Assembly: GCF_900091845.1 (NCBI RefSeq)
Contig: NZ_FMCI01000175.1
Coordinates: 1 to 64,000, forward strand
DNA from: Streptomyces sp. SolWspMP-5a-2
GTDB lineage: Bacteria; Actinomycetota; Actinomycetes; Streptomycetales; Streptomycetaceae
Direction of reading: 5' to 3'
Length of the DNA stretch: 64,000 nt
In this document: positions 1-64,000 of the stretch, one piece after another
How the letters are laid out: each line of letters opens with the position of its first letter
Numbering within the stretch: position 1 is the stretch's first letter
Made by a program: the position numbers and the translations under genes
The notes under the pieces: model-generated
The model's input: only the letters and a program-made list of their open reading frames with translations
Databases searched by the model: none
Told to the model about the DNA's origin: nothing

Positions 1-202
1 GCGCGGTCTCCCGCGCGGCCCACCCCCATCCGACGCCGGGCGGCGGCCGCCGCCTCCCCCCTCGGTGTGGTCGAGGAAACCAGGTGCTCCAGATGTGAAG
101 CTCTTATGGAGGAGATTTGAGCATAAGTCAGTGACCGGCCGCAATGGTGCGGATGGTCAAATTCCGATTGTGCACATCACGGAGTTGGGGCGGACCGCGC
201 CG
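1..202. other. Left-edge intergenic stretch, no gene seen
   Basis: No supportable gene lies here. Bases 1-16 can fold into a small GC hairpin (gcgcgg, loop tctc, ccgcgc), perhaps the remains of a terminator. Bases about 100-180 are noticeably richer in A+T than their surroundings, which could mark a promoter for a gene off the left edge, but no clear -10/-35 pair was identified. Confidence 0.4.
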
Positions 203-961
203 TCAACCCCGGCCCACGTACGGCATCGTGGTGGCCAGCACCGTCGCGAACTGCACGTTCGCCTCCAGCGGCAGCTCCGCCATGTGCCGGACCGTGCGCG
301 CCACGTCGGCGACGTCCATCACCGGCTCCACCGCCACCCGCCCGTCGGCCTGGAGCGCGCCGGTCCGCATCCCCTCGGTCATGTCGGTCGCCGCGTTGCC
401 GATGTCGATCTGCCCGACCGCGATCCCGTACGCCCGCCCGTCCAGCGCCAGCGACTTGGTGAGACCGGTCAGCGCGTGCTTGGTCGCCGTGTAGGCCACC
501 GAGTGCGGCCGGGGCGCGTGCGCGGAGACCGACCCGTTGTTGATGATCCGCCCGCCGCGCGGGTCCTGCTCCTTCATCCGCCGGTAGGCGGCCTGCGCGC
601 ACAGGAACGCCCCGTGCAGGTTGGTGTCCACCACGTGCCGCCACGCCTCGTACGGCAGGTCCTCCACCGGCACCCCGCCGGGCCCGAACGTCCCCGCGTT
701 GTTGAACAGCAGGTCCACCCGCCCGAACCGGTCCGCGGTGGCGGCGAACAGCGCGGCCACCTCCTCCGGCCGGGAGACGTCCGTGCGGACGGCGGCCGAG
801 GCGCCGTCCGGCACCAGGGCCGCCGTCTCCTCCAGCGCACCGGCCCGCCGTCCGGCCAGCGCCACCGACCAGCCCGCGCGCAGCAGTTCCACGGCGACCG
901 CGCGGCCGATCCCGGATCCCGCGCCGGTCACCACCGCGACCTTCGATTGCTTCGCATCCAT
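203..961 (-). CDS. SDR family NAD(P)-dependent oxidoreductase
   Basis: A 252-residue classical short-chain dehydrogenase, probably reducing or oxidising an alcohol/carbonyl with NAD(P)H in the cytoplasm; the substrate cannot be told. The Rossmann glycine motif TGAGSGIG is at residues 12-19, NNAG follows near residue 88, the catalytic Ser is in NGSVSAHAP, and Tyr/Lys are in YTATK. Length fits the classical SDR class. The ATG at 961 begins MDAKQSK, directly before the first beta strand; an upstream extension would run through the preceding gene. The gene lies 17 nt after the Gfo/Idh oxidoreductase stop, so the two are probably co-transcribed and may act on the same pathway (inference). The 10-bp palindrome agcctaggct lies in the gap. 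Confidence 0.93.
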
Positions 962-978
962 GGGGCCGCAGCCTAGGC

Positions 979-1977
979 TCACGCCTCGTTCGGGTAGCGC
1001 ACCCCGATCCGCTCCCGGACCGCGTCCAGCGTGCGCATCACGGCGAGGCTGCCGTCCAGCGGCACCAGCGGCGACTCCCGCTCGCCCGCCCGCAGCGCGC
1101 GCATCACCTCGCCCGCCTCGTGGCGCAGCGTGTCCCGGGGACCGTCCGCCGGGTCCGCGGTGAACTCCTGCGGGTCGCGGCCGTCCCGGTGCAGCACGAA
1201 CCGCTCCGGGAAGAAGAAACCGTCCGGGACGTCGATGCGGCCCGCCGAGCCGGTGACCGACGCGGCGACCGGCGTGCCCCCGGTGAGCGAGCAGTGCACC
1301 GTGGCCAGCGCACCGCTGTCGAAGGACAGCACCGCGCCCGTCTGGAGATCCACGCCCTCCTCCGAGAGCACCGCCCGCGCCGCCACCTCCGACGGCTCCC
1401 CGAGCAGCAACTGCGCGAACGACACCGGGTAGACGCCGAGGTCGAGCAGCGCGCCCCCGCCCTGCGCCGGGTCGCGCAGCCGGTGCGACGGCGGGAAGGG
1501 GCCCGCGAGCCCGAAGTCCGCCTGCACCGTGCGGATCTCGCCGATCGCGCCGTCGTCGACCAGCGCCTTCAGCCGCCGCACCAGCGGATGGCAGTACATC
1601 CACATGGCCTCCATCAGGAAGCGGTCGTGCGCGCGTGCCAGCGCCACCAGCTCCCCGGCCTCGCGCGCGTTCAGCGTGAACGCCTTCTCGCACAGCACGT
1701 CGCGCCCGGCCTCCAGGCAGAGCCCGGCGGCGGCCCGGTGCGCCGAGTGCGGAGTGGCGACGTACACCACGTCGACGTCCTCGTCCGCGGCCAGCGAGGC
1801 CCAGTCGCCGTACGCCCGCGGGATGCCGAACCGTTCCGCGAACCCCTTCGCGGACGCCTCCGTGCGCGAGGCGACCGCCACGACCTCCGCGTCCGGCAGG
1901 TCCACCAGCGCTCCCGTGAACGCGGCGGCGATCCCGCCCGTCGCGAGGATCCCCCACCGCACGCTCTGAGCCGTCAT
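979..1977 (-). CDS. Gfo/Idh/MocA family oxidoreductase
   Basis: A 332-residue NAD(P)-dependent sugar or polyol dehydrogenase-like protein. The N-terminal Rossmann segment reads [13 protein letters not shown], a slightly altered GxGxxA loop; the family's Glu-Lys-Pro motif appears as EKAFTLN near residue 95, and ATPHSAH precedes it. The C-terminal half matches the alpha/beta GFO_IDH_MocA C domain by general pattern. Start is the ATG at 1977 (MTAQSVRWG). It is the first gene of a two-gene unit with the SDR downstream. Substrate unknown; the Pro in EKP is replaced by Ala here, which is seen in some dehydrogenases of the trans-dihydrodiol group. Confidence 0.9.
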
Positions 1978-2066
1978 CCCTGCTCCCACCCCTCGCTCAT
2001 GTGACCCTCGGCACTCCGTACGAGCTGAGAGCATAGGTGGCGCAGCACTCGCAGAGGGAGGGGCAC

Positions 2067-3410
2067 ATGCCCGACCAGGGGGCATCCATGCAGGACCGCA
2101 GCCGCACGCCGATACCGACGACCACCGCGCAGACGACCGACGCCGCGGGCGTACCCGGCCCCGACCCGACGGCGGCGCCACCGCTCGCCGCCCGCCGGGC
2201 CGGACTCCTCGTCACCCTCATCCTGGGCGGGCTCACCGCCACACCACCGCTGGCGATGGACATGTACCTCCCGTCGCTGCCGCAGGTCACCCGCGCCCTG
2301 CACGCGCCCGCCGCCACCGTGCAGCTCACCCTCACCGCCTGCCTGCTGGGCATGGCCCTCGGGCAGCTGGTGGTCGGCCCGATGAGCGACCGCTGGGGCC
2401 GCCGCCGCCCGCTGCTCGCCGGGCTCGGCGTCTACGTCGTCGCCACCGCGCTCTGCGCCGTCGCGCCCACCGTCGAACTCCTCGTCGCCTGCCGCCTCGT
2501 GCAGGGGCTCGCGGGCGCGGCCGGCATCGTCATCGCCCGCGCCGTCGTCCGCGACCTGTACGACGGCATGGAGATGGCCCGCTTCTTCTCCACCCTGATG
2601 CTGATCTCCGGCGTCGCCCCGATCGTCGCGCCGCTGATCGGCGGGCAGATCCTGCGGATCACCGACTGGCGGGGCGTGTTCGTCGTCCTCACCGGGGTCG
2701 GCGTCCTGCTCACCGCCGTCGTCTGGACGCGGCTGCCCGAGACCCTCCCGGCCGCCGACCGGCACGCGGGCGGGGTCGGCGACGCGCTGCGGGCCATGCG
2801 CGGGCTCCTCGCCGACCTCCCCTTCACCGGCTTCATGCTGGCGGGCGGCTTCACCTTCGCCGCGCTCTTCGCGTACGTGGCCGCCTCCCCGTTCGTCATC
2901 CAGGAGATCTACGGCGCCTCCCCGCAGACCTTCAGCCTGCTCTTCGGCGTCAACTCCATCGGCCTGGTCCTGGTGGGCCAGTTCAACGGCAAGGTGCTGG
3001 TCGGCCGGGCCCGCCTGGACCGGGTCTTCGGCGTGGGCCTGCTCGTCGTCATCGCCGCCGCGGCCGCCCTGCTCCTCATGACCACCGGCGTCTTCGGCGA
3101 GGCGGGCCTCCTGCCCGTCGCCGCCGCGCTCTTCGTGCTGATGTCCGCGATGGGCGTCACCCTGCCCAACGCGCAGGCCCTCGCCCTGATGCGGACCCGG
3201 CAGGCCGCCGGTTCGGCCTCCGCGCTGCTCGGCACGTCGTCGTTCCTCATCGGCGCGGTCGCCTCCCCGCTCGTCGGCGTCGCGGGCGAGCACACCGCCG
3301 TCCCGATGGCCGTCGTCCAACTGGCGGCCGCACTGGTGGCACTGGCCTTCTTCGTGGGAATGTGCCGTCCCTGGAACAAACGTGCGGGTGTGGAGGGAGC
3401 GGGGAGCTGA
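2067..3410 (+). CDS. Multidrug effflux MFS transporter, Bcr/CflA type
   Basis: A 447-residue, 12-helix major facilitator, probably a proton-driven drug exporter in the cytoplasmic membrane. The Bcr/CflA signature MDMYLPSLPQV lies in the first helix, followed by the loop 2-3 motif GPMSDRWGRRRPLL. About 45 N-terminal residues are hydrophilic and Ala/Pro-rich. The ATG at 2067 is chosen because a gagggagggg ribosome site sits just in front; a GTG at 2037 is also in frame but has no such site. It is divergent from the Gfo/Idh gene (90 nt apart). The 3' end overlaps or abuts the serine hydrolase gene, so the two are probably one transcript. Substrate unknown. Confidence 0.9.
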   Translation: MPDQGASMQDRSRTPIPTTTAQTTDAAGVPGPDPTAAPPLAARRAGLLVTLILGGLTATPPLAMDMYLPSLPQVTRALHAPAATVQLTLTACLLGMALGQLVVGPMSDRWGRRRPLLAGLGVYVVATALCAVAPTVELLVACRLVQGLAGAAGIVIARAVVRDLYDGMEMARFFSTLMLISGVAPIVAPLIGGQILRITDWRGVFVVLTGVGVLLTAVVWTRLPETLPAADRHAGGVGDALRAMRGLLADLPFTGFMLAGGFTFAALFAYVAASPFVIQEIYGASPQTFSLLFGVNSIGLVLVGQFNGKVLVGRARLDRVFGVGLLVVIAAAAALLLMTTGVFGEAGLLPVAAALFVLMSAMGVTLPNAQALALMRTRQAAGSASALLGTSSFLIGAVASPLVGVAGEHTAVPMAVVQLAAALVALAFFVGMCRPWNKRAGVEGAGS

Positions 3411-4639
3411 GCGCACCGAGACTGAGGGGCGACACGGCGGAGCGGGCGGGGCTCGACCCCGCTGAGCTGCGCCTGCTCGTCGAGGAGGTCCACGACCTCA
3501 CCGTCGGCGAGCGCCCCTGGGCCGCGGCCACCGTCGTGGTGGCCGGACGCGGCCCGGTGATCGCCGTGGAACGGGCGGCGGGCTGGGCCGTGCGCTACTC
3601 CGGCTACGACCCGGACACCGACAACGGTGTCGAACTCCCGCACCGGGCCCGGGTCCCGGCGACCACCGCCACCCCCTTCGACCTGGCGTCCCTCACCAAG
3701 CTGTTCACGGCCGTCGCCGCCGTGCAGCAGCTCGAACGGGGGACCCTCGGCATCGACGCCCGGGTCGGCGACTACCTCCCCGACTTCCGGGCCGCCGCCC
3801 GGCACGGCACCACCGTCCGCGAACTCCTCACCCACACCTCGGGCCTGCGCCCCGAACTCCCGCTGCACGCCTGCGCCGACGACGCCGAACGCCTCGCCCT
3901 GCTGCGCGCCGAGGCCCCCGCCACCGCGCCCGGCACCCACACCTACTCCGACCTCAACCTGCTGCTCCTCCAGCACGTCCTGGAACGGGTCACCGGCCGC
4001 CCCCTCGACGTCCTGATCCGCGACGGCATCACCCGCCCGCTCGGCATGACCGCCACCCACTTCGGACCCTGTCCGGGCGCGGCCGCCACCGAGGACCAGC
4101 GGCTGCCCTGGGCCAAGGCCCACCGGGGCATGCTGCGGGGCGTCGTGCACGACGAGAACGCCTGGTCGCTCGGGGGCGTCGCGGGCCACGCCGGACTCTT
4201 CGGCACCGCCCGCGACCTCGCCGTCCTGTGCCGGACCCTGCTGGCGGGCGGCTCCTACGGCCCGGCCCGCATCCTCGGCCCCGACTTCGTGGACCTCCTG
4301 CTCACCCCGCCCGGCCTCGGCTTCGCGCTCGACCAGCCCTGGTTCATGGGCGAGCTGGCGGGCGGCGGCGCGGCCGGGCACACCGGCTTCACCGGCACGT
4401 CCCTGGTCCTCGACCCGGCGACGGACACCTTCCTGGTCCTGCTGGCCAACACCGTCCACCCGCGCCGCCGCCCCCCGGACAACGCCCCCAGGGCCCAGGC
4501 CGCGACCCGCCTGGCACGGGCCGTGCGCGCGGCCCCGCACCGGCCCGGGGGCCCCCGGGACACCGCGGCCGAGGGCCTGACCGGACGGGGCCAGGGGGCG
4601 GGGAAACGGTCGTCCGCCCCCTTCCAGGGCCTGACCTAG
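3362..4639 (+). CDS. Serine hydrolase, beta-lactamase (class C/PBP4*) family
   Basis: A penicillin-binding-protein-like serine hydrolase. From the GTG at 3362, the SxxK nucleophile motif is SLTK at residues 110-113, a Tyr-containing YSDLN stands near residue 195 where YxN is expected, and HTGFTG near residue 339 replaces the KTG box. No signal peptide is evident, so it may be a cytoplasmic esterase or peptidase. The start is uncertain: GTG 3362 gives a 49-nt overlap with the exporter gene and its first ~15 residues look unlike the family; a CTG at 3407 overlapping the TGA (CTGA) with ggggag in front is a possible non-standard start. The TAG stop is part of a 52-bp palindrome. Confidence 0.82.
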   Translation: MPSLEQTCGCGGSGELSAPRLRGDTAERAGLDPAELRLLVEEVHDLTVGERPWAAATVVVAGRGPVIAVERAAGWAVRYSGYDPDTDNGVELPHRARVPATTATPFDLASLTKLFTAVAAVQQLERGTLGIDARVGDYLPDFRAAARHGTTVRELLTHTSGLRPELPLHACADDAERLALLRAEAPATAPGTHTYSDLNLLLLQHVLERVTGRPLDVLIRDGITRPLGMTATHFGPCPGAAATEDQRLPWAKAHRGMLRGVVHDENAWSLGGVAGHAGLFGTARDLAVLCRTLLAGGSYGPARILGPDFVDLLLTPPGLGFALDQPWFMGELAGGGAAGHTGFTGTSLVLDPATDTFLVLLANTVHPRRRPPDNAPRAQAATRLARAVRAAPHRPGGPRDTAAEGLTGRGQGAGKRSSAPFQGLT

Positions 4640-4688
4640 TGCCCTGACCGGAAAGGTACGCCGGCGTACCTTTCCGGTCAGGGCACTA
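4637..4688. repeat. Perfect 52-bp palindrome between serine hydrolase and Rsm22-like gene
   Basis: Two 26-nt arms (4637-4662 and 4663-4688) are exact reverse complements with no spacer and no mismatch. The left arm begins with the TAG stop of the serine hydrolase and the right arm ends 10 nt before the GTG start of the next gene. As RNA it would form a very stable hairpin, so an intrinsic terminator is the simplest reading; as DNA it could also be a dimer-binding operator or a cruciform. No T tract follows. Confidence 0.9.
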
Positions 4689-4698
4689 GGATCGGCGG

Positions 4699-5700
4699 GT
4701 GAACGACGCCGCCCCGGCCGAGACCCTCCGCCGCACGCTCGCCGACGTCCTGGACGGCCTCCCGCCCCGCCAGGCCGCGCAGGCGGTCGACCGCCTGATC
4801 GCCACCTATCGCGGCGCGACGCCCACGGACGCCCCCATCCTGCGCGACCGCGCCGACGTGGCGGCCTACGCGGCCTACCGGATGCCGGCCACCTTCGAGG
4901 CCGTCAGGGCCGCCCTCGCCGCGTTCGCCGACGCCGTCCCCGACTGGACGCCCGAGCGGCACACCGACGTCGGCGGCGGCACCGGCGCCGCCACCTGGGC
5001 CGCCGCCGCCACCTGGGACGGCGCCCGGGAGACCACCGTCCTCGACTGGGCCGAGCCCGCCCTCGCCCTCGGCCGCGAACTCGCCGCCGCCCACCCCGCG
5101 CTGCGCGGCGCCCGCTGGCAGCGCGCCCGCATCGGCACCGCCCTCGCCCTCGACCCCACCGACCTCGTCACCGTCTCCTACGTCCTGAACGAACTCACCG
5201 AGGCGGACCGCGCCGCCCTCGTCGACGCCGCCGCGGGCGCCGCACGGGCCGTCGTCGTCGTGGAGGCGGGCACCCCCGACGGCTACGCCCGGATCATCGA
5301 GGCCCGCACCCGCCTGCTGGCCGCCGGGTTCCGGATCGCCGCGCCCTGCCCGCACGGCGACACCTGCCCGATCGTGCCGGGCGAGGACTGGTGCCACTTC
5401 TCCGCCCGGGTCAGCCGCTCCTCCCTGCACCGCCAGGTCAAGGGCGGCTCCCTCGCCTACGAGGACGAGAAGTTCAGCTACGTCGCCGCCACCCGGACGC
5501 CGCTCGCCCCGGCCGCCGCCCGCGTGGTGCGCCGCCCGCAGATCCGCAAGGGCCAGGTCCTGCTCGACCTGTGCGGGAGCGGCCCCGCGCTGCGCCGGGA
5601 CACCGTCACCAAGCGCCACGGCGACCTGTACAAGGCGGCCAGGGACGCGGTCTGGGGCGACCCCTGGCCGCCGTACGACGAGGGGCAGCGGGCGCCGTAG
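4699..5700 (+). CDS. Rsm22-like small ribosomal subunit methyltransferase-fold protein
   Basis: A 333-residue relative of mitochondrial Rsm22/METTL17, a SAM-methyltransferase-fold family linked to small-subunit rRNA or ribosome assembly. The SAM-binding loop DVGGGTGAATWA lies near residue 90. Four cysteines, C217, C223, C232 and C292, have spacing x5-x8-x59, very like the four [4Fe-4S] ligands I recall for METTL17 (x5-x7-x56). An iron-sulphur cluster is therefore likely (inference). The start is GTG 4699, ten bases past the palindrome, with no visible ribosome site, so the mRNA may be leaderless. Whether it has methyltransferase activity is unknown; some family members are thought to act as assembly factors. 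Confidence 0.88.
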   Translation: MNDAAPAETLRRTLADVLDGLPPRQAAQAVDRLIATYRGATPTDAPILRDRADVAAYAAYRMPATFEAVRAALAAFADAVPDWTPERHTDVGGGTGAATWAAAATWDGARETTVLDWAEPALALGRELAAAHPALRGARWQRARIGTALALDPTDLVTVSYVLNELTEADRAALVDAAAGAARAVVVVEAGTPDGYARIIEARTRLLAAGFRIAAPCPHGDTCPIVPGEDWCHFSARVSRSSLHRQVKGGSLAYEDEKFSYVAATRTPLAPAAARVVRRPQIRKGQVLLDLCGSGPALRRDTVTKRHGDLYKAARDAVWGDPWPPYDEGQRAP

Positions 5701-5746
5701 CGGGCACGGGAGCCGACGGCCGCCCGGTCGGCGATACCGTCGACCC

Positions 5747-6409
5747 ATGGTCAAGAAGCCCGCCCCCAGCACCCCCCGCCGCAGCGAGAGGTCCCGTCGC
5801 GCCATCTACGACGCCGCCCTCGCCCTCGTCGCGGAGGTCGGCTACCCGAGGACCACGATCGAGGGCATCGCCGCCCGCGCCGGGGTCGGCAAGCAGACCA
5901 TCTACCGCTGGTGGTCCTCGAAGGCGGACGTCCTGCTGGAGGCGTTCCTCGACCTGAGCGCCCGCACGGGCGGGGACGGCGGCCGGGAACCGCGCGCCAT
6001 CCCGGACACCGGCGACCTCGCCGCCGACCTCAAGGCGGTGCTGCGGGCCACCGTCGACCAGCTCAAGGACCCCCGGTTCGAGATCCCCTCCCGGGCGCTG
6101 GCCGCCGAGGGCGTCGTCAACGAACAGGTCGGCCGCGAGTACATGACCACGCTGCTGAAACCGGCCATCCTCCTCTACGTCGACCGGCTGCGCGCCGCGC
6201 AGGAGGCCGGACAGGTACGGGCCGACATCGACCCCCGCATCGCCCTGGAGTTCTTCATCGCCCCGCTCGCCCAGCGCTGGCTCCAGTACACCGGTCCCAT
6301 CTCCTACGCCTACACGGACACCCTCGTCGACTACGCGCTCGGCGGACTCGCCCCCCGTACCCCGGATGTCCCTTCTGGCACCCCGGGGCACGGGTCGGTG
6401 GGACCATGA
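5747..6409 (+). CDS. TetR/AcrR family transcriptional regulator
   Basis: A 220-residue repressor. The N-terminal helix-turn-helix is typical: AARAGVGKQTIYRWWSSK at about residues 45-62, after the helix containing ERSRRAIYDAAL. The C-terminal ligand and dimer domain is helical and variable; it resembles TetR_C_33-like regulators. A gatacc element about 10 nt before the ATG suggests a leaderless transcript (inference). Its target is not shown by the sequence; the prim-pol-like gene follows 37 nt later and could be co-transcribed. Confidence 0.9.
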   Translation: MVKKPAPSTPRRSERSRRAIYDAALALVAEVGYPRTTIEGIAARAGVGKQTIYRWWSSKADVLLEAFLDLSARTGGDGGREPRAIPDTGDLAADLKAVLRATVDQLKDPRFEIPSRALAAEGVVNEQVGREYMTTLLKPAILLYVDRLRAAQEAGQVRADIDPRIALEFFIAPLAQRWLQYTGPISYAYTDTLVDYALGGLAPRTPDVPSGTPGHGSVGP

Positions 6410-6446
6410 GGCATGCTGTTCCGCACGACAGCGAGGTGAGGGGTAG

Positions 6447-7196
6447 ATGAGCGGGGAGAACACGGCGCACGACGGCCGCGGCGGACGTCAGGGCAGGCTC
6501 TCCCAGTGGCTGCGCGGACGCCGCCCGAAGGAGGCCGCCGACCCCGCGGGCCGGGAGGCGCTGCTGCTGGCCGCGGCCGGAGCGGGGCTGCCGCTCGCGC
6601 CCGCCGCCCACCCGGCCCCCGGCTACCGCTGCTCCTGCGACCGCGTCGGCTGTCCCACCCCCGCCCGCCACCCCGTCTCGTTCGCCTGGCAGACGCAGTC
6701 CACCACCGACCGCGCCCAGATCGAGCGCTGGGCCCGCCACCAGCCGCAGGCCAACTTCATCACCGCGACCGGCATGGTCCACGACGTCCTCGACGTGCCC
6801 CTCGCGGCCGGTCGCGAGGCGCTGGAGCGGCTCCTGGACGCGGGCGTCGAGGTCGGCCCGGTCGCCGAGAGCGACGACGGCAGGCTCCTGTTCTTCACCC
6901 TCACCCGCGGCACCCCCGAGGACGAGGACGAGTGGTGGCCGTGCGAGCTGGACTGCCACCCCGAGACGATGGACGAGCACCCCGGCCTGCGCTGGCACTG
7001 CCGCGGCTCCTACGTCCTGGTGCCGCCCGCCCGGCTGCCCGGCGACGAGGGCCGCAGCGTGCACTGGGTGCGCGGCCCGGAACACGAGCTGCCCGACCCG
7101 CTGAGCCTGCTGGAGGTCCTCACCGACGTCGGCACCCGGCACGCGGGCCGGGAGGACGCGGGCCAGGTCGGCGCGGGCTGGCCGCCCCGGCACTGA
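6447..7196 (+). CDS. Bifunctional DNA primase/polymerase-like (prim-pol) protein, probably inactive
   Basis: A 249-residue protein of the prim-pol N-terminal domain type common in Streptomyces chromosomes. A Cys-rich entry motif CSCDRVGCPTPARHP lies near residues 60-74, and the core strand reads ATGMVHDVLDVP near residues 108-120. In active enzymes this strand carries the DxD metal pair; here the second Asp position reads Pro (LDVP), so catalysis is doubtful. No helicase domain follows, unlike plasmid or phage RepA/primases. Start is ATG 6447 with gaggtgagggg in front. It converges with the lipoprotein gene, 6 nt apart. Role unknown. Confidence 0.8.
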   Translation: MSGENTAHDGRGGRQGRLSQWLRGRRPKEAADPAGREALLLAAAGAGLPLAPAAHPAPGYRCSCDRVGCPTPARHPVSFAWQTQSTTDRAQIERWARHQPQANFITATGMVHDVLDVPLAAGREALERLLDAGVEVGPVAESDDGRLLFFTLTRGTPEDEDEWWPCELDCHPETMDEHPGLRWHCRGSYVLVPPARLPGDEGRSVHWVRGPEHELPDPLSLLEVLTDVGTRHAGREDAGQVGAGWPPRH

Positions 7197-7202
7197 GCCC
7201 GG

Positions 7203-8207
7203 TCAGCCGCCCTGGGCCGAGATCAGGCCCTCCAGCCGGGAGACGACGGTCACGTCGGTGCCGCCCGCCGCACCCCGCGCCGGGTCCACGGCCACGCCGT
7301 TCGACATGAACTCCATCGTCAGCGACTGCCGCACCTCACCCTCGGTCAGCGCCTTCACGTTCGGGTTCGGCTCCGGGATCGAGGTGCCCGCGAACGCCGT
7401 CTGCTTCTCGTAGCGGCGGTGCGTGAAGAACACCAGCGCCCCGCCGTCCACCGTGCGCAGCGCCAGCGGCGCGTGACCGCCGCCGGTCACCGGCTCGTCG
7501 ATGTACTGGGTGGCGAGCCCCGGCCGCTTCGCCGCCTTCGCGCGCTGCGCCCGCCAGCCGCTGGTGTGCGCGTTCGCCGTGAAGCCCGCGCCGCCGTCCT
7601 TCAGATAGGCCGCGTACCGCGTGCTCAAGTCGTCCGGCGCGACGGCCAGTTCGGTGGAGTTCGCGGGCACCGTCTCGGCCCAGCCGTCGGCGTTCTTGCG
7701 GATCTCGGGCAGCGCGCCGGGCGCCACCAGCGTCAGATAGGCGGCCCGCCAGGTCCCGGCGGCGCCGTCCCGGGTGAACACCAGCAGCCAGTGCCGGTCG
7801 CCGCCCCGGTTGCCCTGCGCCTCCACCACGAACCAGCGCGGCCAGCCCGCCTTCTGCGGGATGGTGTAGACGGCGTCGCTGAACTCCAGGTCCCGGTGGG
7901 CCGAGTTGCCGCCCGGGTTGTTCACCCGGCCGGCCTTCAGGCGCGCCGCGTCGATGTCCCCGAAGGCGCCGGTGACGTGGTCGGCGTCCAGCGAACTGTC
8001 GTACGCGGCATCGGCCTTGTTGTACGCGGCCGTGAACTCCCGCAGCGCGACGGCGGCTTCGGCACGCGTGGTGGCGGGGAGCACCTCGCGCTCCCCGTGG
8101 ACCACCACGCACCCGCTCGCCGTCAGCGACAAAGCGGTCACCGAGGCCGCCACCAGGACGCGTCGGTCAAGCCTGCGGGGCCTTCGAGGGCCGAGATCCC
8201 TGCTCAT
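7203..8207 (-). CDS. Hypothetical lipoprotein linked to the efe operon
   Basis: A 334-residue secreted lipoprotein of unknown function. After a basic N-terminus (MSRDLGPRRPRRLDRR) comes a hydrophobic stretch ending in the lipobox LTASGC (Cys near 33). The mature part has an NTF2/SnoaL-like look (helix ALREFTAAYNKADAAY, then beta-rich segments such as RWFVVEAQGN and HWLLVFTRDG), but I cannot name a family. Its ATG at 8207 overlaps the 3' end of efeU by 41 nt, so it is the fourth gene of the efeO-efeB-efeU transcript and probably translationally linked. An extracytoplasmic helper in iron uptake is a reasonable guess, not shown. Confidence 0.82.
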   Translation of the reverse strand: MSRDLGPRRPRRLDRRVLVAASVTALSLTASGCVVVHGEREVLPATTRAEAAVALREFTAAYNKADAAYDSSLDADHVTGAFGDIDAARLKAGRVNNPGGNSAHRDLEFSDAVYTIPQKAGWPRWFVVEAQGNRGGDRHWLLVFTRDGAAGTWRAAYLTLVAPGALPEIRKNADGWAETVPANSTELAVAPDDLSTRYAAYLKDGGAGFTANAHTSGWRAQRAKAAKRPGLATQYIDEPVTGGGHAPLALRTVDGGALVFFTHRRYEKQTAFAGTSIPEPNPNVKALTEGEVRQSLTMEFMSNGVAVDPARGAAGGTDVTVVSRLEGLISAQGG

Positions 8208-9039
8208 CAGGTGTCGTCACCTTCCCCTTCCCGGAGGCGAACCCTACCGGGGCGAAGAACAGGGCGAGCGTCGGGACCAGGTACAGCAGCCACACCGTGA
8301 CCTGGAGAACCGTCGGGTCCGGCTGGAAGTTGAGGACGCCCTTCAGGAGGGTGCCGTACCAGCTGTCGGGCGGGATCGTGTCGCTGATGTCGAAGGCCAG
8401 GTCCGTCAGGCCCGGCAGCCAGCCCGCCTCCTGGAGGTCGTGGAAGCCGTACGCGAGCACGCCCGCCGCGACGACCACCAGCATGCCGCCGGTCCAGGTG
8501 AAGAACCTGGCCAGGTTGATGCGCAGCGCGCCCCGGTAGAACAGCCAGCCCAGGAGCACCGCCGTGGCCAGCCCGAGCGCCACCCCGATGAGCGGGCGCG
8601 GGGTGCCGTCACCGGCCGCGTGCACCGACGCCCACACGAACAGGGCCGTCTCCAGGCCCTCCCGGCCCACCGCGAGGAACGCGGTGGCGACCAGCGCGCC
8701 GGTGCCCATCGCCAGGGCCGCGTCGAGCCGCCCGTGCAGTTCGGTGCGCAGGTGCCGCGCGGTGCGCCGCATCCAGAACACCATCCACGTCACCAGGCCC
8801 ACCGCGATCACCGACAGCGAGCCGCCGAGGGCCTCCTGCGCCTGGAACGTCAGCTCCTGGGAGCCGAATTCGAGGGCGCAGCCGAAGCCCATCGCGATCA
8901 GCACGGCGACGGCGATCCCCGTCCACACCGGGCGCAGGGCGTCCCGGCGCCCGGTCTTGACCAGGTAGGCGATCAGGATGCAGACGACGAGGCTGGCCTC
9001 CAGGCCCTCCCGCAGACCGATCAGATAGTTGGAGAACAC
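8167..9039 (-). CDS. efeU: FTR1-family iron permease EfeU
   Basis: A 290-residue, seven-helix ferrous/ferric iron channel of the cytoplasmic membrane. The two family motifs REGLE are both present: LIGLREGLEAS in helix 1 and AVGREGLETAL in helix 4, whose Glu residues bind the iron. GTG 9039 is the chosen start because ggaggcgtaacc lies directly in front and the protein then starts VFSNYLIGLREG, as usual for the family; this leaves only two bases after the EfeB stop. It receives iron handled by EfeO and EfeB in the extracytoplasmic space. Length is normal. The order O-B-U differs from the enterobacterial U-O-B. Confidence 0.95.
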   Translation of the reverse strand: MFSNYLIGLREGLEASLVVCILIAYLVKTGRRDALRPVWTGIAVAVLIAMGFGCALEFGSQELTFQAQEALGGSLSVIAVGLVTWMVFWMRRTARHLRTELHGRLDAALAMGTGALVATAFLAVGREGLETALFVWASVHAAGDGTPRPLIGVALGLATAVLLGWLFYRGALRINLARFFTWTGGMLVVVAAGVLAYGFHDLQEAGWLPGLTDLAFDISDTIPPDSWYGTLLKGVLNFQPDPTVLQVTVWLLYLVPTLALFFAPVGFASGKGKVTTPDEQGSRPSKAPQA

Positions 9040-9041
9040 GG

Positions 9042-10292
9042 TTACGCCTCCTTGGCGAAGAGCGTGCGGCCCCACCAGTCGTCCGCGTCGCGGACGCCCG
9101 GCGGGACGGCGAAGACCGCCGAACCGACGTGCTGGATGTACTCGTTGAGTGCGTCGCGGGCCGACAGGGAACGCTGGAGCGGCACGAACCCCTCGCGGAC
9201 GTCGCGCTGGTAGGCGAGGAAGAACAGGCCCGCGTCCAGCCGCCCGAGGCCGTCGGTGCCGTCGGTGAAGGAGTAGCCCCGGCGCAGGATGGTGATCCCG
9301 TGGTTGGAGTCGGGGTGCGCCAGCCGGACGTGCGCGTCCGGCTTCATCGCCTTGAGGAACGGCGCGTCGTGCTCACGGGCCTTGCCGACCGGGGCGCCCT
9401 CGCCCTTGTCGCGGCCGAAGACGTCCTCCTGCTCCTGGAGCGAGGCGCGGTCCCAGGTCTCGATGTTCATGCGGATGCGGCGGGCGACGAGGTAGGAGCC
9501 GCCGGTCATCCAGGCGGGCCCGTCGCCGTCGCCGACCCACACGAACTTCCCCAGCCGTCCGGTCTCGGTGCCCGCGATGTTGCGGGTGCCGTCCTTGAAC
9601 CCCATGAGGTTGCGCGGGGTCTGGGCGTCGGGGGTGGTCGACGACGTCTTCCCGAAGCCGAGTTGGGACCAGCGGACGGCGACGGTGCCGAAGCCGATGC
9701 GGGCCAGGTTGCGGATGGCGTGCACGGCGACCTGCGGGTCGTCGGCGCACGCCTGCACGCACAGGTCGCCGCCGGTGCGGGCGGCGTCCAGGTTGTCGCC
9801 GGGGAAGTGCGGCAGGTCGACGAGCGCGGCCGGACGCCGGTCCGCCAGCCCGAACTTCGCGAACAGGGACGGCCCGAAGCCGATGGTCAGGGTCAGCCGG
9901 GACGCCCGCAGACCCAGGGCCTCGCCGGTGTCGTCGGGCGGCGCCTCGGGGAGCCCGCCGTGGGCGCCGTCGCCGACCTCCTCGCCCGCCGTCATCCGGC
10001 GGGCCGCGGCCGTCCACTCCTTCAGCAGCCGGACGAACGCGGCGCGGTCGTCGGTGCGCACGTCGAACGCGGCGAAGTGCAGCCGGTCCTGCACCGCGGT
10101 GGCGATGCCCGCCTGGTGGGGGCCGTGGAAGTCCACCGCGTCGGGCGCCGACCGGCCGTCGCCGGTGGTCGCGAGGGCCATCGCGCCGCCGGTCGCGGCG
10201 GCGCCGAGCGCGAGCCCGGCACCGCCCCAGCCGATCAGCGCCCGCCGCGACGGACGGGCGGTGCCCGCCGCCGGGTCCTGGGTCTCGGTCAT
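9042..10292 (-). CDS. efeB: Deferrochelatase/peroxidase EfeB (dye-decolourising peroxidase)
   Basis: A 416-residue haem peroxidase of the Dyp family, exported folded by the Tat system: the N-terminus has PSRRALIGWGGAGLALG, a twin-arginine signal, and EfeB proteins act outside the membrane. The Dyp distal motif GFKDGTRN near residue 230 supplies the catalytic Asp; the proximal haem His is probably in RLAHPDSNHG; AYQRDVREGF near the end is also typical. Family members oxidise iron and have been proposed to release iron from haem. Start ATG 10292 lies 8 nt after the efeO stop. Second gene of the efe operon. Confidence 0.95.
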   Translation of the reverse strand: MTETQDPAAGTARPSRRALIGWGGAGLALGAAATGGAMALATTGDGRSAPDAVDFHGPHQAGIATAVQDRLHFAAFDVRTDDRAAFVRLLKEWTAAARRMTAGEEVGDGAHGGLPEAPPDDTGEALGLRASRLTLTIGFGPSLFAKFGLADRRPAALVDLPHFPGDNLDAARTGGDLCVQACADDPQVAVHAIRNLARIGFGTVAVRWSQLGFGKTSSTTPDAQTPRNLMGFKDGTRNIAGTETGRLGKFVWVGDGDGPAWMTGGSYLVARRIRMNIETWDRASLQEQEDVFGRDKGEGAPVGKAREHDAPFLKAMKPDAHVRLAHPDSNHGITILRRGYSFTDGTDGLGRLDAGLFFLAYQRDVREGFVPLQRSLSARDALNEYIQHVGSAVFAVPPGVRDADDWWGRTLFAKEA

Positions 10293-10300
10293 GTCCGCCG

Positions 10301-11446
10301 CTACTTCACGACGGCGGCGGCCAGCTTGGAGAGCGGCTCCGCCAGCGCGTTGACCGCGTCCGACAGCTCCTTGCGCTGCTCCTTGGTCACCTTGTCGTAG
10401 GCCGTGTAGCCGTTCTGCGCGGCGTCGTCGGTGGAACGGTGGGTGTCCAGCAGGGCGTCGAGCGCGGCGAACTGCTTGTCGAGTTCGGTGGTGAGGGCGG
10501 CGTCGTTCTTCGCGGCGACCGGCTTCAGCAGCTCGTACGCCTTCTGCGCGCCCTCGACGTTGGCGCGGAAGTCGCTGAGGTCGGTATGCGAGTAGCGGTC
10601 CTCCTCGCCGGTGACCTTGCCGGTGGCGACCTCGTCGAGCAGCTCCTTGGCGCCGTTGGCCATCGAGGTGGGGGTGATCTCGGCCCTGCCGACCCGCCGC
10701 TGCCAGTCCTTCAGGTCGGTGACGAGCTGCGCGGCCAGCGTCTTCTGCTCGGCGCCGATCTTCTTGTCCTGCCACAGCGCCTTCTCCAGCGCGTGCCAGC
10801 CGGTCCACTTCTGGCCCTTCTCCAGGCCGTCGGCGCGGGTGTCGGTCTTCGGGTCGATGTCGCCGAAGGACTCGGCGATCGGCTCGGTGCGCTCCCAGCC
10901 GACGCGCGAGGGGGCGTAGGCGTTCCTGGCCGCTTCGAGGTCACCGGCGTCGACCGCCTTGGCGAACGTCTCGACCGCGGGGATCGTCGCGTCGGCCTGC
11001 TCCTGCGCGTACTCGCGGTAGGCGGCGACCGCCTTGTCGAGCTTCGGGTCGCGGGCGGCGGCCTTGCCGCCGCCGGTGACGGTGAGCTTCTGCCGGACGC
11101 CGAGGCCCTTCATGCCGGGGCGGCAGGCGATCTCGTACGCGCCGGCCTTCACCTCGGCGGTCAGCGTGTACTTGGTGCCGGGGCCGATGTTCTCCTTCTC
11201 GGAGACGATCCGGTCGTCCGGGAAGAGGATCTCGACCTCGGTCGCCCGGGAGCCCTTGTTGGCTATCTTCAGCGTGACCTGACCGGCCGGGACCGAGGTG
11301 GTCGACGTCTCGCAGGTGGAGTCGGCGGCGGTCACCTGGATGACGCCGTCGCCGTCGGCCGCGCTTTTCTCGGTGCAGCCGGTGACCGCGGTCAGGGCCG
11401 CGGCGGTCGCGGCGGCGGTCACGAACGAGACTCTGACGGCTCGCAT
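10301..11446 (-). CDS. efeO: Iron uptake lipoprotein EfeO (cupredoxin + M75 domain)
   Basis: A 381-residue extracytoplasmic iron-binding component. The signal ends in a lipobox, LTAVTGC (Cys about 24). Residues 30-125 form an EfeO-type cupredoxin domain with Cys in DSTCETS and CRPGMKG at the expected ends. The rest is the helical M75 imelysin-like domain with the family HxxE motif in GWHALEKALW. It delivers iron to EfeU. It is the first gene of the unit, and an iron box lies about 60 nt upstream of its ATG, so iron-dependent repression by a DmdR/IdeR-type regulator is expected. Confidence 0.95.
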   Translation of the reverse strand: MRAVRVSFVTAAATAAALTAVTGCTEKSAADGDGVIQVTAADSTCETSTTSVPAGQVTLKIANKGSRATEVEILFPDDRIVSEKENIGPGTKYTLTAEVKAGAYEIACRPGMKGLGVRQKLTVTGGGKAAARDPKLDKAVAAYREYAQEQADATIPAVETFAKAVDAGDLEAARNAYAPSRVGWERTEPIAESFGDIDPKTDTRADGLEKGQKWTGWHALEKALWQDKKIGAEQKTLAAQLVTDLKDWQRRVGRAEITPTSMANGAKELLDEVATGKVTGEEDRYSHTDLSDFRANVEGAQKAYELLKPVAAKNDAALTTELDKQFAALDALLDTHRSTDDAAQNGYTAYDKVTKEQRKELSDAVNALAEPLSKLAAAVVK

Positions 11447-11504
11447 GCAGGCTCCAAAGGGGCGACAGGGATGGCGAGAAAACGCCGGTCCAGGCTCACG
11501 CGGG

Positions 11505-11523
11505 GTTGGTGAGGCTCGCCTAA
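11505..11523 (-). promoter_or_regulatory. Iron box upstream of efeO
   Basis: A 19-bp site that matches the DtxR/IdeR/DmdR consensus as I remember it at 14 of 19 positions (half-site core ggtgaggct, other half cgcctaa). It lies 59-77 bases upstream of the efeO start, in an otherwise gene-free stretch between efeO and hmuV, and is the weakest of the three boxes in this window. Confidence 0.72.
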
Positions 11524-11645
11524 CTTATCCAAGCCTCACCTCGGTGATACCCACGCATGCGGTGATTCAGCTCTCATGTGTGACAGGTGGGCACGAGTCG
11601 ATCACGGTGGCTCAAAATGCTCACCAAGTCGGGGTCAAAGGGAAT

Positions 11646-12539
11646 TCAAAGGTTCCGCTGAGGGGTGATCAGAAGGGCGTCCGTGCGCGGGTGCGGGAAC
11701 ACCTCGACCGGCTGGTCGTACACCCGCGACAGCAGCGTCTCGGCGAACACCTCGGCCGGCGGCCCGTCCGCGGCCACCCGGCCCGCCGCCAGGACGGCCA
11801 CCCGGTGCGCGTAGGCGGCGGCGAGCCCCAGGTCGTGCAGGACGACCACCACGGCGTCCCCCGCCCCCGCCCGCTCCCGGCACAGCCGCAGCACCAGCTC
11901 CTGATGTCTCAGGTCCAGCGCGGCGGTCGGCTCGTCGAGCAGCAGCAGGGGCGCCCGCTGGGCGAGCACCCGGGCCAGCGCCACCCGCGCCCGTTCCCCG
12001 CCGCTCAGCGCGGAGAAGGGGCGGGCCGCGAACGCGGTCACCTCGGTCGCGGCCATCGCGTCGGCCACCGCGCGATCGTCCTCGGCGGGGGAGGAGGCGT
12101 GCGGGGCGCGGCCCATCCGGACCACGTCCTCGACCGTGAACGGGAAGGAGAGCACCGCCGACTGCGGCAACACCGCCCGCCGCAGGGCGAGTTCCGGCGC
12201 GGAGAACCCGGTGACCGGGCGGCCGTGCATCCGCACCTCCCCGGCGGAGACCGGGAGATCGGCCGCCAGCACCCCCAACAGGGTGGATTTCCCGGCGCCG
12301 TTGGGGCCGACCAGTGCCAGCACCTCACCGGCCCTGACCGTGACGCTCACGCCGTCGAGGACCGGCCGCCCGCCGAGGGCGACCCGCACCGACGCGGCCT
12401 CGGCGACCGTGCCGCCGGGCGCGACGGGGGCGGGGGGAGCGGGGCGGGTGCGCGGAAACCGCATGCGACGGGTCCTCGGGGTAGGGGGTGCCGGGTCGGG
12501 ATGGGCGGGCCGGAGTGGACGCGGGGCGGCGGCGCTCAC
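11646..12539 (-). CDS. hmuV: Haem ABC transporter ATP-binding protein HmuV
   Basis: The cytoplasmic ATPase of a haem importer, 297 residues from GTG 12539. Walker A is GPNGAGKST, the signature is LSGGERARVALAR, and Walker B is LLLLDEPTAALD followed by the H-loop VLHDLGLAA. GTG 12539 overlaps the TGA of the permease gene as GTGA and has gggaggctgggc in front, so translational coupling is likely; a later ATG at 12464 would trim a Pro-rich 25-residue tail. It works with HmuU and HmuT, whose genes precede it. The unit ends about 120 nt from the start of the efeO promoter region and is transcribed away from the HtaA genes. Confidence 0.93.
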   Translation of the reverse strand: MSAAAPRPLRPAHPDPAPPTPRTRRMRFPRTRPAPPAPVAPGGTVAEAASVRVALGGRPVLDGVSVTVRAGEVLALVGPNGAGKSTLLGVLAADLPVSAGEVRMHGRPVTGFSAPELALRRAVLPQSAVLSFPFTVEDVVRMGRAPHASSPAEDDRAVADAMAATEVTAFAARPFSALSGGERARVALARVLAQRAPLLLLDEPTAALDLRHQELVLRLCRERAGAGDAVVVVLHDLGLAAAYAHRVAVLAAGRVAADGPPAEVFAETLLSRVYDQPVEVFPHPRTDALLITPQRNL

Positions 12540-13624
12540 GCCCAGCCTCCCTGCCTGCGGCGCGTCCTGCGCAGCAGCCAGAAGAAGAACGGGCTGCCCA
12601 GCAGCGCGGTCAGGACGCCCAGCGGGAGTTCGGCGGGGGCCGCGACGGTACGGGCGGTCAGATCGGCGGCCAGCAGCACGAGGGCGCCCAGCAGCGCGCT
12701 CGCCGGGACCAGGAAGCGGTGCCCGGGGCCCGCCAGCATCCGCAGCAGGTGCGGGACGACCAGGCCGACGAAACCGATGATGCCGGAGACGCTCACCGCG
12801 GCCGCCGTCAGCAGGGCGATCACCAGGACCAGGACGAGCCGCAGCCGCTCCACGTCCACGCCCAGGTGCCTGGCCGGGCGTTCGCCGAGCGCCAGCAGGT
12901 CGAGCCGCCGCGCGTACAGCGGCGCCACGGCCAGGCCGAGCACCGCGCACGGCAGCACCGCGAGCACCTTGGGCCAGGTGGCCGCCGAGAGCGAGCCGAG
13001 CTGCCAGAAGGTGATCTGGTTGACCGCCGCGGTGTCCGCGAAGAAGAGGAACAGGCCGATCAGGGCGCCGCCGAAGGCGTTCACCGCGATGCCGGTCAGG
13101 ATCAGGGTCACCACCTCCGTGCGCCCCCCCGACCTGGACATCGTGTAGACGAGCAGCGAGGTGGCGAGCCCGGAGCCGAACGCGAACAGGGTCACCGTCC
13201 AGGTGCCGAGGAAGGTGAGGTCGAAGGCGATCGCCCCGACCGCGCCCACCGCAGCCCCGGACGAGACGCCGATCACACCCGGCTCGGCGAGCGGGTTGCC
13301 GAAGACACCCTGCATGAGCGCGCCCGCGCAGCCGAGGGAGGCGCCGACCAGCAGCGCGAGCACGATCCTCGGGAACCGCACGTTCCACAGCACGGACTCC
13401 GCGACCCGGTCGAGTCCGGTGCCGCCGAGCCCGATCCGGTGCTGCGCCGAGGCGAGGACGTCACCGACCGGCACCGGGTAGGCGCCCAGCGAGGCGGCGA
13501 CCGGGATCAGCGCGAGGAGGGCGAGGGCGAGCCCGGCGGTGAGCAGCCCGGTGGTGGAGCGGCGGCGCCTCGGGGGCGCGGCGGCGTCCGTCCCGGTCCC
13601 GGAGGGGCGGTCGAGCACGGTCAC
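12536..13624 (-). CDS. hmuU: Haem ABC transporter permease HmuU
   Basis: A 362-residue FecCD/BtuC-type permease with about ten membrane helices. Typical family strings are GNPLAEPGVIGVSSGA and GFVGLVVPHLLRM, the latter close to the coupling helix that touches HmuV. GTG 13624 overlaps the hmuT stop as GTGA and is the preferred start; another GTG at 13618 is two codons later. The first 35 residues are a hydrophilic Arg/Pro-rich tail. It forms the membrane channel for haem handed over by HmuT. Confidence 0.93.
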   Translation of the reverse strand: MTVLDRPSGTGTDAAAPPRRRRSTTGLLTAGLALALLALIPVAASLGAYPVPVGDVLASAQHRIGLGGTGLDRVAESVLWNVRFPRIVLALLVGASLGCAGALMQGVFGNPLAEPGVIGVSSGAAVGAVGAIAFDLTFLGTWTVTLFAFGSGLATSLLVYTMSRSGGRTEVVTLILTGIAVNAFGGALIGLFLFFADTAAVNQITFWQLGSLSAATWPKVLAVLPCAVLGLAVAPLYARRLDLLALGERPARHLGVDVERLRLVLVLVIALLTAAAVSVSGIIGFVGLVVPHLLRMLAGPGHRFLVPASALLGALVLLAADLTARTVAAPAELPLGVLTALLGSPFFFWLLRRTRRRQGGWA

Positions 13625-14634
13625 TTCGCGCCGTCCTCGCCGTAGAGCTGCGTCACCACGGAGGTCAGCACCTGGTCGGTGCGCGGCCCGTAGTTGAGGA
13701 GCACCCCGTCCTCGACGGAGACGATCCGGCGGTCCATGCCCGCCGGGGTCTCGGCCACGCCGGGGATCTTCACCAGGCCGTCGATCCCGCCGACGGACTC
13801 GAGTCCCTTGGTCATGACCAGGATCGCGTCCGGGGCGGCCTTCACCAGGGCCTCGCTGGTGATGGCGGTGAAGTCCTTGGTCAGGCCCGACTCGGCGCCC
13901 GCGTCGACGCCGCCCGCCGCCTCGATGAGGGACCCGGCGCCCGAGCCCTCGCCGCCGATCAGATAGACCGAGGCGGAGCCGCGCAGGTAGAGGAAGGCCA
14001 CCCGGGGCTTCTTCTTCTGGTGCGGAACTCCCTTGCGCACGGCGGCGATCCGGCCCTCGGAGCGGGCGGTGAGCCGCTTGCCCGCGTCGGGCACGCCGAG
14101 CGCCCCGGCGACCGCGCCGATCCGGCGGCCCACGTCGTCGAGGCCCCGCGCGGCGGCGACGGTCAGGACCGGGACCCCGGCGGCCCGGATCTGGTCCATG
14201 GCCTCCTCGGGCCCGGAGGTGGACTCGGCGATCACCAGGTCGGGCCGGAGGGAGAGCACGCTCTCGGCGGAGACGTCGTGGCCGCGGGTCACCACGGGCA
14301 GTCCGGACGCCTGCTGGAAGGTGGCGGTGATGTCCCGGGCGACGACGCGGTCGCCGAGGCCGAGCGTGAAGACGATCTCGCTGAGGCTGCCGGAGAGCGG
14401 CACGATCCGCTCGGCCTCGCGGACGGTCACCTTCCGCCCGTCGGCCGATCCGACGGTCACGGGGAGGGCGGGGGTGACGGTGCCGGTCAGCGGCTCGACC
14501 CGGTTCGCGGCCGCCGTGGAGGCGGTGGGCGAGGGGGACTCGGCGTCCGCCGCCGGGCCGCAGGCGGTCGCGGTCAGGGTGAGGGCGAGCACGGACACCA
14601 GTGCTCCCGCCAGTCGTGTGCGCAAGCGTCGCAC
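13621..14634 (-). CDS. hmuT: Haem-binding lipoprotein HmuT (haem/haemin ABC transporter)
   Basis: A 337-residue substrate-binding lipoprotein of the haem/B12/siderophore class with two lobes. The signal ends in LTLTATAC (lipobox Cys about 25). Family landmarks are RIVPLSGSLSEIVFTLGLGDRVVARD, split here across positions near residue 75, and the LRPDLVIAESTSG strand. The expected haem-binding His/Tyr ligands were not assigned. Assignment to haem rather than siderophore rests on the neighbouring HtaA and haem oxygenase genes. The ATG at 14634 lies about 50 nt from a strong iron box shared with the divergent HtaA gene. Confidence 0.9.
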   Translation of the reverse strand: MRRLRTRLAGALVSVLALTLTATACGPAADAESPSPTASTAAANRVEPLTGTVTPALPVTVGSADGRKVTVREAERIVPLSGSLSEIVFTLGLGDRVVARDITATFQQASGLPVVTRGHDVSAESVLSLRPDLVIAESTSGPEEAMDQIRAAGVPVLTVAAARGLDDVGRRIGAVAGALGVPDAGKRLTARSEGRIAAVRKGVPHQKKKPRVAFLYLRGSASVYLIGGEGSGAGSLIEAAGGVDAGAESGLTKDFTAITSEALVKAAPDAILVMTKGLESVGGIDGLVKIPGVAETPAGMDRRIVSVEDGVLLNYGPRTDQVLTSVVTQLYGEDGAK

Positions 14635-14686
14635 TGTCTGGTCCGTTCCTTTCTTTCGGCCACTGCCGGTATGGCTCCGGCAAAGC

Positions 14687-14705
14687 TTAGGTTAGCCTTA
14701 CCTTC
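14687..14705. promoter_or_regulatory. Iron box between hmuT and the first HtaA gene
   Basis: The sequence TTAGGTTAGCCTTACCTTC matches the remembered IdeR/DmdR consensus at 16 of 19 positions. It is placed between divergent starts at 14634 and 14741, so one bound dimer could control both the haem importer and the haem-binding surface proteins. Confidence 0.9.
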
Positions 14706-14740
14706 GCTCGCTACCGGCTGTCGTATCCGGAGGACCTTTC

Positions 14741-16216
14741 ATGCCCGCGCGCCTACGTGCCCTGGTGACCGTGCTCTGCGCGGCCGTCCTCGGCGCCCTC
14801 CTTCCCGCGGCGACGGCCCACGCCGCGAGCCGCACCGTGCAGGGCGGCAGGCTCGACTGGGGCATCAAGGCGTCCTTCCAGTCCTACGTCACCGGGCCGA
14901 TAGCCAAGGGGAGTTACTCCCTCACCGGCGGCGCGGCCACCATCGGCGGCGGCTTCCGCTTCCACTCGGCGAGCGGCTCCTACGACGGCGCGACGGGCGC
15001 GTTCCGGGCCGGGTTCTCGGGCGGGGTCCGCTTCCTCGGCCACCGCACCGACTCCGGCGCCTACCAGCTCGACCTCACCCTCAGCCGTCCCACGGTGAGC
15101 GTCTCCGGCTCCTCCGGCACGCTCTACCTGGACGTCGTCAGCAAGGCGAAGGACACCGGGGCGGTCACGACGTCCCGTCAGGTGCCCTTCGCCACGCTGT
15201 CCCTGGGCGGGATCGACATGCGCGGCGACGGCGACGAGGTCGTCCTCAACAACCTGCCCGCCACCCTCACCGCACAGGGCGCCACCTCCTTCGCCGGGTA
15301 CTACACGGCCGGTACCGCGCTCGACCCGGTGAGCCTGTCGGCGGACGTCAGGCCCGCGGCGGTGGCGGCGTCCCCGAAGCCGACCACGACCCCCGAGGCG
15401 TCCAAGTCGCCCGCGCAGAAGAAGAGTTCGGGCGGCGAGCTGAAGAACGGCGCCGTCGACTGGGGGGTGCGCCGCACCTTCCGCGAGTACGTCACCGGCG
15501 ACATCGCGCGGGGCGGCTGGAAGCTCTCCGCCGGGGCCCAGGACGGCGGCGCCCTCTTCCGCTTCCCGAAGGGCGAGGGCACCTTCGAGAAGGGCGACCT
15601 GCACGCGTCGTTCGCCGGGACCGTCGCCTTCACTGGCGAGAACGGCCTCGATCTGCGGCTCGGCGGCGTCCGCGCGGTCGTCGAGGACGGCAGGGGCACC
15701 CTCTACGCCGACGTCACCAGCCCCGACTTCACCGGCAAGAAGGTCCCGCTGGTCACGTTCGCGGCCAAGGGCCTGAAGGCGAAGGACGGCCTCGCGAAGG
15801 TCACCGAGGCACCGGCGAAGCTCACCTCCAGGGGCGCGGCGGCCTTCGGCGGCATGTACCAGGCGGGCACCGAGATGGACCCGGTCTCGCTGGCCGTGGC
15901 CCTCACCGCGTCCGCCGCCCTGCCCGCCCTCCCCGACCTGGGCAGCACCCCCACCGCGAGCGCGTCGCCCAGCGCCTCCCCTTCGGCCGCGCGGGAGTCC
16001 GCCGAGCCGGTGGCGAGCAGCACCGGTGACGGCGGCGGTTTCCCCGCCCTGCCCGTCGGCCTCGGCGCCGGGGCGCTGCTGCTGGCCGGGGCCGCCTACG
16101 CGGTCGTCCGGGCCCGCCGCACCCGTCTCGCCGTCGAGACCGCACCCGACAAGGCCACCGGCCCCGCGGCGGAGGGCGGCCCCGGCACGGGCGCAGGCCC
16201 CGGACCGCGGGGCTGA
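14741..16216 (+). CDS. HtaA-domain haem-binding protein with C-terminal membrane anchor
   Basis: A 491-residue cell-surface protein that probably binds haem or haemoproteins. A signal peptide (about residues 1-29, ending AHAAS) is followed by two HtaA domains, starting near residues 36 (RLDWGIKASFQSYV) and 235 (VDWGVRRTFREYV). A Ser/Pro/Ala linker of about 50 residues leads to one membrane helix near 432-455 and a basic stop, then a hydrophilic tail. There is no LPxTG-like motif, so it is membrane-held and not sortase-linked. Divergent from hmuT with a shared iron box. The second HtaA gene follows 60 nt later. Confidence 0.92.
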   Translation: MPARLRALVTVLCAAVLGALLPAATAHAASRTVQGGRLDWGIKASFQSYVTGPIAKGSYSLTGGAATIGGGFRFHSASGSYDGATGAFRAGFSGGVRFLGHRTDSGAYQLDLTLSRPTVSVSGSSGTLYLDVVSKAKDTGAVTTSRQVPFATLSLGGIDMRGDGDEVVLNNLPATLTAQGATSFAGYYTAGTALDPVSLSADVRPAAVAASPKPTTTPEASKSPAQKKSSGGELKNGAVDWGVRRTFREYVTGDIARGGWKLSAGAQDGGALFRFPKGEGTFEKGDLHASFAGTVAFTGENGLDLRLGGVRAVVEDGRGTLYADVTSPDFTGKKVPLVTFAAKGLKAKDGLAKVTEAPAKLTSRGAAAFGGMYQAGTEMDPVSLAVALTASAALPALPDLGSTPTASASPSASPSAARESAEPVASSTGDGGGFPALPVGLGAGALLLAGAAYAVVRARRTRLAVETAPDKATGPAAEGGPGTGAGPGPRG

Positions 16217-16276
16217 TCCCCCCACGCACTTCACCGCATCCGCCGGACGGCGGACCACACGAGGAGAACCACCGAC

Positions 16277-17812
16277 ATGCCCGTCAGACGACGACGTTCC
16301 ACCGCTCTCGCCGCCGCCGTGGCCACGGCCGCCGCGCTCGGCGCCACCGCGCTCGCCACGGCCGGCGCGACCACCGCGTCCGCCGCCGAAGTACCCCTCA
16401 GCGGCTACGAGTTGACGTGGGGCATCAAGCAGTCCTACCGCACCTACGTGGCGACCTACGCCCAGGGCAGCTTCACCCCGTCGGCCGGTGCGACGCAGGC
16501 CGCGGGCAACGGCGCGTTCACCTTCGTGGACGGCGCCGGCAGCTACGACTCCACCGGCCACACCCTCGCCCTCGCCTTCAAGGGCGGCCTGAAGATCGAG
16601 TCCAAGGCCCACGGGTTCGAGATAGCCCTGTCGGACATCAAGTTCGACAGCAAGGACGCCGAGATCACCGCCGACGTCACCCGCAACGGCACGACCACGG
16701 ACGACGTCCCGCTCGCCACCGTCACCGTCACCCGTGACATGAAGGAGATGGCGACCACCCTCACCGAGGAGGCCGCGGACGTCTTCGGCAGCGCGAGCTA
16801 CGCCAACGCCGCGGGTGACCCGCTGACCGTCGTCCAGACGACGCCGCCGACCTCCGAGCCGCCCGCCTCCGGGTCGCCGTCGCCCACCGGCGAGCCCTCC
16901 CCGTCGACCGGCCCGAGCGACCCGGAGACGTCCCCCTCGCCGACCGGCTCCCCGAGCGCCTCCGCCTCGCCGACCGGCAGCGCCGCACCGAGCACCGGCC
17001 CGAGCCCCTCGGCGTCCGCCACCGAGCCCGCCACCAAGGGCGACATCGTCGACGGCCGCCTCGGCTGGGGCGTGAAGGAGTCCTTCCGCAGCTACGTCGT
17101 CGGCACCGTCGCCCACGGGAAGATCTCCGCCTCCGGCGGCGCCACCCAGGCCACCGGCAACGGCGCGTTCACCTTCGTCAAGGCGACCGGCACCTACGAC
17201 ACCGACGCGGGCAGCCTCTCCGCCGCCTTCGAGGGCGCCGTGAACTTCAAGGGCCACGAGACCAACGGCACCTACGCCCTCGACCTGACCCTCAGCGACC
17301 TGCACGTCAGCCTCGACGGCGGCGCGGGCGAGCTGACCGCGGACGTCACCAGCCTCGGCAAGAAGACCGAGGACGTCGTCCTGGCCGACCTCAAGGCCCC
17401 CTCCGCCGGACTGACCGCCGAGGGTGACGTCATCACCGTCGACGACGTCACCGCCACCCTCACCGAGGCGGGCGCCGGCGCGTTCAGCGGCTACTACCAG
17501 GCGGGCGCCGTGCTCGACCCGGTCGCCCTGTCGGTGGCCCTGAGCGACGACGCCGACCTCCCGGAGGACGGCGGCTCCGGCTCGACCGGCGGCTCGGGCT
17601 CCACCGGGGGCACCGGCACGACCGGCGGCACCGGCGGCACCGGCTCGGTCTCCGGCGGAGTCACCGGCTCCACCACGGGAGGCATCACCGGCGGCCTCGC
17701 CGCCACCGGCTCCGACGTCCCGGTCGCCGCGCTCGGCACGGCCGCCGCGGTGGCCGTCGCGGCGGGCGCGGGCGTCGTCGTCGCGATGCGCCGCCGCCGT
17801 ACCGCGCAGTAG
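16277..17812 (+). CDS. HtaA-domain haem-binding protein with LAATG sortase signal
   Basis: A 511-residue cell-wall protein. A signal peptide ends near residue 37 (ASAAE). Two HtaA domains start near residues 46 (LTWGIKQSYRTYV) and 258 (LGWGVKESFRSYV), separated by a 60-residue Pro/Ser/Thr linker. A Gly/Ser/Thr linker then reaches LAATG near residue 474, a hydrophobic helix and MRRRRTAQ. LAxTG is the motif used by class E sortases of Streptomyces, so covalent attachment to peptidoglycan is expected. It would pass haem to the shorter-anchored HtaA protein or to HmuT (inference). A gaggag ribosome site precedes ATG 16277. Confidence 0.93.
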   Translation: MPVRRRRSTALAAAVATAAALGATALATAGATTASAAEVPLSGYELTWGIKQSYRTYVATYAQGSFTPSAGATQAAGNGAFTFVDGAGSYDSTGHTLALAFKGGLKIESKAHGFEIALSDIKFDSKDAEITADVTRNGTTTDDVPLATVTVTRDMKEMATTLTEEAADVFGSASYANAAGDPLTVVQTTPPTSEPPASGSPSPTGEPSPSTGPSDPETSPSPTGSPSASASPTGSAAPSTGPSPSASATEPATKGDIVDGRLGWGVKESFRSYVVGTVAHGKISASGGATQATGNGAFTFVKATGTYDTDAGSLSAAFEGAVNFKGHETNGTYALDLTLSDLHVSLDGGAGELTADVTSLGKKTEDVVLADLKAPSAGLTAEGDVITVDDVTATLTEAGAGAFSGYYQAGAVLDPVALSVALSDDADLPEDGGSGSTGGSGSTGGTGTTGGTGGTGSVSGGVTGSTTGGITGGLAATGSDVPVAALGTAAAVAVAAGAGVVVAMRRRRTAQ

Positions 17813-17820
17813 CGCGCGCA

Positions 17821-17863
17821 CGGCGGGAGGGCGGGAGCGCACGCGGCTCCCGCCCTCCCGCCG
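17821..17863 (+). terminator. Hairpin terminator after the HtaA pair
   Basis: Two perfect 18-nt arms (17821-17838 and 17846-17863) with a 7-nt loop lie 8 nt after the HtaA stop. It is the likely transcription end of the HtaA unit. Confidence 0.85.
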
Positions 17864-17881
17864 TGATGCTTAAATGCCCGC

Positions 17882-18526
17882 GTGAGCGACTACGACGTAC
17901 TGCGTGTCTTCTGCGGCCCGAGGGGCGGTTACGGCAACGAACTGGGCGTGATCCGCGAGGGCTCGGTGCTGCCGGAGCGCGCCGGACGCCAGGAACTCGC
18001 CGCCAAACTCGGCTTCAGCGAGACGGTGTTCGTGGACGACCCGGAGCGCGGGGTCATCGACATCTACACGCCCACCACGCGGCTGCCGTTCGCCGGGCAC
18101 CCCTGCGTCGGCACCGCCTGGCTGCTCGACGTGCCCGAACTGGTCACGCCCGCCGGGGTGGTGGGGGTGCGCCTGGACGGCGAGTTCAGCTGGATCGAGG
18201 CGCGCGCCGACTGGATCCCGCCGCGCACCCTGCGCCGGTACGCCACGGCCGCCGAGGTGGACGCCCTCCCGGTGCCGCCGCCGGGGGAGTGGATCTACGC
18301 CTGGGCGTGGGAGGACGAGGCCGCGGGACGCGTCCGCGCCCGCGCCTTCCCCGGCCGGGACGACGGCATCGACGAGGACGAGGCGACGGGCGCGGCGGCG
18401 ATCCTGCTCACCGACCGGCTCGGCCGGGCGCTCAACATCACCCAGGGAGCGGGCTCCCAGCTCCTGACCGCCCCGCAGCCGGGCGGCTGGGTGGAGGTCG
18501 GCGGCCGGGTCCGTCTGGAGCGGTAG
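17882..18526 (+). CDS. PhzF family phenazine biosynthesis/isomerase-like protein
   Basis: A 214-residue protein of the PhzF/YddE isomerase family, whose known members isomerise small hydroxy-acid substrates such as dihydro-hydroxyanthranilate; this substrate is unknown. Seen motifs are GYGNELGVI near the N-terminus (family GNP position reads GNE), the PFAGHPCVGTAWLL segment near residues 61-74, and EDEATGAAAILL near residue 165. At 214 residues it is shorter than the usual 260-300, with part of the C-terminal lobe missing. The start is GTG 17882, 18 nt past a terminator and without a clear ribosome site. It sits inside the haem island, but no chemical link is evident. Confidence 0.85.
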   Translation: MSDYDVLRVFCGPRGGYGNELGVIREGSVLPERAGRQELAAKLGFSETVFVDDPERGVIDIYTPTTRLPFAGHPCVGTAWLLDVPELVTPAGVVGVRLDGEFSWIEARADWIPPRTLRRYATAAEVDALPVPPPGEWIYAWAWEDEAAGRVRARAFPGRDDGIDEDEATGAAAILLTDRLGRALNITQGAGSQLLTAPQPGGWVEVGGRVRLER

Positions 18527-18540
18527 GAGGGGACGGCGAC

Positions 18541-18568
18541 GGCCCGGCGGACGGTGTGCCGCCGGGCC
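18541..18568. terminator. Bidirectional hairpin terminator
   Basis: Perfect 10-nt arms ggcccggcgg/ccgccgggcc with an 8-nt loop lie between the convergent PhzF-like and haem oxygenase genes. Confidence 0.75.
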
Positions 18569-18584
18569 CCGGACGGGGGAGCGC

Positions 18585-19232
18585 TCACGCGGAGAGCGGG
18601 AACTCCTCGCCCAGCGCGGCGAAGACGCCGGTGTTGAGCGCGAACGCCCTCTTGCACTCGGCCACGATCCGCTGCTTCTCCAGGTCGTCGGCCTCGACGG
18701 CGTCCAGCAGCTCGCGGTAGCCGCGCTTGAACGCCGCCGGGTTGTCGATGCCCTCGAAGACGTAGAAGCGCACGCCGTCGCCCTTGCGCTCGAAGCCCCA
18801 GGTCTTCTCCGCCTTGTCGCGGATGATCTGGCCGCCGGAGAGGTCGCCGAGGTAGCGGGTGTAGTGGTGGGCGATGTACCCGGCGGGCCACCGCTCGGCG
18901 CACTCGCGCACCCGGTCCGCGTAGGCGCGGGTGGCGGGCAGGGCGGTCAGACCGCCGCGCCAGCCGTCGCCGCGCAGATGGGCCAGGTCGCGCTCCAGGG
19001 CCTCGGTGCGGAACAGCTCGGGTCTGATGAAGGGGCCGGCCACCGGGTCGGACGCCAGCCGCCCGGCGCCCTCCTCCAGTGCCTGGTACACGAACCACAG
19101 CTGCTCGGTGTAGCGCGCGTACGCGTCCACGCCGAGCCGGCCGCCGAGCAGGTCGCTCATGAACGTCGAGGTCTCCGCCTCGACGTGCTGCTCGTGGGAC
19201 GCGGTGCGGATGACTGTCGAGAAGGACTCCAT
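18585..19232 (-). CDS. Biliverdin-producing haem oxygenase
   Basis: A 215-residue HmuO/HO-1 type haem oxygenase that opens haem to biliverdin, CO and Fe2+ in the cytoplasm. The proximal His is in IRTASHEQHVEAE near residue 16, FVYQALEE follows, and the distal helix GDLSGGQIIRDKAEK supplies the flexible Gly-rich motif over the haem. Length is as expected. Start ATG 19232 (MESFSTV) is preferred; ATG 19244 (MIRPMESF) is four codons earlier and would touch the iron box. Neither has a ribosome site, so the transcript may be leaderless. Regulation by iron is strongly suggested by the box directly upstream. Confidence 0.95.
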   Translation of the reverse strand: MESFSTVIRTASHEQHVEAETSTFMSDLLGGRLGVDAYARYTEQLWFVYQALEEGAGRLASDPVAGPFIRPELFRTEALERDLAHLRGDGWRGGLTALPATRAYADRVRECAERWPAGYIAHHYTRYLGDLSGGQIIRDKAEKTWGFERKGDGVRFYVFEGIDNPAAFKRGYRELLDAVEADDLEKQRIVAECKRAFALNTGVFAALGEEFPLSA

Positions 19233-19245
19233 GGGACGAATCATC

Positions 19246-19264
19246 TAAGGTAAGCCTTACCTAA
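19246..19264 (-). promoter_or_regulatory. Iron box at the haem oxygenase promoter
   Basis: TAAGGTAAGCCTTACCTAA is a nearly symmetrical 19-bp site, 16 of 19 positions like the remembered IdeR/DmdR consensus. It ends 13 nt before the preferred start codon, so it probably overlaps the -10 region and the transcription start. Confidence 0.9.
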
Positions 19265-19309
19265 GTCAATGCTTTCCCGACGTCCTGTCGGTAAAAGCGT
19301 ACAAGAAAA

Positions 19310-19336
19310 GACCCGCCCCCAGCAGGGGGGCGGGTC
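19310..19336 (-). terminator. Intrinsic terminator of map
   Basis: Perfect 11-nt arms (gacccgccccc and its complement) with a 5-nt loop, followed on the minus strand by CTTTTCTT. It lies 18 nt after the map stop. Confidence 0.88.
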
Positions 19337-19354
19337 CACGGGCTCGCGCCGGGG

Positions 19355-20212
19355 CTACGGCAGGGTCAGGATCTCCGCGCCGGTCTCCGTGACCACCAGG
19401 GTCTCCTCGAACTGCGCGGTGCGCCTGCGATCCTTGGTGACGACCGTCCAGCCGTCGTCCCACAGGTCGTACTCGTGGGTGCCGAGCGTCAGCATCGGCT
19501 CGATCGTGAAGGTCATCCCGGGCTGGATGACCGTCGTCGCGTGCGGGCTGTCGTAGTGCGGCACGATCAGGCCCGAGTGGAACGACGAGTTGATGCCGTG
19601 CCCGGTGAAGTCGCGGACCACGCCGTACCCGAACCGCTTGGCGTACGACTCGATGACCCGGCCGATGATGTTGATCTGCCGGCCGGGCCTGACCGCCTTG
19701 ATCGCCCGGTCCAGGGCCTCCCGGGTCCGCTCCACCAGCAGGCGGCTCTCCTCGTCGACGTCCCCCACCAGGTACGTCGCGTTGTTGTCGCCGTGCACCC
19801 CGCCGATGTACGCCGTCACGTCCAGATTGACGATGTCGCCGTCGCGCAGCACCGTCGAGTCCGGGATGCCGTGGCAGATCACCTCGTTGACGGAGGTGCA
19901 CAGCGACTTGGGGAAGCCCCGGTAGCCCAGCGTCGACGGGTAGGCGCCGTGGTCGCACATGTAGGTGTGCGCCACCTCGTCCAGCGCGTCCGTGGTGACC
20001 CCCGGCGCGATCAGCTTCGCGGCCTCCGCCATCGCGCGGGCGGCGATCCGCCCGGCCCGGCGCATCGCCTCGACGGTCTCCGGGGTCTGCACCTCCGGCC
20101 CGGTGTACGGGGTCGGCGCGGGCCTGCCGACGTACTCGGGACGGCGGATGTTCCCGGGCACCGGGCGGGTGGGAGAGAGCTCCCCTGGTACGAGCAGCGA
20201 CTGGCCAGACAT
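19355..20212 (-). CDS. map: Type I methionyl aminopeptidase
   Basis: A 285-residue cytosolic metalloenzyme that removes initiator Met from new proteins. The five metal ligands can be placed: Asp in [15 protein letters not shown] (two), His in [11 protein letters not shown], Glu in FTIEPML, and Glu in QFEETLVV. The N-terminal extension with [16 protein letters not shown] is typical of actinobacterial type-1c enzymes. Start ATG 20212 gives [10 protein letters not shown]; longer forms would run into the divergent small gene's promoter. Many actinobacteria carry a second map near the ribosomal protein genes, so this may be one of two copies (inference). Confidence 0.96.
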
Positions 20213-20270
20213 GTCAGGGAGTCTAACCAGCGGGCTTGGGGGAACATGTGGGTGGCGAGAGGAGCAGATC

Positions 20271-20498
20271 ATGGCGCTGTTCAAGAAGCGGACCGTCGGC
20301 AAACCGGGCGAGTGGTACTACTGCCTGGAGCACAAGAAGGTCGAGGAGGGGCCCGAGTGCCCCGCGAAGGACCGCTTCGGTCCCTACGCCTCCCGGTCGG
20401 AGGCGCAGCACGCGATGGAGACCGCCCGCGAGCGGAACCAGGAGTGGGAGACCGACCCCAAGTGGCACGACGCCCCCGCCGGCGGCGGGGACGACTGA
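20271..20498 (+). CDS. Small conserved hypothetical protein (75 aa)
   Basis: A 75-residue hydrophilic protein starting at ATG 20271 with ggagcagatc in front. It begins [18 protein letters not shown] and has two Cys ([16 protein letters not shown]) that could form a small metal or disulphide site, then a SPOR-like stretch [20 protein letters not shown] and an acidic tail. Divergent from map, 58 nt apart. I recognise the pattern as conserved in Streptomyces but know no function. Confidence 0.8.
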
Positions 20499-20526
20499 GC
20501 CGCGCCGCCGTGCCGCGTCCCGGGCG

Positions 20527-21855
20527 CTACGCCTGGGCCGGGGCCCCGGCGGCCGGCGGGACGGCGTCCTGGGCGGCGGCCCGCCGGTCGCGCATCCGCA
20601 CCGCGTGCTCGTTCGTGCGCACGTCGTACCGCATCAGCTGCGGCAGGCACAGCGCCAGCAGCCCGACCGCCCCCGCGCACAGCAGCCCGCCCGACCAGAC
20701 CGAGGCGCGCACGCCGTAGAGCGCGGCGAGACCGCCGGAGCGGACCTGCCCGACGGTCGGACCCACCGAGTACGACAGCAGTTCGATCCCGGCGAGCCGC
20801 CCGCGCAGCTCGTCCGGGATCGTCTGGTTCCACATGGCGCCCCGGAAGATCCCGCTGACCATGTCGCAGCCACCGGCCACCGCCAGGAACAGCAGCACCA
20901 GCCAGACGTTGCCGACGACCCCCGCCGCCGCGATCGCCAGCCCCCACAGCGCGGCCGAGAGCACCACCATCCGGCCGTGCCGGTCGACCCGTGAGGTCCA
21001 GCCGCTGGTCAGGCTCACCACCAGGGCACCGGCCGGGACGGCCGCGTACATCAGGCCGAGCGACCAGGCGGCGTCCAGCTCGTCCGCGAGGAACGGCAGC
21101 ACCGCCAGCGGCATCGCCAGGAACATCGCGGCGAGGTCCACCGCGTAGGTGCCCAGCAGCTCCTTGCGCCGCCACGCGTACCGCGCGCCCTCGGCGATCG
21201 CCCGCAGCGACGGCTTCACCGCCTCGTGGGAGGCGGGCGCGGCGGCGAGCCTGAGGATCAGCAGCACCGAGAGGAAGAACGTCAGCAGATCGGCGCCGTA
21301 CGCCCAGCCGAGACCCGCGTACGCCACCACCACACCGGCCAGCGCCGGGCCCGCGACCCCGCCGACGGTCCAGCGCAGCGAGTTCAGCGCGGCGGCCGCC
21401 GGGAGGTGCTCGTGCGCGACCAGCCGCGGGAAGAGCGAGTCGAGCGCCGGGCGCTGCACCGAGACCAGCGCGGAGGAGAGCGCGGCGACCACGTACAGCG
21501 GCCAGACGACGGGACGCGGCAGCAGCGCGTTGACCAGCAGCGCCACGCTCAGCACCCCCTGCCCCGCCTCCGTCCAGACGATCAGCTTCCGCTTGTCCAT
21601 GGCGTCGGCGAGGGCTCCGCCGTAGAGCCCGAACACGAGCAGCGGCACCAGCTCCACCGCCCCGATCGCGCCGACCGCGGCCGCCGAGCCGGTCAGCTCC
21701 TTGATCTGCACCGGCAGCGCGACGAAGGTCAGGAAGCTGCCGAACGTCGAGATCGCCCCGGAGATCCACAGCCGCCGGAAGTCGGCGGAGGCCCGCCACG
21801 GGGTGAGATCGGGCAGCAGGGCGCGCAGACGGGAGGAGGGGGCGTCATCGGTCAC
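20527..21855 (-). CDS. MFS transporter (EntS/MFS_3-like)
   Basis: A 442-residue membrane transporter with 12 predicted helices, of the subgroup that includes enterobactin exporter EntS and macrolide exporters. The N-terminal cytoplasmic part has WRASADFRRLWISGAISTFGSF, and the loop 2-3 motif reads YGGALADAMDKRKLI. An export role is likely; the substrate is unknown. Its proximity to the haem island makes a siderophore possible but nothing in the sequence proves it. It ends 28 nt from the convergent 75-aa gene. Confidence 0.9.
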   Translation of the reverse strand: MTDDAPSSRLRALLPDLTPWRASADFRRLWISGAISTFGSFLTFVALPVQIKELTGSAAAVGAIGAVELVPLLVFGLYGGALADAMDKRKLIVWTEAGQGVLSVALLVNALLPRPVVWPLYVVAALSSALVSVQRPALDSLFPRLVAHEHLPAAAALNSLRWTVGGVAGPALAGVVVAYAGLGWAYGADLLTFFLSVLLILRLAAAPASHEAVKPSLRAIAEGARYAWRRKELLGTYAVDLAAMFLAMPLAVLPFLADELDAAWSLGLMYAAVPAGALVVSLTSGWTSRVDRHGRMVVLSAALWGLAIAAAGVVGNVWLVLLFLAVAGGCDMVSGIFRGAMWNQTIPDELRGRLAGIELLSYSVGPTVGQVRSGGLAALYGVRASVWSGGLLCAGAVGLLALCLPQLMRYDVRTNEHAVRMRDRRAAAQDAVPPAAGAPAQA

Positions 21856-21944
21856 AACAGGTCATGATCAGCCGGAACCGCCGCCGCGGGCAAACACTTT
21901 TTCCGCCGGGACCGGCCGGGGCTGCGCCGTCCGCGCGGCACCGC

Positions 21945-22559
21945 TCACCAGCGGGCCGGGGGCGGTGACGTCAACTGCTCGGCGAGGCGGGAGAGCCGGT
22001 CGCGCAGCCCGCGGCGGCCGCGCGGCGCGGGCAGCGGCTGCTCACCGACCGCCGCGCTCACCAGATGCTGCACGGTGTCCAGGTCCAGCTCGGCGCCCTC
22101 GGGCACGGCCAGCGTCTCGTGCGCCATCGAGGCCAGGTCGGCGTCCTCGGGCCCCTCACCCGGACCCAGCGCCAGCACCGTCGCCCCGGCCCGCCGCGCG
22201 TCGTGCACCCGCTCCAGGAGCGGCGCCCCCGGCCCGCCCGCCGACACCACCAGCAGCGTCTCCCCGCGCCTGGCCGCCGCCAGCCGTCCGAGCCCCACCG
22301 CCAGATGCGCCGGGTCCGCCGCCCGCGCCCCGTGCCGCACCAGCGTCGGTGTCAGCTCGGGCGTCCCCGACCAGGCCGCCTCGTCCACCAGATGGGCCGC
22401 CAGGTGCCACGGCTCGTACCCCGGTGTCCCGACGAGCAGCAGCCCGCCCCCGTGCGACACCACCGACCCGCGCAGGGCCCCGGCGAACCCCCGGGTGGCC
22501 CCCAACCACTCGGTCCCGGCGAGCACTTCACGCAGCAGCGCGACCCGTACGGCGTCCAT
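21945..22559 (-). CDS. Conserved hypothetical protein with SIS-like fold pattern
   Basis: A 204-residue protein, from ATG 22559 (MDAVRVALLREVLAG). Repeated beta-alpha units (GGGLLLVGTPGYE, GETLLVVSAGGPG, GATVLALGPGEG) look like a Rossmann or SIS-type sugar-phosphate-binding fold, but no catalytic motif was recognised. The C-terminus is basic (APRGRRGLRDRLSRLAEQL). It is in the same orientation as the MFS gene 89 nt downstream, and divergent from the F420 reductase gene. Function unknown. Confidence 0.78.
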   Translation of the reverse strand: MDAVRVALLREVLAGTEWLGATRGFAGALRGSVVSHGGGLLLVGTPGYEPWHLAAHLVDEAAWSGTPELTPTLVRHGARAADPAHLAVGLGRLAAARRGETLLVVSAGGPGAPLLERVHDARRAGATVLALGPGEGPEDADLASMAHETLAVPEGAELDLDTVQHLVSAAVGEQPLPAPRGRRGLRDRLSRLAEQLTSPPPARW

Positions 22560-22717
22560 GTCCGCGCATCCTGCCCCAAACCCCGCCCCGGCACCGGCCG
22601 TTCGCGGACGGTTCCCCCGTCCCGGTGACGAGCGGCCGCCCGCGCGCCGACCGTGACGCGCCTCACCTGCCCCACGGCCGCCCGCCGCCCCCACGTGCCC
22701 GGACGTACAGTCGGCCC

Positions 22718-23431
22718 ATGACCTCTAGCGACAGTGCACAGACCCCCGCGAAGGCCCCCGCCAAGGACCCCTGGGACCTGCCCGACGTCTCCGGGCTCGT
22801 CGTCGGGGTGCTCGGCGGGACCGGCCCGCAGGGCAAGGGACTCGCCTACCGGCTCGCCCTGGCCGGACAGCGGGTGATCATCGGCTCCCGGGCCGCCGAC
22901 CGCGCGCGGACCGCCGCCGCCGAGCTCGGCCACGGCGTCGAGGGCGCCGACAACGCCGAGACCGCCCGGCGCAGCGACGTCGTGATCGTCGCGGTGCCCT
23001 GGGAGGGCCACGGCAAGACCCTCGAATCGCTGCGCGAGGAACTGACGGGCAAGCTCGTCGTCGACTGCGTCAACCCGCTCGGCTTCGACAAGAAGGGCGC
23101 CTACGCCCTCAAGCCGGAGGAGGGCAGCGCCGCCGAGCAGGCCGCCGCCCTGCTGCCCGGCTCCCGGGTCGCCGCCGCCTTCCACCACCTGTCGGCCGTG
23201 CTGCTCCAGGACCCGGAGATCGCGGAGATCGACACCGACGTCATGGTGCTCGGCGAGGAGCGCGCCGACGTCGAGATCGTGCAGGCCCTGGCCGGGCGCA
23301 TCGCCGGGATGCGGGGCGTCTTCGCGGGCCGCCTGCGCAACGCCCACCAGGTGGAGTCGCTGGTCGCCAACCTGATCTCGGTCAACCGCCGCTACAAGGC
23401 GCACGCCGGGCTCCGGGTCACCGACGTCTGA
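22718..23431 (+). CDS. npdG: NADPH-dependent F420 reductase
   Basis: A 237-residue F420:NADP oxidoreductase, passing hydride between NADPH and the deazaflavin F420. After a 25-residue hydrophilic tail the Rossmann motif GVLGGTGPQGKGLA is followed by IIGSRAADRA, the NADP 2'-phosphate site (Ser-Arg). DVVIVAVPWEGH and VVDCVNPLGF are family signatures, and AFHHLSA lies in the F420 site. Start ATG 22718 (MTSSDSAQTP). It would feed reduced F420 to the many F420-dependent enzymes of actinomycetes. A single-gene transcript is likely, with the 59-aa gene after it. Confidence 0.94.
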   Translation: MTSSDSAQTPAKAPAKDPWDLPDVSGLVVGVLGGTGPQGKGLAYRLALAGQRVIIGSRAADRARTAAAELGHGVEGADNAETARRSDVVIVAVPWEGHGKTLESLREELTGKLVVDCVNPLGFDKKGAYALKPEEGSAAEQAAALLPGSRVAAAFHHLSAVLLQDPEIAEIDTDVMVLGEERADVEIVQALAGRIAGMRGVFAGRLRNAHQVESLVANLISVNRRYKAHAGLRVTDV

Positions 23432-23487
23432 GCCGATGGGGGACACTGGTGGCCGCCAGCAGTGTCCCCCGACAGGAGCCGACCGCC

Positions 23488-23667
23488 ATGCCCCGCCTCG
23501 CCCTCTGCACCCTCGTCCTGTGCGTGCTCGCCGTGGCCGCCGCGGTCGTCTCGTTCGTCCAGGGAAGCTGGCTCGGCGTCGTGTGGGTGCTGCTGGCCGG
23601 GCTGACCAGCAACATGTGCTGGTACTACGTCAAGCGCGAGAAGGTCCGCCGGTCCGTCACCGGATGA
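23488..23667 (+). CDS. Small membrane protein (59 aa)
   Basis: A 59-residue protein with two hydrophobic helices (LALCTLVLCVLAVAAAVVSF and VWVLLAGLTSNMCWYYV) and a basic end KREKVRRSVTG. ATG 23488 is preferred because caggagcc lies 8 nt before it; a GTG at 23449 would add 13 residues without such a site. It overlaps the convergent M50 protease gene by 11 nt at the 3' end. Function unknown. Confidence 0.72.
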   Translation: MPRLALCTLVLCVLAVAAAVVSFVQGSWLGVVWVLLAGLTSNMCWYYVKREKVRRSVTG

Positions 23668-24457
23668 TCCGGCAGTACTCGTTCGTCTCCTGCCAGAACT
23701 GGTACAGCGACCGCCCGCAGTAGGTGTCCGGCTCCTGGACGCCCAGGCCGCAGAGCACGGTGTGGACGAGGTCGAAGAACGCCGTGTTGACCGACGGCAC
23801 CCACAGCAGCGCGAACACGAACAGCAGGCCGAACGGCGCGAACGGCTCGACCTGGCGCTTGACCCCGTGGGACAGCCACGGCTCCAGCACGCCGTAGCCG
23901 TCAAGGCCCGGCACCGGCAGGAAGTTCAGGATCGCGGCCGTGACCTGGAGCAGCGCGAGGAAGGCCAGCGCGAACCGGAAGTCCGCCGGCACGCCGTCCA
24001 GCGCGTCCAGCCAGAACGGGGCCGTGCACACGAGCGCGAAGAGGACGTTCGTCAGCGGCCCCGCCGCCGAGACCAGGCTGTTGCGCCAGCGCCCCCTGAT
24101 CCGGCCCCGCTCGATGAACACGGCCCCACCGGGCAGACCGATGCCGCCCATGATCAGGAACACCACCGGCAGGACGATGCTCAGCAGCGCGTGCGTGTAC
24201 TTCAGCGGGTTCAGCGTGAGATACCCCTTGGCGCCGACCGTGATGTCCCCGCTGTGCAGCGCGGTGCGGGCGTGGGCGTACTCGTGCAGGGACAGCGAGA
24301 CGATCCAGGCCGCCGTCACGAACAGGAACACGGCCACACCGGGCTGCTCGGCGAACCCCGTCCAGGTGGCCCAGCCCGTGACCGCCGTCACGGCCAGGAT
24401 GCCGAGGAAGACGGGACTGACCCGCCGCTCGCTGCGGCGGGAGGTGGCGGTGGTCAT
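23657..24457 (-). CDS. Site-2 protease family (M50) membrane metalloprotease
   Basis: A 266-residue polytopic membrane protein. The zinc motif HExxH is HEYAHA near residue 58, inside a helix (WIVSLSLHEYAHA), and the third ligand Asp lies in FLPVPGLDGYGVLEPW near residue 172, the usual NxxPxxxLDG pattern. Five to six helices. It would cut proteins within the membrane, for example anti-sigma factors; no partner is encoded nearby. Start ATG 24457. Length is typical of the short S2P group without PDZ. Confidence 0.9.
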   Translation of the reverse strand: MTTATSRRSERRVSPVFLGILAVTAVTGWATWTGFAEQPGVAVFLFVTAAWIVSLSLHEYAHARTALHSGDITVGAKGYLTLNPLKYTHALLSIVLPVVFLIMGGIGLPGGAVFIERGRIRGRWRNSLVSAAGPLTNVLFALVCTAPFWLDALDGVPADFRFALAFLALLQVTAAILNFLPVPGLDGYGVLEPWLSHGVKRQVEPFAPFGLLFVFALLWVPSVNTAFFDLVHTVLCGLGVQEPDTYCGRSLYQFWQETNEYCRIIR

Positions 24458-24646
24458 GGGGCTCCCTGACTCTCGTACGCGCGGTGGGACGCCCGACCGT
24501 ACCGCCCCCGCCCGGGGAACGCCTCGCCCCGCCCCGGGGTTCCGGGACCCGGCCGTCCCTGACGGCGGCCCGGCCGACCGCCGTCGCCGCCCCCGCCCCG
24601 CCGACCCTCGGCAACCCCGTGACCCGTTCCCGCGTCACCGGAGAGA

Positions 24647-27600
24647 ATGGATCCCGTGCGCTACCGCATCCTCGGCACCACCCAGGCACTCCGGCCCGAC
24701 GGCAGCCCCGTCCCGGTCGGCGGGGCGCGGCTGCGCGCGCTGCTGACCGTGCTCGCCCTGCGGGCCGGCCGCGCCCTGCCCGTCGGCCTGCTGGTCGAGG
24801 AGGTGTGGGACGGCGCCCCGCCCGCCGACGCCCCGGCCGCCGTGCAGGCTCTGGTCGGACGGCTGCGCCGGGTCCTCGGCGCCGACGCCGTCGCCTCCGC
24901 CGAGGGCGGCTACCGGCTCGCCGCCGCCCCCGACGACATCGACCTGCACCGGTTCGAGCGGCTCACCGGCGAGGGCACCCGCGCGCTCGCCGACGGCGAC
25001 CCCGCCAAGGCCGCCGTCGTCCTCGACGACGCCCTCGCCCTGTGGCGCGGCCCCGCCCTCGCCGACCTGCCCGACCGCACCGCCGAGGCGGCCCGCTGGG
25101 AGGCCAGGCGCCTGGACGCCCTGCGCGCCCGGCACACCGCCGCCCTCGCCCTCGGCCACGCCGAGCAGGCGCTGCCCGAGCTGACCGCCCTGTGCGACAG
25201 CCACCCGCTCGACGAACCCCTCCAGGCGCTGCGGCTGCGCGCGCTGCGCGAGGCGGGCCGCTCCGCCGAGGCGCTGGCCGCCTACGACGAGGTGCGCAGG
25301 CTCCTCGCCGACCGGCTCGGCTCCGACCCGGGGCCCGAACTGCGCGCCCTGCACGCGGAGCTGCTCGACACCGGCGCCGCGCCCCCGGCCGGGGCGCCGG
25401 GCGCCGGGCCCGTCCCCGGCAACCTCCGCGCCCGTCTCACCTCCTTCGTCGGACGCGAGGCCGACATCGAGACCATCGGGCAGGACCTCGCCGCGGCCCG
25501 CCTGGTCACGCTGCTGGGGCCCGGTGGCGCAGGGAAGACCCGGCTCTCCCAGGAGGCCGCCGAGAGCGCCCGGCGGACCGCGCGGGACGGCCTGTGGTTC
25601 GCCGAACTGGCACCCGTCGACGACCCGGCCGCCGTCCCCGAGGCGGTGCTCACCGCCGTCGGCGCCCGCGAGACGGTCCTGTACGGCGCGGGCGCCGACG
25701 CGCTGCGGGCCGGTGGCGACCGGCACGACGACCCGGTGGACCGGCTCGCCGAGCACTGCGGACGGCGCCGGATGCTGCTCGTCCTCGACAACTGCGAGCA
25801 CGTCGTCGACGCGGCCGCCCGGCTCGTCGAGGAGCTGCTGGAACGCTGCCCCGAGCTGACCGTCCTCGCCACCAGCCGCGAACCCCTGGGAGTGCCGGGG
25901 GAGTTGCTGCGTCCGGTGGAACCACTGCCCGAGCCGGTCGCGCTGCGGCTGCTCGCCGACCGGGGCGCCGCCGCCCGCCCCGGCTTCCGCGTCGACGCCG
26001 ACGAGGAGACCGCCCGCGCCTGCGCGGAGATCTGCCGCCGTCTCGACGGCCTGCCGCTCGCCATCGAACTGGCCGCGGCCCGGCTGCGGATGCTCACCCC
26101 CCGCCAGATCGCCGACCGCCTCGACGACCGCTTCCGCCTGCTGACCTCCGGCAGCCGCACCGTGCTGCCGCGCCAGCAGACCCTGCGCGCCGTCGTCGAC
26201 TGGTCCTGGGACCTCCTGGACGCGGACGAACGGGCCGTGCTCTGCGGCCTTTCGGTGTTCGCGGGCGGCTGCGACCTGCCCGCGGCCGAGGCCGTCCGCG
26301 GCCCGGCCGCCCTGGAGTCGCTGGGCACGCTCGTCGACAAGTCCCTGGTGGTGGCGGCCCCTTCGGACGACGGCGCGATGCGCTACCGGCTCCTGGAGAC
26401 CGTCGCCGAGTACGCGGGCGAACGGCTCGACGAGTCCGGGGGCCGGGCCGAGGCGGAGCGCGCCCACCTGGTCTACTACCGCGAACTGGCCCGCACCACC
26501 GACGCGGCGCTGCGCGGCGCCGGGCAGCTCGCCGCCGTCAGGACGCTGGAGCGGGAGTACGAGAACCTGCGCACCGCGCTGCGGCACGCCGTCGTCACCG
26601 GGTCCGAGCAGGACGCGATCTGCCTCGTCCTGTCGCTCGCCTGGTACTGGCAGATGCGCGACCTGCGGATCGAGGCCCGCAACTGGTCCCAGGACATCAT
26701 CACGCTCGGCCCCGACCCCTTCGACGGCACCGCGGGCCGCGCCGAGCCGCTCTGGGAGCGCTGCACGGACACCGCGCCGCCCTGGAGCGGCGCGGTCCTC
26801 GCGGAGGCCAGGCGCGGTCTGCACCTCGTCCATCTCGCCTGCATGGACACCGAGTTGGACGCCTGGCAGAGCGACGCCGCCCGGGACAGGCTGGCCGCGA
26901 TCGCCGCGACCTACGAGCCGGGCATGCCGCAGACCTGCCGCATCCCGGGCTCGTACTGGTTCTTCGCCGTCATGCTCACCCGCGACATGGCGGGCGTGCG
27001 CGAGATCGTCGACGCCACCGTCCGCACCTGCCGCGCCACCCCCGGGTACGAGTGGGAGCTGGCCGCCGGTCTCCAGATGCGGGCCAACATCCTCGCCAAC
27101 CGCTCCGACTGGGCGGGCAGCGCGACCCGGGACGCCGACGAGGCGCTGGAGATCTACCGGCGCCTGGGCGACCGCTGGGGCACCGCGGAGGCGCTCTCGG
27201 CGCGCGGTGAGTCCCACGAGCGCAAGGGGGAGTGGGCGCGGGCCGCCGCCGACTACCGGTCCGCCATGGAGCACGCCGAGCACCTCGGTGCCCGCGCCCA
27301 GATCGCGGTCCTGGAGTCCCGGCTGGGCAGCGCGCTGCTGGAGGGCGGCGACATCGAGCGGGGCGAGCGGATGCTGCGGGAGGTGATCGACCGGAGCGAC
27401 GGGTTCGCCAACCAGGCGATGCCCGCGGCCCGGCTGTTCCTCGCGGGCTGGCTCGGCATGACCGGCCGCATCGGCGAGGCCCGCGAGCAACTGCGGCTGC
27501 TGCGCAACGAGTTCGGCATCGCCCACTTCGTCGTCTTCGACGCCCTGATCCTCGGCGCGGAGTCCTGCCTGGAGATCGCCGACGAGCGCTGGGAACCGGC

Positions 27601-27925
27601 CCTGGAGAAGGCGCGGGCGGCGCTCGCCGGTTCGGAGGACCCGCTCTCCATGACGCTCGCCCCCCAGATGCCCGCCTTCTACCTGACCGTCGCGGCCTCC
27701 GCGCTCGCGGCGCTCGACGGCGGCGGCCGGGCCGGGGACGCCGCCCGCTGCCTGGGCGCGGCCGACGCGGACCTTCAGCCGGGGCACGTCAGGAACAGCC
27801 TGGAACGGGACGTCTACGAGCGGGCGGTGCGCCGCACCCGGGCGGTCCTGGGCGAGGCGGAGTACGCGGCCGGGTACGCCGAGGGCGGCGGCCTCTCCGT
27901 CCGGGAGGCCGCCGCCCTGGTCTGA
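24647..27925 (+). CDS. AfsR/SARP-family regulator with NB-ARC-type ATPase and TPR repeats
   Basis: A 1,092-residue transcription activator. Domain order: OmpR-type winged helix (about 10-95), BTAD domain (100-245), ATPase with Walker A GPGGAGKTRL near 290-299 and Walker B LLVLDNCEHV near 378, ATSREPLGVPGE, then a helical TPR-type C-terminus (about 690-1060). Family members such as AfsR control secondary metabolism, often with phosphorylation or ligand input. ATG 24647 lies very close to gagaga; GTG 24656 (VRYRILG) is an equally good start. The next genes, a DrrAB-type exporter, are convergent, 13 nt away. No biosynthetic genes are adjacent, so the target is unknown. Confidence 0.92.
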   Translation: MDPVRYRILGTTQALRPDGSPVPVGGARLRALLTVLALRAGRALPVGLLVEEVWDGAPPADAPAAVQALVGRLRRVLGADAVASAEGGYRLAAAPDDIDLHRFERLTGEGTRALADGDPAKAAVVLDDALALWRGPALADLPDRTAEAARWEARRLDALRARHTAALALGHAEQALPELTALCDSHPLDEPLQALRLRALREAGRSAEALAAYDEVRRLLADRLGSDPGPELRALHAELLDTGAAPPAGAPGAGPVPGNLRARLTSFVGREADIETIGQDLAAARLVTLLGPGGAGKTRLSQEAAESARRTARDGLWFAELAPVDDPAAVPEAVLTAVGARETVLYGAGADALRAGGDRHDDPVDRLAEHCGRRRMLLVLDNCEHVVDAAARLVEELLERCPELTVLATSREPLGVPGELLRPVEPLPEPVALRLLADRGAAARPGFRVDADEETARACAEICRRLDGLPLAIELAAARLRMLTPRQIADRLDDRFRLLTSGSRTVLPRQQTLRAVVDWSWDLLDADERAVLCGLSVFAGGCDLPAAEAVRGPAALESLGTLVDKSLVVAAPSDDGAMRYRLLETVAEYAGERLDESGGRAEAERAHLVYYRELARTTDAALRGAGQLAAVRTLEREYENLRTALRHAVVTGSEQDAICLVLSLAWYWQMRDLRIEARNWSQDIITLGPDPFDGTAGRAEPLWERCTDTAPPWSGAVLAEARRGLHLVHLACMDTELDAWQSDAARDRLAAIAATYEPGMPQTCRIPGSYWFFAVMLTRDMAGVREIVDATVRTCRATPGYEWELAAGLQMRANILANRSDWAGSATRDADEALEIYRRLGDRWGTAEALSARGESHERKGEWARAAADYRSAMEHAEHLGARAQIAVLESRLGSALLEGGDIERGERMLREVIDRSDGFANQAMPAARLFLAGWLGMTGRIGEAREQLRLLRNEFGIAHFVVFDALILGAESCLEIADERWEPALEKARAALAGSEDPLSMTLAPQMPAFYLTVAASALAALDGGGRAGDAARCLGAADADLQPGHVRNSLERDVYERAVRRTRAVLGEAEYAAGYAEGGGLSVREAAALV

Positions 27926-27938
27926 CGAGCCGTCAGGG

Positions 27939-28757
27939 TCAACTCTTGGTGCGGAATTTGTGGATCGCGATCGGCGCCATCACCGCGGTGATCGCCACCG
28001 ACCAGCCGAGGGTGATCCACAGGTCGTGGGCGACCGGGCCGCCCACCATCAGACCGCGCGCCGCGTCGGCCAGCGTGGAGAGCGGGTTGTAGTCGGTGAA
28101 GTGCTGGAGCCAGCCCGGCATCGACTGGGTCGGCGCGAAGATCGACGAGCCGAACTGGAGCGGGAACAGCACCAGGAAGCCCATCGCCTGCACGGACTGC
28201 GCGCTCTTCAGGACCACGCCCAGGGTGAGGAACACCCACATGATCGACGAGGCGAACACGGTGGAGAGCGCGACCGCGCCGAGCAGCCCGGTCCAGCTCG
28301 TGATGTGGAAGCCGACCAGCACGGCGACGATCATCAGCACGGCCGTCGCGAAGAGCATCCGCGTCAGCTCCACCGAGATCTTCGCGAACAGCACCGAGCC
28401 GCGTCCGATCGGCAGCGACCGGAACCGGTCCATGACACCGGAGTTGAAGTCCTGGCTGAACCCGGTGCCGACGCCCTGCGACAGCGTCATGCTCATCATC
28501 GCGATCATGCCGGGGATGACGTACTGCACGTAGCCGTCCTGGCCGCCGCCCAGGGCCTGTCCGATCGAGCCGCCGAAGACGTACACGAACAGCAGGGTGA
28601 AGACGATCGGCATCAGCAGCGCGTCGAACATCGACTCGGGGTCCTGCCGGATCCACAGCAGGTTGCGGCGGATCAGGGCGCCGGTGTGGCGCAGGTGCCC
28701 GCGCAGCGGGATGCGGGCGTCGGCGGTGCCGGGCGGGGTGACGGTGGCGGCGCTCAT
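27939..28757 (-). CDS. ABC-2 type transporter permease (DrrB-like)
   Basis: A 272-residue membrane permease with six helices, similar to daunorubicin exporter DrrB. RNLLWIRQDPESMFDALLMPI precedes the first helix in the form usual for the family (string shown spans the cytoplasmic lead), and FVYVFGGSIG, MSMTLSQGVGTGF and LVLFPLQFGSSIF are typical. Its ATG overlaps the stop of the ATPase gene as ATGA, so the two are coupled. Together they probably export a hydrophobic compound, giving self-resistance or lipid transport; substrate unknown. Confidence 0.92.
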   Translation of the reverse strand: MSAATVTPPGTADARIPLRGHLRHTGALIRRNLLWIRQDPESMFDALLMPIVFTLLFVYVFGGSIGQALGGGQDGYVQYVIPGMIAMMSMTLSQGVGTGFSQDFNSGVMDRFRSLPIGRGSVLFAKISVELTRMLFATAVLMIVAVLVGFHITSWTGLLGAVALSTVFASSIMWVFLTLGVVLKSAQSVQAMGFLVLFPLQFGSSIFAPTQSMPGWLQHFTDYNPLSTLADAARGLMVGGPVAHDLWITLGWSVAITAVMAPIAIHKFRTKS

Positions 28758-29779
28758 ACGGCGACCTCCTCGCGGGTCTCGGCGGGCACGGTGTCCTGCG
28801 GGGCACTGGCGCGGTGGCCGGTGAGCGACAGGAACACCTCGTCCAGGCTGGGCAGTTCGGTGGTGATGGAGCCGATCGTGACGCCGAGCGCGGTGACCGC
28901 GCCGACCACCGCGGTGAGCTGGTCGTCGCTGAGGATCGGGACCAGGCAGCTCCCGGTCTCGGTGTCGACGACGGTGCTGGCGAGCCCGGTGATGCCGAGG
29001 CCGTCGAGGTGGGCGGCGAGCGCGCGCAGCCGCAGCGGATCGGCGGGCCGCACCCGCAGGGTCCGGCCGCCGACCTTCGCCTTCAGGTCGTCGATGGCGC
29101 CGCCCGCGATGACCTTGCCGCGGTCCACGACGGTCAGCTCGGAGGCGAGCTGCTCGGCCTCCTCCATGTACTGGGTGGTCAGCAGCACGGTGACGCCCTC
29201 GCCGACCATCGACGTGACCTCGGCCCACACCTCGTTGCGGGTGCGCGGGTCGAGACCGGTGGTGGGCTCGTCGAGGAAGAGGACCTGGGGGCGCCCGATC
29301 ATCGAGGCGGCGAGGTCGAGGCGGCGCCGCATGCCGCCGGAGTAGGTGGACGTCGGGCGCTTGGCGGCCTCGGTGAGGGAGAACCGCTCCAGCAGCTCGT
29401 CGGCGCGGGCCCGCGCGGTCTTGCGGGGCAGATCGAGCAGCCGCCCGATCATGTACAGGTTCTCCCAGCCGGGCAGCTTCTCGTCGACCGAGGCGTACTG
29501 CCCGGTCAGACCTATCACCCGGCGCAGCTGCCGCGGCTGTCGCAGCACGTCGTACCCGGCCACGGTGGCCGAGCCGGTGTCCGGGGTGATCAGGGTGGAG
29601 AGGATGCGCACCAGGGTGGTCTTGCCCGCCCCGTTGGGTCCGAGCACACCCATCACGGTGCCCTCGCGCACGTCCAGGTCGACACCGTCCAGCGCCCTGG
29701 TCTCGCCGTAGTGCTTGACCAGCCCCCGTACGGTGACAGCGCTCCCCGCGCCGCTGGGGTTGTCGTCGATTCGCGTCAT
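28754..29779 (-). CDS. ABC transporter ATP-binding protein (DrrA-like)
   Basis: A 341-residue ATPase of the daunorubicin-resistance DrrA group. Walker A is GPNGAGKTTLV near residue 42, signature YSGGMRRRLDLA, Walker B VLFLDEPTTGLDPRTR, H-loop TTQYMEEAEQL. The C-terminal 100 residues hold the DrrA-type regulatory extension including LPSLDEVFLSLTGH. ATG 29779 (MTRIDD) is chosen over upstream codons. The permease gene follows with an ATGA overlap. Divergent partner: none; panB ends 140 nt upstream in the same direction. Confidence 0.93.
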   Translation of the reverse strand: MTRIDDNPSGAGSAVTVRGLVKHYGETRALDGVDLDVREGTVMGVLGPNGAGKTTLVRILSTLITPDTGSATVAGYDVLRQPRQLRRVIGLTGQYASVDEKLPGWENLYMIGRLLDLPRKTARARADELLERFSLTEAAKRPTSTYSGGMRRRLDLAASMIGRPQVLFLDEPTTGLDPRTRNEVWAEVTSMVGEGVTVLLTTQYMEEAEQLASELTVVDRGKVIAGGAIDDLKAKVGGRTLRVRPADPLRLRALAAHLDGLGITGLASTVVDTETGSCLVPILSDDQLTAVVGAVTALGVTIGSITTELPSLDEVFLSLTGHRASAPQDTVPAETREEVAV

Positions 29780-29868
29780 GGGGCACAGACTGGCAGCGCC
29801 GACCGACAAACGACCGACAGCGGACCTACAGCGACCCGCCGGCCACCGACAGGGGGGCGGACGGCGGC

Positions 29869-29902
29869 GCGGCCCGCCGGTGGGGGAAGTCCGGCGGGCC
29901 GC
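29869..29902 (-). terminator. Terminator of panB
   Basis: Perfect 12-nt arms gcggcccgccgg/ccggcgggccgc with a 10-nt loop, 17 nt after the panB stop on the minus strand. Confidence 0.75.
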
Positions 29903-29918
29903 TCCGTGCCGCAGTGGA

Positions 29919-30785
29919 TCAGTGGACGGAGTTCTCCTCCGCCGGGAACGCGCCGCCGACCACGTCGTCGGCGAAGGCGCGCACCGCGTCGCCCATCACC
30001 TCGCGCAGCCCGGCGTACTTCTTGACGAACTTCGGCACCCGGCCCGGGGTCAGCCCCATCATGTCGGTCCAGACCAGGACCTGGGCGTCGGTGTCGGGGC
30101 CCGCGCCGATCCCGACGGTCGGGATGTGCAGCACCGAGGTGACCTCGGCCGCCAGCTCGGCGGGCACCAGCTCAAGGACGACCGCGAACGCGCCCGCGTC
30201 CTGCACGGCCTTCGCGTCCCGCAGGAGTTGCTGCGCGGCCTCCTCGCCGCGGCCCTGCACCCGGTAGCCCATGGCGTTCACGGACTGCGGGGTGAGGCCG
30301 ATGTGCGCCATGACCGGGATGCCGGACTCGACGAGCAGCTCGATCTGCCGGTGCGAGCGCTCACCGCCCTCCAGCTTGACGGCGCCCACCCCGGCCTCCT
30401 TGACCAGCCGGGTCGCCGAGCGCAGCGCCTGCACCGGGCCCTCCTGGTAGGAGCCGAAGGGGAGGTCGCCGACGATCAGCGAGCGCCGGGTGCCGCGGAC
30501 CACCGCGGCGGCCAGCATCGTCATCTCGTCGAGGGTGACGGGCACGGTGCTCTCGTACCCGAGGTGGCAGTTGCCCGCCGAGTCGCCGACGAGCAGGACC
30601 GGGATGCCGGTCTCGTCGAAGACGGACGCGGTCATCGCGTCGTAGGCGGTGAGCATGGGCCACTTCTCGCCGCGCTCCTTGGCGAGGGTGATGTCGCGCA
30701 CGGTGATGCGACGTGTGCCCTTGCCCCCGTACAGCGCCTTGCCGCTGTCGGAGGGCTTGTCGTGGGCAGCCGAAAGCTGCGTCAT
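29919..30785 (-). CDS. panB: 3-methyl-2-oxobutanoate hydroxymethyltransferase
   Basis: A 288-residue TIM-barrel enzyme of pantothenate synthesis; it adds a hydroxymethyl group from 5,10-methylene-THF to alpha-ketoisovalerate. Metal and substrate residues fall in LTAYDAMTASVFDETG, LLVGDSAGNCHLGY (Asp of the Mg site; family usually VGDSxGM) and KLEGG. The terminal PFVKxY-type segment reads VPKFVKKYAGL. About 20 extra N-terminal residues precede the barrel. A gaaggag site is in front of ATG 30785. It stands alone; panC and panD are not in the window. Confidence 0.96.
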   Translation of the reverse strand: MTQLSAAHDKPSDSGKALYGGKGTRRITVRDITLAKERGEKWPMLTAYDAMTASVFDETGIPVLLVGDSAGNCHLGYESTVPVTLDEMTMLAAAVVRGTRRSLIVGDLPFGSYQEGPVQALRSATRLVKEAGVGAVKLEGGERSHRQIELLVESGIPVMAHIGLTPQSVNAMGYRVQGRGEEAAQQLLRDAKAVQDAGAFAVVLELVPAELAAEVTSVLHIPTVGIGAGPDTDAQVLVWTDMMGLTPGRVPKFVKKYAGLREVMGDAVRAFADDVVGGAFPAEENSVH

Positions 30786-30972
30786 CGCAACGGCTCCTTC
30801 AAGTCATCTCGAGGCACCCTGACGGCGTCCCCGGATCTCCTCCATGGTGGCATCCCGGGTGGCGCGCTGCCAGACCGGTGCGCGCGAGGTCGGTCACCCC
30901 GGGGCCTACGACCGGCGGCCTAGGTCCGATTCCAAGGATCGGGCAAAGGTTCGACGGCACTCCGTAAAGGAT

Positions 30973-31001
30973 TTCCAATACGAGACGGTTCCGTATTGGA
31001 A
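30973..31001 (+). promoter_or_regulatory. Inverted-repeat operator before the DHA2 exporter
   Basis: Perfect 10-nt arms TTCCAATACG (30973-30982) and CGTATTGGAA (30992-31001) with a 9-nt spacer agacggttc. It ends 20 nt before the ATG and is A/T-rich against its surroundings, so it likely overlaps the core promoter. The TetR gene downstream of the exporter is the obvious candidate to bind it. Confidence 0.82.
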
Positions 31002-31021
31002 TTGCTTCTAGGGTCGTGCCC

Positions 31022-32620
31022 ATGACTACTCCTGCCGACCGGGTCGGCGAAGCCCCCCGGATACCCGAGGCGGTGCACCGGCGCCGCTGGGCGATCCTCG
31101 GCGTGCTGATGCTGAGCCTGCTGATCGTGGTGCTCGACAACTCGATCCTGAACGTCGCCGTCAAGACGATCTCCACCCCCGCGCCCACCGGACTGGGCGC
31201 CACCCAGAGCCAGTTGGAGTGGGCGATCAACGCCTACACCCTCGTCTTCGCGGGCCTGCTGTTCAGCGCCGGGCTCCTCGGCGACCGGCTCGGCCGCAAG
31301 AAGATCCTGCTCGGCGGCCTCGTCGTGTTCGGCCTCGGCTCCGCCCTCGCCGCCGAGTCCGGCACGCCCGCCCAGCTCATCGCGTTCCGCGCGGTCATGG
31401 GCCTGGGCGCCGCGTTCGTGATGCCGGCGACCCTCGCCGTCCTCATGAACGTCTTCGAGCGCGAGGAGCAGCCCAAGGCCATCGGCATCTGGGCGGGCGG
31501 CGTCGGCCTCGCCATCGCCATCGGCCCGATCACCGGCGGCGTCCTCCTCGACCACTTCTGGTGGGGCTCGGTCTTCCTCATCAACGTGCCGATCGTGCTG
31601 ATCGCGCTCGTCCTGATGGTGTGGCTGGTGCCCGACTCCCGCGACCCGCGCCCCGGCCGGATCGACCCGGTCGGCGTCGTGCTCTCCGTCGTCGGCCTGG
31701 TCCTGCTCGTCTACGGCATCATCAAGGGCGGCGAACTCGCCGACTTCACCGACGCCAAGGTGCTGTCGACCATCGGCGCGGGCATCGCCGTCCTCATCGC
31801 CTTCGTGGTGTTCGAGAAGCGCAGCGACCACCCCTCGCTGGACGTCACCTACTTCCGCAACAAGGTCTTCTCGGCCGCCATGGCCGCCATCGCGCTGGTC
31901 TTCTTCGCGCTGATGGGCGTCACCTTCTTCGCCGTCTTCTACACCCAGAGCGTGCGCGGCTACACGCCGTTGCAGACCGGCCTGCTGATGCTCCCGCTGG
32001 CCGTCGCGCAGCTCATCTTCGCGCCGCGCGCCCGGCTGGTCGTCGACCGGTTCGGCAACCGGGCCACCACCACCGCCGGAATGCTGATCATCGCCGCGAT
32101 GCTGGCCGCCTTCGCCACCCTCGACGCGAAGACCCCGATCTGGCTCCTGGAGGTCATCTTCTTCCTCATGGGCACCGGCATGGCGCACATCATGACGCCG
32201 ACCAGCGTCGTCATCATGCAGGCCCTGCCCCGCGAGAAGGCGGGCTCCGCGTCCGCGCTCAGCAACACCTTCCGGCAGGTCGGCGGCGCGCTCGGCATCG
32301 CCGTCCTCGGCTCGGTGCTCTCCACCGCCTACCGCAACGGCATCGAGGGCAGCCTCGGCGCCCTCCCGGCCGGGCTGCGCGGCACCGCGGGCGAGTCCAT
32401 CGAGGCCACCCTCGGCATCGCCGAGAAGCTCGGCCCGCGCGGCGCGGCCCTGGTCACCCCGGCCCACGACGCCTTCCTGCACGCGATGCACGTCACCGCC
32501 GTCTGGGGCGCGGGCGTCGCGCTCGTCGGCGCCGTCGTGGTGGCCCTCTTCCTGCCCGGCAGGCCGCAGGCCCGCCCGCAGGACGCCGACGAGAAGGAGC
32601 TGGCCGCCGCCCGGGAGTGA
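31022..32620 (+). CDS. DHA2-family MFS multidrug exporter
   Basis: A 532-residue, 14-helix drug:proton antiporter of the EmrB/QacA group. The helix 1 motif reads [13 protein letters not shown], loop 2-3 has [11 protein letters not shown], and the antiporter motif C lies around [21 protein letters not shown] 31022 is used; a GTG two codons earlier is also in frame. Start lies 20 nt after a strong inverted repeat. A TetR gene follows 60 nt downstream in the same direction, a common arrangement for an inducible resistance unit. Confidence 0.93.
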
Positions 32621-32680
32621 CGGTTCGCCGGCACCGGCGCACGGGGGACAATCGCTCCACGTCGAGGAAGGGACGCAAGG

Positions 32681-33310
32681 GTGAGCCTGGCCGACAGCGC
32701 AGCCGAATCCGGTGGCCCCGCACGCGGACGCCCCCGCAGCGAGGCAGCCGAACGGGCCATCGTCGAGGGCGTGATGAAGCTCCTGGAGGACGGCGTCCCG
32801 CTCGCCGAGCTGTCCATCGAGCGCATCGCCAGGACCGCGGGCGTCGGCAAGGCCACCATCTACCGGCGCTGGCCGGGCAAGGAGGAACTCTTCGTCGACG
32901 TCGTCCGGTGCGCCGAGCCCGCCGACCCGGAGCTGCCCGGCACCTCGATGCGGGACGACCTCGTCGCCGTCCTCGAACAACTGCGCAGACGGGGTCTGGT
33001 GAGCCGCTCCTCGGTCCTGCTGCACAACGTGTTCGCGCAGATGAAGAGCAGCCCCAAGGTCTGGAAGGCCTACCACGCGGCGGTCGTCGACCCGCGGCGC
33101 AGACTCCAGCTGGAGATCCTGCGCCGCGGCCAGGCGGCCGGTGAACTCCGCGCCGACGTCGACATCGACCTCCTCAACGACTGCTTCGTCGGTCCCATGC
33201 TGGTGCGCACGGTGATGCGCCCGGACGCCGAACTGCCCGCCGGACTCTCCGAGCAGATCGTCGACACCCTGCTCGCCGGACTACGCCCCGTCAGTTCGCC
33301 CAGCGCGTAG
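32681..33310 (+). CDS. TetR/AcrR family regulator (likely represses the adjacent exporter)
   Basis: A 209-residue repressor with HTH ARTAGVGKATIYRRWPGKEELF at about residues 50-71 (shown here by its key turn GVGKATIYRRW) and a TetR_C_16/33-like helical C-terminus. GTG 32681 has gaagggacgcaag before it. Placed directly after the exporter gene, it probably regulates the unit by the 29-bp inverted repeat at 30973-31001; its ligand would be an exporter substrate. Confidence 0.9.
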   Translation: MSLADSAAESGGPARGRPRSEAAERAIVEGVMKLLEDGVPLAELSIERIARTAGVGKATIYRRWPGKEELFVDVVRCAEPADPELPGTSMRDDLVAVLEQLRRRGLVSRSSVLLHNVFAQMKSSPKVWKAYHAAVVDPRRRLQLEILRRGQAAGELRADVDIDLLNDCFVGPMLVRTVMRPDAELPAGLSEQIVDTLLAGLRPVSSPSA

Positions 33311-33494
33311 CGCCGCTGTGAGCGTTGTGTCACAGAGCGCTGTTTCCCCGCCGCGGACGGAACTCCCGGCACCCGTCCGTTCGTCCTTTGCCCGTACGGC
33401 CGTCATGGGACGGCGGAACGGACCCGATCATCCCCTAGGGTCTTCAGGACACGGGGGGACGGACGGCATGCACGGCAGGCAGTGAGGCGACGGT

Positions 33495-34553
33495 ATGGCG
33501 CAACAGGCGTACGTGACGGAGACGGACGACGGCGGCTCGGGTCCCGAGCGCCGGGTGACCCGGTTCCGGCGCCTGGTGTCCCGCGGGGTGTCCGGCTGGC
33601 GCGGCGACCCCCGGATCTGGCGGCGCGGCCTGGTGCTCGCGGCGATCGCGGCGGTCCTCGCGCTGGTGATGGTGCTGCACGCGCAGATCCCCAACCGGAT
33701 CGGCAACCTCGGCAGCCTCACCGAGACGTTCCTGCCCTGGATCGGCGTACTCGTGGTGCTGCTGCTCCTGCTCGCCCTGGTGCGCAGGTCGGCGACGGCG
33801 CTGATCGCCGTGGTGCTGCCCGGGGCGGTCTGGCTGAACCTCTTCGGCGGGCTCCTGTTCGACAAGGCCGAGGGCGCGGGCACCTCCGGCGACCTCACGG
33901 TGGCCACCCACAACGTCAACGCCGACAACGCCGACCCGTCCGGCACCGCCCGCGACGTGGCCGCCTCCGGCGCCGACGTGGTCGCCCTGGAGGAACTCTC
34001 CACCTCGGCCGCCCCGGTCTACGTGAAGGCCCTCGCCTCCACCTACCGCTACCACTCGGTGCAGGGCACCGTCGGGCTCTGGAGCAAGTACCCGATGACC
34101 GGCGTGAAGTCCGTCGACATCAAGCTCGGCTGGACCCGCGCGATGCGCGCCGCCGTGGACACCCCCGAGGGCGCCGTCGCCGTCTACGTCGCCCACCTGC
34201 CCTCGGTGCGGGTGAAGCTGGAGGCCGGGTTCACCGCCCGGCAGCGCGACACCAGCGCCGACGCCCTGGGCGAGGCGATCGCCGACGAGCCGCTCTCCCG
34301 GAAAATCCTCCTCGGCGACCTGAACGGCACCATGAACGACCGCTCCCTCAACGGCGTCACCTCGCAGCTCCGCTCCACCCAGGGCGCCGCGGGCAACGGG
34401 TTCGGGTTCAGCTGGCCCGCCGCGTTCCCGATGGCCAGGATCGACCAGATCATGGTCAAGGACGTGGAGCCCATCACCTCCTGGACGCTGCCGAGGACCG
34501 GGAGCGACCACCTCCCGGTGGCTGCCCGTGTGAAGCTCGACACGGACTCGTAA
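33495..34553 (+). CDS. Endonuclease/exonuclease/phosphatase-family membrane protein
   Basis: A 352-residue protein with three N-terminal membrane helices (about 45-130) and an extracytoplasmic EEP domain. The metal and catalytic motifs are VATHNVNADN, VVALEEL, LLGDLNGTMND and GSDHLPVAAR, so the active-site His, Asp and Asn are all kept. Such proteins are phosphodiesterases acting on lipids, nucleotides or surface polymers; the substrate here is unknown. Start ATG 33495 with gaggcgac in front. Confidence 0.9.
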   Translation: MAQQAYVTETDDGGSGPERRVTRFRRLVSRGVSGWRGDPRIWRRGLVLAAIAAVLALVMVLHAQIPNRIGNLGSLTETFLPWIGVLVVLLLLLALVRRSATALIAVVLPGAVWLNLFGGLLFDKAEGAGTSGDLTVATHNVNADNADPSGTARDVAASGADVVALEELSTSAAPVYVKALASTYRYHSVQGTVGLWSKYPMTGVKSVDIKLGWTRAMRAAVDTPEGAVAVYVAHLPSVRVKLEAGFTARQRDTSADALGEAIADEPLSRKILLGDLNGTMNDRSLNGVTSQLRSTQGAAGNGFGFSWPAAFPMARIDQIMVKDVEPITSWTLPRTGSDHLPVAARVKLDTDS

Positions 34554-34583
34554 CCCGCCGGAATACTGAGCCTGGGAGGCTTT

Positions 34584-34613
34584 GTTCCGTCCCTGAACAT
34601 ACAGAGACGGAAC
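34584..34613 (+). promoter_or_regulatory. Inverted repeat before the MFS gene
   Basis: Arms GTTCCGTC (34584-34591) and GACGGAAC (34606-34613) with a 14-nt spacer, nested within a wider pair tgagcct (34567-34573) / aggctca (34626-34632). A/T-rich in the middle. It may be an operator for an unlinked regulator, or the outer arms may end the upstream transcript. Confidence 0.65.
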
Positions 34614-34640
34614 GCACTACCGGAAAGGCTCAGGCACTTC

Positions 34641-35861
34641 ATGCCCCTGGCCCTGCTCGCCCTCGCCGTGGGCGCCTTCGGCATCGGCACCACCGAATTC
34701 GTCATGATGGGGCTGCTGCCGGACGTCGCGGACGACCTGCACACCTCCCTCCCCACCGCGGGACACCTGGTCTCGGCCTACGCGCTCGGCGTCGTCATCG
34801 GCGCGCCGCTGCTCGCCGCCGTCACCGCGCGGATGTCCCGCCGCACGGTTCTCATCGGCCTGATGGTCCTGTTCGTCGTGGGCAACGCGCTCTCCGCGCT
34901 CGCGCCCGACCAGCACACCCTGCTCGCCGCCCGCTTCCTCAGCGGTCTCCCGCACGGCGCCTTCTTCGGCGTCGGCGCGGTCGTCGCCACCGGCCTGGTG
35001 GCACCGGAACGCCGGGCCCGCTCGGTCTCCCTGATGTTCCTCGGCCTGACGATCGCCAACATCGCCGGAGTCCCCGCGGCCACCCTGGTCGGCCAGCACC
35101 TCGGCTGGCGGGCCGCCTTCCTCGGCGTCGGCGCGATCGGCCTGCTCGCCATCACGGCGCTCGCCCTGCTCATCCCGCACGACCGCGCGCACGCCCCCGC
35201 CGCCGGCCTGCGCGGCGAACTCGCCGCGCTGCGCTCGCTGCCGGTCTGGCTCGCGCTCGGCACCACGGTCGCCGGGTTCGGCGCGCTCTTCGCCGCCTAC
35301 AGCTACATCGCGCCGATGCTCACCGACGCGGCCGGGTTCGCCGCGGGCAGCGTCACCGTGCTGCTCGCCCTCTTCGGCGTCGGCGCGACCATCGGCAACC
35401 TGGCGGGCGGACGCCTCGCCGACCACGCCGTGCGCGGCACCCTCTTCGGCGGCCTGACGTCCCTCGTGGTCGTCCTCGCCCTGTTCCCGGTCCTGATGCG
35501 GGCCGAGTGGAGCGCGGCGCTCGCCGTGGTGCTGCTGGGCGCGGCGGCCTTCGTCACCGGCTCGCCCCTGCAGCTCATGGTGATGGAGAAGGCCGCGACG
35601 GCGCCCTCCCTCGCCTCCTCCGCCAACCAGGCGGCCTTCAACCTCGCCAACGCGGGCGGCGCCTGGATCGGCGGCCTGGCCCTCGCGGCGGGCTTCGGGA
35701 CGACGTCCCCGGCCCTGGCGGGCGCGGCCCTCGCGGTGCTCGGCCTCGCGGTGGCGGCGACGGCGGCGGTCGTGGACCGGCGGAGGGCCGTACCGGGCCG
35801 CGAACGCGTGGTGGCCGCGCACCTGCCGCACCACCAGGAACGAACCCACCAGCCCAACTGA
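34641..35861 (+). CDS. MFS transporter (AraJ/DHA1 type)
   Basis: A 406-residue, 12-helix exporter. It opens with the family string AFGIGTTEFVMMGLLPDVA, followed by loop 2-3 TARMSRRTVLI. Members export sugars, arabinose-like compounds or drugs. The start ATG 34641 has ggaaagg 12 nt upstream, slightly far. A terminator follows at 35880. No regulator is directly adjacent; the inverted repeat upstream suggests control by something encoded elsewhere. Confidence 0.9.
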   Translation: MPLALLALAVGAFGIGTTEFVMMGLLPDVADDLHTSLPTAGHLVSAYALGVVIGAPLLAAVTARMSRRTVLIGLMVLFVVGNALSALAPDQHTLLAARFLSGLPHGAFFGVGAVVATGLVAPERRARSVSLMFLGLTIANIAGVPAATLVGQHLGWRAAFLGVGAIGLLAITALALLIPHDRAHAPAAGLRGELAALRSLPVWLALGTTVAGFGALFAAYSYIAPMLTDAAGFAAGSVTVLLALFGVGATIGNLAGGRLADHAVRGTLFGGLTSLVVVLALFPVLMRAEWSAALAVVLLGAAAFVTGSPLQLMVMEKAATAPSLASSANQAAFNLANAGGAWIGGLALAAGFGTTSPALAGAALAVLGLAVAATAAVVDRRRAVPGRERVVAAHLPHHQERTHQPN

Positions 35862-35879
35862 CCGCCCGCGCACAACCGG

Positions 35880-35910
35880 TGAGGCCGGGGACATCCGCTC
35901 CCCGGCCTCA
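35880..35910 (+). terminator. Terminator after the MFS gene
   Basis: Perfect 12-nt arms tgaggccgggga/tccccggcctca with a 7-nt loop, 18 nt after the stop. Confidence 0.85.
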
Positions 35911-36019
35911 TGTGCTGCCCGGGGCACCTGCTACCTGACCGCACCCTCCGTGGCCCCGCCCCACCCCGCGCCCATCCAGCGGACCCCCCGGTCCATCGGG
36001 TGGGCGCTCGGGCTTACGG

Positions 36020-36035
36020 CAGTCCATTTGGACTG
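36020..36035 (+). promoter_or_regulatory. Palindromic operator at the padR promoter
   Basis: CAGTCCA-tt-TGGACTG is a perfect 7+2+7 palindrome that runs straight into a gatacg -10-like element; the PadR start codon is only 13 nt further. Autoregulation of the PadR gene is the likely use. Confidence 0.8.
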
Positions 36036-36048
36036 ATACGTTTCGACC

Positions 36049-36645
36049 ATGTCGCGTCGCGCCCTCGACAACCCCATCGTCCTCGCGGTGCTGGGCCTGC
36101 TGCTCGAAGGGCCCGCGCACCCGCACCGGATGCTCGCCGCACTGCGCGAACGCAGCGACCACCACGCGGCCGCGATCACCCGGGGCACCCTCTACAACAC
36201 CGTCGCCGCCCTGACCGGGGCGGGCTGGCTCGCCCCACGGGCCAGGGAACGCTCGGGGAACCGCCCGGAGCGGACCGTCTACGCCCTCACGGAGGACGGC
36301 CGGCGCGAACTCGTCCGGCGGCTCGACTCCCAGATCCGCACCCCGGAACGGGAGTTCCCCCGTTTCCTGGGCGCGGTCGCCCACCTCGGCGCCCTCGGCA
36401 CGGACGGCGCCGCGGACGCCCTCACCGAGCGGCTGCGGCGGCTGCGCTCGCGCACGGCCGCCGACGAGGAGCGCCTAGCGGCGGCCCTGGCGGCCGGGGT
36501 GCCCCGCCTGCACGTCATCGAGGCCGAGTACGCGCTCAGCCTCGCGCGCGCCGAGGCGGCCTGGATCGCGTCGGTCGTCGAGGAGCTGCGCACCGGCTCC
36601 CTGGCGCCGCCCACCGGCCCGGCGCCGACCTCCACACCCCCGTGA
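36049..36645 (+). CDS. PadR family transcriptional regulator
   Basis: A 198-residue PadR/Vtr-type regulator. The winged helix (1-95) has the family start NPIVLAVLGLLLEGPAHPHRM, GTLYNTVAALTGAGWL and the wing RTVYALTEDGRRELV. The C-terminal half is helical and would dimerise. The start ATG 36049 lacks a ribosome site and follows a -10-like gatacg closely, so the mRNA is probably leaderless. The GH17-like gene lies 25 nt downstream and is probably co-transcribed and co-regulated. Confidence 0.9.
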   Translation: MSRRALDNPIVLAVLGLLLEGPAHPHRMLAALRERSDHHAAAITRGTLYNTVAALTGAGWLAPRARERSGNRPERTVYALTEDGRRELVRRLDSQIRTPEREFPRFLGAVAHLGALGTDGAADALTERLRRLRSRTAADEERLAAALAAGVPRLHVIEAEYALSLARAEAAWIASVVEELRTGSLAPPTGPAPTSTPP

Positions 36646-36670
36646 CGCCGTACCGAAAGGAATCGGACGA

Positions 36671-37678
36671 GTGACACCGACCACGCATGACGGCCTCCTC
36701 TTCGGGATCTACCCGGGCGGAGCCGCCGGTGACGACACCGGGGGCCTGGCCCAGGGCCCGCCCGACGACCCGGCCCGGGTGTCGTACCTGCTCGACCGCC
36801 TCCAGGGCAGGCCGGGCCGCCCGTTCCTGGTCCGCGCCTACACCGCCTTCGACGACATCACCCGCCCCGGCGGACCGCACGCCACCGCGGCCCCGGCCGA
36901 CGCCGCCCGGTACGCCGTCCGCGGCCGCCGTCTCGACCTGGTGGCGCAGTACCGGTCCCTGACCGGTGACGTCGACGGCTACTGCGCCTTCCTGTGCGAG
37001 CTGGTCGAGCAGTACGGCGCGGTCACCGACACGCTCCAGGTGGCCGAGGAACCCGACGTCACGTCCAACCCGGTGCTGGACGGCTGCTACCCGCGGGTGC
37101 GCGAGGCGATCGTGCGCGGGGTGCCCGCCGCGCGTGCCCGCGCCCGCGAACTCGGCCACACGCACCTGCGGTTCGGCTTCAACACCACCCCGCTCCTCGG
37201 CCCCGCGGCCTCCTTCGTCACCGAGCTGACCGGCCTCGGCGGAGCGGAGTTCACCGACGCCCTGGACTATGTCGGCCTGGACTTCTTCCCCGACGTCTTC
37301 CACCCCGTCGCCGCGTCCGACCTCGCGGGCGCCGTCGAGGGGCTGCTGCGCCACCACCGGGAGGCGGTGCTCGCGCCCGCGGGGCTCGGGCGGCTGCCGC
37401 TGCACATCACCGAGCACGGCTGGCCGACCGGACCCGGGCGCCCCGAGCACCGGCAGGCCGACGTCGTCGAGACCGTCGTCGAGGCGCTCGCCGCCCAGCG
37501 CGAGCGCCTCCACCTGAGCGGCTACACGCACTTCGCGCTCCGCGACGCCGACACCGCCAGGGCCGGTCTCTTCCACCGCTTCGGGCTCACCACCGACGAC
37601 TACACGCCCAAGCCCGCCTTCGACTGCGTGCGGATGCTCGTCGAACGGTTCGGCGCCCCCGTGCCGGACCCGGTCTGA
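36671..37678 (+). CDS. Putative GH17-like TIM-barrel hydrolase
   Basis: A 335-residue protein without signal peptide. It has the layout of a clan GH-A glycoside hydrolase: a likely acid/base Glu in LQVAEEPDVTSNP near residue 126 and a likely nucleophile Glu in HITEHGWPTG near residue 248, the latter resembling the E-x-GWP of GH17. YVGLDFFPDVF between them is like the barrel strand of such enzymes. A cytoplasmic location and the poor match elsewhere leave the substrate unknown. GTG 36671 with aaaggaatcgg in front. It follows padR. Confidence 0.7.
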   Translation: MTPTTHDGLLFGIYPGGAAGDDTGGLAQGPPDDPARVSYLLDRLQGRPGRPFLVRAYTAFDDITRPGGPHATAAPADAARYAVRGRRLDLVAQYRSLTGDVDGYCAFLCELVEQYGAVTDTLQVAEEPDVTSNPVLDGCYPRVREAIVRGVPAARARARELGHTHLRFGFNTTPLLGPAASFVTELTGLGGAEFTDALDYVGLDFFPDVFHPVAASDLAGAVEGLLRHHREAVLAPAGLGRLPLHITEHGWPTGPGRPEHRQADVVETVVEALAAQRERLHLSGYTHFALRDADTARAGLFHRFGLTTDDYTPKPAFDCVRMLVERFGAPVPDPV

Positions 37679-37690
37679 GCCGCCCCGGGC

Positions 37691-39445
37691 TCAGAGCGAC
37701 TCGCGCCAGCCGTTGGTGATCGGCAGGCGGCGGTCCTTGCCGAACCCCTTCGGCGAGATCTTCGTGCCCGGCGGGTACTGGCGCCGCTTGTACTCCGCGG
37801 TGTCCACCATCCGCAGCGTCTTCGCGACGAGCTGCGGGTCGAACCCCGCCGCCACGATCGCGTCGGCGCCCTGGTCCCGGTCGACGTACAGCTCCAGGAT
37901 CGCGTCCAGGACCGGGTAGTCGGGCAGCGAGTCCGTGTCGACCTGGCCGGGGCGCAGCTCCGCGCTGGGCGGCTTGGTGATCGAGTTCTCCGGGATCGGC
38001 GGGGTCTGCCCGCGCGCGGCGGCGGCCCGGTTGCGCCACTCGGCGAGCCGGAACACCGACGACTTGTAGACGTCCTTGATCGGACCGTAGGCGCCCACCG
38101 CGTCGCCGTACAGCGTGGAGTAGCCCACCGCCAGCTCGGACTTGTTGCCGGGCGCCAGCACGATGTGCCCCTCCTGGTTGGAGATCGCCATCAGCGTGGT
38201 GCCCCGCAGCCGGGCCTGGAGGTTCTCCTCGGCGAGCCCGGTCAGCCCCAGCGACTCCATGTACGCGTCGAACATCGGCGCGATCGGCACGGTGCGGAAG
38301 TTGAGCCCGGTCCGCCGGGCCAGCTCCGCCGCGTCGCCCTTCGAGTGGTCCGAGGAGTACTTGGACGGCATCGACACGCCGTGCACGTTCTCCGCGCCGA
38401 GCGCGTCGCAGGCGATGGCCGCCACGATCGCCGAGTCGATGCCGCCGGAGAGGCCGATCAGCACGGAGCGGAAGCCGTTCTTGACGACGTACGCCCGCAA
38501 CCCGACGACCAGCGCCGAATAGATCTCCTCGTCGTCGTCCAGACGCTGCGCCTGGCCGCCGGGGACCTCCGGCGGGTAGGCCGGGACCGGGTCCGCGGAG
38601 AGCACGACCCGGTCGATCCGCAGCCCGTCGTCGACGGTGCCGGTCGGCGCGTCGGGCTCGGCGGCGGGCAGCTCCAGGTCCAGCACCACGCAGCCCTCCT
38701 CGAACTGCGGGGCCCGCGCGATCACTTCGCCGTCCCGGTCGACGACGATCGAGTCGCCGTCGAAGACCAGCTCGTCCTGGCCGCCCATCATCGCCAGGTA
38801 GGCGGTGGTGCAGCCGGCCTCCTGGGCGCGCTTGCGGACCAGTTCGAGCCGGGTGTCGTCCTTGTCGCGCTCGTAGGGGGAGGCGTTCACCGACAGCAGC
38901 AGTCCGGCCCGCGCCGAGCGCGCCGCGGGCACCCGGCCCCCGTCCTGCCAGAGGTCCTCGCAGATGGCCAGCGCCACGTCGACCCCGCGCACCCGCACCA
39001 CCGGCAGGGTGTCGCCGGGCACGAAGTAGCGGAACTCGTCGAAGACGCCGTAGTTCGGCAGGTGGTGCTTGGCGAAGGTGAGGGCGACCTCACCGCCGTG
39101 CAGGACGGCCGCCGCGTTGCGCGGGGCACCGGCCGGCTGGCCGTAGCGGGGCTGGGCGGTGGCGGAGCGGTCGAGGTAGCCGACGACGACCGGCAGGTCG
39201 CCGAGGCCCTCCTCGGCGAGGCGCGCGGCGAGCGTGCGCAGGGCCGTGCGGCTGGCCTCGACGAAGGAGGAGCGCAGCGCCAGGTCCTCCACCGGGTAGC
39301 CGGTCAGCGCCATCTCGGGGAACGCCACGAGGTGGGCTCCCTGGGCGGCGGAGTGCCGGGTCCAGTCGAGGATCGTCTGGCTGTTCCGGGCGATGTCGCC
39401 GACCCGCGAGTCGATCTGGTTCAGGGCGAGACGAAGTTGAGGCAC
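37691..39445 (-). CDS. nadE: Glutamine-dependent NAD+ synthase
   Basis: A 584-residue two-domain enzyme making NAD+ from NaAD with glutamine as ammonia source. The N-terminal nitrilase-type glutaminase has Glu in AFPEMALTGYP, Lys in FAKHHLPNYGVFDE, and Cys in ALAICEDLW. The C-terminal synthetase carries the pyrophosphatase motif GLSGGIDSAIVAAIA near residue 310, and the terminal KTLRMVDTAEYKRRQ...KISPKGFGKDRRLPI (Lys/Arg-rich) end. GTG 39445 (VPQLRLALNQ) is the standard start. Divergence: S53 protease gene lies upstream in the same direction, separated by a terminator. Confidence 0.96.
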   Translation of the reverse strand: MPQLRLALNQIDSRVGDIARNSQTILDWTRHSAAQGAHLVAFPEMALTGYPVEDLALRSSFVEASRTALRTLAARLAEEGLGDLPVVVGYLDRSATAQPRYGQPAGAPRNAAAVLHGGEVALTFAKHHLPNYGVFDEFRYFVPGDTLPVVRVRGVDVALAICEDLWQDGGRVPAARSARAGLLLSVNASPYERDKDDTRLELVRKRAQEAGCTTAYLAMMGGQDELVFDGDSIVVDRDGEVIARAPQFEEGCVVLDLELPAAEPDAPTGTVDDGLRIDRVVLSADPVPAYPPEVPGGQAQRLDDDEEIYSALVVGLRAYVVKNGFRSVLIGLSGGIDSAIVAAIACDALGAENVHGVSMPSKYSSDHSKGDAAELARRTGLNFRTVPIAPMFDAYMESLGLTGLAEENLQARLRGTTLMAISNQEGHIVLAPGNKSELAVGYSTLYGDAVGAYGPIKDVYKSSVFRLAEWRNRAAAARGQTPPIPENSITKPPSAELRPGQVDTDSLPDYPVLDAILELYVDRDQGADAIVAAGFDPQLVAKTLRMVDTAEYKRRQYPPGTKISPKGFGKDRRLPITNGWRESL

Positions 39446-39473
39446 TCCGCCAGTGTAATCGTCAGAGCGACGC

Positions 39474-39516
39474 GATGGGGTGGCGCGGGGTGTGGTGCAC
39501 CCCACGCCACCCCATC
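39474..39516 (-). terminator. Terminator of the S53 peptidase gene
   Basis: Two 19-nt arms (39474-39492 and 39498-39516) pair with a single mismatch around a 5-nt loop. It lies 22 nt after the peptidase stop on the minus strand and 29 nt before the nadE start. Confidence 0.85.
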
Positions 39517-39537
39517 AGAGGCAGGCCGGCCGGCCGC

Positions 39538-41478
39538 TCAGTGGCGGCGGTACGAGTCGACGTAGCCCTTCGCGGGCGAGCCCACGCCGGTGACGTCGTC
39601 GTAGCCCTTCCTCGCCGACAGCGAGCTGTCCTTGCCGAGGCTGCGGACCGAGGTCAGCAGTCCCTCGGTGGCGTCGTAGCCGTTGGCGAAGTCCACCCGG
39701 GCCACCGCGAGACCCGAGCCGGTCGGGTTGTCGGTGACGTCGTGGTAGACCTTCGTGCCGTACTTGGCGTAGATCGCCGGGTTGGCGAAGCCGAGCGCCT
39801 TGCCGCCGCGCGCCTGCTGCGCCAGCGCCTGGACGGCCGCGACCACCGGGGCCGCGAGCGAGGTGCCGCCGATCCGGTACTCGGCGTACTGCTGCGACCC
39901 GTCGGGGAAGGTCTGGGTCTGGCCGACCCGGAAGCCGGTGTTCGGGTCGGCGATCGCCGCGATGTCCGGGACGACGCGGTTGCCGGCCGCGCTGCGGGCC
40001 CTGGCGAGCCGGTTCGGCACGACGCCCTTCTGGTAGAAGGGCTGGGCCACGGTCGCGCTGGTGCCGCCGCCCGCGCCCGAGGTGAACGCGCCGGGGAAGG
40101 CGGTCCAGCTCTTGCCGTCGGCCGACAGGCTCGCCTTCTGGGTGCCCCAGCCGGTCTCCCAGAGGTACGTGTCGCCCTTGCCGACGGCCAGCGAGGTGCC
40201 GCCGACCGCGGTCACCCACGCCGAGTCGGCCGGGGTGTCGACCTGCTTGGTGCCGGTGTTGGCGACCTCGTCGCCGTTGTCGCCCGAGGAGAAGTAGAAG
40301 CCGATGCCCTCGACCGCGCCGAACTGGAACACCTGGTCGTAGGCGGCGGCGAGGTCGGGCGTCTGGTTGGCCTCGATGTCGCCCCACGAGTTGGAGACGA
40401 TGTCGGCGAGGTGGTTGTCGACGACCTTGCTGAGCGAGTCGAGCAGATCGTCGTCGTAGCAGGAGGCGGCGCCCACGTAGGTGACGTTCGCGGCGGGCGC
40501 GACCGCGTGCACGGCCTCGACGTCCAGGGTCTCCTCGCCGTACCAGCCGGACGCGTCGCACTCCTCGGTCCTGGTGTACCCGGACGGCAGCGACTGGCGG
40601 AGCTGGCCGGTCTTCCAGCCCGCGTCCCCGTGCTTCTTCGCGTAGGTGGCCGCGTCGTAGGCGATGGTCGGGGAGGCGTAGGCGTCGGTGATCGCGACCC
40701 GCACGCCCTGGCCGGTCCAGTCGCCCGCGCCGTACGCGGACCGGAGCTGCTTGCCGGTGTAGCCCTTCACGGCGTACGGGATCTTCTTGCCGTACGCGCT
40801 CGGCAGCGTGGTCGCCGTCTTCGAGCCGTAGTACGAGGAGAACGGTCCCGCGTTCTTGAACACCAGGCCGGGCTCGGGGAGCGTGTCGGCGTGGCGGGCC
40901 TTGTGGGGCGCGTTGTCCAGGCCTGTGACGGTCAGGACGGCGCCGTTCAGGCTCTCCGGCGCCGAGGCGGTCCCGGCCGGGGCGCGGTAGGTCCCCGCGC
41001 CCTTGGTGTAGGTGTGCAGCTGGGTGCCGAACGCCTTCTCGGCGGCGGCCACGTCGCCGGAGACGGAGACGTAGTGCGTGCTGACGCCGGTCACCTTCAG
41101 GCCCGCCGAGGTGAGCCACGAGCGGACGGCGGCCACCTGGGCCCCGGTGGCGCCGAAGCGGGAGCGGGTCTGCGCGGCGGTGAGGTATGTGCCGTAGGAG
41201 GCGGAGTCCGGGTCGGACACGGCCTTGGCGTAGGCCGCGAGCCCGGAGGCGTCCCGCCCCGCCAGATACACCCGGGCGGAGACCGGGGCGCCGTCCGGGG
41301 CGGCGCCCCGGTCCGCCTTCGCGGTGGCCCACGCGGGCTTGGTGCCGGCGATGGTGTCCCGGCCGGTGCTGTCCGCGGCGTGCGCCGCGGGGATGCCGAG
41401 CGCGAGCGCGCCGGCGAGCATCGGCAGTGTCGCCGCCATGCTCACTCCGGCGCGTATGTGGGCGCGGTTGGATCTCAT
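39538..41478 (-). CDS. Secreted S53 family (sedolisin/kumamolisin) serine-carboxyl peptidase
   Basis: A 646-residue secreted prepro-protease active at low pH in its family. A signal peptide ends near residue 35 (IPAAHAAD). An inhibitory pro-domain covers about 45-220. The catalytic Glu-x3-Asp is EETLD, the oxyanion Asp is in NSWGDIE, and the nucleophile Ser is in GGTSLAAPV; Asp residues DVTDNPTGSG near the C-terminus and the following DFANGYDATEG form the Ca site. ATG 41478 has agggggttct in front. All catalytic residues are present. It is a lone gene with its own terminator. Confidence 0.94.
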   Translation of the reverse strand: MRSNRAHIRAGVSMAATLPMLAGALALGIPAAHAADSTGRDTIAGTKPAWATAKADRGAAPDGAPVSARVYLAGRDASGLAAYAKAVSDPDSASYGTYLTAAQTRSRFGATGAQVAAVRSWLTSAGLKVTGVSTHYVSVSGDVAAAEKAFGTQLHTYTKGAGTYRAPAGTASAPESLNGAVLTVTGLDNAPHKARHADTLPEPGLVFKNAGPFSSYYGSKTATTLPSAYGKKIPYAVKGYTGKQLRSAYGAGDWTGQGVRVAITDAYASPTIAYDAATYAKKHGDAGWKTGQLRQSLPSGYTRTEECDASGWYGEETLDVEAVHAVAPAANVTYVGAASCYDDDLLDSLSKVVDNHLADIVSNSWGDIEANQTPDLAAAYDQVFQFGAVEGIGFYFSSGDNGDEVANTGTKQVDTPADSAWVTAVGGTSLAVGKGDTYLWETGWGTQKASLSADGKSWTAFPGAFTSGAGGGTSATVAQPFYQKGVVPNRLARARSAAGNRVVPDIAAIADPNTGFRVGQTQTFPDGSQQYAEYRIGGTSLAAPVVAAVQALAQQARGGKALGFANPAIYAKYGTKVYHDVTDNPTGSGLAVARVDFANGYDATEGLLTSVRSLGKDSSLSARKGYDDVTGVGSPAKGYVDSYRRH

Positions 41479-41692
41479 AGAACCCCCTGCGATGCGGTTC
41501 TTCGCATGTGTGGTCGGCGGTGGTCCCTCCGGGTCCGCGCCGCGGCGGGGGCGCGGGAAAGGATCACGCGGTTGCGCACACTCTTGCGATGAACCGTTCA
41601 TGCCAGGGGAATGCGGAAGCCAAGAGAAGCCCAAAGAAGCGTCAGACGGGGCGAATTGGGGCTTTCCTCCGGATGACGGCCATGACCGACGG

Positions 41693-42316
41693 CTACGAAC
41701 GGGGCGCGGCGTGCCGGGCCTTGAGCAGATCGGCCATCAGCCGGATCTCCGACTCCTGCGCGTCGACCATGCCCTGCGCGAGCCGCTTCTCCACGCCGAC
41801 CGTGCACTTGGCGACACAGCCCTCGGCCATGTGGATGCCGCCCTTGTGATGGTCCGTCATCAGCTGGAGGAAGAAGACCTCGGCCTTGCGCCCGTTGAGC
41901 GTGCCGAGCCGCTTCAGCTCCGTGTCGGTCGCCATCCCCGGCATCAGCGCCCCGTCCTCGCCGGAGACCATGCCGCCCATTCCCATCCAGGTCATCGGCG
42001 GGTCGGACGACACCTTCGGCAGCCCCCACAGGTCGAGCCAGCCCAGCAGCATGCCGCGCTGGTTGGCCTGGGTCTGCGCGATGTCGTACGCGAGCCGCCG
42101 CACCTCCTCGTCCCCGGTGCGGTCCCGCACGATGTACGACATCTCGACGGCCTGCTGGTGGTGGACCGCCATGTCCCGCGCGAACCCGGCGTCCGCCGAG
42201 TCCGCGGTCGGGGTCTTCGCCGGGCCGCCGCCGTCCTCGGCGACCGCGTACGTTATGGCGCCGGCCGCGACCAGCGCCACCGCCGCCGCCCCGGCGACCA
42301 GGCCCACCTGCCTCAC
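41693..42316 (-). CDS. DUF305 domain-containing protein
   Basis: A 207-residue protein with one N-terminal membrane helix (LVAGAAAVALVAAGAITYAV) and a DUF305 helical domain exported outside. Two His-rich repeats are visible: FARDMAVHHQQAVEMS and LMTDHHKGGIHMAEG, the ferritin-like HHxxxxxM pairs likely to bind metal. GTG 42316 overlaps the preceding stop as GTGA. The DUF3105-DUF305 pair is a recurrent Streptomyces arrangement; copper handling is sometimes proposed, but is not shown here. Confidence 0.9.
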   Translation of the reverse strand: MRQVGLVAGAAAVALVAAGAITYAVAEDGGGPAKTPTADSADAGFARDMAVHHQQAVEMSYIVRDRTGDEEVRRLAYDIAQTQANQRGMLLGWLDLWGLPKVSSDPPMTWMGMGGMVSGEDGALMPGMATDTELKRLGTLNGRKAEVFFLQLMTDHHKGGIHMAEGCVAKCTVGVEKRLAQGMVDAQESEIRLMADLLKARHAAPRS

Positions 42317-42996
42317 TGCGACAGCCCTCCCGTGCACGCGGCGCCCGGCTCCGGGGTCTGCTCGCCCTGCACGAACTTCTCGAAGAACGCGTCGACGTCC
42401 GGGTCGCTCGCGCTCTTGACCGTCCGCTGGTGGCCCCACGCCGTCAGCATGATCGGGTCGGCCTGCTTGTCGTCCGGGCTCATCAGCGTGTACGGCGTCT
42501 TGCGCACCTTCGCCGCCAGCGCCTCGACGTCCGCCTTGGCCGCCTTGCCGGTGTACGTCACCCACACCGCGCCGTGCTCCAGCGAGTGCACCGCGTTCAT
42601 GTTGTTCAGCGGCTTGGTGTAGACGTTGCCGTTGCAGTTCATCCAGACCTGGTCGTGGTCCCCGCCGACCGGCGGCTCGGTCGGGTACTGCACGGTCTTG
42701 GTGACGTGGTTGCGGCTCAGCGTGCCCTTCCAGGTCTTCACCCCGTCGGCGCCGGTCGTGAAGTGCCCGTCGGACTTGGCGTCGCTGGTCGCGCTGCCGC
42801 CGCCGTCGCCGTCGCCGTCGTCCCGGGACTGCGCGACGAGGACCACGCCGACGACCAGCGCGGCGACCGCCACGACGCTCCCGCCGATCGCCAGGACCCG
42901 GTTGCGTCGTTCCCGGGCCTGGTCGGCCCGCCGCATCTCCTCTATACGCGCCTTGCGTGCCGCGTTGCTGCTGTTCTTGGCCTTGGCGGAACCCAT
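42313..42996 (-). CDS. DUF3105 domain-containing membrane protein
   Basis: A 227-residue protein with a basic cytoplasmic N-terminus, a single helix (VLAIGGSVVAVAALVVGVVLV) and an extracytoplasmic DUF3105 domain. PPVGGDHDQVWMNCNGNVY and HSLEHGAVWVTY carry conserved His/Asp/Cys residues that could bind a metal. Its TGA is overlapped by the GTG of the DUF305 gene (GTGA), so the two are made together. Exact role unknown. Confidence 0.9.
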   Translation of the reverse strand: MGSAKAKNSSNAARKARIEEMRRADQARERRNRVLAIGGSVVAVAALVVGVVLVAQSRDDGDGDGGGSATSDAKSDGHFTTGADGVKTWKGTLSRNHVTKTVQYPTEPPVGGDHDQVWMNCNGNVYTKPLNNMNAVHSLEHGAVWVTYTGKAAKADVEALAAKVRKTPYTLMSPDDKQADPIMLTAWGHQRTVKSASDPDVDAFFEKFVQGEQTPEPGAACTGGLSQ

Positions 42997-43348
42997 GAGG
43001 TGTGTCCTTCTGGGAAAAGGTGCCGATCGGGTCAACTGATCGTAAGGGGAATGATGGGGTCGGCCGCGGTCCGGGCGCGGGATTGACCAGAACTCCTGTG
43101 CGTGTCGTGCGGCCGCGCCCGGGGAGCGGGCCCCCGGGCCGGGCATTACGTACGGGGGTGCGAGCAGGCACTATGGGCGGTGGAGCGGTACACCCGCCGG
43201 ACCCGAGGCGTTCACACCGGGGCCGGCTTCCGGATCATGGTCGGCAACGCGCATGAAATGGCGATGTGGTGGGATGCTCTGGTGCCCGACCGCCTTCCCG
43301 TGGTACGGGAGACAGGTGGCCTGACCAGCAAGGATGGGGAAGCGGAAG
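42997..43348. other. Intergenic region upstream of glnA2
   Basis: About 350 bases between divergent DUF3105 and glnA2-like genes. No gene is supported. A small palindrome tcccgt-ggt-acggga at 43296-43310 lies about 40 nt before the glnA2 start and could be a regulator site; the rest holds both promoters without a confident -10/-35 call. Confidence 0.5.
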
Positions 43349-44710
43349 ATGGACAAGCAGCAGGAGTTCGTGCTCCGGACCTTGGAGGAACGCGACATCC
43401 GGTTCGTACGGCTGTGGTTCACGGACGTGCTGGGCTTCCTGAAGTCCGTGGCCGTGGCCCCGGCCGAGCTGGAACAGGCATTCGACGAGGGGATCGGCTT
43501 CGACGGCTCCGCCATCGAGGGCTTCGCCCGCGTCTACGAGTCCGACATGATCGCCAAGCCGGACCCGTCCACCTTCCAGATCCTGCCCTGGCGTGCCGAG
43601 GCCCCCGGCACCGCCCGGATGTTCTGCGACATCCTCATGCCGGACGGCTCGCCGTCCTTCGCCGACCCCCGCTACGTCCTCAAGCGGGCCCTCACCCGCG
43701 GCTCCGACCTCGGCTTCACCTTCTACACCCACCCCGAGATCGAGTTCTTCCTGCTGAAGGACCGCCCGCTGGACGGCTCGCGGCCCACCCCCGCCGACAA
43801 CTCCGGGTACTTCGACCACACCCCGCAGAACATCGGCATGGACTTCCGCCGCCAGGCGATCACCATGCTGGAGTCGATGGGCATCTCGGTCGAGTTCTCC
43901 CACCACGAGGGCGCCCCCGGCCAGCAGGAGATCGACCTGCGGTACGCCGACGCGCTCTCCACGGCCGACAACATCATGACGTTCCGCCTGGTCATGAAGC
44001 AGGTGGCGCTGGAGCAGGGGGTGCAGGCCACCTTCATGCCGAAGCCGTTCTCCGAGCACCCCGGCAGCGGCATGCACACCCACCTCTCCCTCTTCGAGGG
44101 CGACCGCAACGCGTTCTACGAGTCCGGCTCGGAGTACCAGCTCTCCAAGGTCGGCCGCTCCTTCATCGCCGGGCTGCTGCGGCACGCGGCGGAGATCTCC
44201 GCCGTCACCAACCAGTGGGTCAACTCCTACAAGCGCATCTGGGGCGGCTCGGAGCGCACGGCGGGCGCGGGCGGCGAGGCCCCCTCGTACATCTGCTGGG
44301 GCCACAACAACCGCAGCGCCCTGGTCCGGGTCCCGATGTACAAGCCCGGCAAGACCGGCTCGGCCCGGGTCGAGGTCCGCTCCCTGGACTCCGGCGCCAA
44401 CCCCTACCTGTCCTACGCGGTCCTGCTGGCCGCGGGCCTCAAGGGCATCGAGGAGGGCTACGAGCTGCCGCCGGGCGCCGAGGACGACGTCTGGGCCCTC
44501 TCGGACGCCGAGCGCCGCGCGATGGGCATCGAGCCCCTCCCGCAGAACCTCGGCGAGGCCCTCACCCTGATGGAGCGCAGCGACCTGGTCGCGGAGACCC
44601 TGGGCGAGCACGTCTTCGACTTCTTCCTGCGCAACAAGAAGTCGGAGTGGGAGGAGTACCGCAGCGAGGTCACGGCCTTCGAGCTGCGGAAGAACCTGCC
44701 GGTGCTGTAG
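43349..44710 (+). CDS. glnA2: Glutamine synthetase-like, GlnA2 type (gamma-glutamylpolyamine synthetase)
   Basis: A 453-residue GSI-fold ligase. Sequence and length look, from memory, very close to S. coelicolor GlnA2, which joins glutamate to polyamines in an ATP-dependent step of polyamine use. GSI landmarks are GFDGSAIEGF, THPEIEFFLL, the metal His in GSGMHTHLSLF, NSYKRIW and RVEVRSLDSGANPYL. A Tyr371 in EEGYELPPGAE sits where classical GlnA has its adenylylation loop (YDLPP). ATG 43349 (MDKQQEF) matches the family; ATG 43334 is five codons earlier. If really GlnA2, ammonium assimilation proper would be by other genes. Terminator follows at 44748. Confidence 0.9.
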   Translation: MDKQQEFVLRTLEERDIRFVRLWFTDVLGFLKSVAVAPAELEQAFDEGIGFDGSAIEGFARVYESDMIAKPDPSTFQILPWRAEAPGTARMFCDILMPDGSPSFADPRYVLKRALTRGSDLGFTFYTHPEIEFFLLKDRPLDGSRPTPADNSGYFDHTPQNIGMDFRRQAITMLESMGISVEFSHHEGAPGQQEIDLRYADALSTADNIMTFRLVMKQVALEQGVQATFMPKPFSEHPGSGMHTHLSLFEGDRNAFYESGSEYQLSKVGRSFIAGLLRHAAEISAVTNQWVNSYKRIWGGSERTAGAGGEAPSYICWGHNNRSALVRVPMYKPGKTGSARVEVRSLDSGANPYLSYAVLLAAGLKGIEEGYELPPGAEDDVWALSDAERRAMGIEPLPQNLGEALTLMERSDLVAETLGEHVFDFFLRNKKSEWEEYRSEVTAFELRKNLPVL

Positions 44711-44747
44711 GGGCAGGTCAGAGCGTTTTTGTCGCTAGGCGCTCTTG

Positions 44748-44780
44748 GTTGGGCCGACTGTTGTGGACTGTCGGCCCAAC
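44748..44780 (+). terminator. Terminator of the glnA2-like gene
   Basis: Perfect 11-nt arms gttgggccgac/gtcggcccaac, loop 11 nt, 38 nt after the stop. Confidence 0.75.
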
Positions 44781-45020
44781 GCGCTTTGCGGCCCCGGGGT
44801 CGTCTCTGGGCCGTCAGAAGGATCCCAGAATGGGAGTCCCTGCACGGTGCAGCTCACGCTGACAAGCGACCCGAAGCTGTGACGTAGCTGAGCGGCGCGT
44901 CCGCCGACCATGCCTGGCGGAGTGTTCGTCGCTCGACGGTCGCTTGTGGACCTATTGGTCCTGATCCCTTCCCACCGGACACGACCACTCACCGGCACAC
45001 CCGTGACCAGCGCAGACCGC

Positions 45021-45040
45021 AGGTTGGAAAAGGCTCACTG
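45021..45040. repeat. Solitary IS-end-like sequence
   Basis: aggttggaaaaggctcactg agrees at 18 of 20 positions, in the same orientation, with 47450-47469, the terminal inverted repeat of the IS5-like remnant. No transposase sequence adjoins it. It may be the end of another, lost copy. Confidence 0.6.
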
Positions 45041-45311
45041 ATCGAAGGCGGCATCGGGGGCTCACGCTGACATCAGAGACCCACGTCTTGCCCGTGCACG
45101 ACGTGACCGGAGCGGGACTGGGCCGTAACCGGGGCGTCGTCGGGCCGATCGGCCCCGCGTGGCCGGAGCCGAGCGACGCCCACGCCCGCGCCGGACCGTG
45201 AGGGCACCAAACTGATCCTGTCGGCATTCCGGCCGACCGGCCTCGCCGGCATGGAAGCGCGCCGGCCGGGCCGGGACCCCGCGGCGAGCGCGCCCGACGT
45301 TTCCACAGCGC

Positions 45312-45731
45312 TCAGCGGCCGTGGCTGGGGCCGCTTCGGTGACCTTGATCCACGGCTACCGCCACGGCGCCGCCGAAGAACAGGACGCCGACGAGCAAGG
45401 GGATCGCGATATTCGCCACCTTCTTTCCGGTGAGGTCGATGCGCGCGACGCCGGGATTGCGGTCCAGGTAGCGCACCGGGACCTCGGCCCCCACGGGCAG
45501 ATGCCTGACGCCTGACGCCTGTGCCTGGAAAGTGTGCCGGGCGCCGCCTGCGTCGGCGAACGTGATGACGGCGAACGTGGCGGTGCCGTCCCTTCCCGCA
45601 GAGTCGATGCGGTGGCGCACCACGCGTCCCCTGACGAGTGTTCCGTCGCGCTTCAGATGGCGTTGTGTCCGCGATTCCCGGAAGGCGAAGTAGAGGGCGA
45701 AGGATCCGGCTATGCCAAATATGACAACCAT
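45312..45731 (-). CDS. DUF3592-like membrane protein
   Basis: A 139-residue protein with an N-terminal helix (VVIFGIAGSFALYFAF) and a C-terminal helix (IAIPLLVGVLFFGGAVAVAV) around a beta-rich middle: VRGRVVRHR, FAVITFADAGGARHTF, GAEVPVRYLDRNPGVARI. This pattern is that of DUF3592 proteins. GC and codon bias appear lower than in neighbouring core genes. It is downstream of, and probably co-transcribed with, the 319-aa membrane protein (47 nt gap). Function unknown. Confidence 0.8.
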   Translation of the reverse strand: MVVIFGIAGSFALYFAFRESRTQRHLKRDGTLVRGRVVRHRIDSAGRDGTATFAVITFADAGGARHTFQAQASGVRHLPVGAEVPVRYLDRNPGVARIDLTGKKVANIAIPLLVGVLFFGGAVAVAVDQGHRSGPSHGR

Positions 45732-45778
45732 CGAAGCTGCCTCCTCGGGCGAGTGACGGACGTCGTGAGCCAGGCGGA

Positions 45779-46738
45779 TCAGCCGCGCCACTGCATACCG
45801 TGGTGCCGCCGTAGCCGGTAGATCTCCCAGCACGCCACCGCGGTCACCGATACTGGTCCGCCTGTGACTGCGCAGAGCGCTATCGGTTCCGGAAACGGCG
45901 GAAGGTCGCCCGTCAACTGGCTGACGAGGACGAACACCCAGACCGCCGCACTCGTCGTCAGGGGCGGCAGGGCGGGATGGAGGGCGGAGAGGCTGAAAGC
46001 GTTGCGGACCGCCGGACCCGAGGCGAAACACACGAAGTGGACGGTCCACCAGAACGGCGTCCACAGAGCCAGCACGATCAGGTACGCGAGAAGCAGGGAG
46101 GTCTGTGCGACCGGCTCCAGCATTGCGCTCATGGCCAGGAGAGAACCGATGAGCAGCGCCGGCAAGAGAATCCAGGCGCCTGCGTACCCCAGGATCCTGA
46201 GGCCGGCGCTTTTGAAGTGGGTGCGCATGAGCCGCCTTCTGTGCGGCCGGGCTGCGCCGTAGAGTGCTCCCGCTACCAGTACTGCGCTTGCCAGGGCCAG
46301 CCACGGGGCGAGGTAGAGGCGCTGCAGGAACTGTTCCCACGCATCCGACATGCCGCCGTAGACGGCCAGCAGCCCGCCCGATACCACGAGGGCGACCCAC
46401 GCCCTTACTCGCTGTGCCCTCAGTACGGGAACGTCTTCGACTCGCCCTTGTGGGCGCCAGGGAAAGAAGCGTCGGGCGACGCTGCGAGCCGACCTGGCAA
46501 CCTCGTAGAAGAGTACGAGCGCGACCGTCAGCCACCACATGCACGGCACTAACAGCACGATCGCGACGGGCCGCAGGCTCCTGGACCGACGCCCTGCGAG
46601 GAGCTCGGACAGCCTGGGCCACTCGTCTTCACGCAGTAGCCGCCACAACGGTGCACCAGGAGGCGGGGTGGCCGGCCGTCTCGGCTGCCGGGGAGGGCAG
46701 GAGGGCGGCTGGGGCGAATTGCGTAAGGCCGGCTCCAT
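45779..46738 (-). CDS. Hypothetical multi-pass membrane protein
   Basis: A 319-residue protein from ATG 46738. A Pro-rich N-terminus (about 1-30) and a charged segment REDEWPRLSELLAGRRSRSL precede about seven hydrophobic helices, such as VAIVLLVPCMWWLTVALVLFY and ILLPALLIGSLLAMSAMLE. No family was recognised. Its base composition is less GC-rich than the core genes, and it sits with a DUF3592-like gene in an IS-bordered patch, which points to horizontal gain. Confidence 0.68.
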   Translation of the reverse strand: MEPALRNSPQPPSCPPRQPRRPATPPPGAPLWRLLREDEWPRLSELLAGRRSRSLRPVAIVLLVPCMWWLTVALVLFYEVARSARSVARRFFPWRPQGRVEDVPVLRAQRVRAWVALVVSGGLLAVYGGMSDAWEQFLQRLYLAPWLALASAVLVAGALYGAARPHRRRLMRTHFKSAGLRILGYAGAWILLPALLIGSLLAMSAMLEPVAQTSLLLAYLIVLALWTPFWWTVHFVCFASGPAVRNAFSLSALHPALPPLTTSAAVWVFVLVSQLTGDLPPFPEPIALCAVTGGPVSVTAVACWEIYRLRRHHGMQWRG

Positions 46739-46877
46739 GTCAGTCCCCTTCGTGGCGTACCCAAAATGGACGCGACGGGCTCACGAGCGGTTCCCGTCAC
46801 ATTCGCCCCGGGCCTCGGCACGTCAGATGTACTCCCCATGTCCTGCTGCCTCCGGCTGTTCCTTAGGGCTCGCAGAA

Positions 46878-47466
46878 TGAGGTGTTTTCATCCTGACGCG
46901 GTCGCGAGGTGAAGGGTGAGGACGGACATGACGATCGCGGTGATGCGGTGGGTGCTGCAGCGTAGCTTGCGCAGGAGGCGCCAGTTCTTGCCGGAGCAGT
47001 AGGGGCGGTCGGCGGCGATTCGGTTGATCGGCAGCACGGTGCCGTCCAGGATGACGTACGCCTTCATGTGGGCCGTCCCCATCGCTTCGTCGAGTGTCGG
47101 CGCGAGCGCGGCCAGGACGTCGATCGCCTCGCGGACGTAGCGGTAGACGGTGGCGATCCCGATACCGAACCCGGCCGCGAGCTGGGCGTACGTGTCGCCG
47201 CACCGCAGATGGGCCAGGGCGGGCAGGGCCTGGCGCTGCGGAGTCAGCCGCCGTCATCGACTGCCTATCTCCCGACGTCGCGTATCCAGCACCTGACTCA
47301 GGTGACGCACGTGCACGGTGGGCAGATCGATGGCGGACGGGTAGACAAGCACACGGAGCTCCTGGAACGACGGTTGATCTTGGTCGACAACTCGTCTACC
47401 AGGAGCTTCGTCGTTCTGCAGATCCGTCCAACTCGCAGTCGCTCTCGCGAGGTTGGAAAAACCTCA
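46878..47466 (-). mobile_element. Decayed IS5-family insertion sequence
   Basis: Imperfect terminal inverted repeats border it: tgaggtgttttcatcc at 46878-46893 and, read on the minus strand, tgaggtttttccaacc at 47466-47451 (13 of 16 match). Between them lies only a broken transposase gene. At about 590 bp it is much shorter than an intact element of this class. Confidence 0.8.
46888..47352 (-). pseudogene. IS5-family transposase pseudogene (nonsense codon, internal deletion)
   Basis: Read from GTG 47352 the protein begins VLVYPSAIDLPTVHVRHLSQ and is recognisable as an IS5-type transposase with helix-turn-helix CGDTYAQLAAGFGIGIATVY and the first catalytic Asp in VILDGTVLPINRI. Codon 33 is TGA (47254-47256) in REIGSR*RRLTPQRQ, where relatives, as I recall, have Trp (TGG). 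After DRPYCSGK the sequence jumps to NWRLLRKLRCSTHRITAI, which is the C-terminal end of the same protein type, so the middle with the remaining DDE residues is deleted. It cannot make active transposase. Confidence 0.85.
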
Positions 47467-47644
47467 CTGGGAGGGTAGAGCCTTCCTCGCGCGGCCAGGG
47501 CGCCGCAGCCGCGTGTGGCGCTCGCCATGGACGGTGACCGGCGCGCGAGCGGAGCGAGCCCAGAGACGCGCGGCCGTAGGCCGCTCCCTAGGCGGACCCC
47601 GGCGGGCGCGCGGCCGCCGGGGGTGTCCGGGGTGTCCGGGGGTG
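47353..47644. other. Right flank of the IS remnant
   Basis: Just under 300 bases holding the end of the IS (right repeat at 47451-47466) and then a GC-rich stretch before the beta-propeller gene's stop. No gene is supported. The section gggtgtccggggtgtccggggg near 47625 is a short tandem repeat. Confidence 0.5.
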
Positions 47645-48670
47645 CTAGCGCAGGTACGCCGGGGAGACCGCCGCCCGGAGTGTCCTGCGGGGTGCCCCCG
47701 TGCCGTCGGCCGGGATCTCGTACAGGTCCGCCCCGTAGTCGCCCGGCAGGGCGTAGACGAGGGTGCGCTCGTCCCGCCAGGCCGCCTGGTCGTCGACGCT
47801 GCGGGACTCCGCCACCGCCGTCTCCCGCAGGGTCCGCAGGTCGAGGACGTACAGCCGCCAGGGCGCGTCCGCCGGGAGGCCGGGCACCCGCTTCTTGTAC
47901 GCGACGCGGGTTCCGTCCGGGGAGAGGGACGGGCACTCCACGTTCGCGTGCAGGGTCGTCACCGTGCGGGTCCGCAGATCGCCCCTGACCAGGTACGTGC
48001 GGCCCTTCGTGGCCAGCGTCGCGTAGAACGTGCGGTCGTCGGGCGCGAACGTCACGCCCCAGAAGTTGACGTCGGGCGCGCGGTACCCGTGCCCGTCCAG
48101 GACGATCCGGAACGCCTCAAGGGACGGCGTGAGGCGGCCCGTGCGGACGTCCACCAGCGCCGTGCGCGTGGAGAAGTCCGTGCCCGCGTACGAGTCGCCG
48201 CCCACGAACGCCGTCCACGCCACCCAGTGCCCGCTGGGCGAGACCCGGGCCCGGGACGGGATGCCGGGCACGTCGTAGCGGGCCCGCTCCCGCAGCCGCG
48301 CGTCCAGGACCAGGGCGCGGTAGCTGTCCGAGACCGCCCCGTGGACCGCCTGGAGGCAGAGCCCGGTGCCCGCCGCCGCGTGGAAGCGCAGGCACCGCAC
48401 CCCCGACGCCGTGCGCGGCCCGGCCGGGGACGCCGCCGGGACCGTCGTCAGCTCGTCGCGGTGCGGGCCCCACGCCAGGTTGCGGAAGACCAGCGCGCCG
48501 GGGGCGTCCAGCGTCACCCGGCCCGAGGCGACCCGGGGGCCGTCCGGCGCGGCCCGGTCGCGCCGCTCCGCGCGCGCCGACGCGTGCTCCACGGCCGCCA
48601 CCGCGATCCCCGCGAGCACGGCCAGCGCCGTCACCAGGACCAGGAGCCGGGTGCGGAGTGCGAGCGTCAT
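47645..48670 (-). CDS. TolB-like beta-propeller membrane-anchored protein
   Basis: A 341-residue protein with an N-terminal helix (LLVLVTALAVLAGIAVAAV) and an extracytoplasmic propeller. TolB/WD40-like blades are seen as VSPSGHWVAWTAF, FAPDDRTFYATLA, LSPDGTRVAYKK and WRDERTLVYALP. No enzyme residues recognised; it may bind a ligand or a partner protein. It is the last of three closely packed genes (phosphoesterase, MFS, propeller). Confidence 0.85.
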   Translation of the reverse strand: MTLALRTRLLVLVTALAVLAGIAVAAVEHASARAERRDRAAPDGPRVASGRVTLDAPGALVFRNLAWGPHRDELTTVPAASPAGPRTASGVRCLRFHAAAGTGLCLQAVHGAVSDSYRALVLDARLRERARYDVPGIPSRARVSPSGHWVAWTAFVGGDSYAGTDFSTRTALVDVRTGRLTPSLEAFRIVLDGHGYRAPDVNFWGVTFAPDDRTFYATLATKGRTYLVRGDLRTRTVTTLHANVECPSLSPDGTRVAYKKRVPGLPADAPWRLYVLDLRTLRETAVAESRSVDDQAAWRDERTLVYALPGDYGADLYEIPADGTGAPRRTLRAAVSPAYLR

Positions 48671-48701
48671 GACGGGACCTTCCGGGTGGCGTCGGTGATG
48701 G

Positions 48702-50030
48702 TCATCGCCCGGCCGCCCTCGCGGGGCCCAGCGCGGTGAGGGCGTACGTCACGCAGAGGGCGAGCGCCGCCGCGGAGAGCGTCAGCGCCGTCCGGTCGCC
48801 CCACCACGTCCAGGCCGCCCCGAACGCCAGTGAGCAGGCGAAACGGGCCAGCGCCTGCCCCGTCTGGACCAGGGCGAGACCCGACGAGCGCAGCGCCCGC
48901 GGCACCCGTTCGGAGGCCGCCGCCATCAGCACGCCGTCGGTCGCCGCGTAGAACGTCCCGTGCAGCGCCAGCACCAGGTACGGCAGCGCGGGACCGTGCC
49001 ACGGCGACAGCAGCAGCACGTAGACGAGCAGCAGCGCCCCGTGGCCCGCGAGGAACACCCGGCGGCTGCCCCAGCGGTCCGCGATCCGGCCGAGCGGCAG
49101 CGCCAGCAGCAGGAACGCGGCCGCCGTGCCCAGCGGGAGCAGCGCGAACCAGCGGTCGGGCACCCCCAGCCGGTGCTGGAGGAGCAGGTAGAGGAAGGAG
49201 TCGCTCACCGTGGCCAGCCCCAGCAGCAGCGCGCAGACCGCGAGACGGCGCAGCTCGCGGCGGCGCAGCAGGCCGAGGGCGGCCCGGAGCGTCGGACGCT
49301 CCCCGGCCGGGACGGGGGCCGGGGCGGGGGCCGGGGCGGGAGCGGGGGAAGAGGCGGGGGCGGCGGCGCGGCCCGCTGCCGGGGTGGGGGAGGGGACGAA
49401 CAGGACCAGGACCAGGACGCCCGCCGACGCCACGCAGAAGCTCACCGTGAAGACCGCGTCGTAGCCGTCCACCGTCGCCCGCAGGACGAGGAACGCCGCG
49501 AGCGGGCCGAGCAGCGCGCCCGCGGTGTCCATCGCGCGGTGCGTCCCGAAGGCCCGGCCGCGCGTCTCCGGCGTGCTGGAGAGCGAGATCAGCGCGTCCC
49601 TGGGCGCCGTGCGCAGGCCCTTGCCGGTCCGGTCGGCGGCCAGGACCAGGCCGATCGGGGTGAGCGTGTGGGCGAGCAGCAGCAGCGGCTTGCAGACCGC
49701 CGAGAGGCCGTACCCGATCCCCGCCACCCACTTGTGCCGTCCGCCGCCCCGGTCCGCCAGATGGCCCCCGGCCAGCCGCACCAGCGCCGAGAAGCCGTTG
49801 TAGACACCGTCCAGGAGGCCGAAGCCCAGCGGGGAGAGGCCGAGGCCCGCCACCAGGTACAGCGGCAGCACGGCCGTGACCATCTCGGACGAGACGTCGG
49901 TGACCAGGCTGACCGTGCCGAGGGCGAGCACGGTGGGGGCGACCGCGGTGCGCCGCCGCCCGGCGCGGGTGGCCCGGGCGGCGTGCTCCGCGGACTCCGG
50001 CGCCGTCGCGCGGCTGTCCGCCACGTACAC
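48702..50030 (-). CDS. MFS transporter
   Basis: A 442-residue, 12-helix transporter with a long, Pro/Ala-rich central loop (about residues 205-240). Typical motif: LGSLVTDVSSEM appears as GTVSLVTDVSSEMVTAVLP in helix 1, and loop 2-3 is GHLADRGGGRHKW. VSSEM at this place is known in a group of MFS permeases of unknown substrate. GTG 50030 starts one base after the phosphoesterase stop, so they form one operon; the propeller gene follows after 31 nt. Confidence 0.88.
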   Translation of the reverse strand: MYVADSRATAPESAEHAARATRAGRRRTAVAPTVLALGTVSLVTDVSSEMVTAVLPLYLVAGLGLSPLGFGLLDGVYNGFSALVRLAGGHLADRGGGRHKWVAGIGYGLSAVCKPLLLLAHTLTPIGLVLAADRTGKGLRTAPRDALISLSSTPETRGRAFGTHRAMDTAGALLGPLAAFLVLRATVDGYDAVFTVSFCVASAGVLVLVLFVPSPTPAAGRAAAPASSPAPAPAPAPAPVPAGERPTLRAALGLLRRRELRRLAVCALLLGLATVSDSFLYLLLQHRLGVPDRWFALLPLGTAAAFLLLALPLGRIADRWGSRRVFLAGHGALLLVYVLLLSPWHGPALPYLVLALHGTFYAATDGVLMAAASERVPRALRSSGLALVQTGQALARFACSLAFGAAWTWWGDRTALTLSAAALALCVTYALTALGPARAAGR

Positions 50031-50031
50031 G

Positions 50032-50937
50032 TCAGGACGCCCAGATCCCGGTGATGTCCTTCGCGGTCGCCGCGTTGCCCGCGTGCGTGGTCAGGCCCTG
50101 GCCGTCCTCCAGGGTGCGCAGCAGGTCGTAGTGGTTGTACGTGGTCGCGCTGGACGATCCCGCGGTGACCTGCTGCCCGTACAGGACCGTCGGGATGCGG
50201 TTGCCGCTGAGCCGGTTGTCCTCGTCGAAGGTGACGACCAGCAGGCTGTTGTGGGTCCTGGCCCAGGTCGCGTACGCGCCGAGCTTGTTCTTCAGCCAGG
50301 TGTCGCCGGTGGCGACGGAGCAGTCGTGCATGTCGCCGCAGAGGTCGGGGACGACGAAGGAGACGTCGGGGAGGGTGCTGTAGTCGGTGGGGAACTGCGC
50401 GAAGGTGCGGGCCGTGGAGGTCGGGACGTTGGCGAAGCCGAACCAGGGGTTGTGCTTGCGCGCGTAGTTCCCGCTGGAGCAGGTGGTCGAGCCCTGGCTC
50501 GGCAGGGTCTCGTTGTAGCTGGCCCAGCTGCCGCCCGCGGCGATCACCTCGGAGGCGAGGTTCGCGGCCGAGGAGAAGCCGGGTGTGTAGCAGCTGTCGT
50601 CGGTGACGCCCTGGGTGGAGCCGGAGAAGAGGGCGAAGTAGTTGGGCTGGCTCGGGTGGGTCTCGGCGTACGCCTGGGTGAGGTTGGCGCCGCCGGACTT
50701 CAGGCTGTTGATGTAGGGCGCGCTGGAGGAGCCGATGACCTGGCTGTACGCGTGGTTCTCGAAGACGGCGACGACCACGTGGTCGGGGTGGGGGACGCCG
50801 GTCGCGGCGGACGCGGACGGGGAGCCGCCGAGCCCGGTCCACAGGCCGGCCGCGGCCGCGGTGAAGGCGAGCGCGGACGCCACGGCCGTACGGCCGCGAC
50901 GGAACACGGGGGTGCGGGACACGGGGGTGCCGGACAC
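50032..50937 (-). CDS. Secreted alkaline-phosphatase-superfamily phosphoesterase
   Basis: A 301-residue secreted enzyme of the phosphoesterase/AcpA family (acid phosphatase or phospholipase C-like). A signal peptide ends about residue 42 (SASAATG). Metal ligands fall in HVVVAVFENHAYSQVIG (Glu, Asn) and in VTFDEDN and TVLYGQQV; ETHPSQPNYFALFSG holds the usual Ser/Pro-Asn segment. GTG 50937 has ggaggttgat in front. It probably releases phosphate from organic phosphates outside the cell. First gene of a three-gene operon. Confidence 0.9.
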   Translation of the reverse strand: MSGTPVSRTPVFRRGRTAVASALAFTAAAAGLWTGLGGSPSASAATGVPHPDHVVVAVFENHAYSQVIGSSSAPYINSLKSGGANLTQAYAETHPSQPNYFALFSGSTQGVTDDSCYTPGFSSAANLASEVIAAGGSWASYNETLPSQGSTTCSSGNYARKHNPWFGFANVPTSTARTFAQFPTDYSTLPDVSFVVPDLCGDMHDCSVATGDTWLKNKLGAYATWARTHNSLLVVTFDEDNRLSGNRIPTVLYGQQVTAGSSSATTYNHYDLLRTLEDGQGLTTHAGNAATAKDITGIWAS

Positions 50938-51427
50938 ATCAACCTCCGGAGGGGGGTGGGGCGGGGTTGGCGGTGCGGACTGAGCATGCACACGCCAACA
51001 TGCCCGCGCCCCACGGCACCCAACCCGCCGGATGAAGACCCGGTGAACTGCTGCCCCCCCGACCGGCGGGGGAGCACCGCGAACGCGCGACCGGGGTGAG
51101 CGCTCGCCGTGAGCCGCCGCCGACGGGGGAGTGGGCCCTACGGTCACCCGGGGGATGGGGAAGCTTGGGGGGCTTGGGGCTGGGGTGCTTGGGACAGATG
51201 GGCAAAGGCCCGGCGGTCGGGTGCCCGGCGGTACGGCGTTCCGGTGGCCGGGTTGCCGACAGTGCAGTGGTCCGGCCGGAGGTCGCCCCGGCGGCAAGGG
51301 CGCCCCGCTCTCCGGGAACCCGTCGCGCCCGCCCCCCCGCCGGACTCCCCGTCGTCGCTCCAGCGCCTCCCACCAGCTCAGCCATTAGGCTCGTCCCCGT
51401 ACGACCTTGATCCGAGGGAGGGCCGGG
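50938..51427. other. 490-bp divergent promoter region (phosphoesterase / glnE)
   Basis: No gene is supported. There are runs of C and G (for example around 51050-51075, gccccccc...gcgggggagc, able to fold back) and a G-rich, imperfectly repeated gggcttgggg/ggtgcttggga stretch at about 51165-51195. Both promoters must lie here, but no confident core elements were identified. Confidence 0.5.
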
Positions 51428-54412
51428 ATGACGGCGCCGGGGCGCAGGAGCAGTACCTTCACGCGGCTGCTTCGGCACGGCTTCACCGATCCCTCCGCCG
51501 CCGAACGGCTCCTGGACAGCGCCGAACTGGCCGCCGTCCGCGACGACCCGGTGCTGCTTGAGGCACTCGGTGCCACCGCCGACCCCGATCTCGCCCTGCT
51601 CGGCCTGGTGCGGCTGCTGGAGGCGCAGCCCGGCTCCCTCGCCCGGCGGGAGCTGCTCGACACGGTGATAGCGGCCAAACCGCTGCGCGACCGCCTGCTC
51701 GGCGTCCTCGGGGCCTCCGCCGCGCTCGCCGACCACCTCGCCCGGCACCCCCGCGACTGGGAGGTGCTGGTCACCTACGAGCCCAGCGATCTGCACCCCG
51801 GTGTGCTGGAGTTCGAGCACGGGCTGGCCGAGGCCGCCGATCCCGTCGCGCTGCGCGTCGCCTACCGCCGCTGCCTGCTGTCCATCGCCGCCCGGGACGT
51901 CTGCGGCACCACCGACGTCCCGCAGACCGCCGCCGAACTCGCCGACCTCGCCACCGCCACCCTGCGCGCCGCCCTCGCCCTGGCGTCCGCCGCCGCCCCC
52001 GAGGACGCCGCGCTCTGCCGGCTCGCCGTGATCGCGATGGGCAAGTGCGGCGGCCACGAACTCAACTACGTCTCCGACGTCGACGTCATCTTCGTCGGCG
52101 AGGCGGCCGAGGGCGTCGACGAGGCGAAGGCGGTGCCCGCCGCCACCCGGCTCGCCGCGCACCTGATGCGGATCTGCTCCGAGACCACCGTCGAGGGCTC
52201 CATCTGGCCCGTCGACGCCAACCTCCGCCCCGAGGGCCGCAACGGGCCCCTCGTGCGCACCCTCAGCAGCCATCTCGCCTACTACCAGCGCTGGGCCAAC
52301 ACCTGGGAGTTCCAGGCCCTCCTGAAGGCCCGCCCGGTCGCGGGCGACCCCGACCTCGGCGCCGCCTACGTCGACGCCCTCGCCCCGCTGGTCTGGCAGG
52401 CGGCCGAACGCGAGAACTTCGTCGCCGACGTGCAGAAGATGCGCCGCCGGGTGGTCGAGAACATCCCGGTCGCCGAGATAGACCGCGAGCTGAAGCTCGG
52501 CCCCGGCGGGCTGCGCGACGTCGAATTCGCCGTCCAGATGCTCCAGTTGGTGCACGGCAGGGCCGACGCGACGCTGCGCAGCGGCACCACCCTGGACGCC
52601 CTGCAGGCGCTCGCCGCCGGTGGCTACGTGGGGCGGTCCGACGCCGTCCAGCTCGACGAGGCGTACCGCTTCCTGCGCTCCATGGAGCACCGCATCCAGC
52701 TGTACCGGCTGCGCCGCACCCACCTGGTGCCCGAGGACGAGGCCGACCAGCGGCGCATCGGGCGCTCGTTGGGCCTGCGCGCCGACCCGGTCGCCGAGCT
52801 GAACCGCGAGTGGCGGCGGCACGCGGGCGTGGTGCGCCGGCTGCACGAGAAGCTGTTCTACCGCCCGCTGCTCGACGCCGCCGCCCAACTCGCGCCCGGC
52901 GAAGTGCGGTTGAGTCCGAAGGCGGCCCGCGAACGGCTCGTCGCGCTCGGCTACGTCGATCCGGCCGCCGCGCTGCGGCACCTGGAGGCGCTGGCGTCCG
53001 GCGTGACCCGCAAGGCGGCGATCCAGCGGACCCTGCTGCCGGTGCTGCTCGGCTGGTTCGCGGACTCCGCCGACCCCGACGCCGGACTCCTCAACTTCCG
53101 CAACGTCTCGGACGCGTTGGGCAAGACGCCCTGGTACCTGCGGCTGCTGCGGGACGAGGGCGCCGCGGCCGAGAACCTCGCCCGGGTGCTCTCCGCCGGA
53201 CGCCTCGCCCCCGACCTGCTGATGCGCGCCCCGGAGGCGGTCGCGCTGCTCGGCGGCGACCTCCAGCCGCGCGGGCGGGCCCCGTTGGAGCAGGAGGTGC
53301 TGGCCGCCGCGGGCCGCGCCGAGAACGCCGAGCAGGGCGTCACCGCGGCCCGCGGGGTGCGCCGCCGCGAGCTGTTCCGCACCGCGGCCTTCGACATCGT
53401 CGGCTCCTACGGCACCGAGACCAGGCCCGTCGAGGCGGACCAGGGAGCCCTGGTCGACGTGGTCGGCGCCGCGGTCTCCGACCTGACCGCGGCCACCCTC
53501 GCCGGGACCCTGCGCGCGGTGGTGCGCCGCGGCTGGGGCGACACCCTGCCGACCCGCTTCACCGTCATCGGCATGGGCCGCTTCGGCGGCCACGAACTCG
53601 GCTACGGCTCCGACGCGGACGTGCTCTTCGTGCACGAGCCGCGCGAGGGCGTCCCCGAGCGGGAGGCGTCCGACGCCGCCAACAAGGTCGTCTCCGAGAT
53701 GCGCAGGCTGCTCCAGATCCCCAGCGCCGACCCGCCGCTGCTCATCGACGCGGACCTGCGTCCCGAGGGCAAGTCGGGGCCGCTGGTGCGGACGCTGAAG
53801 TCCTACGAGGCGTACTACCGCCGCTGGTCGCTGGTCTGGGAGTCCCAGGCGCTGCTGCGCGCCGAACCCGTCGCCGGTGACGCGGACCTGGGGCGCCGCT
53901 TCGTCGACCTGATCGCCCCCCTGCGCTACCCGCCGGAGGGCCTCGGCGAGGACGCCGTGCGGGAGATCCGGCGGCTGAAGGCGCGCATGGAGTCGGAGCG
54001 GCTGCCGCGCGGCACCGACCCCAAGCTCCACACCAAGCTGGGCCCCGGCGGCCTGTCGGACGTCGAGTGGACCGTGCAGCTGATCCAGATGCGGCACGGC
54101 TGGTCCGAGCCGGGCCTGCGCACCACCAGGACCCGGGAGGCGCTCGCCGCGGCCCGCGCGGCCGGTCTGCTGTCGACGGAGGACGCCGAGACCCTGGACG
54201 AGGCGTGGGTGCTGGCCACCCGGGTGCGCAACGCGGTGATGCTGGTGCGCGGCAGGGCCGGTGACACCTTCCCGACCGACGGGCGCGAACTCGCGGCGGT
54301 CGGACGGTACTTGGGGTACGGGCCCGGACACGTGGGCGACATGCTGGACGCCTACCGCCGCACCGCCCGCCGGGCCCGCACGGTCGTCGAGGACCTGTTC
54401 TACGGCGCCTGA
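51428..54412 (+). CDS. glnE: Bifunctional glutamine synthetase adenylyltransferase/deadenylase
   Basis: A 994-residue cytoplasmic enzyme that adds and removes AMP on glutamine synthetase I. Two nucleotidyltransferase domains are clear: GMGKCGGHELNYVSDVDVIF near residue 205 and GMGRFGGHELGYGSDADVLF near residue 715, each with the G-G and D-x-D residues; each is followed by a GlnD-PII-uridylyltransferase-like helical domain (LGPGGLRDVEF, LGPGGLSDVEW). Start ATG 51428 (MTAPGRRSST) has gagggagggccggg in front. It lies about 7 kb from the GlnA2-like gene, which has a Tyr in the loop normally modified. Confidence 0.97.
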   Translation: MTAPGRRSSTFTRLLRHGFTDPSAAERLLDSAELAAVRDDPVLLEALGATADPDLALLGLVRLLEAQPGSLARRELLDTVIAAKPLRDRLLGVLGASAALADHLARHPRDWEVLVTYEPSDLHPGVLEFEHGLAEAADPVALRVAYRRCLLSIAARDVCGTTDVPQTAAELADLATATLRAALALASAAAPEDAALCRLAVIAMGKCGGHELNYVSDVDVIFVGEAAEGVDEAKAVPAATRLAAHLMRICSETTVEGSIWPVDANLRPEGRNGPLVRTLSSHLAYYQRWANTWEFQALLKARPVAGDPDLGAAYVDALAPLVWQAAERENFVADVQKMRRRVVENIPVAEIDRELKLGPGGLRDVEFAVQMLQLVHGRADATLRSGTTLDALQALAAGGYVGRSDAVQLDEAYRFLRSMEHRIQLYRLRRTHLVPEDEADQRRIGRSLGLRADPVAELNREWRRHAGVVRRLHEKLFYRPLLDAAAQLAPGEVRLSPKAARERLVALGYVDPAAALRHLEALASGVTRKAAIQRTLLPVLLGWFADSADPDAGLLNFRNVSDALGKTPWYLRLLRDEGAAAENLARVLSAGRLAPDLLMRAPEAVALLGGDLQPRGRAPLEQEVLAAAGRAENAEQGVTAARGVRRRELFRTAAFDIVGSYGTETRPVEADQGALVDVVGAAVSDLTAATLAGTLRAVVRRGWGDTLPTRFTVIGMGRFGGHELGYGSDADVLFVHEPREGVPEREASDAANKVVSEMRRLLQIPSADPPLLIDADLRPEGKSGPLVRTLKSYEAYYRRWSLVWESQALLRAEPVAGDADLGRRFVDLIAPLRYPPEGLGEDAVREIRRLKARMESERLPRGTDPKLHTKLGPGGLSDVEWTVQLIQMRHGWSEPGLRTTRTREALAAARAAGLLSTEDAETLDEAWVLATRVRNAVMLVRGRAGDTFPTDGRELAAVGRYLGYGPGHVGDMLDAYRRTARRARTVVEDLFYGA

Positions 54413-54530
54413 CACCGGGCCCGCGCCCGGCACGCGGCTCCTGGGCCCTGACGCCGTCCGGGACGTCCCTGGTCACGGTGGCGCCTCTGTCGCCGTCCGC
54501 CCCCCCGTCACCGCCAGGGGTGACACCCCG

Positions 54531-54578
54531 GCGACCGCACGTCACCGGGAGGGGTGAGCCGGGATCACGTGCGGTCGC
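54531..54578. terminator. Stem between convergent glnE and PAP2 genes
   Basis: Arms gcgaccgcacgt (54531-54542) and acgtgcggtcgc (54567-54578) are perfect complements, loop 24 nt. The right arm overlaps the PAP2 stop codon. A smaller hairpin ggggtgacacccc lies just before. Together they probably end both transcripts. Confidence 0.6.
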
Positions 54579-55449
54579 GCTCGCGCGCCCCCGCGTCCGT
54601 CGGCTCCCGGTCGCGTGGTGGTGTCCGCTCCACCGTCCGCGGCAGCCGGTACGGCAGGGCGCCGTACCAGAGCCGGGACACCGTGAAGCCGAAGGCGAGA
54701 CAGGCGACGCCGCCCACCGCGTCCAGCCAGAAGTGGTTCGCGGTCGAGACGATGACCAGCAGCGTCAGCGCCGGGTACAGCAGCCCCAGCACCCGCGCCC
54801 ACGGCACGCTCGCCAGGGCGAAGATCGTCAGCCCGCACCACAGGGACCAGCCGATGTGCATGGACGGCATCGCGGCGTACTGGTTCGACATGTGCTTCAG
54901 ATCGCCCGAGGCCATCGAACCCCAGGTCTGGTGGACCGCGACCGTGTCGACGAAGTCACCGCCCCGCATCAGCCGGGGCGGCGCGAGCGGGAACAGGTAG
55001 TAGCCGACCAGGGCCACGCCCGTGGTCGCGAACAGCACGAGCCGGGCCGCCGCGTAGCGGCCCGGATGACTGCGGTAGAGCCAGACCAGCACACCCAGCG
55101 TGATGACGAAGTGCAGTGTCGCGTAGTAGTAGTTCATCCCGACGATCAGCCAGGGCACCGAGTTCACCGCGTGGTTGACGGAATCCTCGACGGCGATCCC
55201 GAGGTCGTGCTCGATCCGCCAGATCCAGTCGGCGTTGCGCAGCGCCTCGGCCCGCTGCTCCGGAACCGCGTTGCGGATCAGGGAGTACGTCCAGTAACTC
55301 ACCGCGATCAGCAGGATCTCGAACCAGAGCCGGGGGCGCCGCGGCGTACGCATCCGGCGCAGCAGATCCCGCCCTCTGCGGCCCGTGGCGGAGTCCGGGA
55401 CGGCCACCGGTTCGCGGTCTTCCAGACTGGTCACGGTCGAGTCACCCAT
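54565..55449 (-). CDS. PAP2-superfamily membrane phosphatase
   Basis: A 294-residue, six-helix membrane protein of the inositolphosphotransferase/PAP2 type. The active-site motifs are AAMPSMHIGWSLW (PSxH) near residue 195 and STANHFWLDAVGG (SRxxxxxHxxxD-like, here His and Asp present) near residue 240. It would dephosphorylate a lipid phosphate or transfer a polar head group at the outer face. Start ATG 55449. It is convergent with glnE and in the same direction as malR, 130 nt away. Confidence 0.9.
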   Translation of the reverse strand: MGDSTVTSLEDREPVAVPDSATGRRGRDLLRRMRTPRRPRLWFEILLIAVSYWTYSLIRNAVPEQRAEALRNADWIWRIEHDLGIAVEDSVNHAVNSVPWLIVGMNYYYATLHFVITLGVLVWLYRSHPGRYAAARLVLFATTGVALVGYYLFPLAPPRLMRGGDFVDTVAVHQTWGSMASGDLKHMSNQYAAMPSMHIGWSLWCGLTIFALASVPWARVLGLLYPALTLLVIVSTANHFWLDAVGGVACLAFGFTVSRLWYGALPYRLPRTVERTPPRDREPTDAGARERDRT

Positions 55450-55580
55450 AGGCGTCAATTCTGCCAGAAACAGCTTCCCCCACCGATCATCCCCTGGTCG
55501 GGTCCGGGTCGCATGTCCTACGCCTGAAGGACCGTTGCGGCCCCCCTTCCGCGCGGTACGGAGGGCCCGTCGTCTCCGTC

Positions 55581-56615
55581 CTAGGGACGATTCCGCTCGC
55601 CGGGGGCCGACGCCGTGGAGCCGCGCACCACCAGTTCCGGCATGAACACGAACTCGCTGTGCGGGGCGGGCGTCCCGCCGATCTCCTCCAGGAGCGTGCG
55701 CACCGCCGCCTGCCCCATCGCGGGCACCGGCTTGCGGACCGTGGTCAGCGGCGGGTCGGTGAAGGCGATCAGCGGCGAGTCGTCGAAACCGACCACCGAG
55801 ACATCCCGGGGGACCTCGTGGCCCCGCTGCCGCGCCGCCCGTATGGCACCCAGTGCCATCATGTCGCTGGCGCACACCACCGCCGTGCAGCCCCGCTCGA
55901 TCAGCGCGGCCGTCGCGGCCTGCCCGCCCTCCAGCGTGTACAGCGAGTGCTGCACCAGCTCCGCCTCGATCTCCTGCGGGTTCAGGCCGAGTTGGTCCTG
56001 CATGGCGCGCACGAACCCGTCGATCTTGCGCTGCACGGGCACGAACCGCTTCGGGCCGAGGGCGAGTCCGATCCGGGTGTGGCCGAGGGAGACCAGGTGC
56101 GTCACCGCGAGCGTCATCGCGGCCCGGTCGTCCGGGGAGATGAAAGGTGCCTGCACCTTCGGCGAGAAGCCGTCCACGAGCACGTACGGCACGCCCTGCG
56201 CCCGCAGCCGCTCGTAGCGCTCCATGTCGGCGGTGGTGTCCGCGTGCAGCCCGGAGACGTAGATGATCCCGGCGACCCCGCGGTCCACCAGCATCTCGGT
56301 CAGCTCGTCCTCGGTGGACCCGCCCGGCGTCTGGGTGGCCAGCACCGGGGTGTAGCCCTGCCGGGTCAGCGCCTGCCCGATGACCTGGGCCAGCGCCGGG
56401 AAGATGGGGTTCTCCAGCTCCGGGGTGATCAGGCCGACCAGGCCCTCGCTGCGCTGGCGCAGCCGTACCGGGCGTTCGTAGCCCAGCACGTCGAGGGCGG
56501 CGAGCACGGACTGGCGGGTGGTGGCGGCGACGCCCGGCTTCCCGTTCAGGACGCGGCTGACGGTCGCTTCGCTCACCCCCGCCTGGGCGGCGATGTCGGC
56601 TAGCCGTGTGGTCAC
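55581..56615 (-). CDS. malR: Maltose operon repressor MalR (LacI/GalR family)
   Basis: A 344-residue repressor. The LacI-type HTH is RLADIAAQAGVSEATVSRVL at residues 4-23 with hinge helix NGKPGVAATTR; the periplasmic-binding-like ligand domain runs from 60 to the end (VGLITPELENPIFPALAQ, VGFDDSPLIAFTDPPL). GTG 56615 is chosen because it puts the HTH at residue 4 and gives the length I recall for S. coelicolor MalR; ATG 56708 would add 31 residues of low-complexity sequence. It is divergent from malE, with operator-like repeats between them, and probably responds to maltose or maltodextrin. Confidence 0.95.
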   Translation of the reverse strand: MTTRLADIAAQAGVSEATVSRVLNGKPGVAATTRQSVLAALDVLGYERPVRLRQRSEGLVGLITPELENPIFPALAQVIGQALTRQGYTPVLATQTPGGSTEDELTEMLVDRGVAGIIYVSGLHADTTADMERYERLRAQGVPYVLVDGFSPKVQAPFISPDDRAAMTLAVTHLVSLGHTRIGLALGPKRFVPVQRKIDGFVRAMQDQLGLNPQEIEAELVQHSLYTLEGGQAATAALIERGCTAVVCASDMMALGAIRAARQRGHEVPRDVSVVGFDDSPLIAFTDPPLTTVRKPVPAMGQAAVRTLLEEIGGTPAPHSEFVFMPELVVRGSTASAPGERNRP

Positions 56616-56731
56616 GGCACCGGACTGTACCGGTCGTCTCTGCCCTTGCACACCAATAGCGCGCCTGGTGCGGCCTGGTGGGCGGCCCGGTCCGGGCTGC
56701 TGGGTCATCGCACTCCCTCGTGAACATGATG

Positions 56732-56754
56732 GCAAGAGCTTGCAGAGTCTTGCA
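56732..56754. promoter_or_regulatory. MalR-operator-like repeat near malR
   Basis: CTTGCA occurs at 56739-56744 and again at 56749-56754, ten bases apart (one DNA turn), and GCAAGAGCTTGC at 56732-56743 is a palindrome overlapping the first copy. CTTGCAG-type repeats are known, from memory, as MalR/Reg1 sites in Streptomyces. Confidence 0.75.
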
Positions 56755-56840
56755 CAACCGGTCCTTCGGCGCTCCACCGCCGTAAACAAGCGTCTCATGG
56801 CGATCGCCGACAGATCACACGCGGATAACTTCCGCATTCC

Positions 56841-56861
56841 CTTGCAATTTTTTTCAGCAAG
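56841..56861. promoter_or_regulatory. MalR-operator-like inverted repeat near malE
   Basis: CTTGC (56841-56845) and GCAAG (56857-56861) are inverted around an A/T-rich 11-nt spacer, about 135 nt before the malE start. Confidence 0.65.
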
Positions 56862-56994
56862 GTCTTTCGCGCCGCTTACCTGGCTGTTACGTTCACGTTC
56901 GCCCGGTCGCCGCAACGGCGCAGTCGGCAAGTAGGCGGGGCGGCGGACGGGGCCGCCCCCGCACCACACGGGCTCACACCCTCAAGGAGAACTC

Positions 56995-58266
56995 ATGCGG
57001 CGTGGCACAGCGGCCACAGCGCTGGTGGCGTCCCTCGCCCTCGCGGCGACGGCCTGCGGCGGGAGCGGAGACAGCGGCGACAAGGCGTCCGGGCCGGTGA
57101 CGATCACCTGGTGGGACACCTCCAACGCCACCAACGAGGCGCCCACCTACAAGGCGCTCGTGAAGGAGTTCGAGGCCGCCCACAAGGACGTCAAGGTCAA
57201 GTACGTCAACGTCCCCTTCGACCAGGCGCAGAACAAGTTCGACACCGCCGCCGGTTCCCAGGGCGCCCCGGACATCCTGCGCTCCGAGGTCGGCTGGACC
57301 CCCGCCTTCGCCAAGAAGGGCTTCTTCCTGCCGCTCGACGGCACCGAGGCCCTCAAGGACCAGGCCCAGTTCCAGTCCAGCCTGATCACGCAGGCCCAGT
57401 ACGAGGGCAAGACCTACGGCGTCCCGCTGGTCACCGACACCCTCGCCCTCGTCTACAACAAGGCCCTCTTCGCGAAGGCCGGTGTCGAGGCGCCCAAGAC
57501 CTGGGACGACCTGCGGAAGGCCGCCGCCACCGTCAAGGAGAAGACCGGCGTCGACGGCTACTGGGGCTCCACCCAGGCCTACTACGCGCAGTCCTTCCTC
57601 TACGGCGAGGGCACCGACACCGTCGACGCCGCCGCCAAGAAGGTCACCGTCGACTCGCCCGCCGCGAAGAAGGCGTACGGCACCTGGCTGAGCCTCTTCG
57701 ACGGCAAGGGCCTGCACAAAGCGGACACCACCGCCGACGCCTACGCCCACATCCAGGACGCGTTCGTCAACGGCAAGGTCGCCGCGATCGTCCAGGGCCC
57801 GTGGGAGATAACGAACTTCTACAAGGGCACCGCCTTCAAGGACAAGGCCAACCTCGGCATCGCCACCGTCCCGGCCGGTTCCACCGGCAAGGCGGGCGCC
57901 CCGACCGGCGGCCACAACCTGTCCGTCTACGCCGGTTCCGACGCCGCCCACCAGAAGGCCGCCCTGAAGTTCGTGAACTTCATGACGTCCGCGTCGTCCC
58001 AGTCGGCCATCGCGCTGAAGAACTCCACGCTGCCGACCCGCGACGACGCCTACACCGCCGAGGTCAAGGCCGACCCGGGCATCGCCGGGTTCCAGGGCGT
58101 CCTGGCCGCCGCGCAGCCGCGCCCGGCCCTGCCCGAGTACAGCTCCCTGTGGGGCCCGCTGGACACCGAGCTGCCCAAGATCGCCGGTGGCAAGGAGTCC
58201 CTGGACAAGGGTCTGGGCAACGCCGAACTCGCCATCGCCAAGCTGGTGCCCGACTTCAGCAAGTGA
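56995..58266 (+). CDS. malE: Maltose/maltodextrin-binding lipoprotein MalE
   Basis: A 423-residue solute-binding lipoprotein. The lipobox is LALAATAC (Cys near 20). The two-lobed type-1 extracellular-binding fold shows ITWWDTSNATNEAPTYK, GAPDILRSEVGW, YGVPLVTDTLALVYNK and VNGKVAAIVQGPWEI. It captures maltose/maltodextrin for MalFG; the MsiK-type ATPase that would power it is not in the window. A strong stem-loop directly after the gene probably makes MalE more abundant than the permeases. Confidence 0.95.
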   Translation: MRRGTAATALVASLALAATACGGSGDSGDKASGPVTITWWDTSNATNEAPTYKALVKEFEAAHKDVKVKYVNVPFDQAQNKFDTAAGSQGAPDILRSEVGWTPAFAKKGFFLPLDGTEALKDQAQFQSSLITQAQYEGKTYGVPLVTDTLALVYNKALFAKAGVEAPKTWDDLRKAAATVKEKTGVDGYWGSTQAYYAQSFLYGEGTDTVDAAAKKVTVDSPAAKKAYGTWLSLFDGKGLHKADTTADAYAHIQDAFVNGKVAAIVQGPWEITNFYKGTAFKDKANLGIATVPAGSTGKAGAPTGGHNLSVYAGSDAAHQKAALKFVNFMTSASSQSAIALKNSTLPTRDDAYTAEVKADPGIAGFQGVLAAAQPRPALPEYSSLWGPLDTELPKIAGGKESLDKGLGNAELAIAKLVPDFSK

Positions 58267-58271
58267 CCGCG

Positions 58272-58313
58272 ACGGCCGCCGGACCTCCCGAGGGGGAGGG
58301 GTCCGGCGGCCGT
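58272..58313 (+). terminator. Stem-loop between malE and malF
   Basis: Perfect 14-nt arms (58272-58285 and 58300-58313); the 14-nt loop can extend the pairing (ctccc with gggag). It lies 6 nt past malE and 46 nt before malF. Probably partial terminator or 3' stabiliser. Confidence 0.85.
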
Positions 58314-58359
58314 GCCCGGCCCACCCCCAGACCCGGACCACCCAGAAGGTTGTCGACCC

Positions 58360-59364
58360 ATGACAGTCGCCATCGACCGCGCGACCGGCAAGCGCCACGG
58401 TGACCGCGCGCCCCGGCCCGGCCTCGGGCATCGCCTCAGGCACGGCTACCGGAAGCACTGGTACGCCTACGCGATGATCACGCCGGTCGCCGTCGTGCTC
58501 GGCGTCCTCGTGCTCTACCCCCTGCTGTACGGCCTCTACCTGACGCTCACCGACGCCAACAGCCTGAACACGGCCCGCACCATCGGCGTCAACCACATCG
58601 ACGCCACCTACAAGTTCATCGGGCTCGACAACTACCAGGACATCCTGTTCGGCGCGACGGCGTACGACCGCTTCTGGTCGCACTTCCTCTGGACGATCGC
58701 CTGGACCGCCGTCTGCGTCGCCCTGCACTACACCATCGGCCTCGGCCTCGCCCTGCTGCTCAACCAGAAGCTGCGCGGACGCACCGCCTACCGGCTGATC
58801 CTGATCCTGCCGTGGGCCGTGCCCACGTTCGTCACCGTCTTCGGCTGGCGCTTCATGCTCGCCGACGGGGGCGTCCTCAACTCGTTCCTGCACGCCCTGC
58901 ACCTGCCCGAGCCCAACTGGCTGGAGGACACCTCCTGGCAGCGGTTCGCCGCCATCATGGTCAACACCTGGTGCGGGGTGCCGTTCATGATGGTCTCGCT
59001 CCTCGGCGGGCTCCAGGCCATCGACGCCTCCCTCTACGAGGCCGCCGAGATGGACGGCGCCGGCCCCTGGCAGCGCTTCAGGCACGTCACCCTGCCCGGT
59101 CTGCGCCCGGTCGCCGCCACCGTCGTCCTGCTCGGCATCATCTGGACGTTCAACCAGTTCGCCGTCATCTTCCTGCTCTTCGGCAACACCGCGCCGGACG
59201 CGCAGATCCTGGTCACCTGGGCCTACTACCTCGGCTTCGGACAGCAGCCGCGCGACTTCGCGCAGTCCGCCGCCTACGGCATCCTGCTGCTGGCCATCCT
59301 GATCGTCTTCACCTCCTTCTACCGCCGCTGGCTGAACCGCAACGACCAGCAGCTCGCGATCTGA
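58360..59364 (+). CDS. malF: Maltose ABC transporter permease MalF
   Basis: A 334-residue permease with six helices after a basic tail. The EAA loop for contact with the ATPase is EAAEMDGAGPWQRFRHVTLP near residue 228. Start ATG 58360 (MTVAIDRATG) with agaaggt in front. Makes a heterodimer with MalG, whose gene follows by 12 nt. Confidence 0.94.
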   Translation: MTVAIDRATGKRHGDRAPRPGLGHRLRHGYRKHWYAYAMITPVAVVLGVLVLYPLLYGLYLTLTDANSLNTARTIGVNHIDATYKFIGLDNYQDILFGATAYDRFWSHFLWTIAWTAVCVALHYTIGLGLALLLNQKLRGRTAYRLILILPWAVPTFVTVFGWRFMLADGGVLNSFLHALHLPEPNWLEDTSWQRFAAIMVNTWCGVPFMMVSLLGGLQAIDASLYEAAEMDGAGPWQRFRHVTLPGLRPVAATVVLLGIIWTFNQFAVIFLLFGNTAPDAQILVTWAYYLGFGQQPRDFAQSAAYGILLLAILIVFTSFYRRWLNRNDQQLAI

Positions 59365-59376
59365 GGCGGGAGCCCC

Positions 59377-60288
59377 ATGAGTACGACCACCGTCGAGACC
59401 CCCGCCGCGGCGACCGCGCCCGGCGCCCCCGGCACCCGGCGGCGCCCGGCCCGCAGGCGCGGCGAGAACACCCCGCTGGGCAGCCTCGTCTCCCACGGCG
59501 TCCTGATCGCCGCCAGCCTGATCGCGCTGTTCCCGATCGCCTGGCTGGTCTTCCTCTCGCTCGGCCCGGACAAGGACGACTACCTCCACCCGGCCGGCAT
59601 CTGGCGGAAGATGACCTTCGCCAACTACGCGTTCGTGCTCCAGCACACCGAGTTCTTCGACTGGCTGAAGAGTTCGCTGATCGTCTCGCTCGGCACCACC
59701 GTCATCGGGGTGCTGATCGCCGCGACCACCGGCTACGCCGTCTCGCGCATGCGCTTCCCCGGCTACCGGAAGTTCATGTGGGTCCTGCTGGTCACCCAGA
59801 TGTTCCCGGTCGCCGTGCTGATGGTGCCGATGTACCAGATCCTCTCCGACCTGCGGCTCGTCGACAGCTACCTCGGCCTGGTCCTGGTCTACTGCACCAC
59901 CGCCGTGCCGTACTGCGCCTGGCTGCTCAAGGGGTACTTCGACACCATCCCGTTCGAGATCGACGAGGCCGGACGCGTCGACGGGCTCTCGCCGTTCGGC
60001 ACCTTCGCCCGGCTGATCCTGCCGCTGGCCCGGCCCGGCCTCGCGGTCGCCGCGTTCTACAGCTTCCTCACCGCCTTCGGCGAGGTCGCCTTCGCCTCGA
60101 CGTTCATGCTGTCCGACACCAAGTACACCTTCGCCGTCGGCCTGCAGACCTTCGTCAGCGAGCACGACGCCCAGCGCAACCTGATGGCGGCCACCGCGGT
60201 GCTGATCGCGATACCCGTCTCCGCGTTCTTCTACCTCGTGCAGAAGAACCTGGTCACCGGCCTCACCGCGGGCGGCACGAAGGGCTGA
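59377..60288 (+). CDS. malG: Maltose ABC transporter permease MalG
   Basis: A 303-residue permease, six helices after a 30-residue Ala/Pro/Arg-rich tail. The EAA motif is EIDEAGRVDGLSPFGTFARL near residue 190, ending in LPLARPG. The ribosome site gcgggag precedes ATG 59377. Its gene is tightly linked to malF and, after 61 nt, aglA. Confidence 0.94.
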   Translation: MSTTTVETPAAATAPGAPGTRRRPARRRGENTPLGSLVSHGVLIAASLIALFPIAWLVFLSLGPDKDDYLHPAGIWRKMTFANYAFVLQHTEFFDWLKSSLIVSLGTTVIGVLIAATTGYAVSRMRFPGYRKFMWVLLVTQMFPVAVLMVPMYQILSDLRLVDSYLGLVLVYCTTAVPYCAWLLKGYFDTIPFEIDEAGRVDGLSPFGTFARLILPLARPGLAVAAFYSFLTAFGEVAFASTFMLSDTKYTFAVGLQTFVSEHDAQRNLMAATAVLIAIPVSAFFYLVQKNLVTGLTAGGTKG

Positions 60289-60349
60289 CCCGCCCGCCGC
60301 CCCACGCCCCACCCCGACGACCGATGACTCCGTCATCTGCAAGGACGAC

Positions 60350-62020
60350 ATGAGCCAGCACTCCGCCGACCCGGCCCCCCACTCCACCGTCGCCACCGTC
60401 ACGGGGCGCCGCGACTGGTGGCGGGACGCGGTGATCTACCAGGTCTACCCCCGCAGCTTCGCCGACGGCGACGGCGACGGCATGGGCGACCTGGCGGGCA
60501 TCCGCTCCCGCCTCCCGTACCTGCGCGACCTGGGCGTGGACGCCGTCTGGCTGAGCCCCTTCTACGCCTCCCCGCAGGCCGACGCGGGCTACGACGTCGC
60601 CGACTACCGCGCCGTCGACCCGATGTTCGGCACCCTCCTGGACGCCGACGCGCTGATCCGCGACGCCCACACGCTGGGGCTGCGGATCATCGTCGACCTC
60701 GTCCCCAACCACTCCTCGGACCAGTACGACTGGTTCAGGCGGGCCCTCGCCGAGGGACCGGGCTCCCCGCTGCGCGAGCGCTACCACTTCCGCGCCGGCC
60801 GCGGCGAGAACGGCGAACTCCCGCCCAACGACTGGGAGTCCGTCTTCGGCGGCCCGGCCTGGACCCGGGTCGAGGACGGCGAGTGGTACCTGCACCTTTT
60901 CGCGCCCGAGCAGCCCGACTTCAACTGGGAACACCCCGCCGTCGGCGACGAGTTCCGCTCCATCCTGCGGTTCTGGCTCGACATGGGCGTCGACGGCTTC
61001 CGGATCGACGTCGCCCACGGGCTGGTCAAGGCGGCGGGGCTGCCCGACCTCGGCTCCCACGACCAGCTCAAGCTGCTGGGCAACGATGTCACCCCGTTCT
61101 TCGACCAGGACGGCGTGCACGCGATCTACCGCCAGTGGCGCACGATCCTCGACGAGTACTCGGGCGAGCGCGTCTTCGTCGCCGAGGCGTGGACGCCGAC
61201 CGTCGAGCGCACCGCCCACTACGTCCGCCCCGACGAGCTGCACCAGGCGTTCAACTTCCAGTACCTGACGACCGAGTGGGACGCCGGGGAGCTGCGCACC
61301 GTGGTCGACCGCACCCTGGAGGCGATGCGCCCGGTCGGCGCCCCCGCCACCTGGGTGCTCTCCAACCACGACGTCACTAGGCACGCCACCCGGTTCGCCA
61401 ACCCGCCCGGCCTCGGCACCCAGATCCGCACCGCGGGCGACCGCGGACTCGGCCTGCGCCGGGCCCGCGCCGCCACCCTGCTGATGCTGGCCCTGCCCGG
61501 CTCCGCCTACGTCTACCAGGGCGAGGAGCTGGGCCTGCCGGACGTCGTCGACCTCCCCGACGAGGTGCGCCAGGACCCCGCCTACTTCCGCGGCGCGGGC
61601 CAGGACGGCTTCCGCGACGGCTGCCGGGTGCCGATCCCGTGGACCCGCGAGGGCACGTCCTACGGCTTCGGCACGGGCGGGAGCTGGCTGCCGCAGCCCG
61701 ACTCCTGGGCCGAGCTGAGCGTCGAGGCGCAGACCGGCGTGCCCGGCTCCACGCTGGAGCTGTACCGCGCCGCCCTCGCCGTCCGGCGGGCCCAGGCCGA
61801 CCTGGGCGCGGGGGACGCGGTGGAGTGGCTGCGCGCGCCCGAGGGCGTACTGGCCTTCCGGCGCGGGGAGTTCGTCTGCGTCGCCAACACCGGCAGCGGG
61901 TCGGTCACCGTGCCGATGCGCGGCCGGGTGCTGCTGGCCAGCGGCGAGATCGCCGAGTCGGACGGCGAGGCGAAGCTGCCCGCCGACACCACCCTCTGGT
62001 GGACCGAGGCCACCGGCTGA
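60350..62020 (+). CDS. aglA: GH13 alpha-glucosidase / oligo-1,6-glucosidase-like (AglA)
   Basis: A 556-residue cytoplasmic enzyme that releases glucose from imported maltodextrins. The GH13 conserved regions are DLVPNHSSDQ, GFRIDVAHGL (nucleophile Asp), FVAEAWTP (acid/base Glu) and LSNHDVTRHATRF (third Asp). The N-terminus has WWRDAVIYQVYPRSFADGDGDG, typical of the alpha-glucosidase subgroup. No signal peptide. The start is ATG 60350 with aaggac in front; a gatgac-tcc-gtcatc hairpin and ctgcaagg lie in the short gap to malG, possibly a further MalR half-site. Fourth gene of the mal operon. Confidence 0.92.
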   Translation: MSQHSADPAPHSTVATVTGRRDWWRDAVIYQVYPRSFADGDGDGMGDLAGIRSRLPYLRDLGVDAVWLSPFYASPQADAGYDVADYRAVDPMFGTLLDADALIRDAHTLGLRIIVDLVPNHSSDQYDWFRRALAEGPGSPLRERYHFRAGRGENGELPPNDWESVFGGPAWTRVEDGEWYLHLFAPEQPDFNWEHPAVGDEFRSILRFWLDMGVDGFRIDVAHGLVKAAGLPDLGSHDQLKLLGNDVTPFFDQDGVHAIYRQWRTILDEYSGERVFVAEAWTPTVERTAHYVRPDELHQAFNFQYLTTEWDAGELRTVVDRTLEAMRPVGAPATWVLSNHDVTRHATRFANPPGLGTQIRTAGDRGLGLRRARAATLLMLALPGSAYVYQGEELGLPDVVDLPDEVRQDPAYFRGAGQDGFRDGCRVPIPWTREGTSYGFGTGGSWLPQPDSWAELSVEAQTGVPGSTLELYRAALAVRRAQADLGAGDAVEWLRAPEGVLAFRRGEFVCVANTGSGSVTVPMRGRVLLASGEIAESDGEAKLPADTTLWWTEATG

Positions 62021-62057
62021 GCCGGGGCGCCTGAAACTTCTTCCATCAACTTCCGTC

Positions 62058-62088
62058 GGCCCGCTGCCTTTTCAGGCGGCGGGCCTTT
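62058..62088 (+). terminator. Intrinsic terminator after aglA
   Basis: 11-nt arms ggcccgctgcc/ggcggcgggcc (one G-T pair) with loop ttttca and followed by ttt; it separates aglA from the amylase gene. Confidence 0.82.
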
Positions 62089-62103
62089 AGCATCTGCGCA
62101 ACC

Positions 62104-62130
62104 GCAAGGTTTCCAGAAGTTTTCTGCAAG
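62104..62130. promoter_or_regulatory. MalR-operator-like direct repeat before the amylase gene
   Basis: gcaag at 62104-62108 and ctgcaag at 62124-62130 are repeated in the same direction with a spacing of about two helix turns, some 30-50 nt before the amylase ATG. Same motif family as in the malR-malE region. Confidence 0.7.
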
Positions 62131-62157
62131 AGCCTTCAACGGAGAAGGAACCCCCAC

Positions 62158-63534
62158 ATGGCCAGAACCAGAGCGCTTTCGGGTGCCGTCGCCCTCGCCG
62201 CTGCCGCCGCCGTCATGGCCCCCGGTACCGCCGAGGCCGCCCCGCCCGGCACCAAGGACGTCACCGCCGTCCTCTTCGAGTGGAACTTCGCCTCGGTCGC
62301 CAGGGAGTGCACCACCACCCTCGGCCCGGCCGGCTACGGGTACGTCCAGGTCTCACCGCCCGCCGAGCACATACAGGGCGCGCAGTGGTGGACGTCGTAC
62401 CAGCCGGTGTCGTACAAGATCGCGGGTCGGCTCGGGGACCGGGCCGCCTTCCAGAACATGGTGAACACCTGTCACGCGGCCGGGGTGAAGGTCGTCGCCG
62501 ACGCGGTGATCAACCACATGTCGGCGGGCAGCGGCACCGGCACCGGCGGCTCCTCGTACACCAAGTACTCCTACCCGGGCCTGTACTCCTCGTACGACTT
62601 CGACGACTGCACCGCGCAGGTCAGCAACTACCAGGACCGCTGGAACGTCCAGCACTGCGAACTCGTGGGCCTCGCCGACCTCGACACCGGTGAGGAGTAC
62701 GTCCGCAAGACGATCGCCGGGTACCTCAACGACCTGCTCTCGCTGGGCGTCGACGGCTTCCGGATCGACGCGGCCAAGCACATCGACACCGCCGACCTCG
62801 CCAACATCAAGTCCCGGCTGACCAATCCGTCCGTGTACTGGAAGCAGGAGGTCATCTACGGCGCGGGCGAGGCCGTCCAGCCCACCGAGTACACCGGCAA
62901 CGGCGACGTCCAGGAGTTCCGCTACGCCTACGACCTCAAGCGGGTCTTCAACTCCGAGAAGCTCGCCTACCTGAAGAACTACGGCGAGGGCTGGGGGTAC
63001 CTGAACGGCTCGGTGGCCGGGGTCTTCGTCGACAACCACGACACCGAGCGCAACGGCTCCACCCTCAACTACAAGGACGGCGCCAACTACACGCTGGCCA
63101 ACGTCTTCATGCTCGCCCACCCGTACGGCGCCCCGGACGTCAACTCCGGCTACGAGTGGTCGGACGCGGACGCCGGACCGCCCAACGGGGGCTCGGTGAG
63201 CGCCTGCTGGCAGAACGGCTGGAAGTGCCAGCACGCCTGGCCCGAGATCAGGTCCATGGTCGCCTTCCGCAACGCCACCCGCGGCCAGGCGATGACCGAC
63301 TGGTGGGACAACGGCGGCAACGCGATCGCCTTCGGCCGGGGCGCCAAGGGCTTCGTGGCCGTCAACCACGAGTCGGGCTCGCTCAGCCGCACCTACCAGA
63401 CGTCGCTGCCCGCCGGGACGTACTGCAACGTGCAGAACAACACGACGGTGACGGTGAACTCCGGTGGGCAGTTCACCGCCACCCTGGGCGGCAACACGGC
63501 GCTGGCGGTCTACGCCGGCCGGTCGAGCTGCTGA
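62158..63534 (+). CDS. aml: Secreted alpha-amylase (GH13)
   Basis: A 458-residue extracellular endo-amylase. A signal peptide ends near residue 27 (GTAEAAPPG). The conserved regions are [20 protein letters not shown] (nucleophile Asp), an acid/base Glu in [10 protein letters not shown], and [11 protein letters not shown] (third Asp). The C-terminal beta domain ([21 protein letters not shown]) ends the protein and there is no starch-binding module, unlike longer streptomycete amylases. An agaaggaa site precedes ATG 62158. It makes maltodextrins for the Mal system. Confidence 0.94.
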
Positions 63535-63541
63535 GCCCGGA

Positions 63542-64000
63542 CTACTTCCAGGTGTCGCTCACGCTGTAGCCGGACGAACCGCCCGTCGTGTACGCGCGGT
63601 TCGTCCCGGACTCCCAGGTCACGTTCCCGGCCGCGTCCTTCTTCAGGTACTTGTAGGCGAAGGCCGTGTTCCGGGGCACGATCACCAGCCTGCGCCAGGT
63701 CGGGTAGGTCTGCGCGGAGAGCGGGATCGCGTCGGCCGGGTTCCAGGACCCGAGCGACGCGATCGAGCCGACGACGTAGACGCTTGTGCCGGACGCGGTG
63801 GTCGCGGTCTCGGCGAAGGTGACGTCGGTGGCGTCGGCGTCGGCCACGTTCCAGGAGTTGCGCAGGGTGAGCGCCGACGTCGCCGCCGGGGCGCTCCGGT
63901 TGGCGTTCGACTCCCAGGTCACGTTCCCGGCGGCGTCCTTCTTCAGGTACTTGTAGGCGAAGGCGGTGCCGGCCGGCACGTCCACGGTGCCGGACCAGAC
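63542..64000 (-). CDS. C-terminal part of a secreted starch-degrading enzyme with tandem CBM20 modules (5' truncated by window)
   Basis: The reading frame is open to the right edge; only the last ~152 residues are in the window. Two starch-binding CBM20 modules are seen: the end of one (AFAYKYLKKDAAGNVTWESN, then NRSAPAA) and one complete (VTFAETATTASGTSVYVVGS, GSWNPADAIPLS, then again AFAYKYLKKDAAGNVTWESG). The aromatic starch contacts W and Y are kept. The catalytic part, perhaps a pullulanase/amylase, lies outside. It converges with aml, 7 nt apart. Confidence 0.85.
   Translation of the reverse strand, partial: VWSGTVDVPAGTAFAYKYLKKDAAGNVTWESNANRSAPAATSALTLRNSWNVADADATDVTFAETATTASGTSVYVVGSIASLGSWNPADAIPLSAQTYPTWRRLVIVPRNTAFAYKYLKKDAAGNVTWESGTNRAYTTGGSSGYSVSDTWK
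63609..63668. repeat. 60-bp repeat, copy 1 (in CBM20 modules)
   Basis: Identical at 58 of 60 positions to 63909-63968, exactly 300 bp (100 codons) away; encodes the same part of each CBM20 module. Confidence 0.9.
63909..63968. repeat. 60-bp repeat, copy 2 (in CBM20 modules)
   Basis: Second copy of the repeat at 63609-63668; the only differences are two C/G changes, both at third codon positions as far as can be read. Confidence 0.9.

Follow-up and report, generated by a model that had tools for sequence, protein, structure and literature searches.

Does a Streptomyces locus that unites genes for haem capture, haem import, haem oxygenase (HO) and the EfeUOB iron importer free haem iron by two parallel ways, inside the cell and outside the membrane, as the original prediction held? 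We addressed this question in Streptomyces sp. SolWspMP-5a-2, a soil-dwelling member of the Streptomyces group, using a window of 64,000 nt (contig NZ_FMCI01000175.1, positions 1-64,000; assembly GCF_900091845.1), the whole stretch of DNA analysed here.

A locus of this kind is already known from descriptions of close relatives. As presented in PMC12161575, S. coelicolor SCO2267-SCO2277 is co-expressed, carries three predicted DmdR1 sites and, like the window, holds homologues of hmuO, htaA, hmuTUV and efeOBU; its gene count is 11, one of them (SCO2269) of no known family, versus 10 in the window. From its position we infer that SCO2268 is a PhzF-like gene, whose family is not named where PMC12161575 describes the cluster. 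The S. atratus HO cluster likewise joins HO, two tandem HtaA genes, a haem ABC transporter, a putative deferrochelatase and an iron transporter; its description in PMC10060970 makes no mention of iron boxes, whereas three are predicted in the window. Corynebacterium hmuTUV-htaA and hmuO encode identical protein families, and the axial Tyr of their CR domains is kept in the window. The Corynebacterium HO gene is not known to lie at the htaA-hmuTUV locus, nor are efe genes known to adjoin it.

Gene content of the locus

Family profile matches (Table 1) confirmed that haem-binding surface proteins, a haem ABC importer, an HO and EfeOBU occupy one locus. Its core spans 8167-19244. The longer predicted span also took in 7203-8207, a lipoprotein gene without a Pfam match, which we count as flank because it is retained in most loci devoid of efe or haem genes, and had left the PhzF-like gene unmentioned.

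Table 1. Genes, iron boxes and candidate promoter element of the locus, in window coordinates
Feature	Position	Strand	Evidence
efeU, FTR1-type iron permease	8167..9039	-	NF041756 382 bits (cut-off 255), PF03239 285 bits; two REGLE motifs
efeB, DyP-type A peroxidase, Tat-type signal	9042..10292	-	TIGR01412 561 bits (cut-off 428); RR in signal; GFKDG motif
efeO, lipoprotein-like, cupredoxin and M75 domains	10301..11446	-	NF041757 471 bits (cut-off 270); PF13473, PF09375; HxxE at residue 218
Iron box 5' of efeO	11505..11523	.	weak, 3 mismatches
hmuV, haem ABC ATPase	11646..12539	-	NCBIfam PRK13548 317 bits (cut-off 261)
hmuU, FecCD-type permease	12536..13624	-	PF01032 318 bits (cut-off 26.5)
hmuT, substrate-binding lipoprotein, probably haem-binding	13621..14634	-	PF01497 (Peripla_BP_2) 114 bits (cut-off 27.5); PDB matches
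Iron box common to divergent hmuT and htaA1	14687..14705	.	2 mismatches
htaA1, two HtaA (CR) domains, membrane-like C-terminal stretch	14741..16216	+	PF04213 316 bits, 2 stretches
htaA2, two HtaA domains, LAATG sorting-type C-terminus	16277..17812	+	PF04213 233 bits, 2 stretches
PhzF-like gene, 214 aa	17882..18526	+	PF02567 49.5 bits (cut-off 27); SETVF, FAGHP, DEATG motifs
HmuO-type HO, likely start 19232	18585..19244	-	PF01126 (Heme_oxygenase) 230 bits (cut-off 23); PDB 1iw0
Iron box of HO	19246..19264	.	1 mismatch
Candidate -35 hexamer TTGACT	19264..19269	-	one base in common with HO iron box

The HO matched PDB 1iw0 at E 2e-41 and keeps the proximal His and the distal GDLSGGQ helix of an HmuO-type enzyme. 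Because the iron box ends 1 bp from 19244, translation probably starts at 19232, which would leave the message almost without a leader. HmuV exceeded the cut-off of a haem-specific equivalog, and an NCBIfam profile search returned no equivalog above cut-off for HmuU or HmuT. HmuT is nevertheless probably haem-binding, judging from its matches to haem-binding chains (PDB 5gj3, E 3e-61; 5az3, E 4e-55), with His and Tyr kept in the alignment. All four HtaA domains, two per protein, carry an axial-type Tyr, and a motif scan without structural alignment placed a helper-region His in three of the four (one in htaA1, both in htaA2); the roles of these residues in CR domains are those given in PMC12494546. 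The htaA2 C-terminus scored 19.7 bits with the LAVTG sorting model, under the cut-off of 27. These matches support a complete set for haem capture, import and cleavage at the locus.

The three efe genes are contiguous on the minus strand, and all exceed their curated cut-offs. REXXE in EfeU, HXXE in EfeO and a Tat-type signal in EfeB, motifs characteristic of EfeUOB, are present, as is GXXDG in EfeB. Like EfeUOB, FepABC and YwbLMN, the system has three components at family cut-offs and would be iron-regulated, here from predicted boxes; unlike in those systems, the box is of DtxR/IdeR rather than Fur type.

The PhzF-like gene is kept in the locus in many species, several of them without HO. 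Its relatives outside Streptomyces were found in 41 genomes, and 20 loci from 19 of these were inspected by tblastn with the window proteins as queries (E <=1e-5, about 8 kb). HO, HtaA, HmuT, HmuU and Efe genes were found in 0/20, leaving a role as haem-pathway partner unsupported. A generic ABC-ATPase match turned up at one locus (E 2e-9), and the contig of one locus extended over no more than 5.5 kb.

Iron boxes and regulation

Searching the whole 64 kb for TTAGGTNAGSCTNACCTAA with at most three mismatches gave three matches, whereas 100 shuffled versions averaged 0.00. The predicted boxes of efeO, hmuT/HtaA and HO are thus present with none expected by chance, that of efeO being the weakest. 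Gene order and boxes are kept in related Streptomyces. This comparison used the best 80 of 124 relatives and therefore covers the HmuT-bearing part of the genus. Within it, a site with at most five mismatches lies in the efeO promoter of all 47 efeO-bearing loci, window included, and the hmuT/htaA1 box (at most three mismatches) was recovered in 80/81 loci from htaA1 and 75/81 from hmuT. The three locus promoters had good sites, whereas six control promoters in the same relatives had at least five mismatches, mostly 7-9. The HO promoter carries a 19-bp or 14-bp form of the box in 62/62 loci, window included; at 24 of these the 14-bp core fits and the 19-bp box does not, and TTGAC abuts the box in 61. 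At this locus, then, the DmdR/IdeR-type 19-bp box stands at promoters and is kept beyond chance. The genome encodes one clearly strong DtxR family match (72.7 bits) and three more above cut-off at 26-33 bits.

Judged by these predicted DmdR/IdeR boxes, the locus is apparently under iron control. The original prediction of one iron regulon is supported, in that boxes are conserved across species and three DmdR1 sites are predicted in S. coelicolor. Against a simple single regulon, PMC12161575 lists the HO gene SCO2267 among three predicted targets that showed no significant correlation of transcription with dmdR1.

Haem oxygenase and the cell's own haem

HO was found in 140 of 151 Streptomyces genomes and HtaA in 73. 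Seven genomes with weak HtaA (E >1e-40) were tallied separately. Among the 78 HtaA-less genomes, 67 have HO, counting one main match per genome and excluding second matches in eight genomes. A few of these carry an hmuT-like gene elsewhere. Such figures are expected if HO serves chiefly to turn over haem of the cell itself, for iron recycling and biliverdin supply, with the importer optional in about half of the genus. The S. atratus work agrees, in that its account implies biliverdin on unsupplemented medium (PMC10060970).

The HO iron box bears on this idea in both directions. Loci were fetched for four genome classes (48/48, 9/9 with second EfeU copies omitted, 9/11 and 11/21 genomes), and the HtaA-positive set of 73 rows came to 71 distinct loci because two had been fetched twice; for one of the 71, the HtaA genes lie outside the fetched stretch. 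The box is absent from 15/56 HtaA-less loci and from 0/71 HtaA-positive loci, as own-haem turnover would have it. Its presence in 71/71 HtaA-positive loci, versus 41/56 HtaA-less loci, is equally what a haem-uptake enzyme should display. Moreover, when two flanking genes were used to build a FastTree, an independent-pair test of box versus HtaA on it gave no significance (median p 1, range 0.125-1). We therefore do not claim a link between loss of the HO box and loss of the importer, despite the agreement of the raw counts. We regard own-haem turnover as the main role of HO as possible but rather doubtful.

EfeB and the external route

EfeB might alternatively be fed by HtaA and extract haem iron outside the membrane, leaving the porphyrin intact, with EfeU importing the iron while HmuTUV and HO act in parallel inside. 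Its Tat-type signal is in keeping with this, and many of the PDB entries nearest to it bear the name 'deferrochelatase'. Matches to 4grc (E 3e-226) and 6i43 (identical in sequence to 6tb8; E 1e-214) identify EfeB as the orthologue of S. lividans DtpAa. DtpA and DtpAa genes are kept apart as two in PMC4736821, and identity with copper-linked DtpA was ruled out: 4grc and the DtpAa chains matched at E <1e-210, whereas DtpA 5mjh and SCO3963 4gt2 matched much less well (E about 1e-72 to 1e-75). Functional reports are divided. An E. coli mutant was able to use haem iron with EfeB of E. coli and with FepA plus FepB of S. aureus, whereas a review calls the deferrochelatase activity of EfeB-type enzymes controversial, with none reported for B. 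subtilis YwbN.

HO and efeOBU adjoin in 48/78 HtaA-less Streptomyces genomes, a point in favour of the external route. Against it, none of the 66 strong-HtaA genomes (of 151) lacks HO. EfeU, counting only matches over cut-off and excluding fragments or weak matches in four genomes, is present in 45/66. We also surveyed 268 Actinomycetes outside Streptomyces, dropping ten weak HO matches and accepting EfeU at E <=1e-3 (171 genomes, 164 above cut-off). HO occurs in 49/56 HtaA genomes (Fisher p 1e-22) and EfeU in 24/56 versus 126/212 others (p 0.03), so that the HtaA-EfeU association is, if anything, negative; co-occurrence counts, in Streptomyces as well, are uncorrected for relatedness. EfeU without HO was seen in 3/56 HtaA genomes, all three with weak HtaA matches. 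In 31 of the 33 genomes having both genes (two without a listed EfeU place were omitted), HO was within 20 kb of EfeU in 0/31; 15 pairs share a contig, the nearest at 52 kb, and for the 16 pairs split between contigs the distance is not visible. In these samples, efe genes stand beside haem genes only in Streptomyces.

HO, htaA-hmuTUV and efeOBU are modules that a genome may have or lack, one by one, at the same site, and efeOBU varies independently of the haem genes, a modularity that goes beyond the published descriptions cited here. With the activity disputed, HtaA not positively associated with EfeU, and the efe and haem blocks independent, the EfeB half of the predicted two ways of freeing haem iron is unsupported; that EfeB opens haem by a second route outside the membrane is unproven, and we consider it quite unlikely. 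We find it very improbable that HO and EfeUOB form a coupled core, with EfeB stripping haem outside, HO opening it inside and HtaA-HmuTUV a replaceable third module, a scheme that would explain the 48/78 adjacency.

A modular iron locus

The genes, boxes, conservation and modular presence or absence lead us to regard as highly probable that this is the known siderophore-independent iron locus of Streptomyces, orthologous to SCO2267-SCO2277, repressor-controlled and composed of a haem route and a separate Efe route as independent modules. Repressor binding, haem transfer, direction of flow and EfeB chemistry are its inferred parts. At low iron, a DmdR/IdeR-type repressor would leave the three boxes. 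Two wall- or membrane-anchored HtaA proteins would bind haem outside the cell and HmuT would take it up for import by HmuUV, whereupon cytoplasmic HO would open the ring and release the iron. EfeO, EfeB and EfeU would separately import free ferrous or ferric iron, with EfeB in the role of a metal-oxidising peroxidase. The haem and Efe blocks occupy one site and would belong to one regulon, yet are independent modules. The SCO2267-dmdR1 non-correlation, haem-iron use through E. coli EfeB or FepA plus FepB, and HO-efeOBU adjacency count against this modular reading. We treat use of external haem as putative because in S. atratus haemin gave no rise in biliverdin and proved toxic at concentrations beyond the nM range, as described in PMC10060970.

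Two ways of opening haem are a plausible story from the gene neighbourhood, but adjacency by itself is no ground for reading it so. Because species differ in which modules they carry at this site, they constitute a natural experiment in which the parts played by HO, by the haem importer and by EfeUOB are separable in harmless laboratory Streptomyces, and this natural variation could help settle whether EfeB-type peroxidases free iron from haem.

Results

Organization of the haem/iron locus

The locus lies in window DNA with a G+C content of about 73% and is bounded by map and a primase-polymerase-like gene. Read from right to left, it comprises the HmuO-type haem oxygenase gene (HO, minus strand), a PhzF-like gene, htaA2 and htaA1 (all plus strand), then hmuT, hmuU, hmuV, efeO, efeB, efeU and a lipoprotein gene, with hmuT through the lipoprotein gene all on the minus strand. 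EfeU, EfeB, EfeO and HmuV scored above curated family cut-offs, and the HtaA, FecCD, Peripla_BP_2, PhzC-PhzF and Heme_oxygenase matches passed those of Pfam.

Positions of selected features of the locus
Feature	Position	Strand	Remark
map, methionine aminopeptidase	19355-20212	-	right flank
HO box	19246-19264		predicted DmdR/IdeR-type site
HO	18585-19244	-	HmuO-type haem oxygenase
PhzF-like gene, 214 aa	17882-18526	+	three PhzF-type motifs conserved
Second box-like stretch	11525-11543		degenerate, immediately after the efeO box; seen by eye
Lipoprotein gene	7203-8207	-	no Pfam match
Primase-polymerase-like gene	6447-7196	+	left flank

In alignment with 1iw0 (C. diphtheriae HmuO), HO conserves the GDLSGGQ helix as well as the proximal His. 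Neither HmuT nor HmuU reached the cut-off of a haem-specific equivalog in the curated-family profile search; the best solved relatives of HmuT include haem-binding proteins, and a His and a Tyr, presumably haem ligands, are kept in the printed alignments. Each of the four HtaA domains has a Tyr where CR domains are reported to carry their axial Tyr; a His in the helper region is present in three. HtaA2 ends in LAATG, a membrane-like stretch and an Arg tail, on which a sortase-type model scored under its cut-off; HtaA1 has the membrane-like stretch and lacks an LAATG-type motif.

The PhzF-like gene remains at the locus in many species, even those without HO or efe genes, and none of 20 loci of its relatives outside Streptomyces adjoined haem or Efe genes. 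The lipoprotein gene mostly remains beside the primase-like gene where the iron modules are absent.

Conservation of the iron boxes

A degenerate 19-bp pattern (≤3 mismatches) matched three times in 64 kb, always within the locus, against a mean of 0 in 100 shuffles. The genome scan suggested by the original prediction, run with a related pattern (≤1 mismatch), gave 25 strand hits in 14 places, including the HO box, versus 2 with the reversed control. Conservation was assessed in 81 loci, being the window and the best 80 of 124 HmuT relatives, the nearest of which are from Streptomyces with few exceptions. A box with ≤3 mismatches was present in 75/81 loci measured from hmuT and in 80/81 measured from htaA1. 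The best site had ≤5 mismatches at the efeO promoter (47/47 loci) and ≤6 at the HO promoter (62/62). Control promoters (map, hmuU, phzF, lip, efeB, efeU) showed at least 5 mismatches, mostly 7–9; thus, on the 19-bp pattern alone, the weakest sites at the HO promoter reach into the range of the best control. These weak sites match a shorter 14-bp core, TTAGG-N4-CCTAA, which fits better than the full box at HO in 24/62 loci. Counted in either form (19-bp box with ≤4 mismatches or 14-bp core with ≤1), the HO box occurs in 62/62 loci, window included, versus 3/1240 shuffled sequences. TTGAC abuts it in 61/62 loci; in the window, TTGACT runs straight into the box, whose end lies 1 bp ahead of the ATG at 19244. 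Most simply, this arrangement would represent an HO promoter with the box as its spacer and an almost leaderless transcript translated from 19232.

Modular composition within Streptomyces

Both flanks were included in 56 of the best 80 of 124 relative loci. HO, the haem block (htaA and hmuTUV) and the efe block (efeOBU) were all present in 35, of which 32 had the PhzF-like gene and 3 did not; 18 had haem genes and no efe genes, two had efeU as sole efe gene, and one lacked hmuU and hmuV. Gene order was that of the window in 54/56 (exceptions L020 and L066).

Of 151 Streptomyces genomes, an even draw of 150 plus that of the window, 140 contained HO, 115 an EfeU above the cut-off and 73 HtaA. 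HO accompanied HtaA in every genome, whether the HtaA match was strong (66/66; EfeU in 45/66) or weak (7/7; EfeU in 5/7). HtaA-less genomes had HO in 67/78, within 20 kb of EfeU in 48/78, and 9 of 11 HO-less genomes had EfeU. In most of the 77 loci read, unchanged flanks enclosed a variable content: HO, haem block and efe block could each be there or missing. At the expected efeOBU site, five of the 80 relative loci (L024, L026, L031, L053 and L059) carry an EfeU-like gene that is more divergent (46-56% identity). In one genome of the draw (G135, C144) the HO match is split into two overlapping pieces, as if the gene were broken.

One of 66 HtaA-less loci retains hmuU and hmuV, and 11 give partial-length matches to hmuU or hmuV, in two cases covering nearly all of hmuV's conserved part; such remnants point to probable loss in these lineages. 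The efeO box (≤5 mismatches) is kept in 46/46 HtaA-less loci with HO beside efe, and the HO box in 71/71 distinct HtaA-positive versus 41/56 HtaA-less loci. A weak tree (FastTree; both flanking genes of 121 loci) required at minimum 27 changes for htaA, 12 for efe, 9 for the HO box and 5 for HO, with gain and loss not told apart; on this tree, neither the pair test of HtaA with the HO box nor that of HtaA with efe reached significance.

Co-occurrence in other Actinomycetes

Among 268 Actinomycetes genomes outside Streptomyces, with relatedness ignored, HtaA and HO co-occurred strongly (49/56 HtaA genomes, odds ratio 33). With relatedness likewise ignored, EfeU showed no positive association in this sample with HtaA (24/56 versus 126/212, odds ratio 0.5) or with HO (odds ratio 0.35). 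Three of the seven HtaA genomes without HO had EfeU. HO and EfeU lay within 20 kb in 0/31 genomes checked, sharing a contig in 15. This pattern argues for HO as working partner of the HtaA-Hmu importer and for EfeUOB as an iron importer in its own right, sharing site and regulon in Streptomyces. Against such independence, many HtaA-less Streptomyces still have HO and efeOBU close together at this chromosomal position, an arrangement that functional coupling of the two would also explain.

Discussion

The gene families, three boxes and conservation in relatives bear out a real haem/iron locus under iron boxes, and the locus itself has already been described. PMC12161575 reports SCO2267-SCO2277 as 11 co-expressed genes, homologous to hmuO, htaA, hmuTUV and efeOBU, with three predicted DmdR1 sites; of the predicted targets, SCO2275 (efeO) is one of three listed as novel, and SCO2267 (HO) one of three without significant correlation with dmdR1. 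For the HO cluster in S. atratus, PMC10060970 describes haemin tolerance limited to nM levels and no significant biliverdin rise from haemin. Our literature search, with subscription journals mostly outside its scope, found no haem-growth tests of mutants in these Streptomyces genes and no account of modular gain and loss of this locus.

The original prediction further held that EfeB frees haem iron outside the membrane, in parallel with HmuTUV and HO. Window EfeB matches 4grc (E 3e-226) and a chain set including 6tb8 (E 1e-214). Literature on such enzymes is divided. An E. coli mutant is reported to have regained the use of haem iron with S. aureus FepA plus FepB, and likewise with EfeB of E. 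coli; in that setting FepB remained cytoplasmic (PMC3577903). Deferrochelatase activity is termed controversial in a review (PMC8197335). 6TB8, the S. lividans DyP-type peroxidase DtpAa, is described as reacting extremely poorly with many organic substrates (PMC11168072). PMC4736821 treats SLI_2602, the efeB homologue, as separate from DtpA and compares DtpA to B. subtilis EfeB, an Fe(II) oxidiser. An external EfeB route in this locus is therefore only possible. Two parallel ways of freeing haem iron find no comparative support, HtaA tracking HO and not EfeU; the two-route claim is testable by experiment in Streptomyces.
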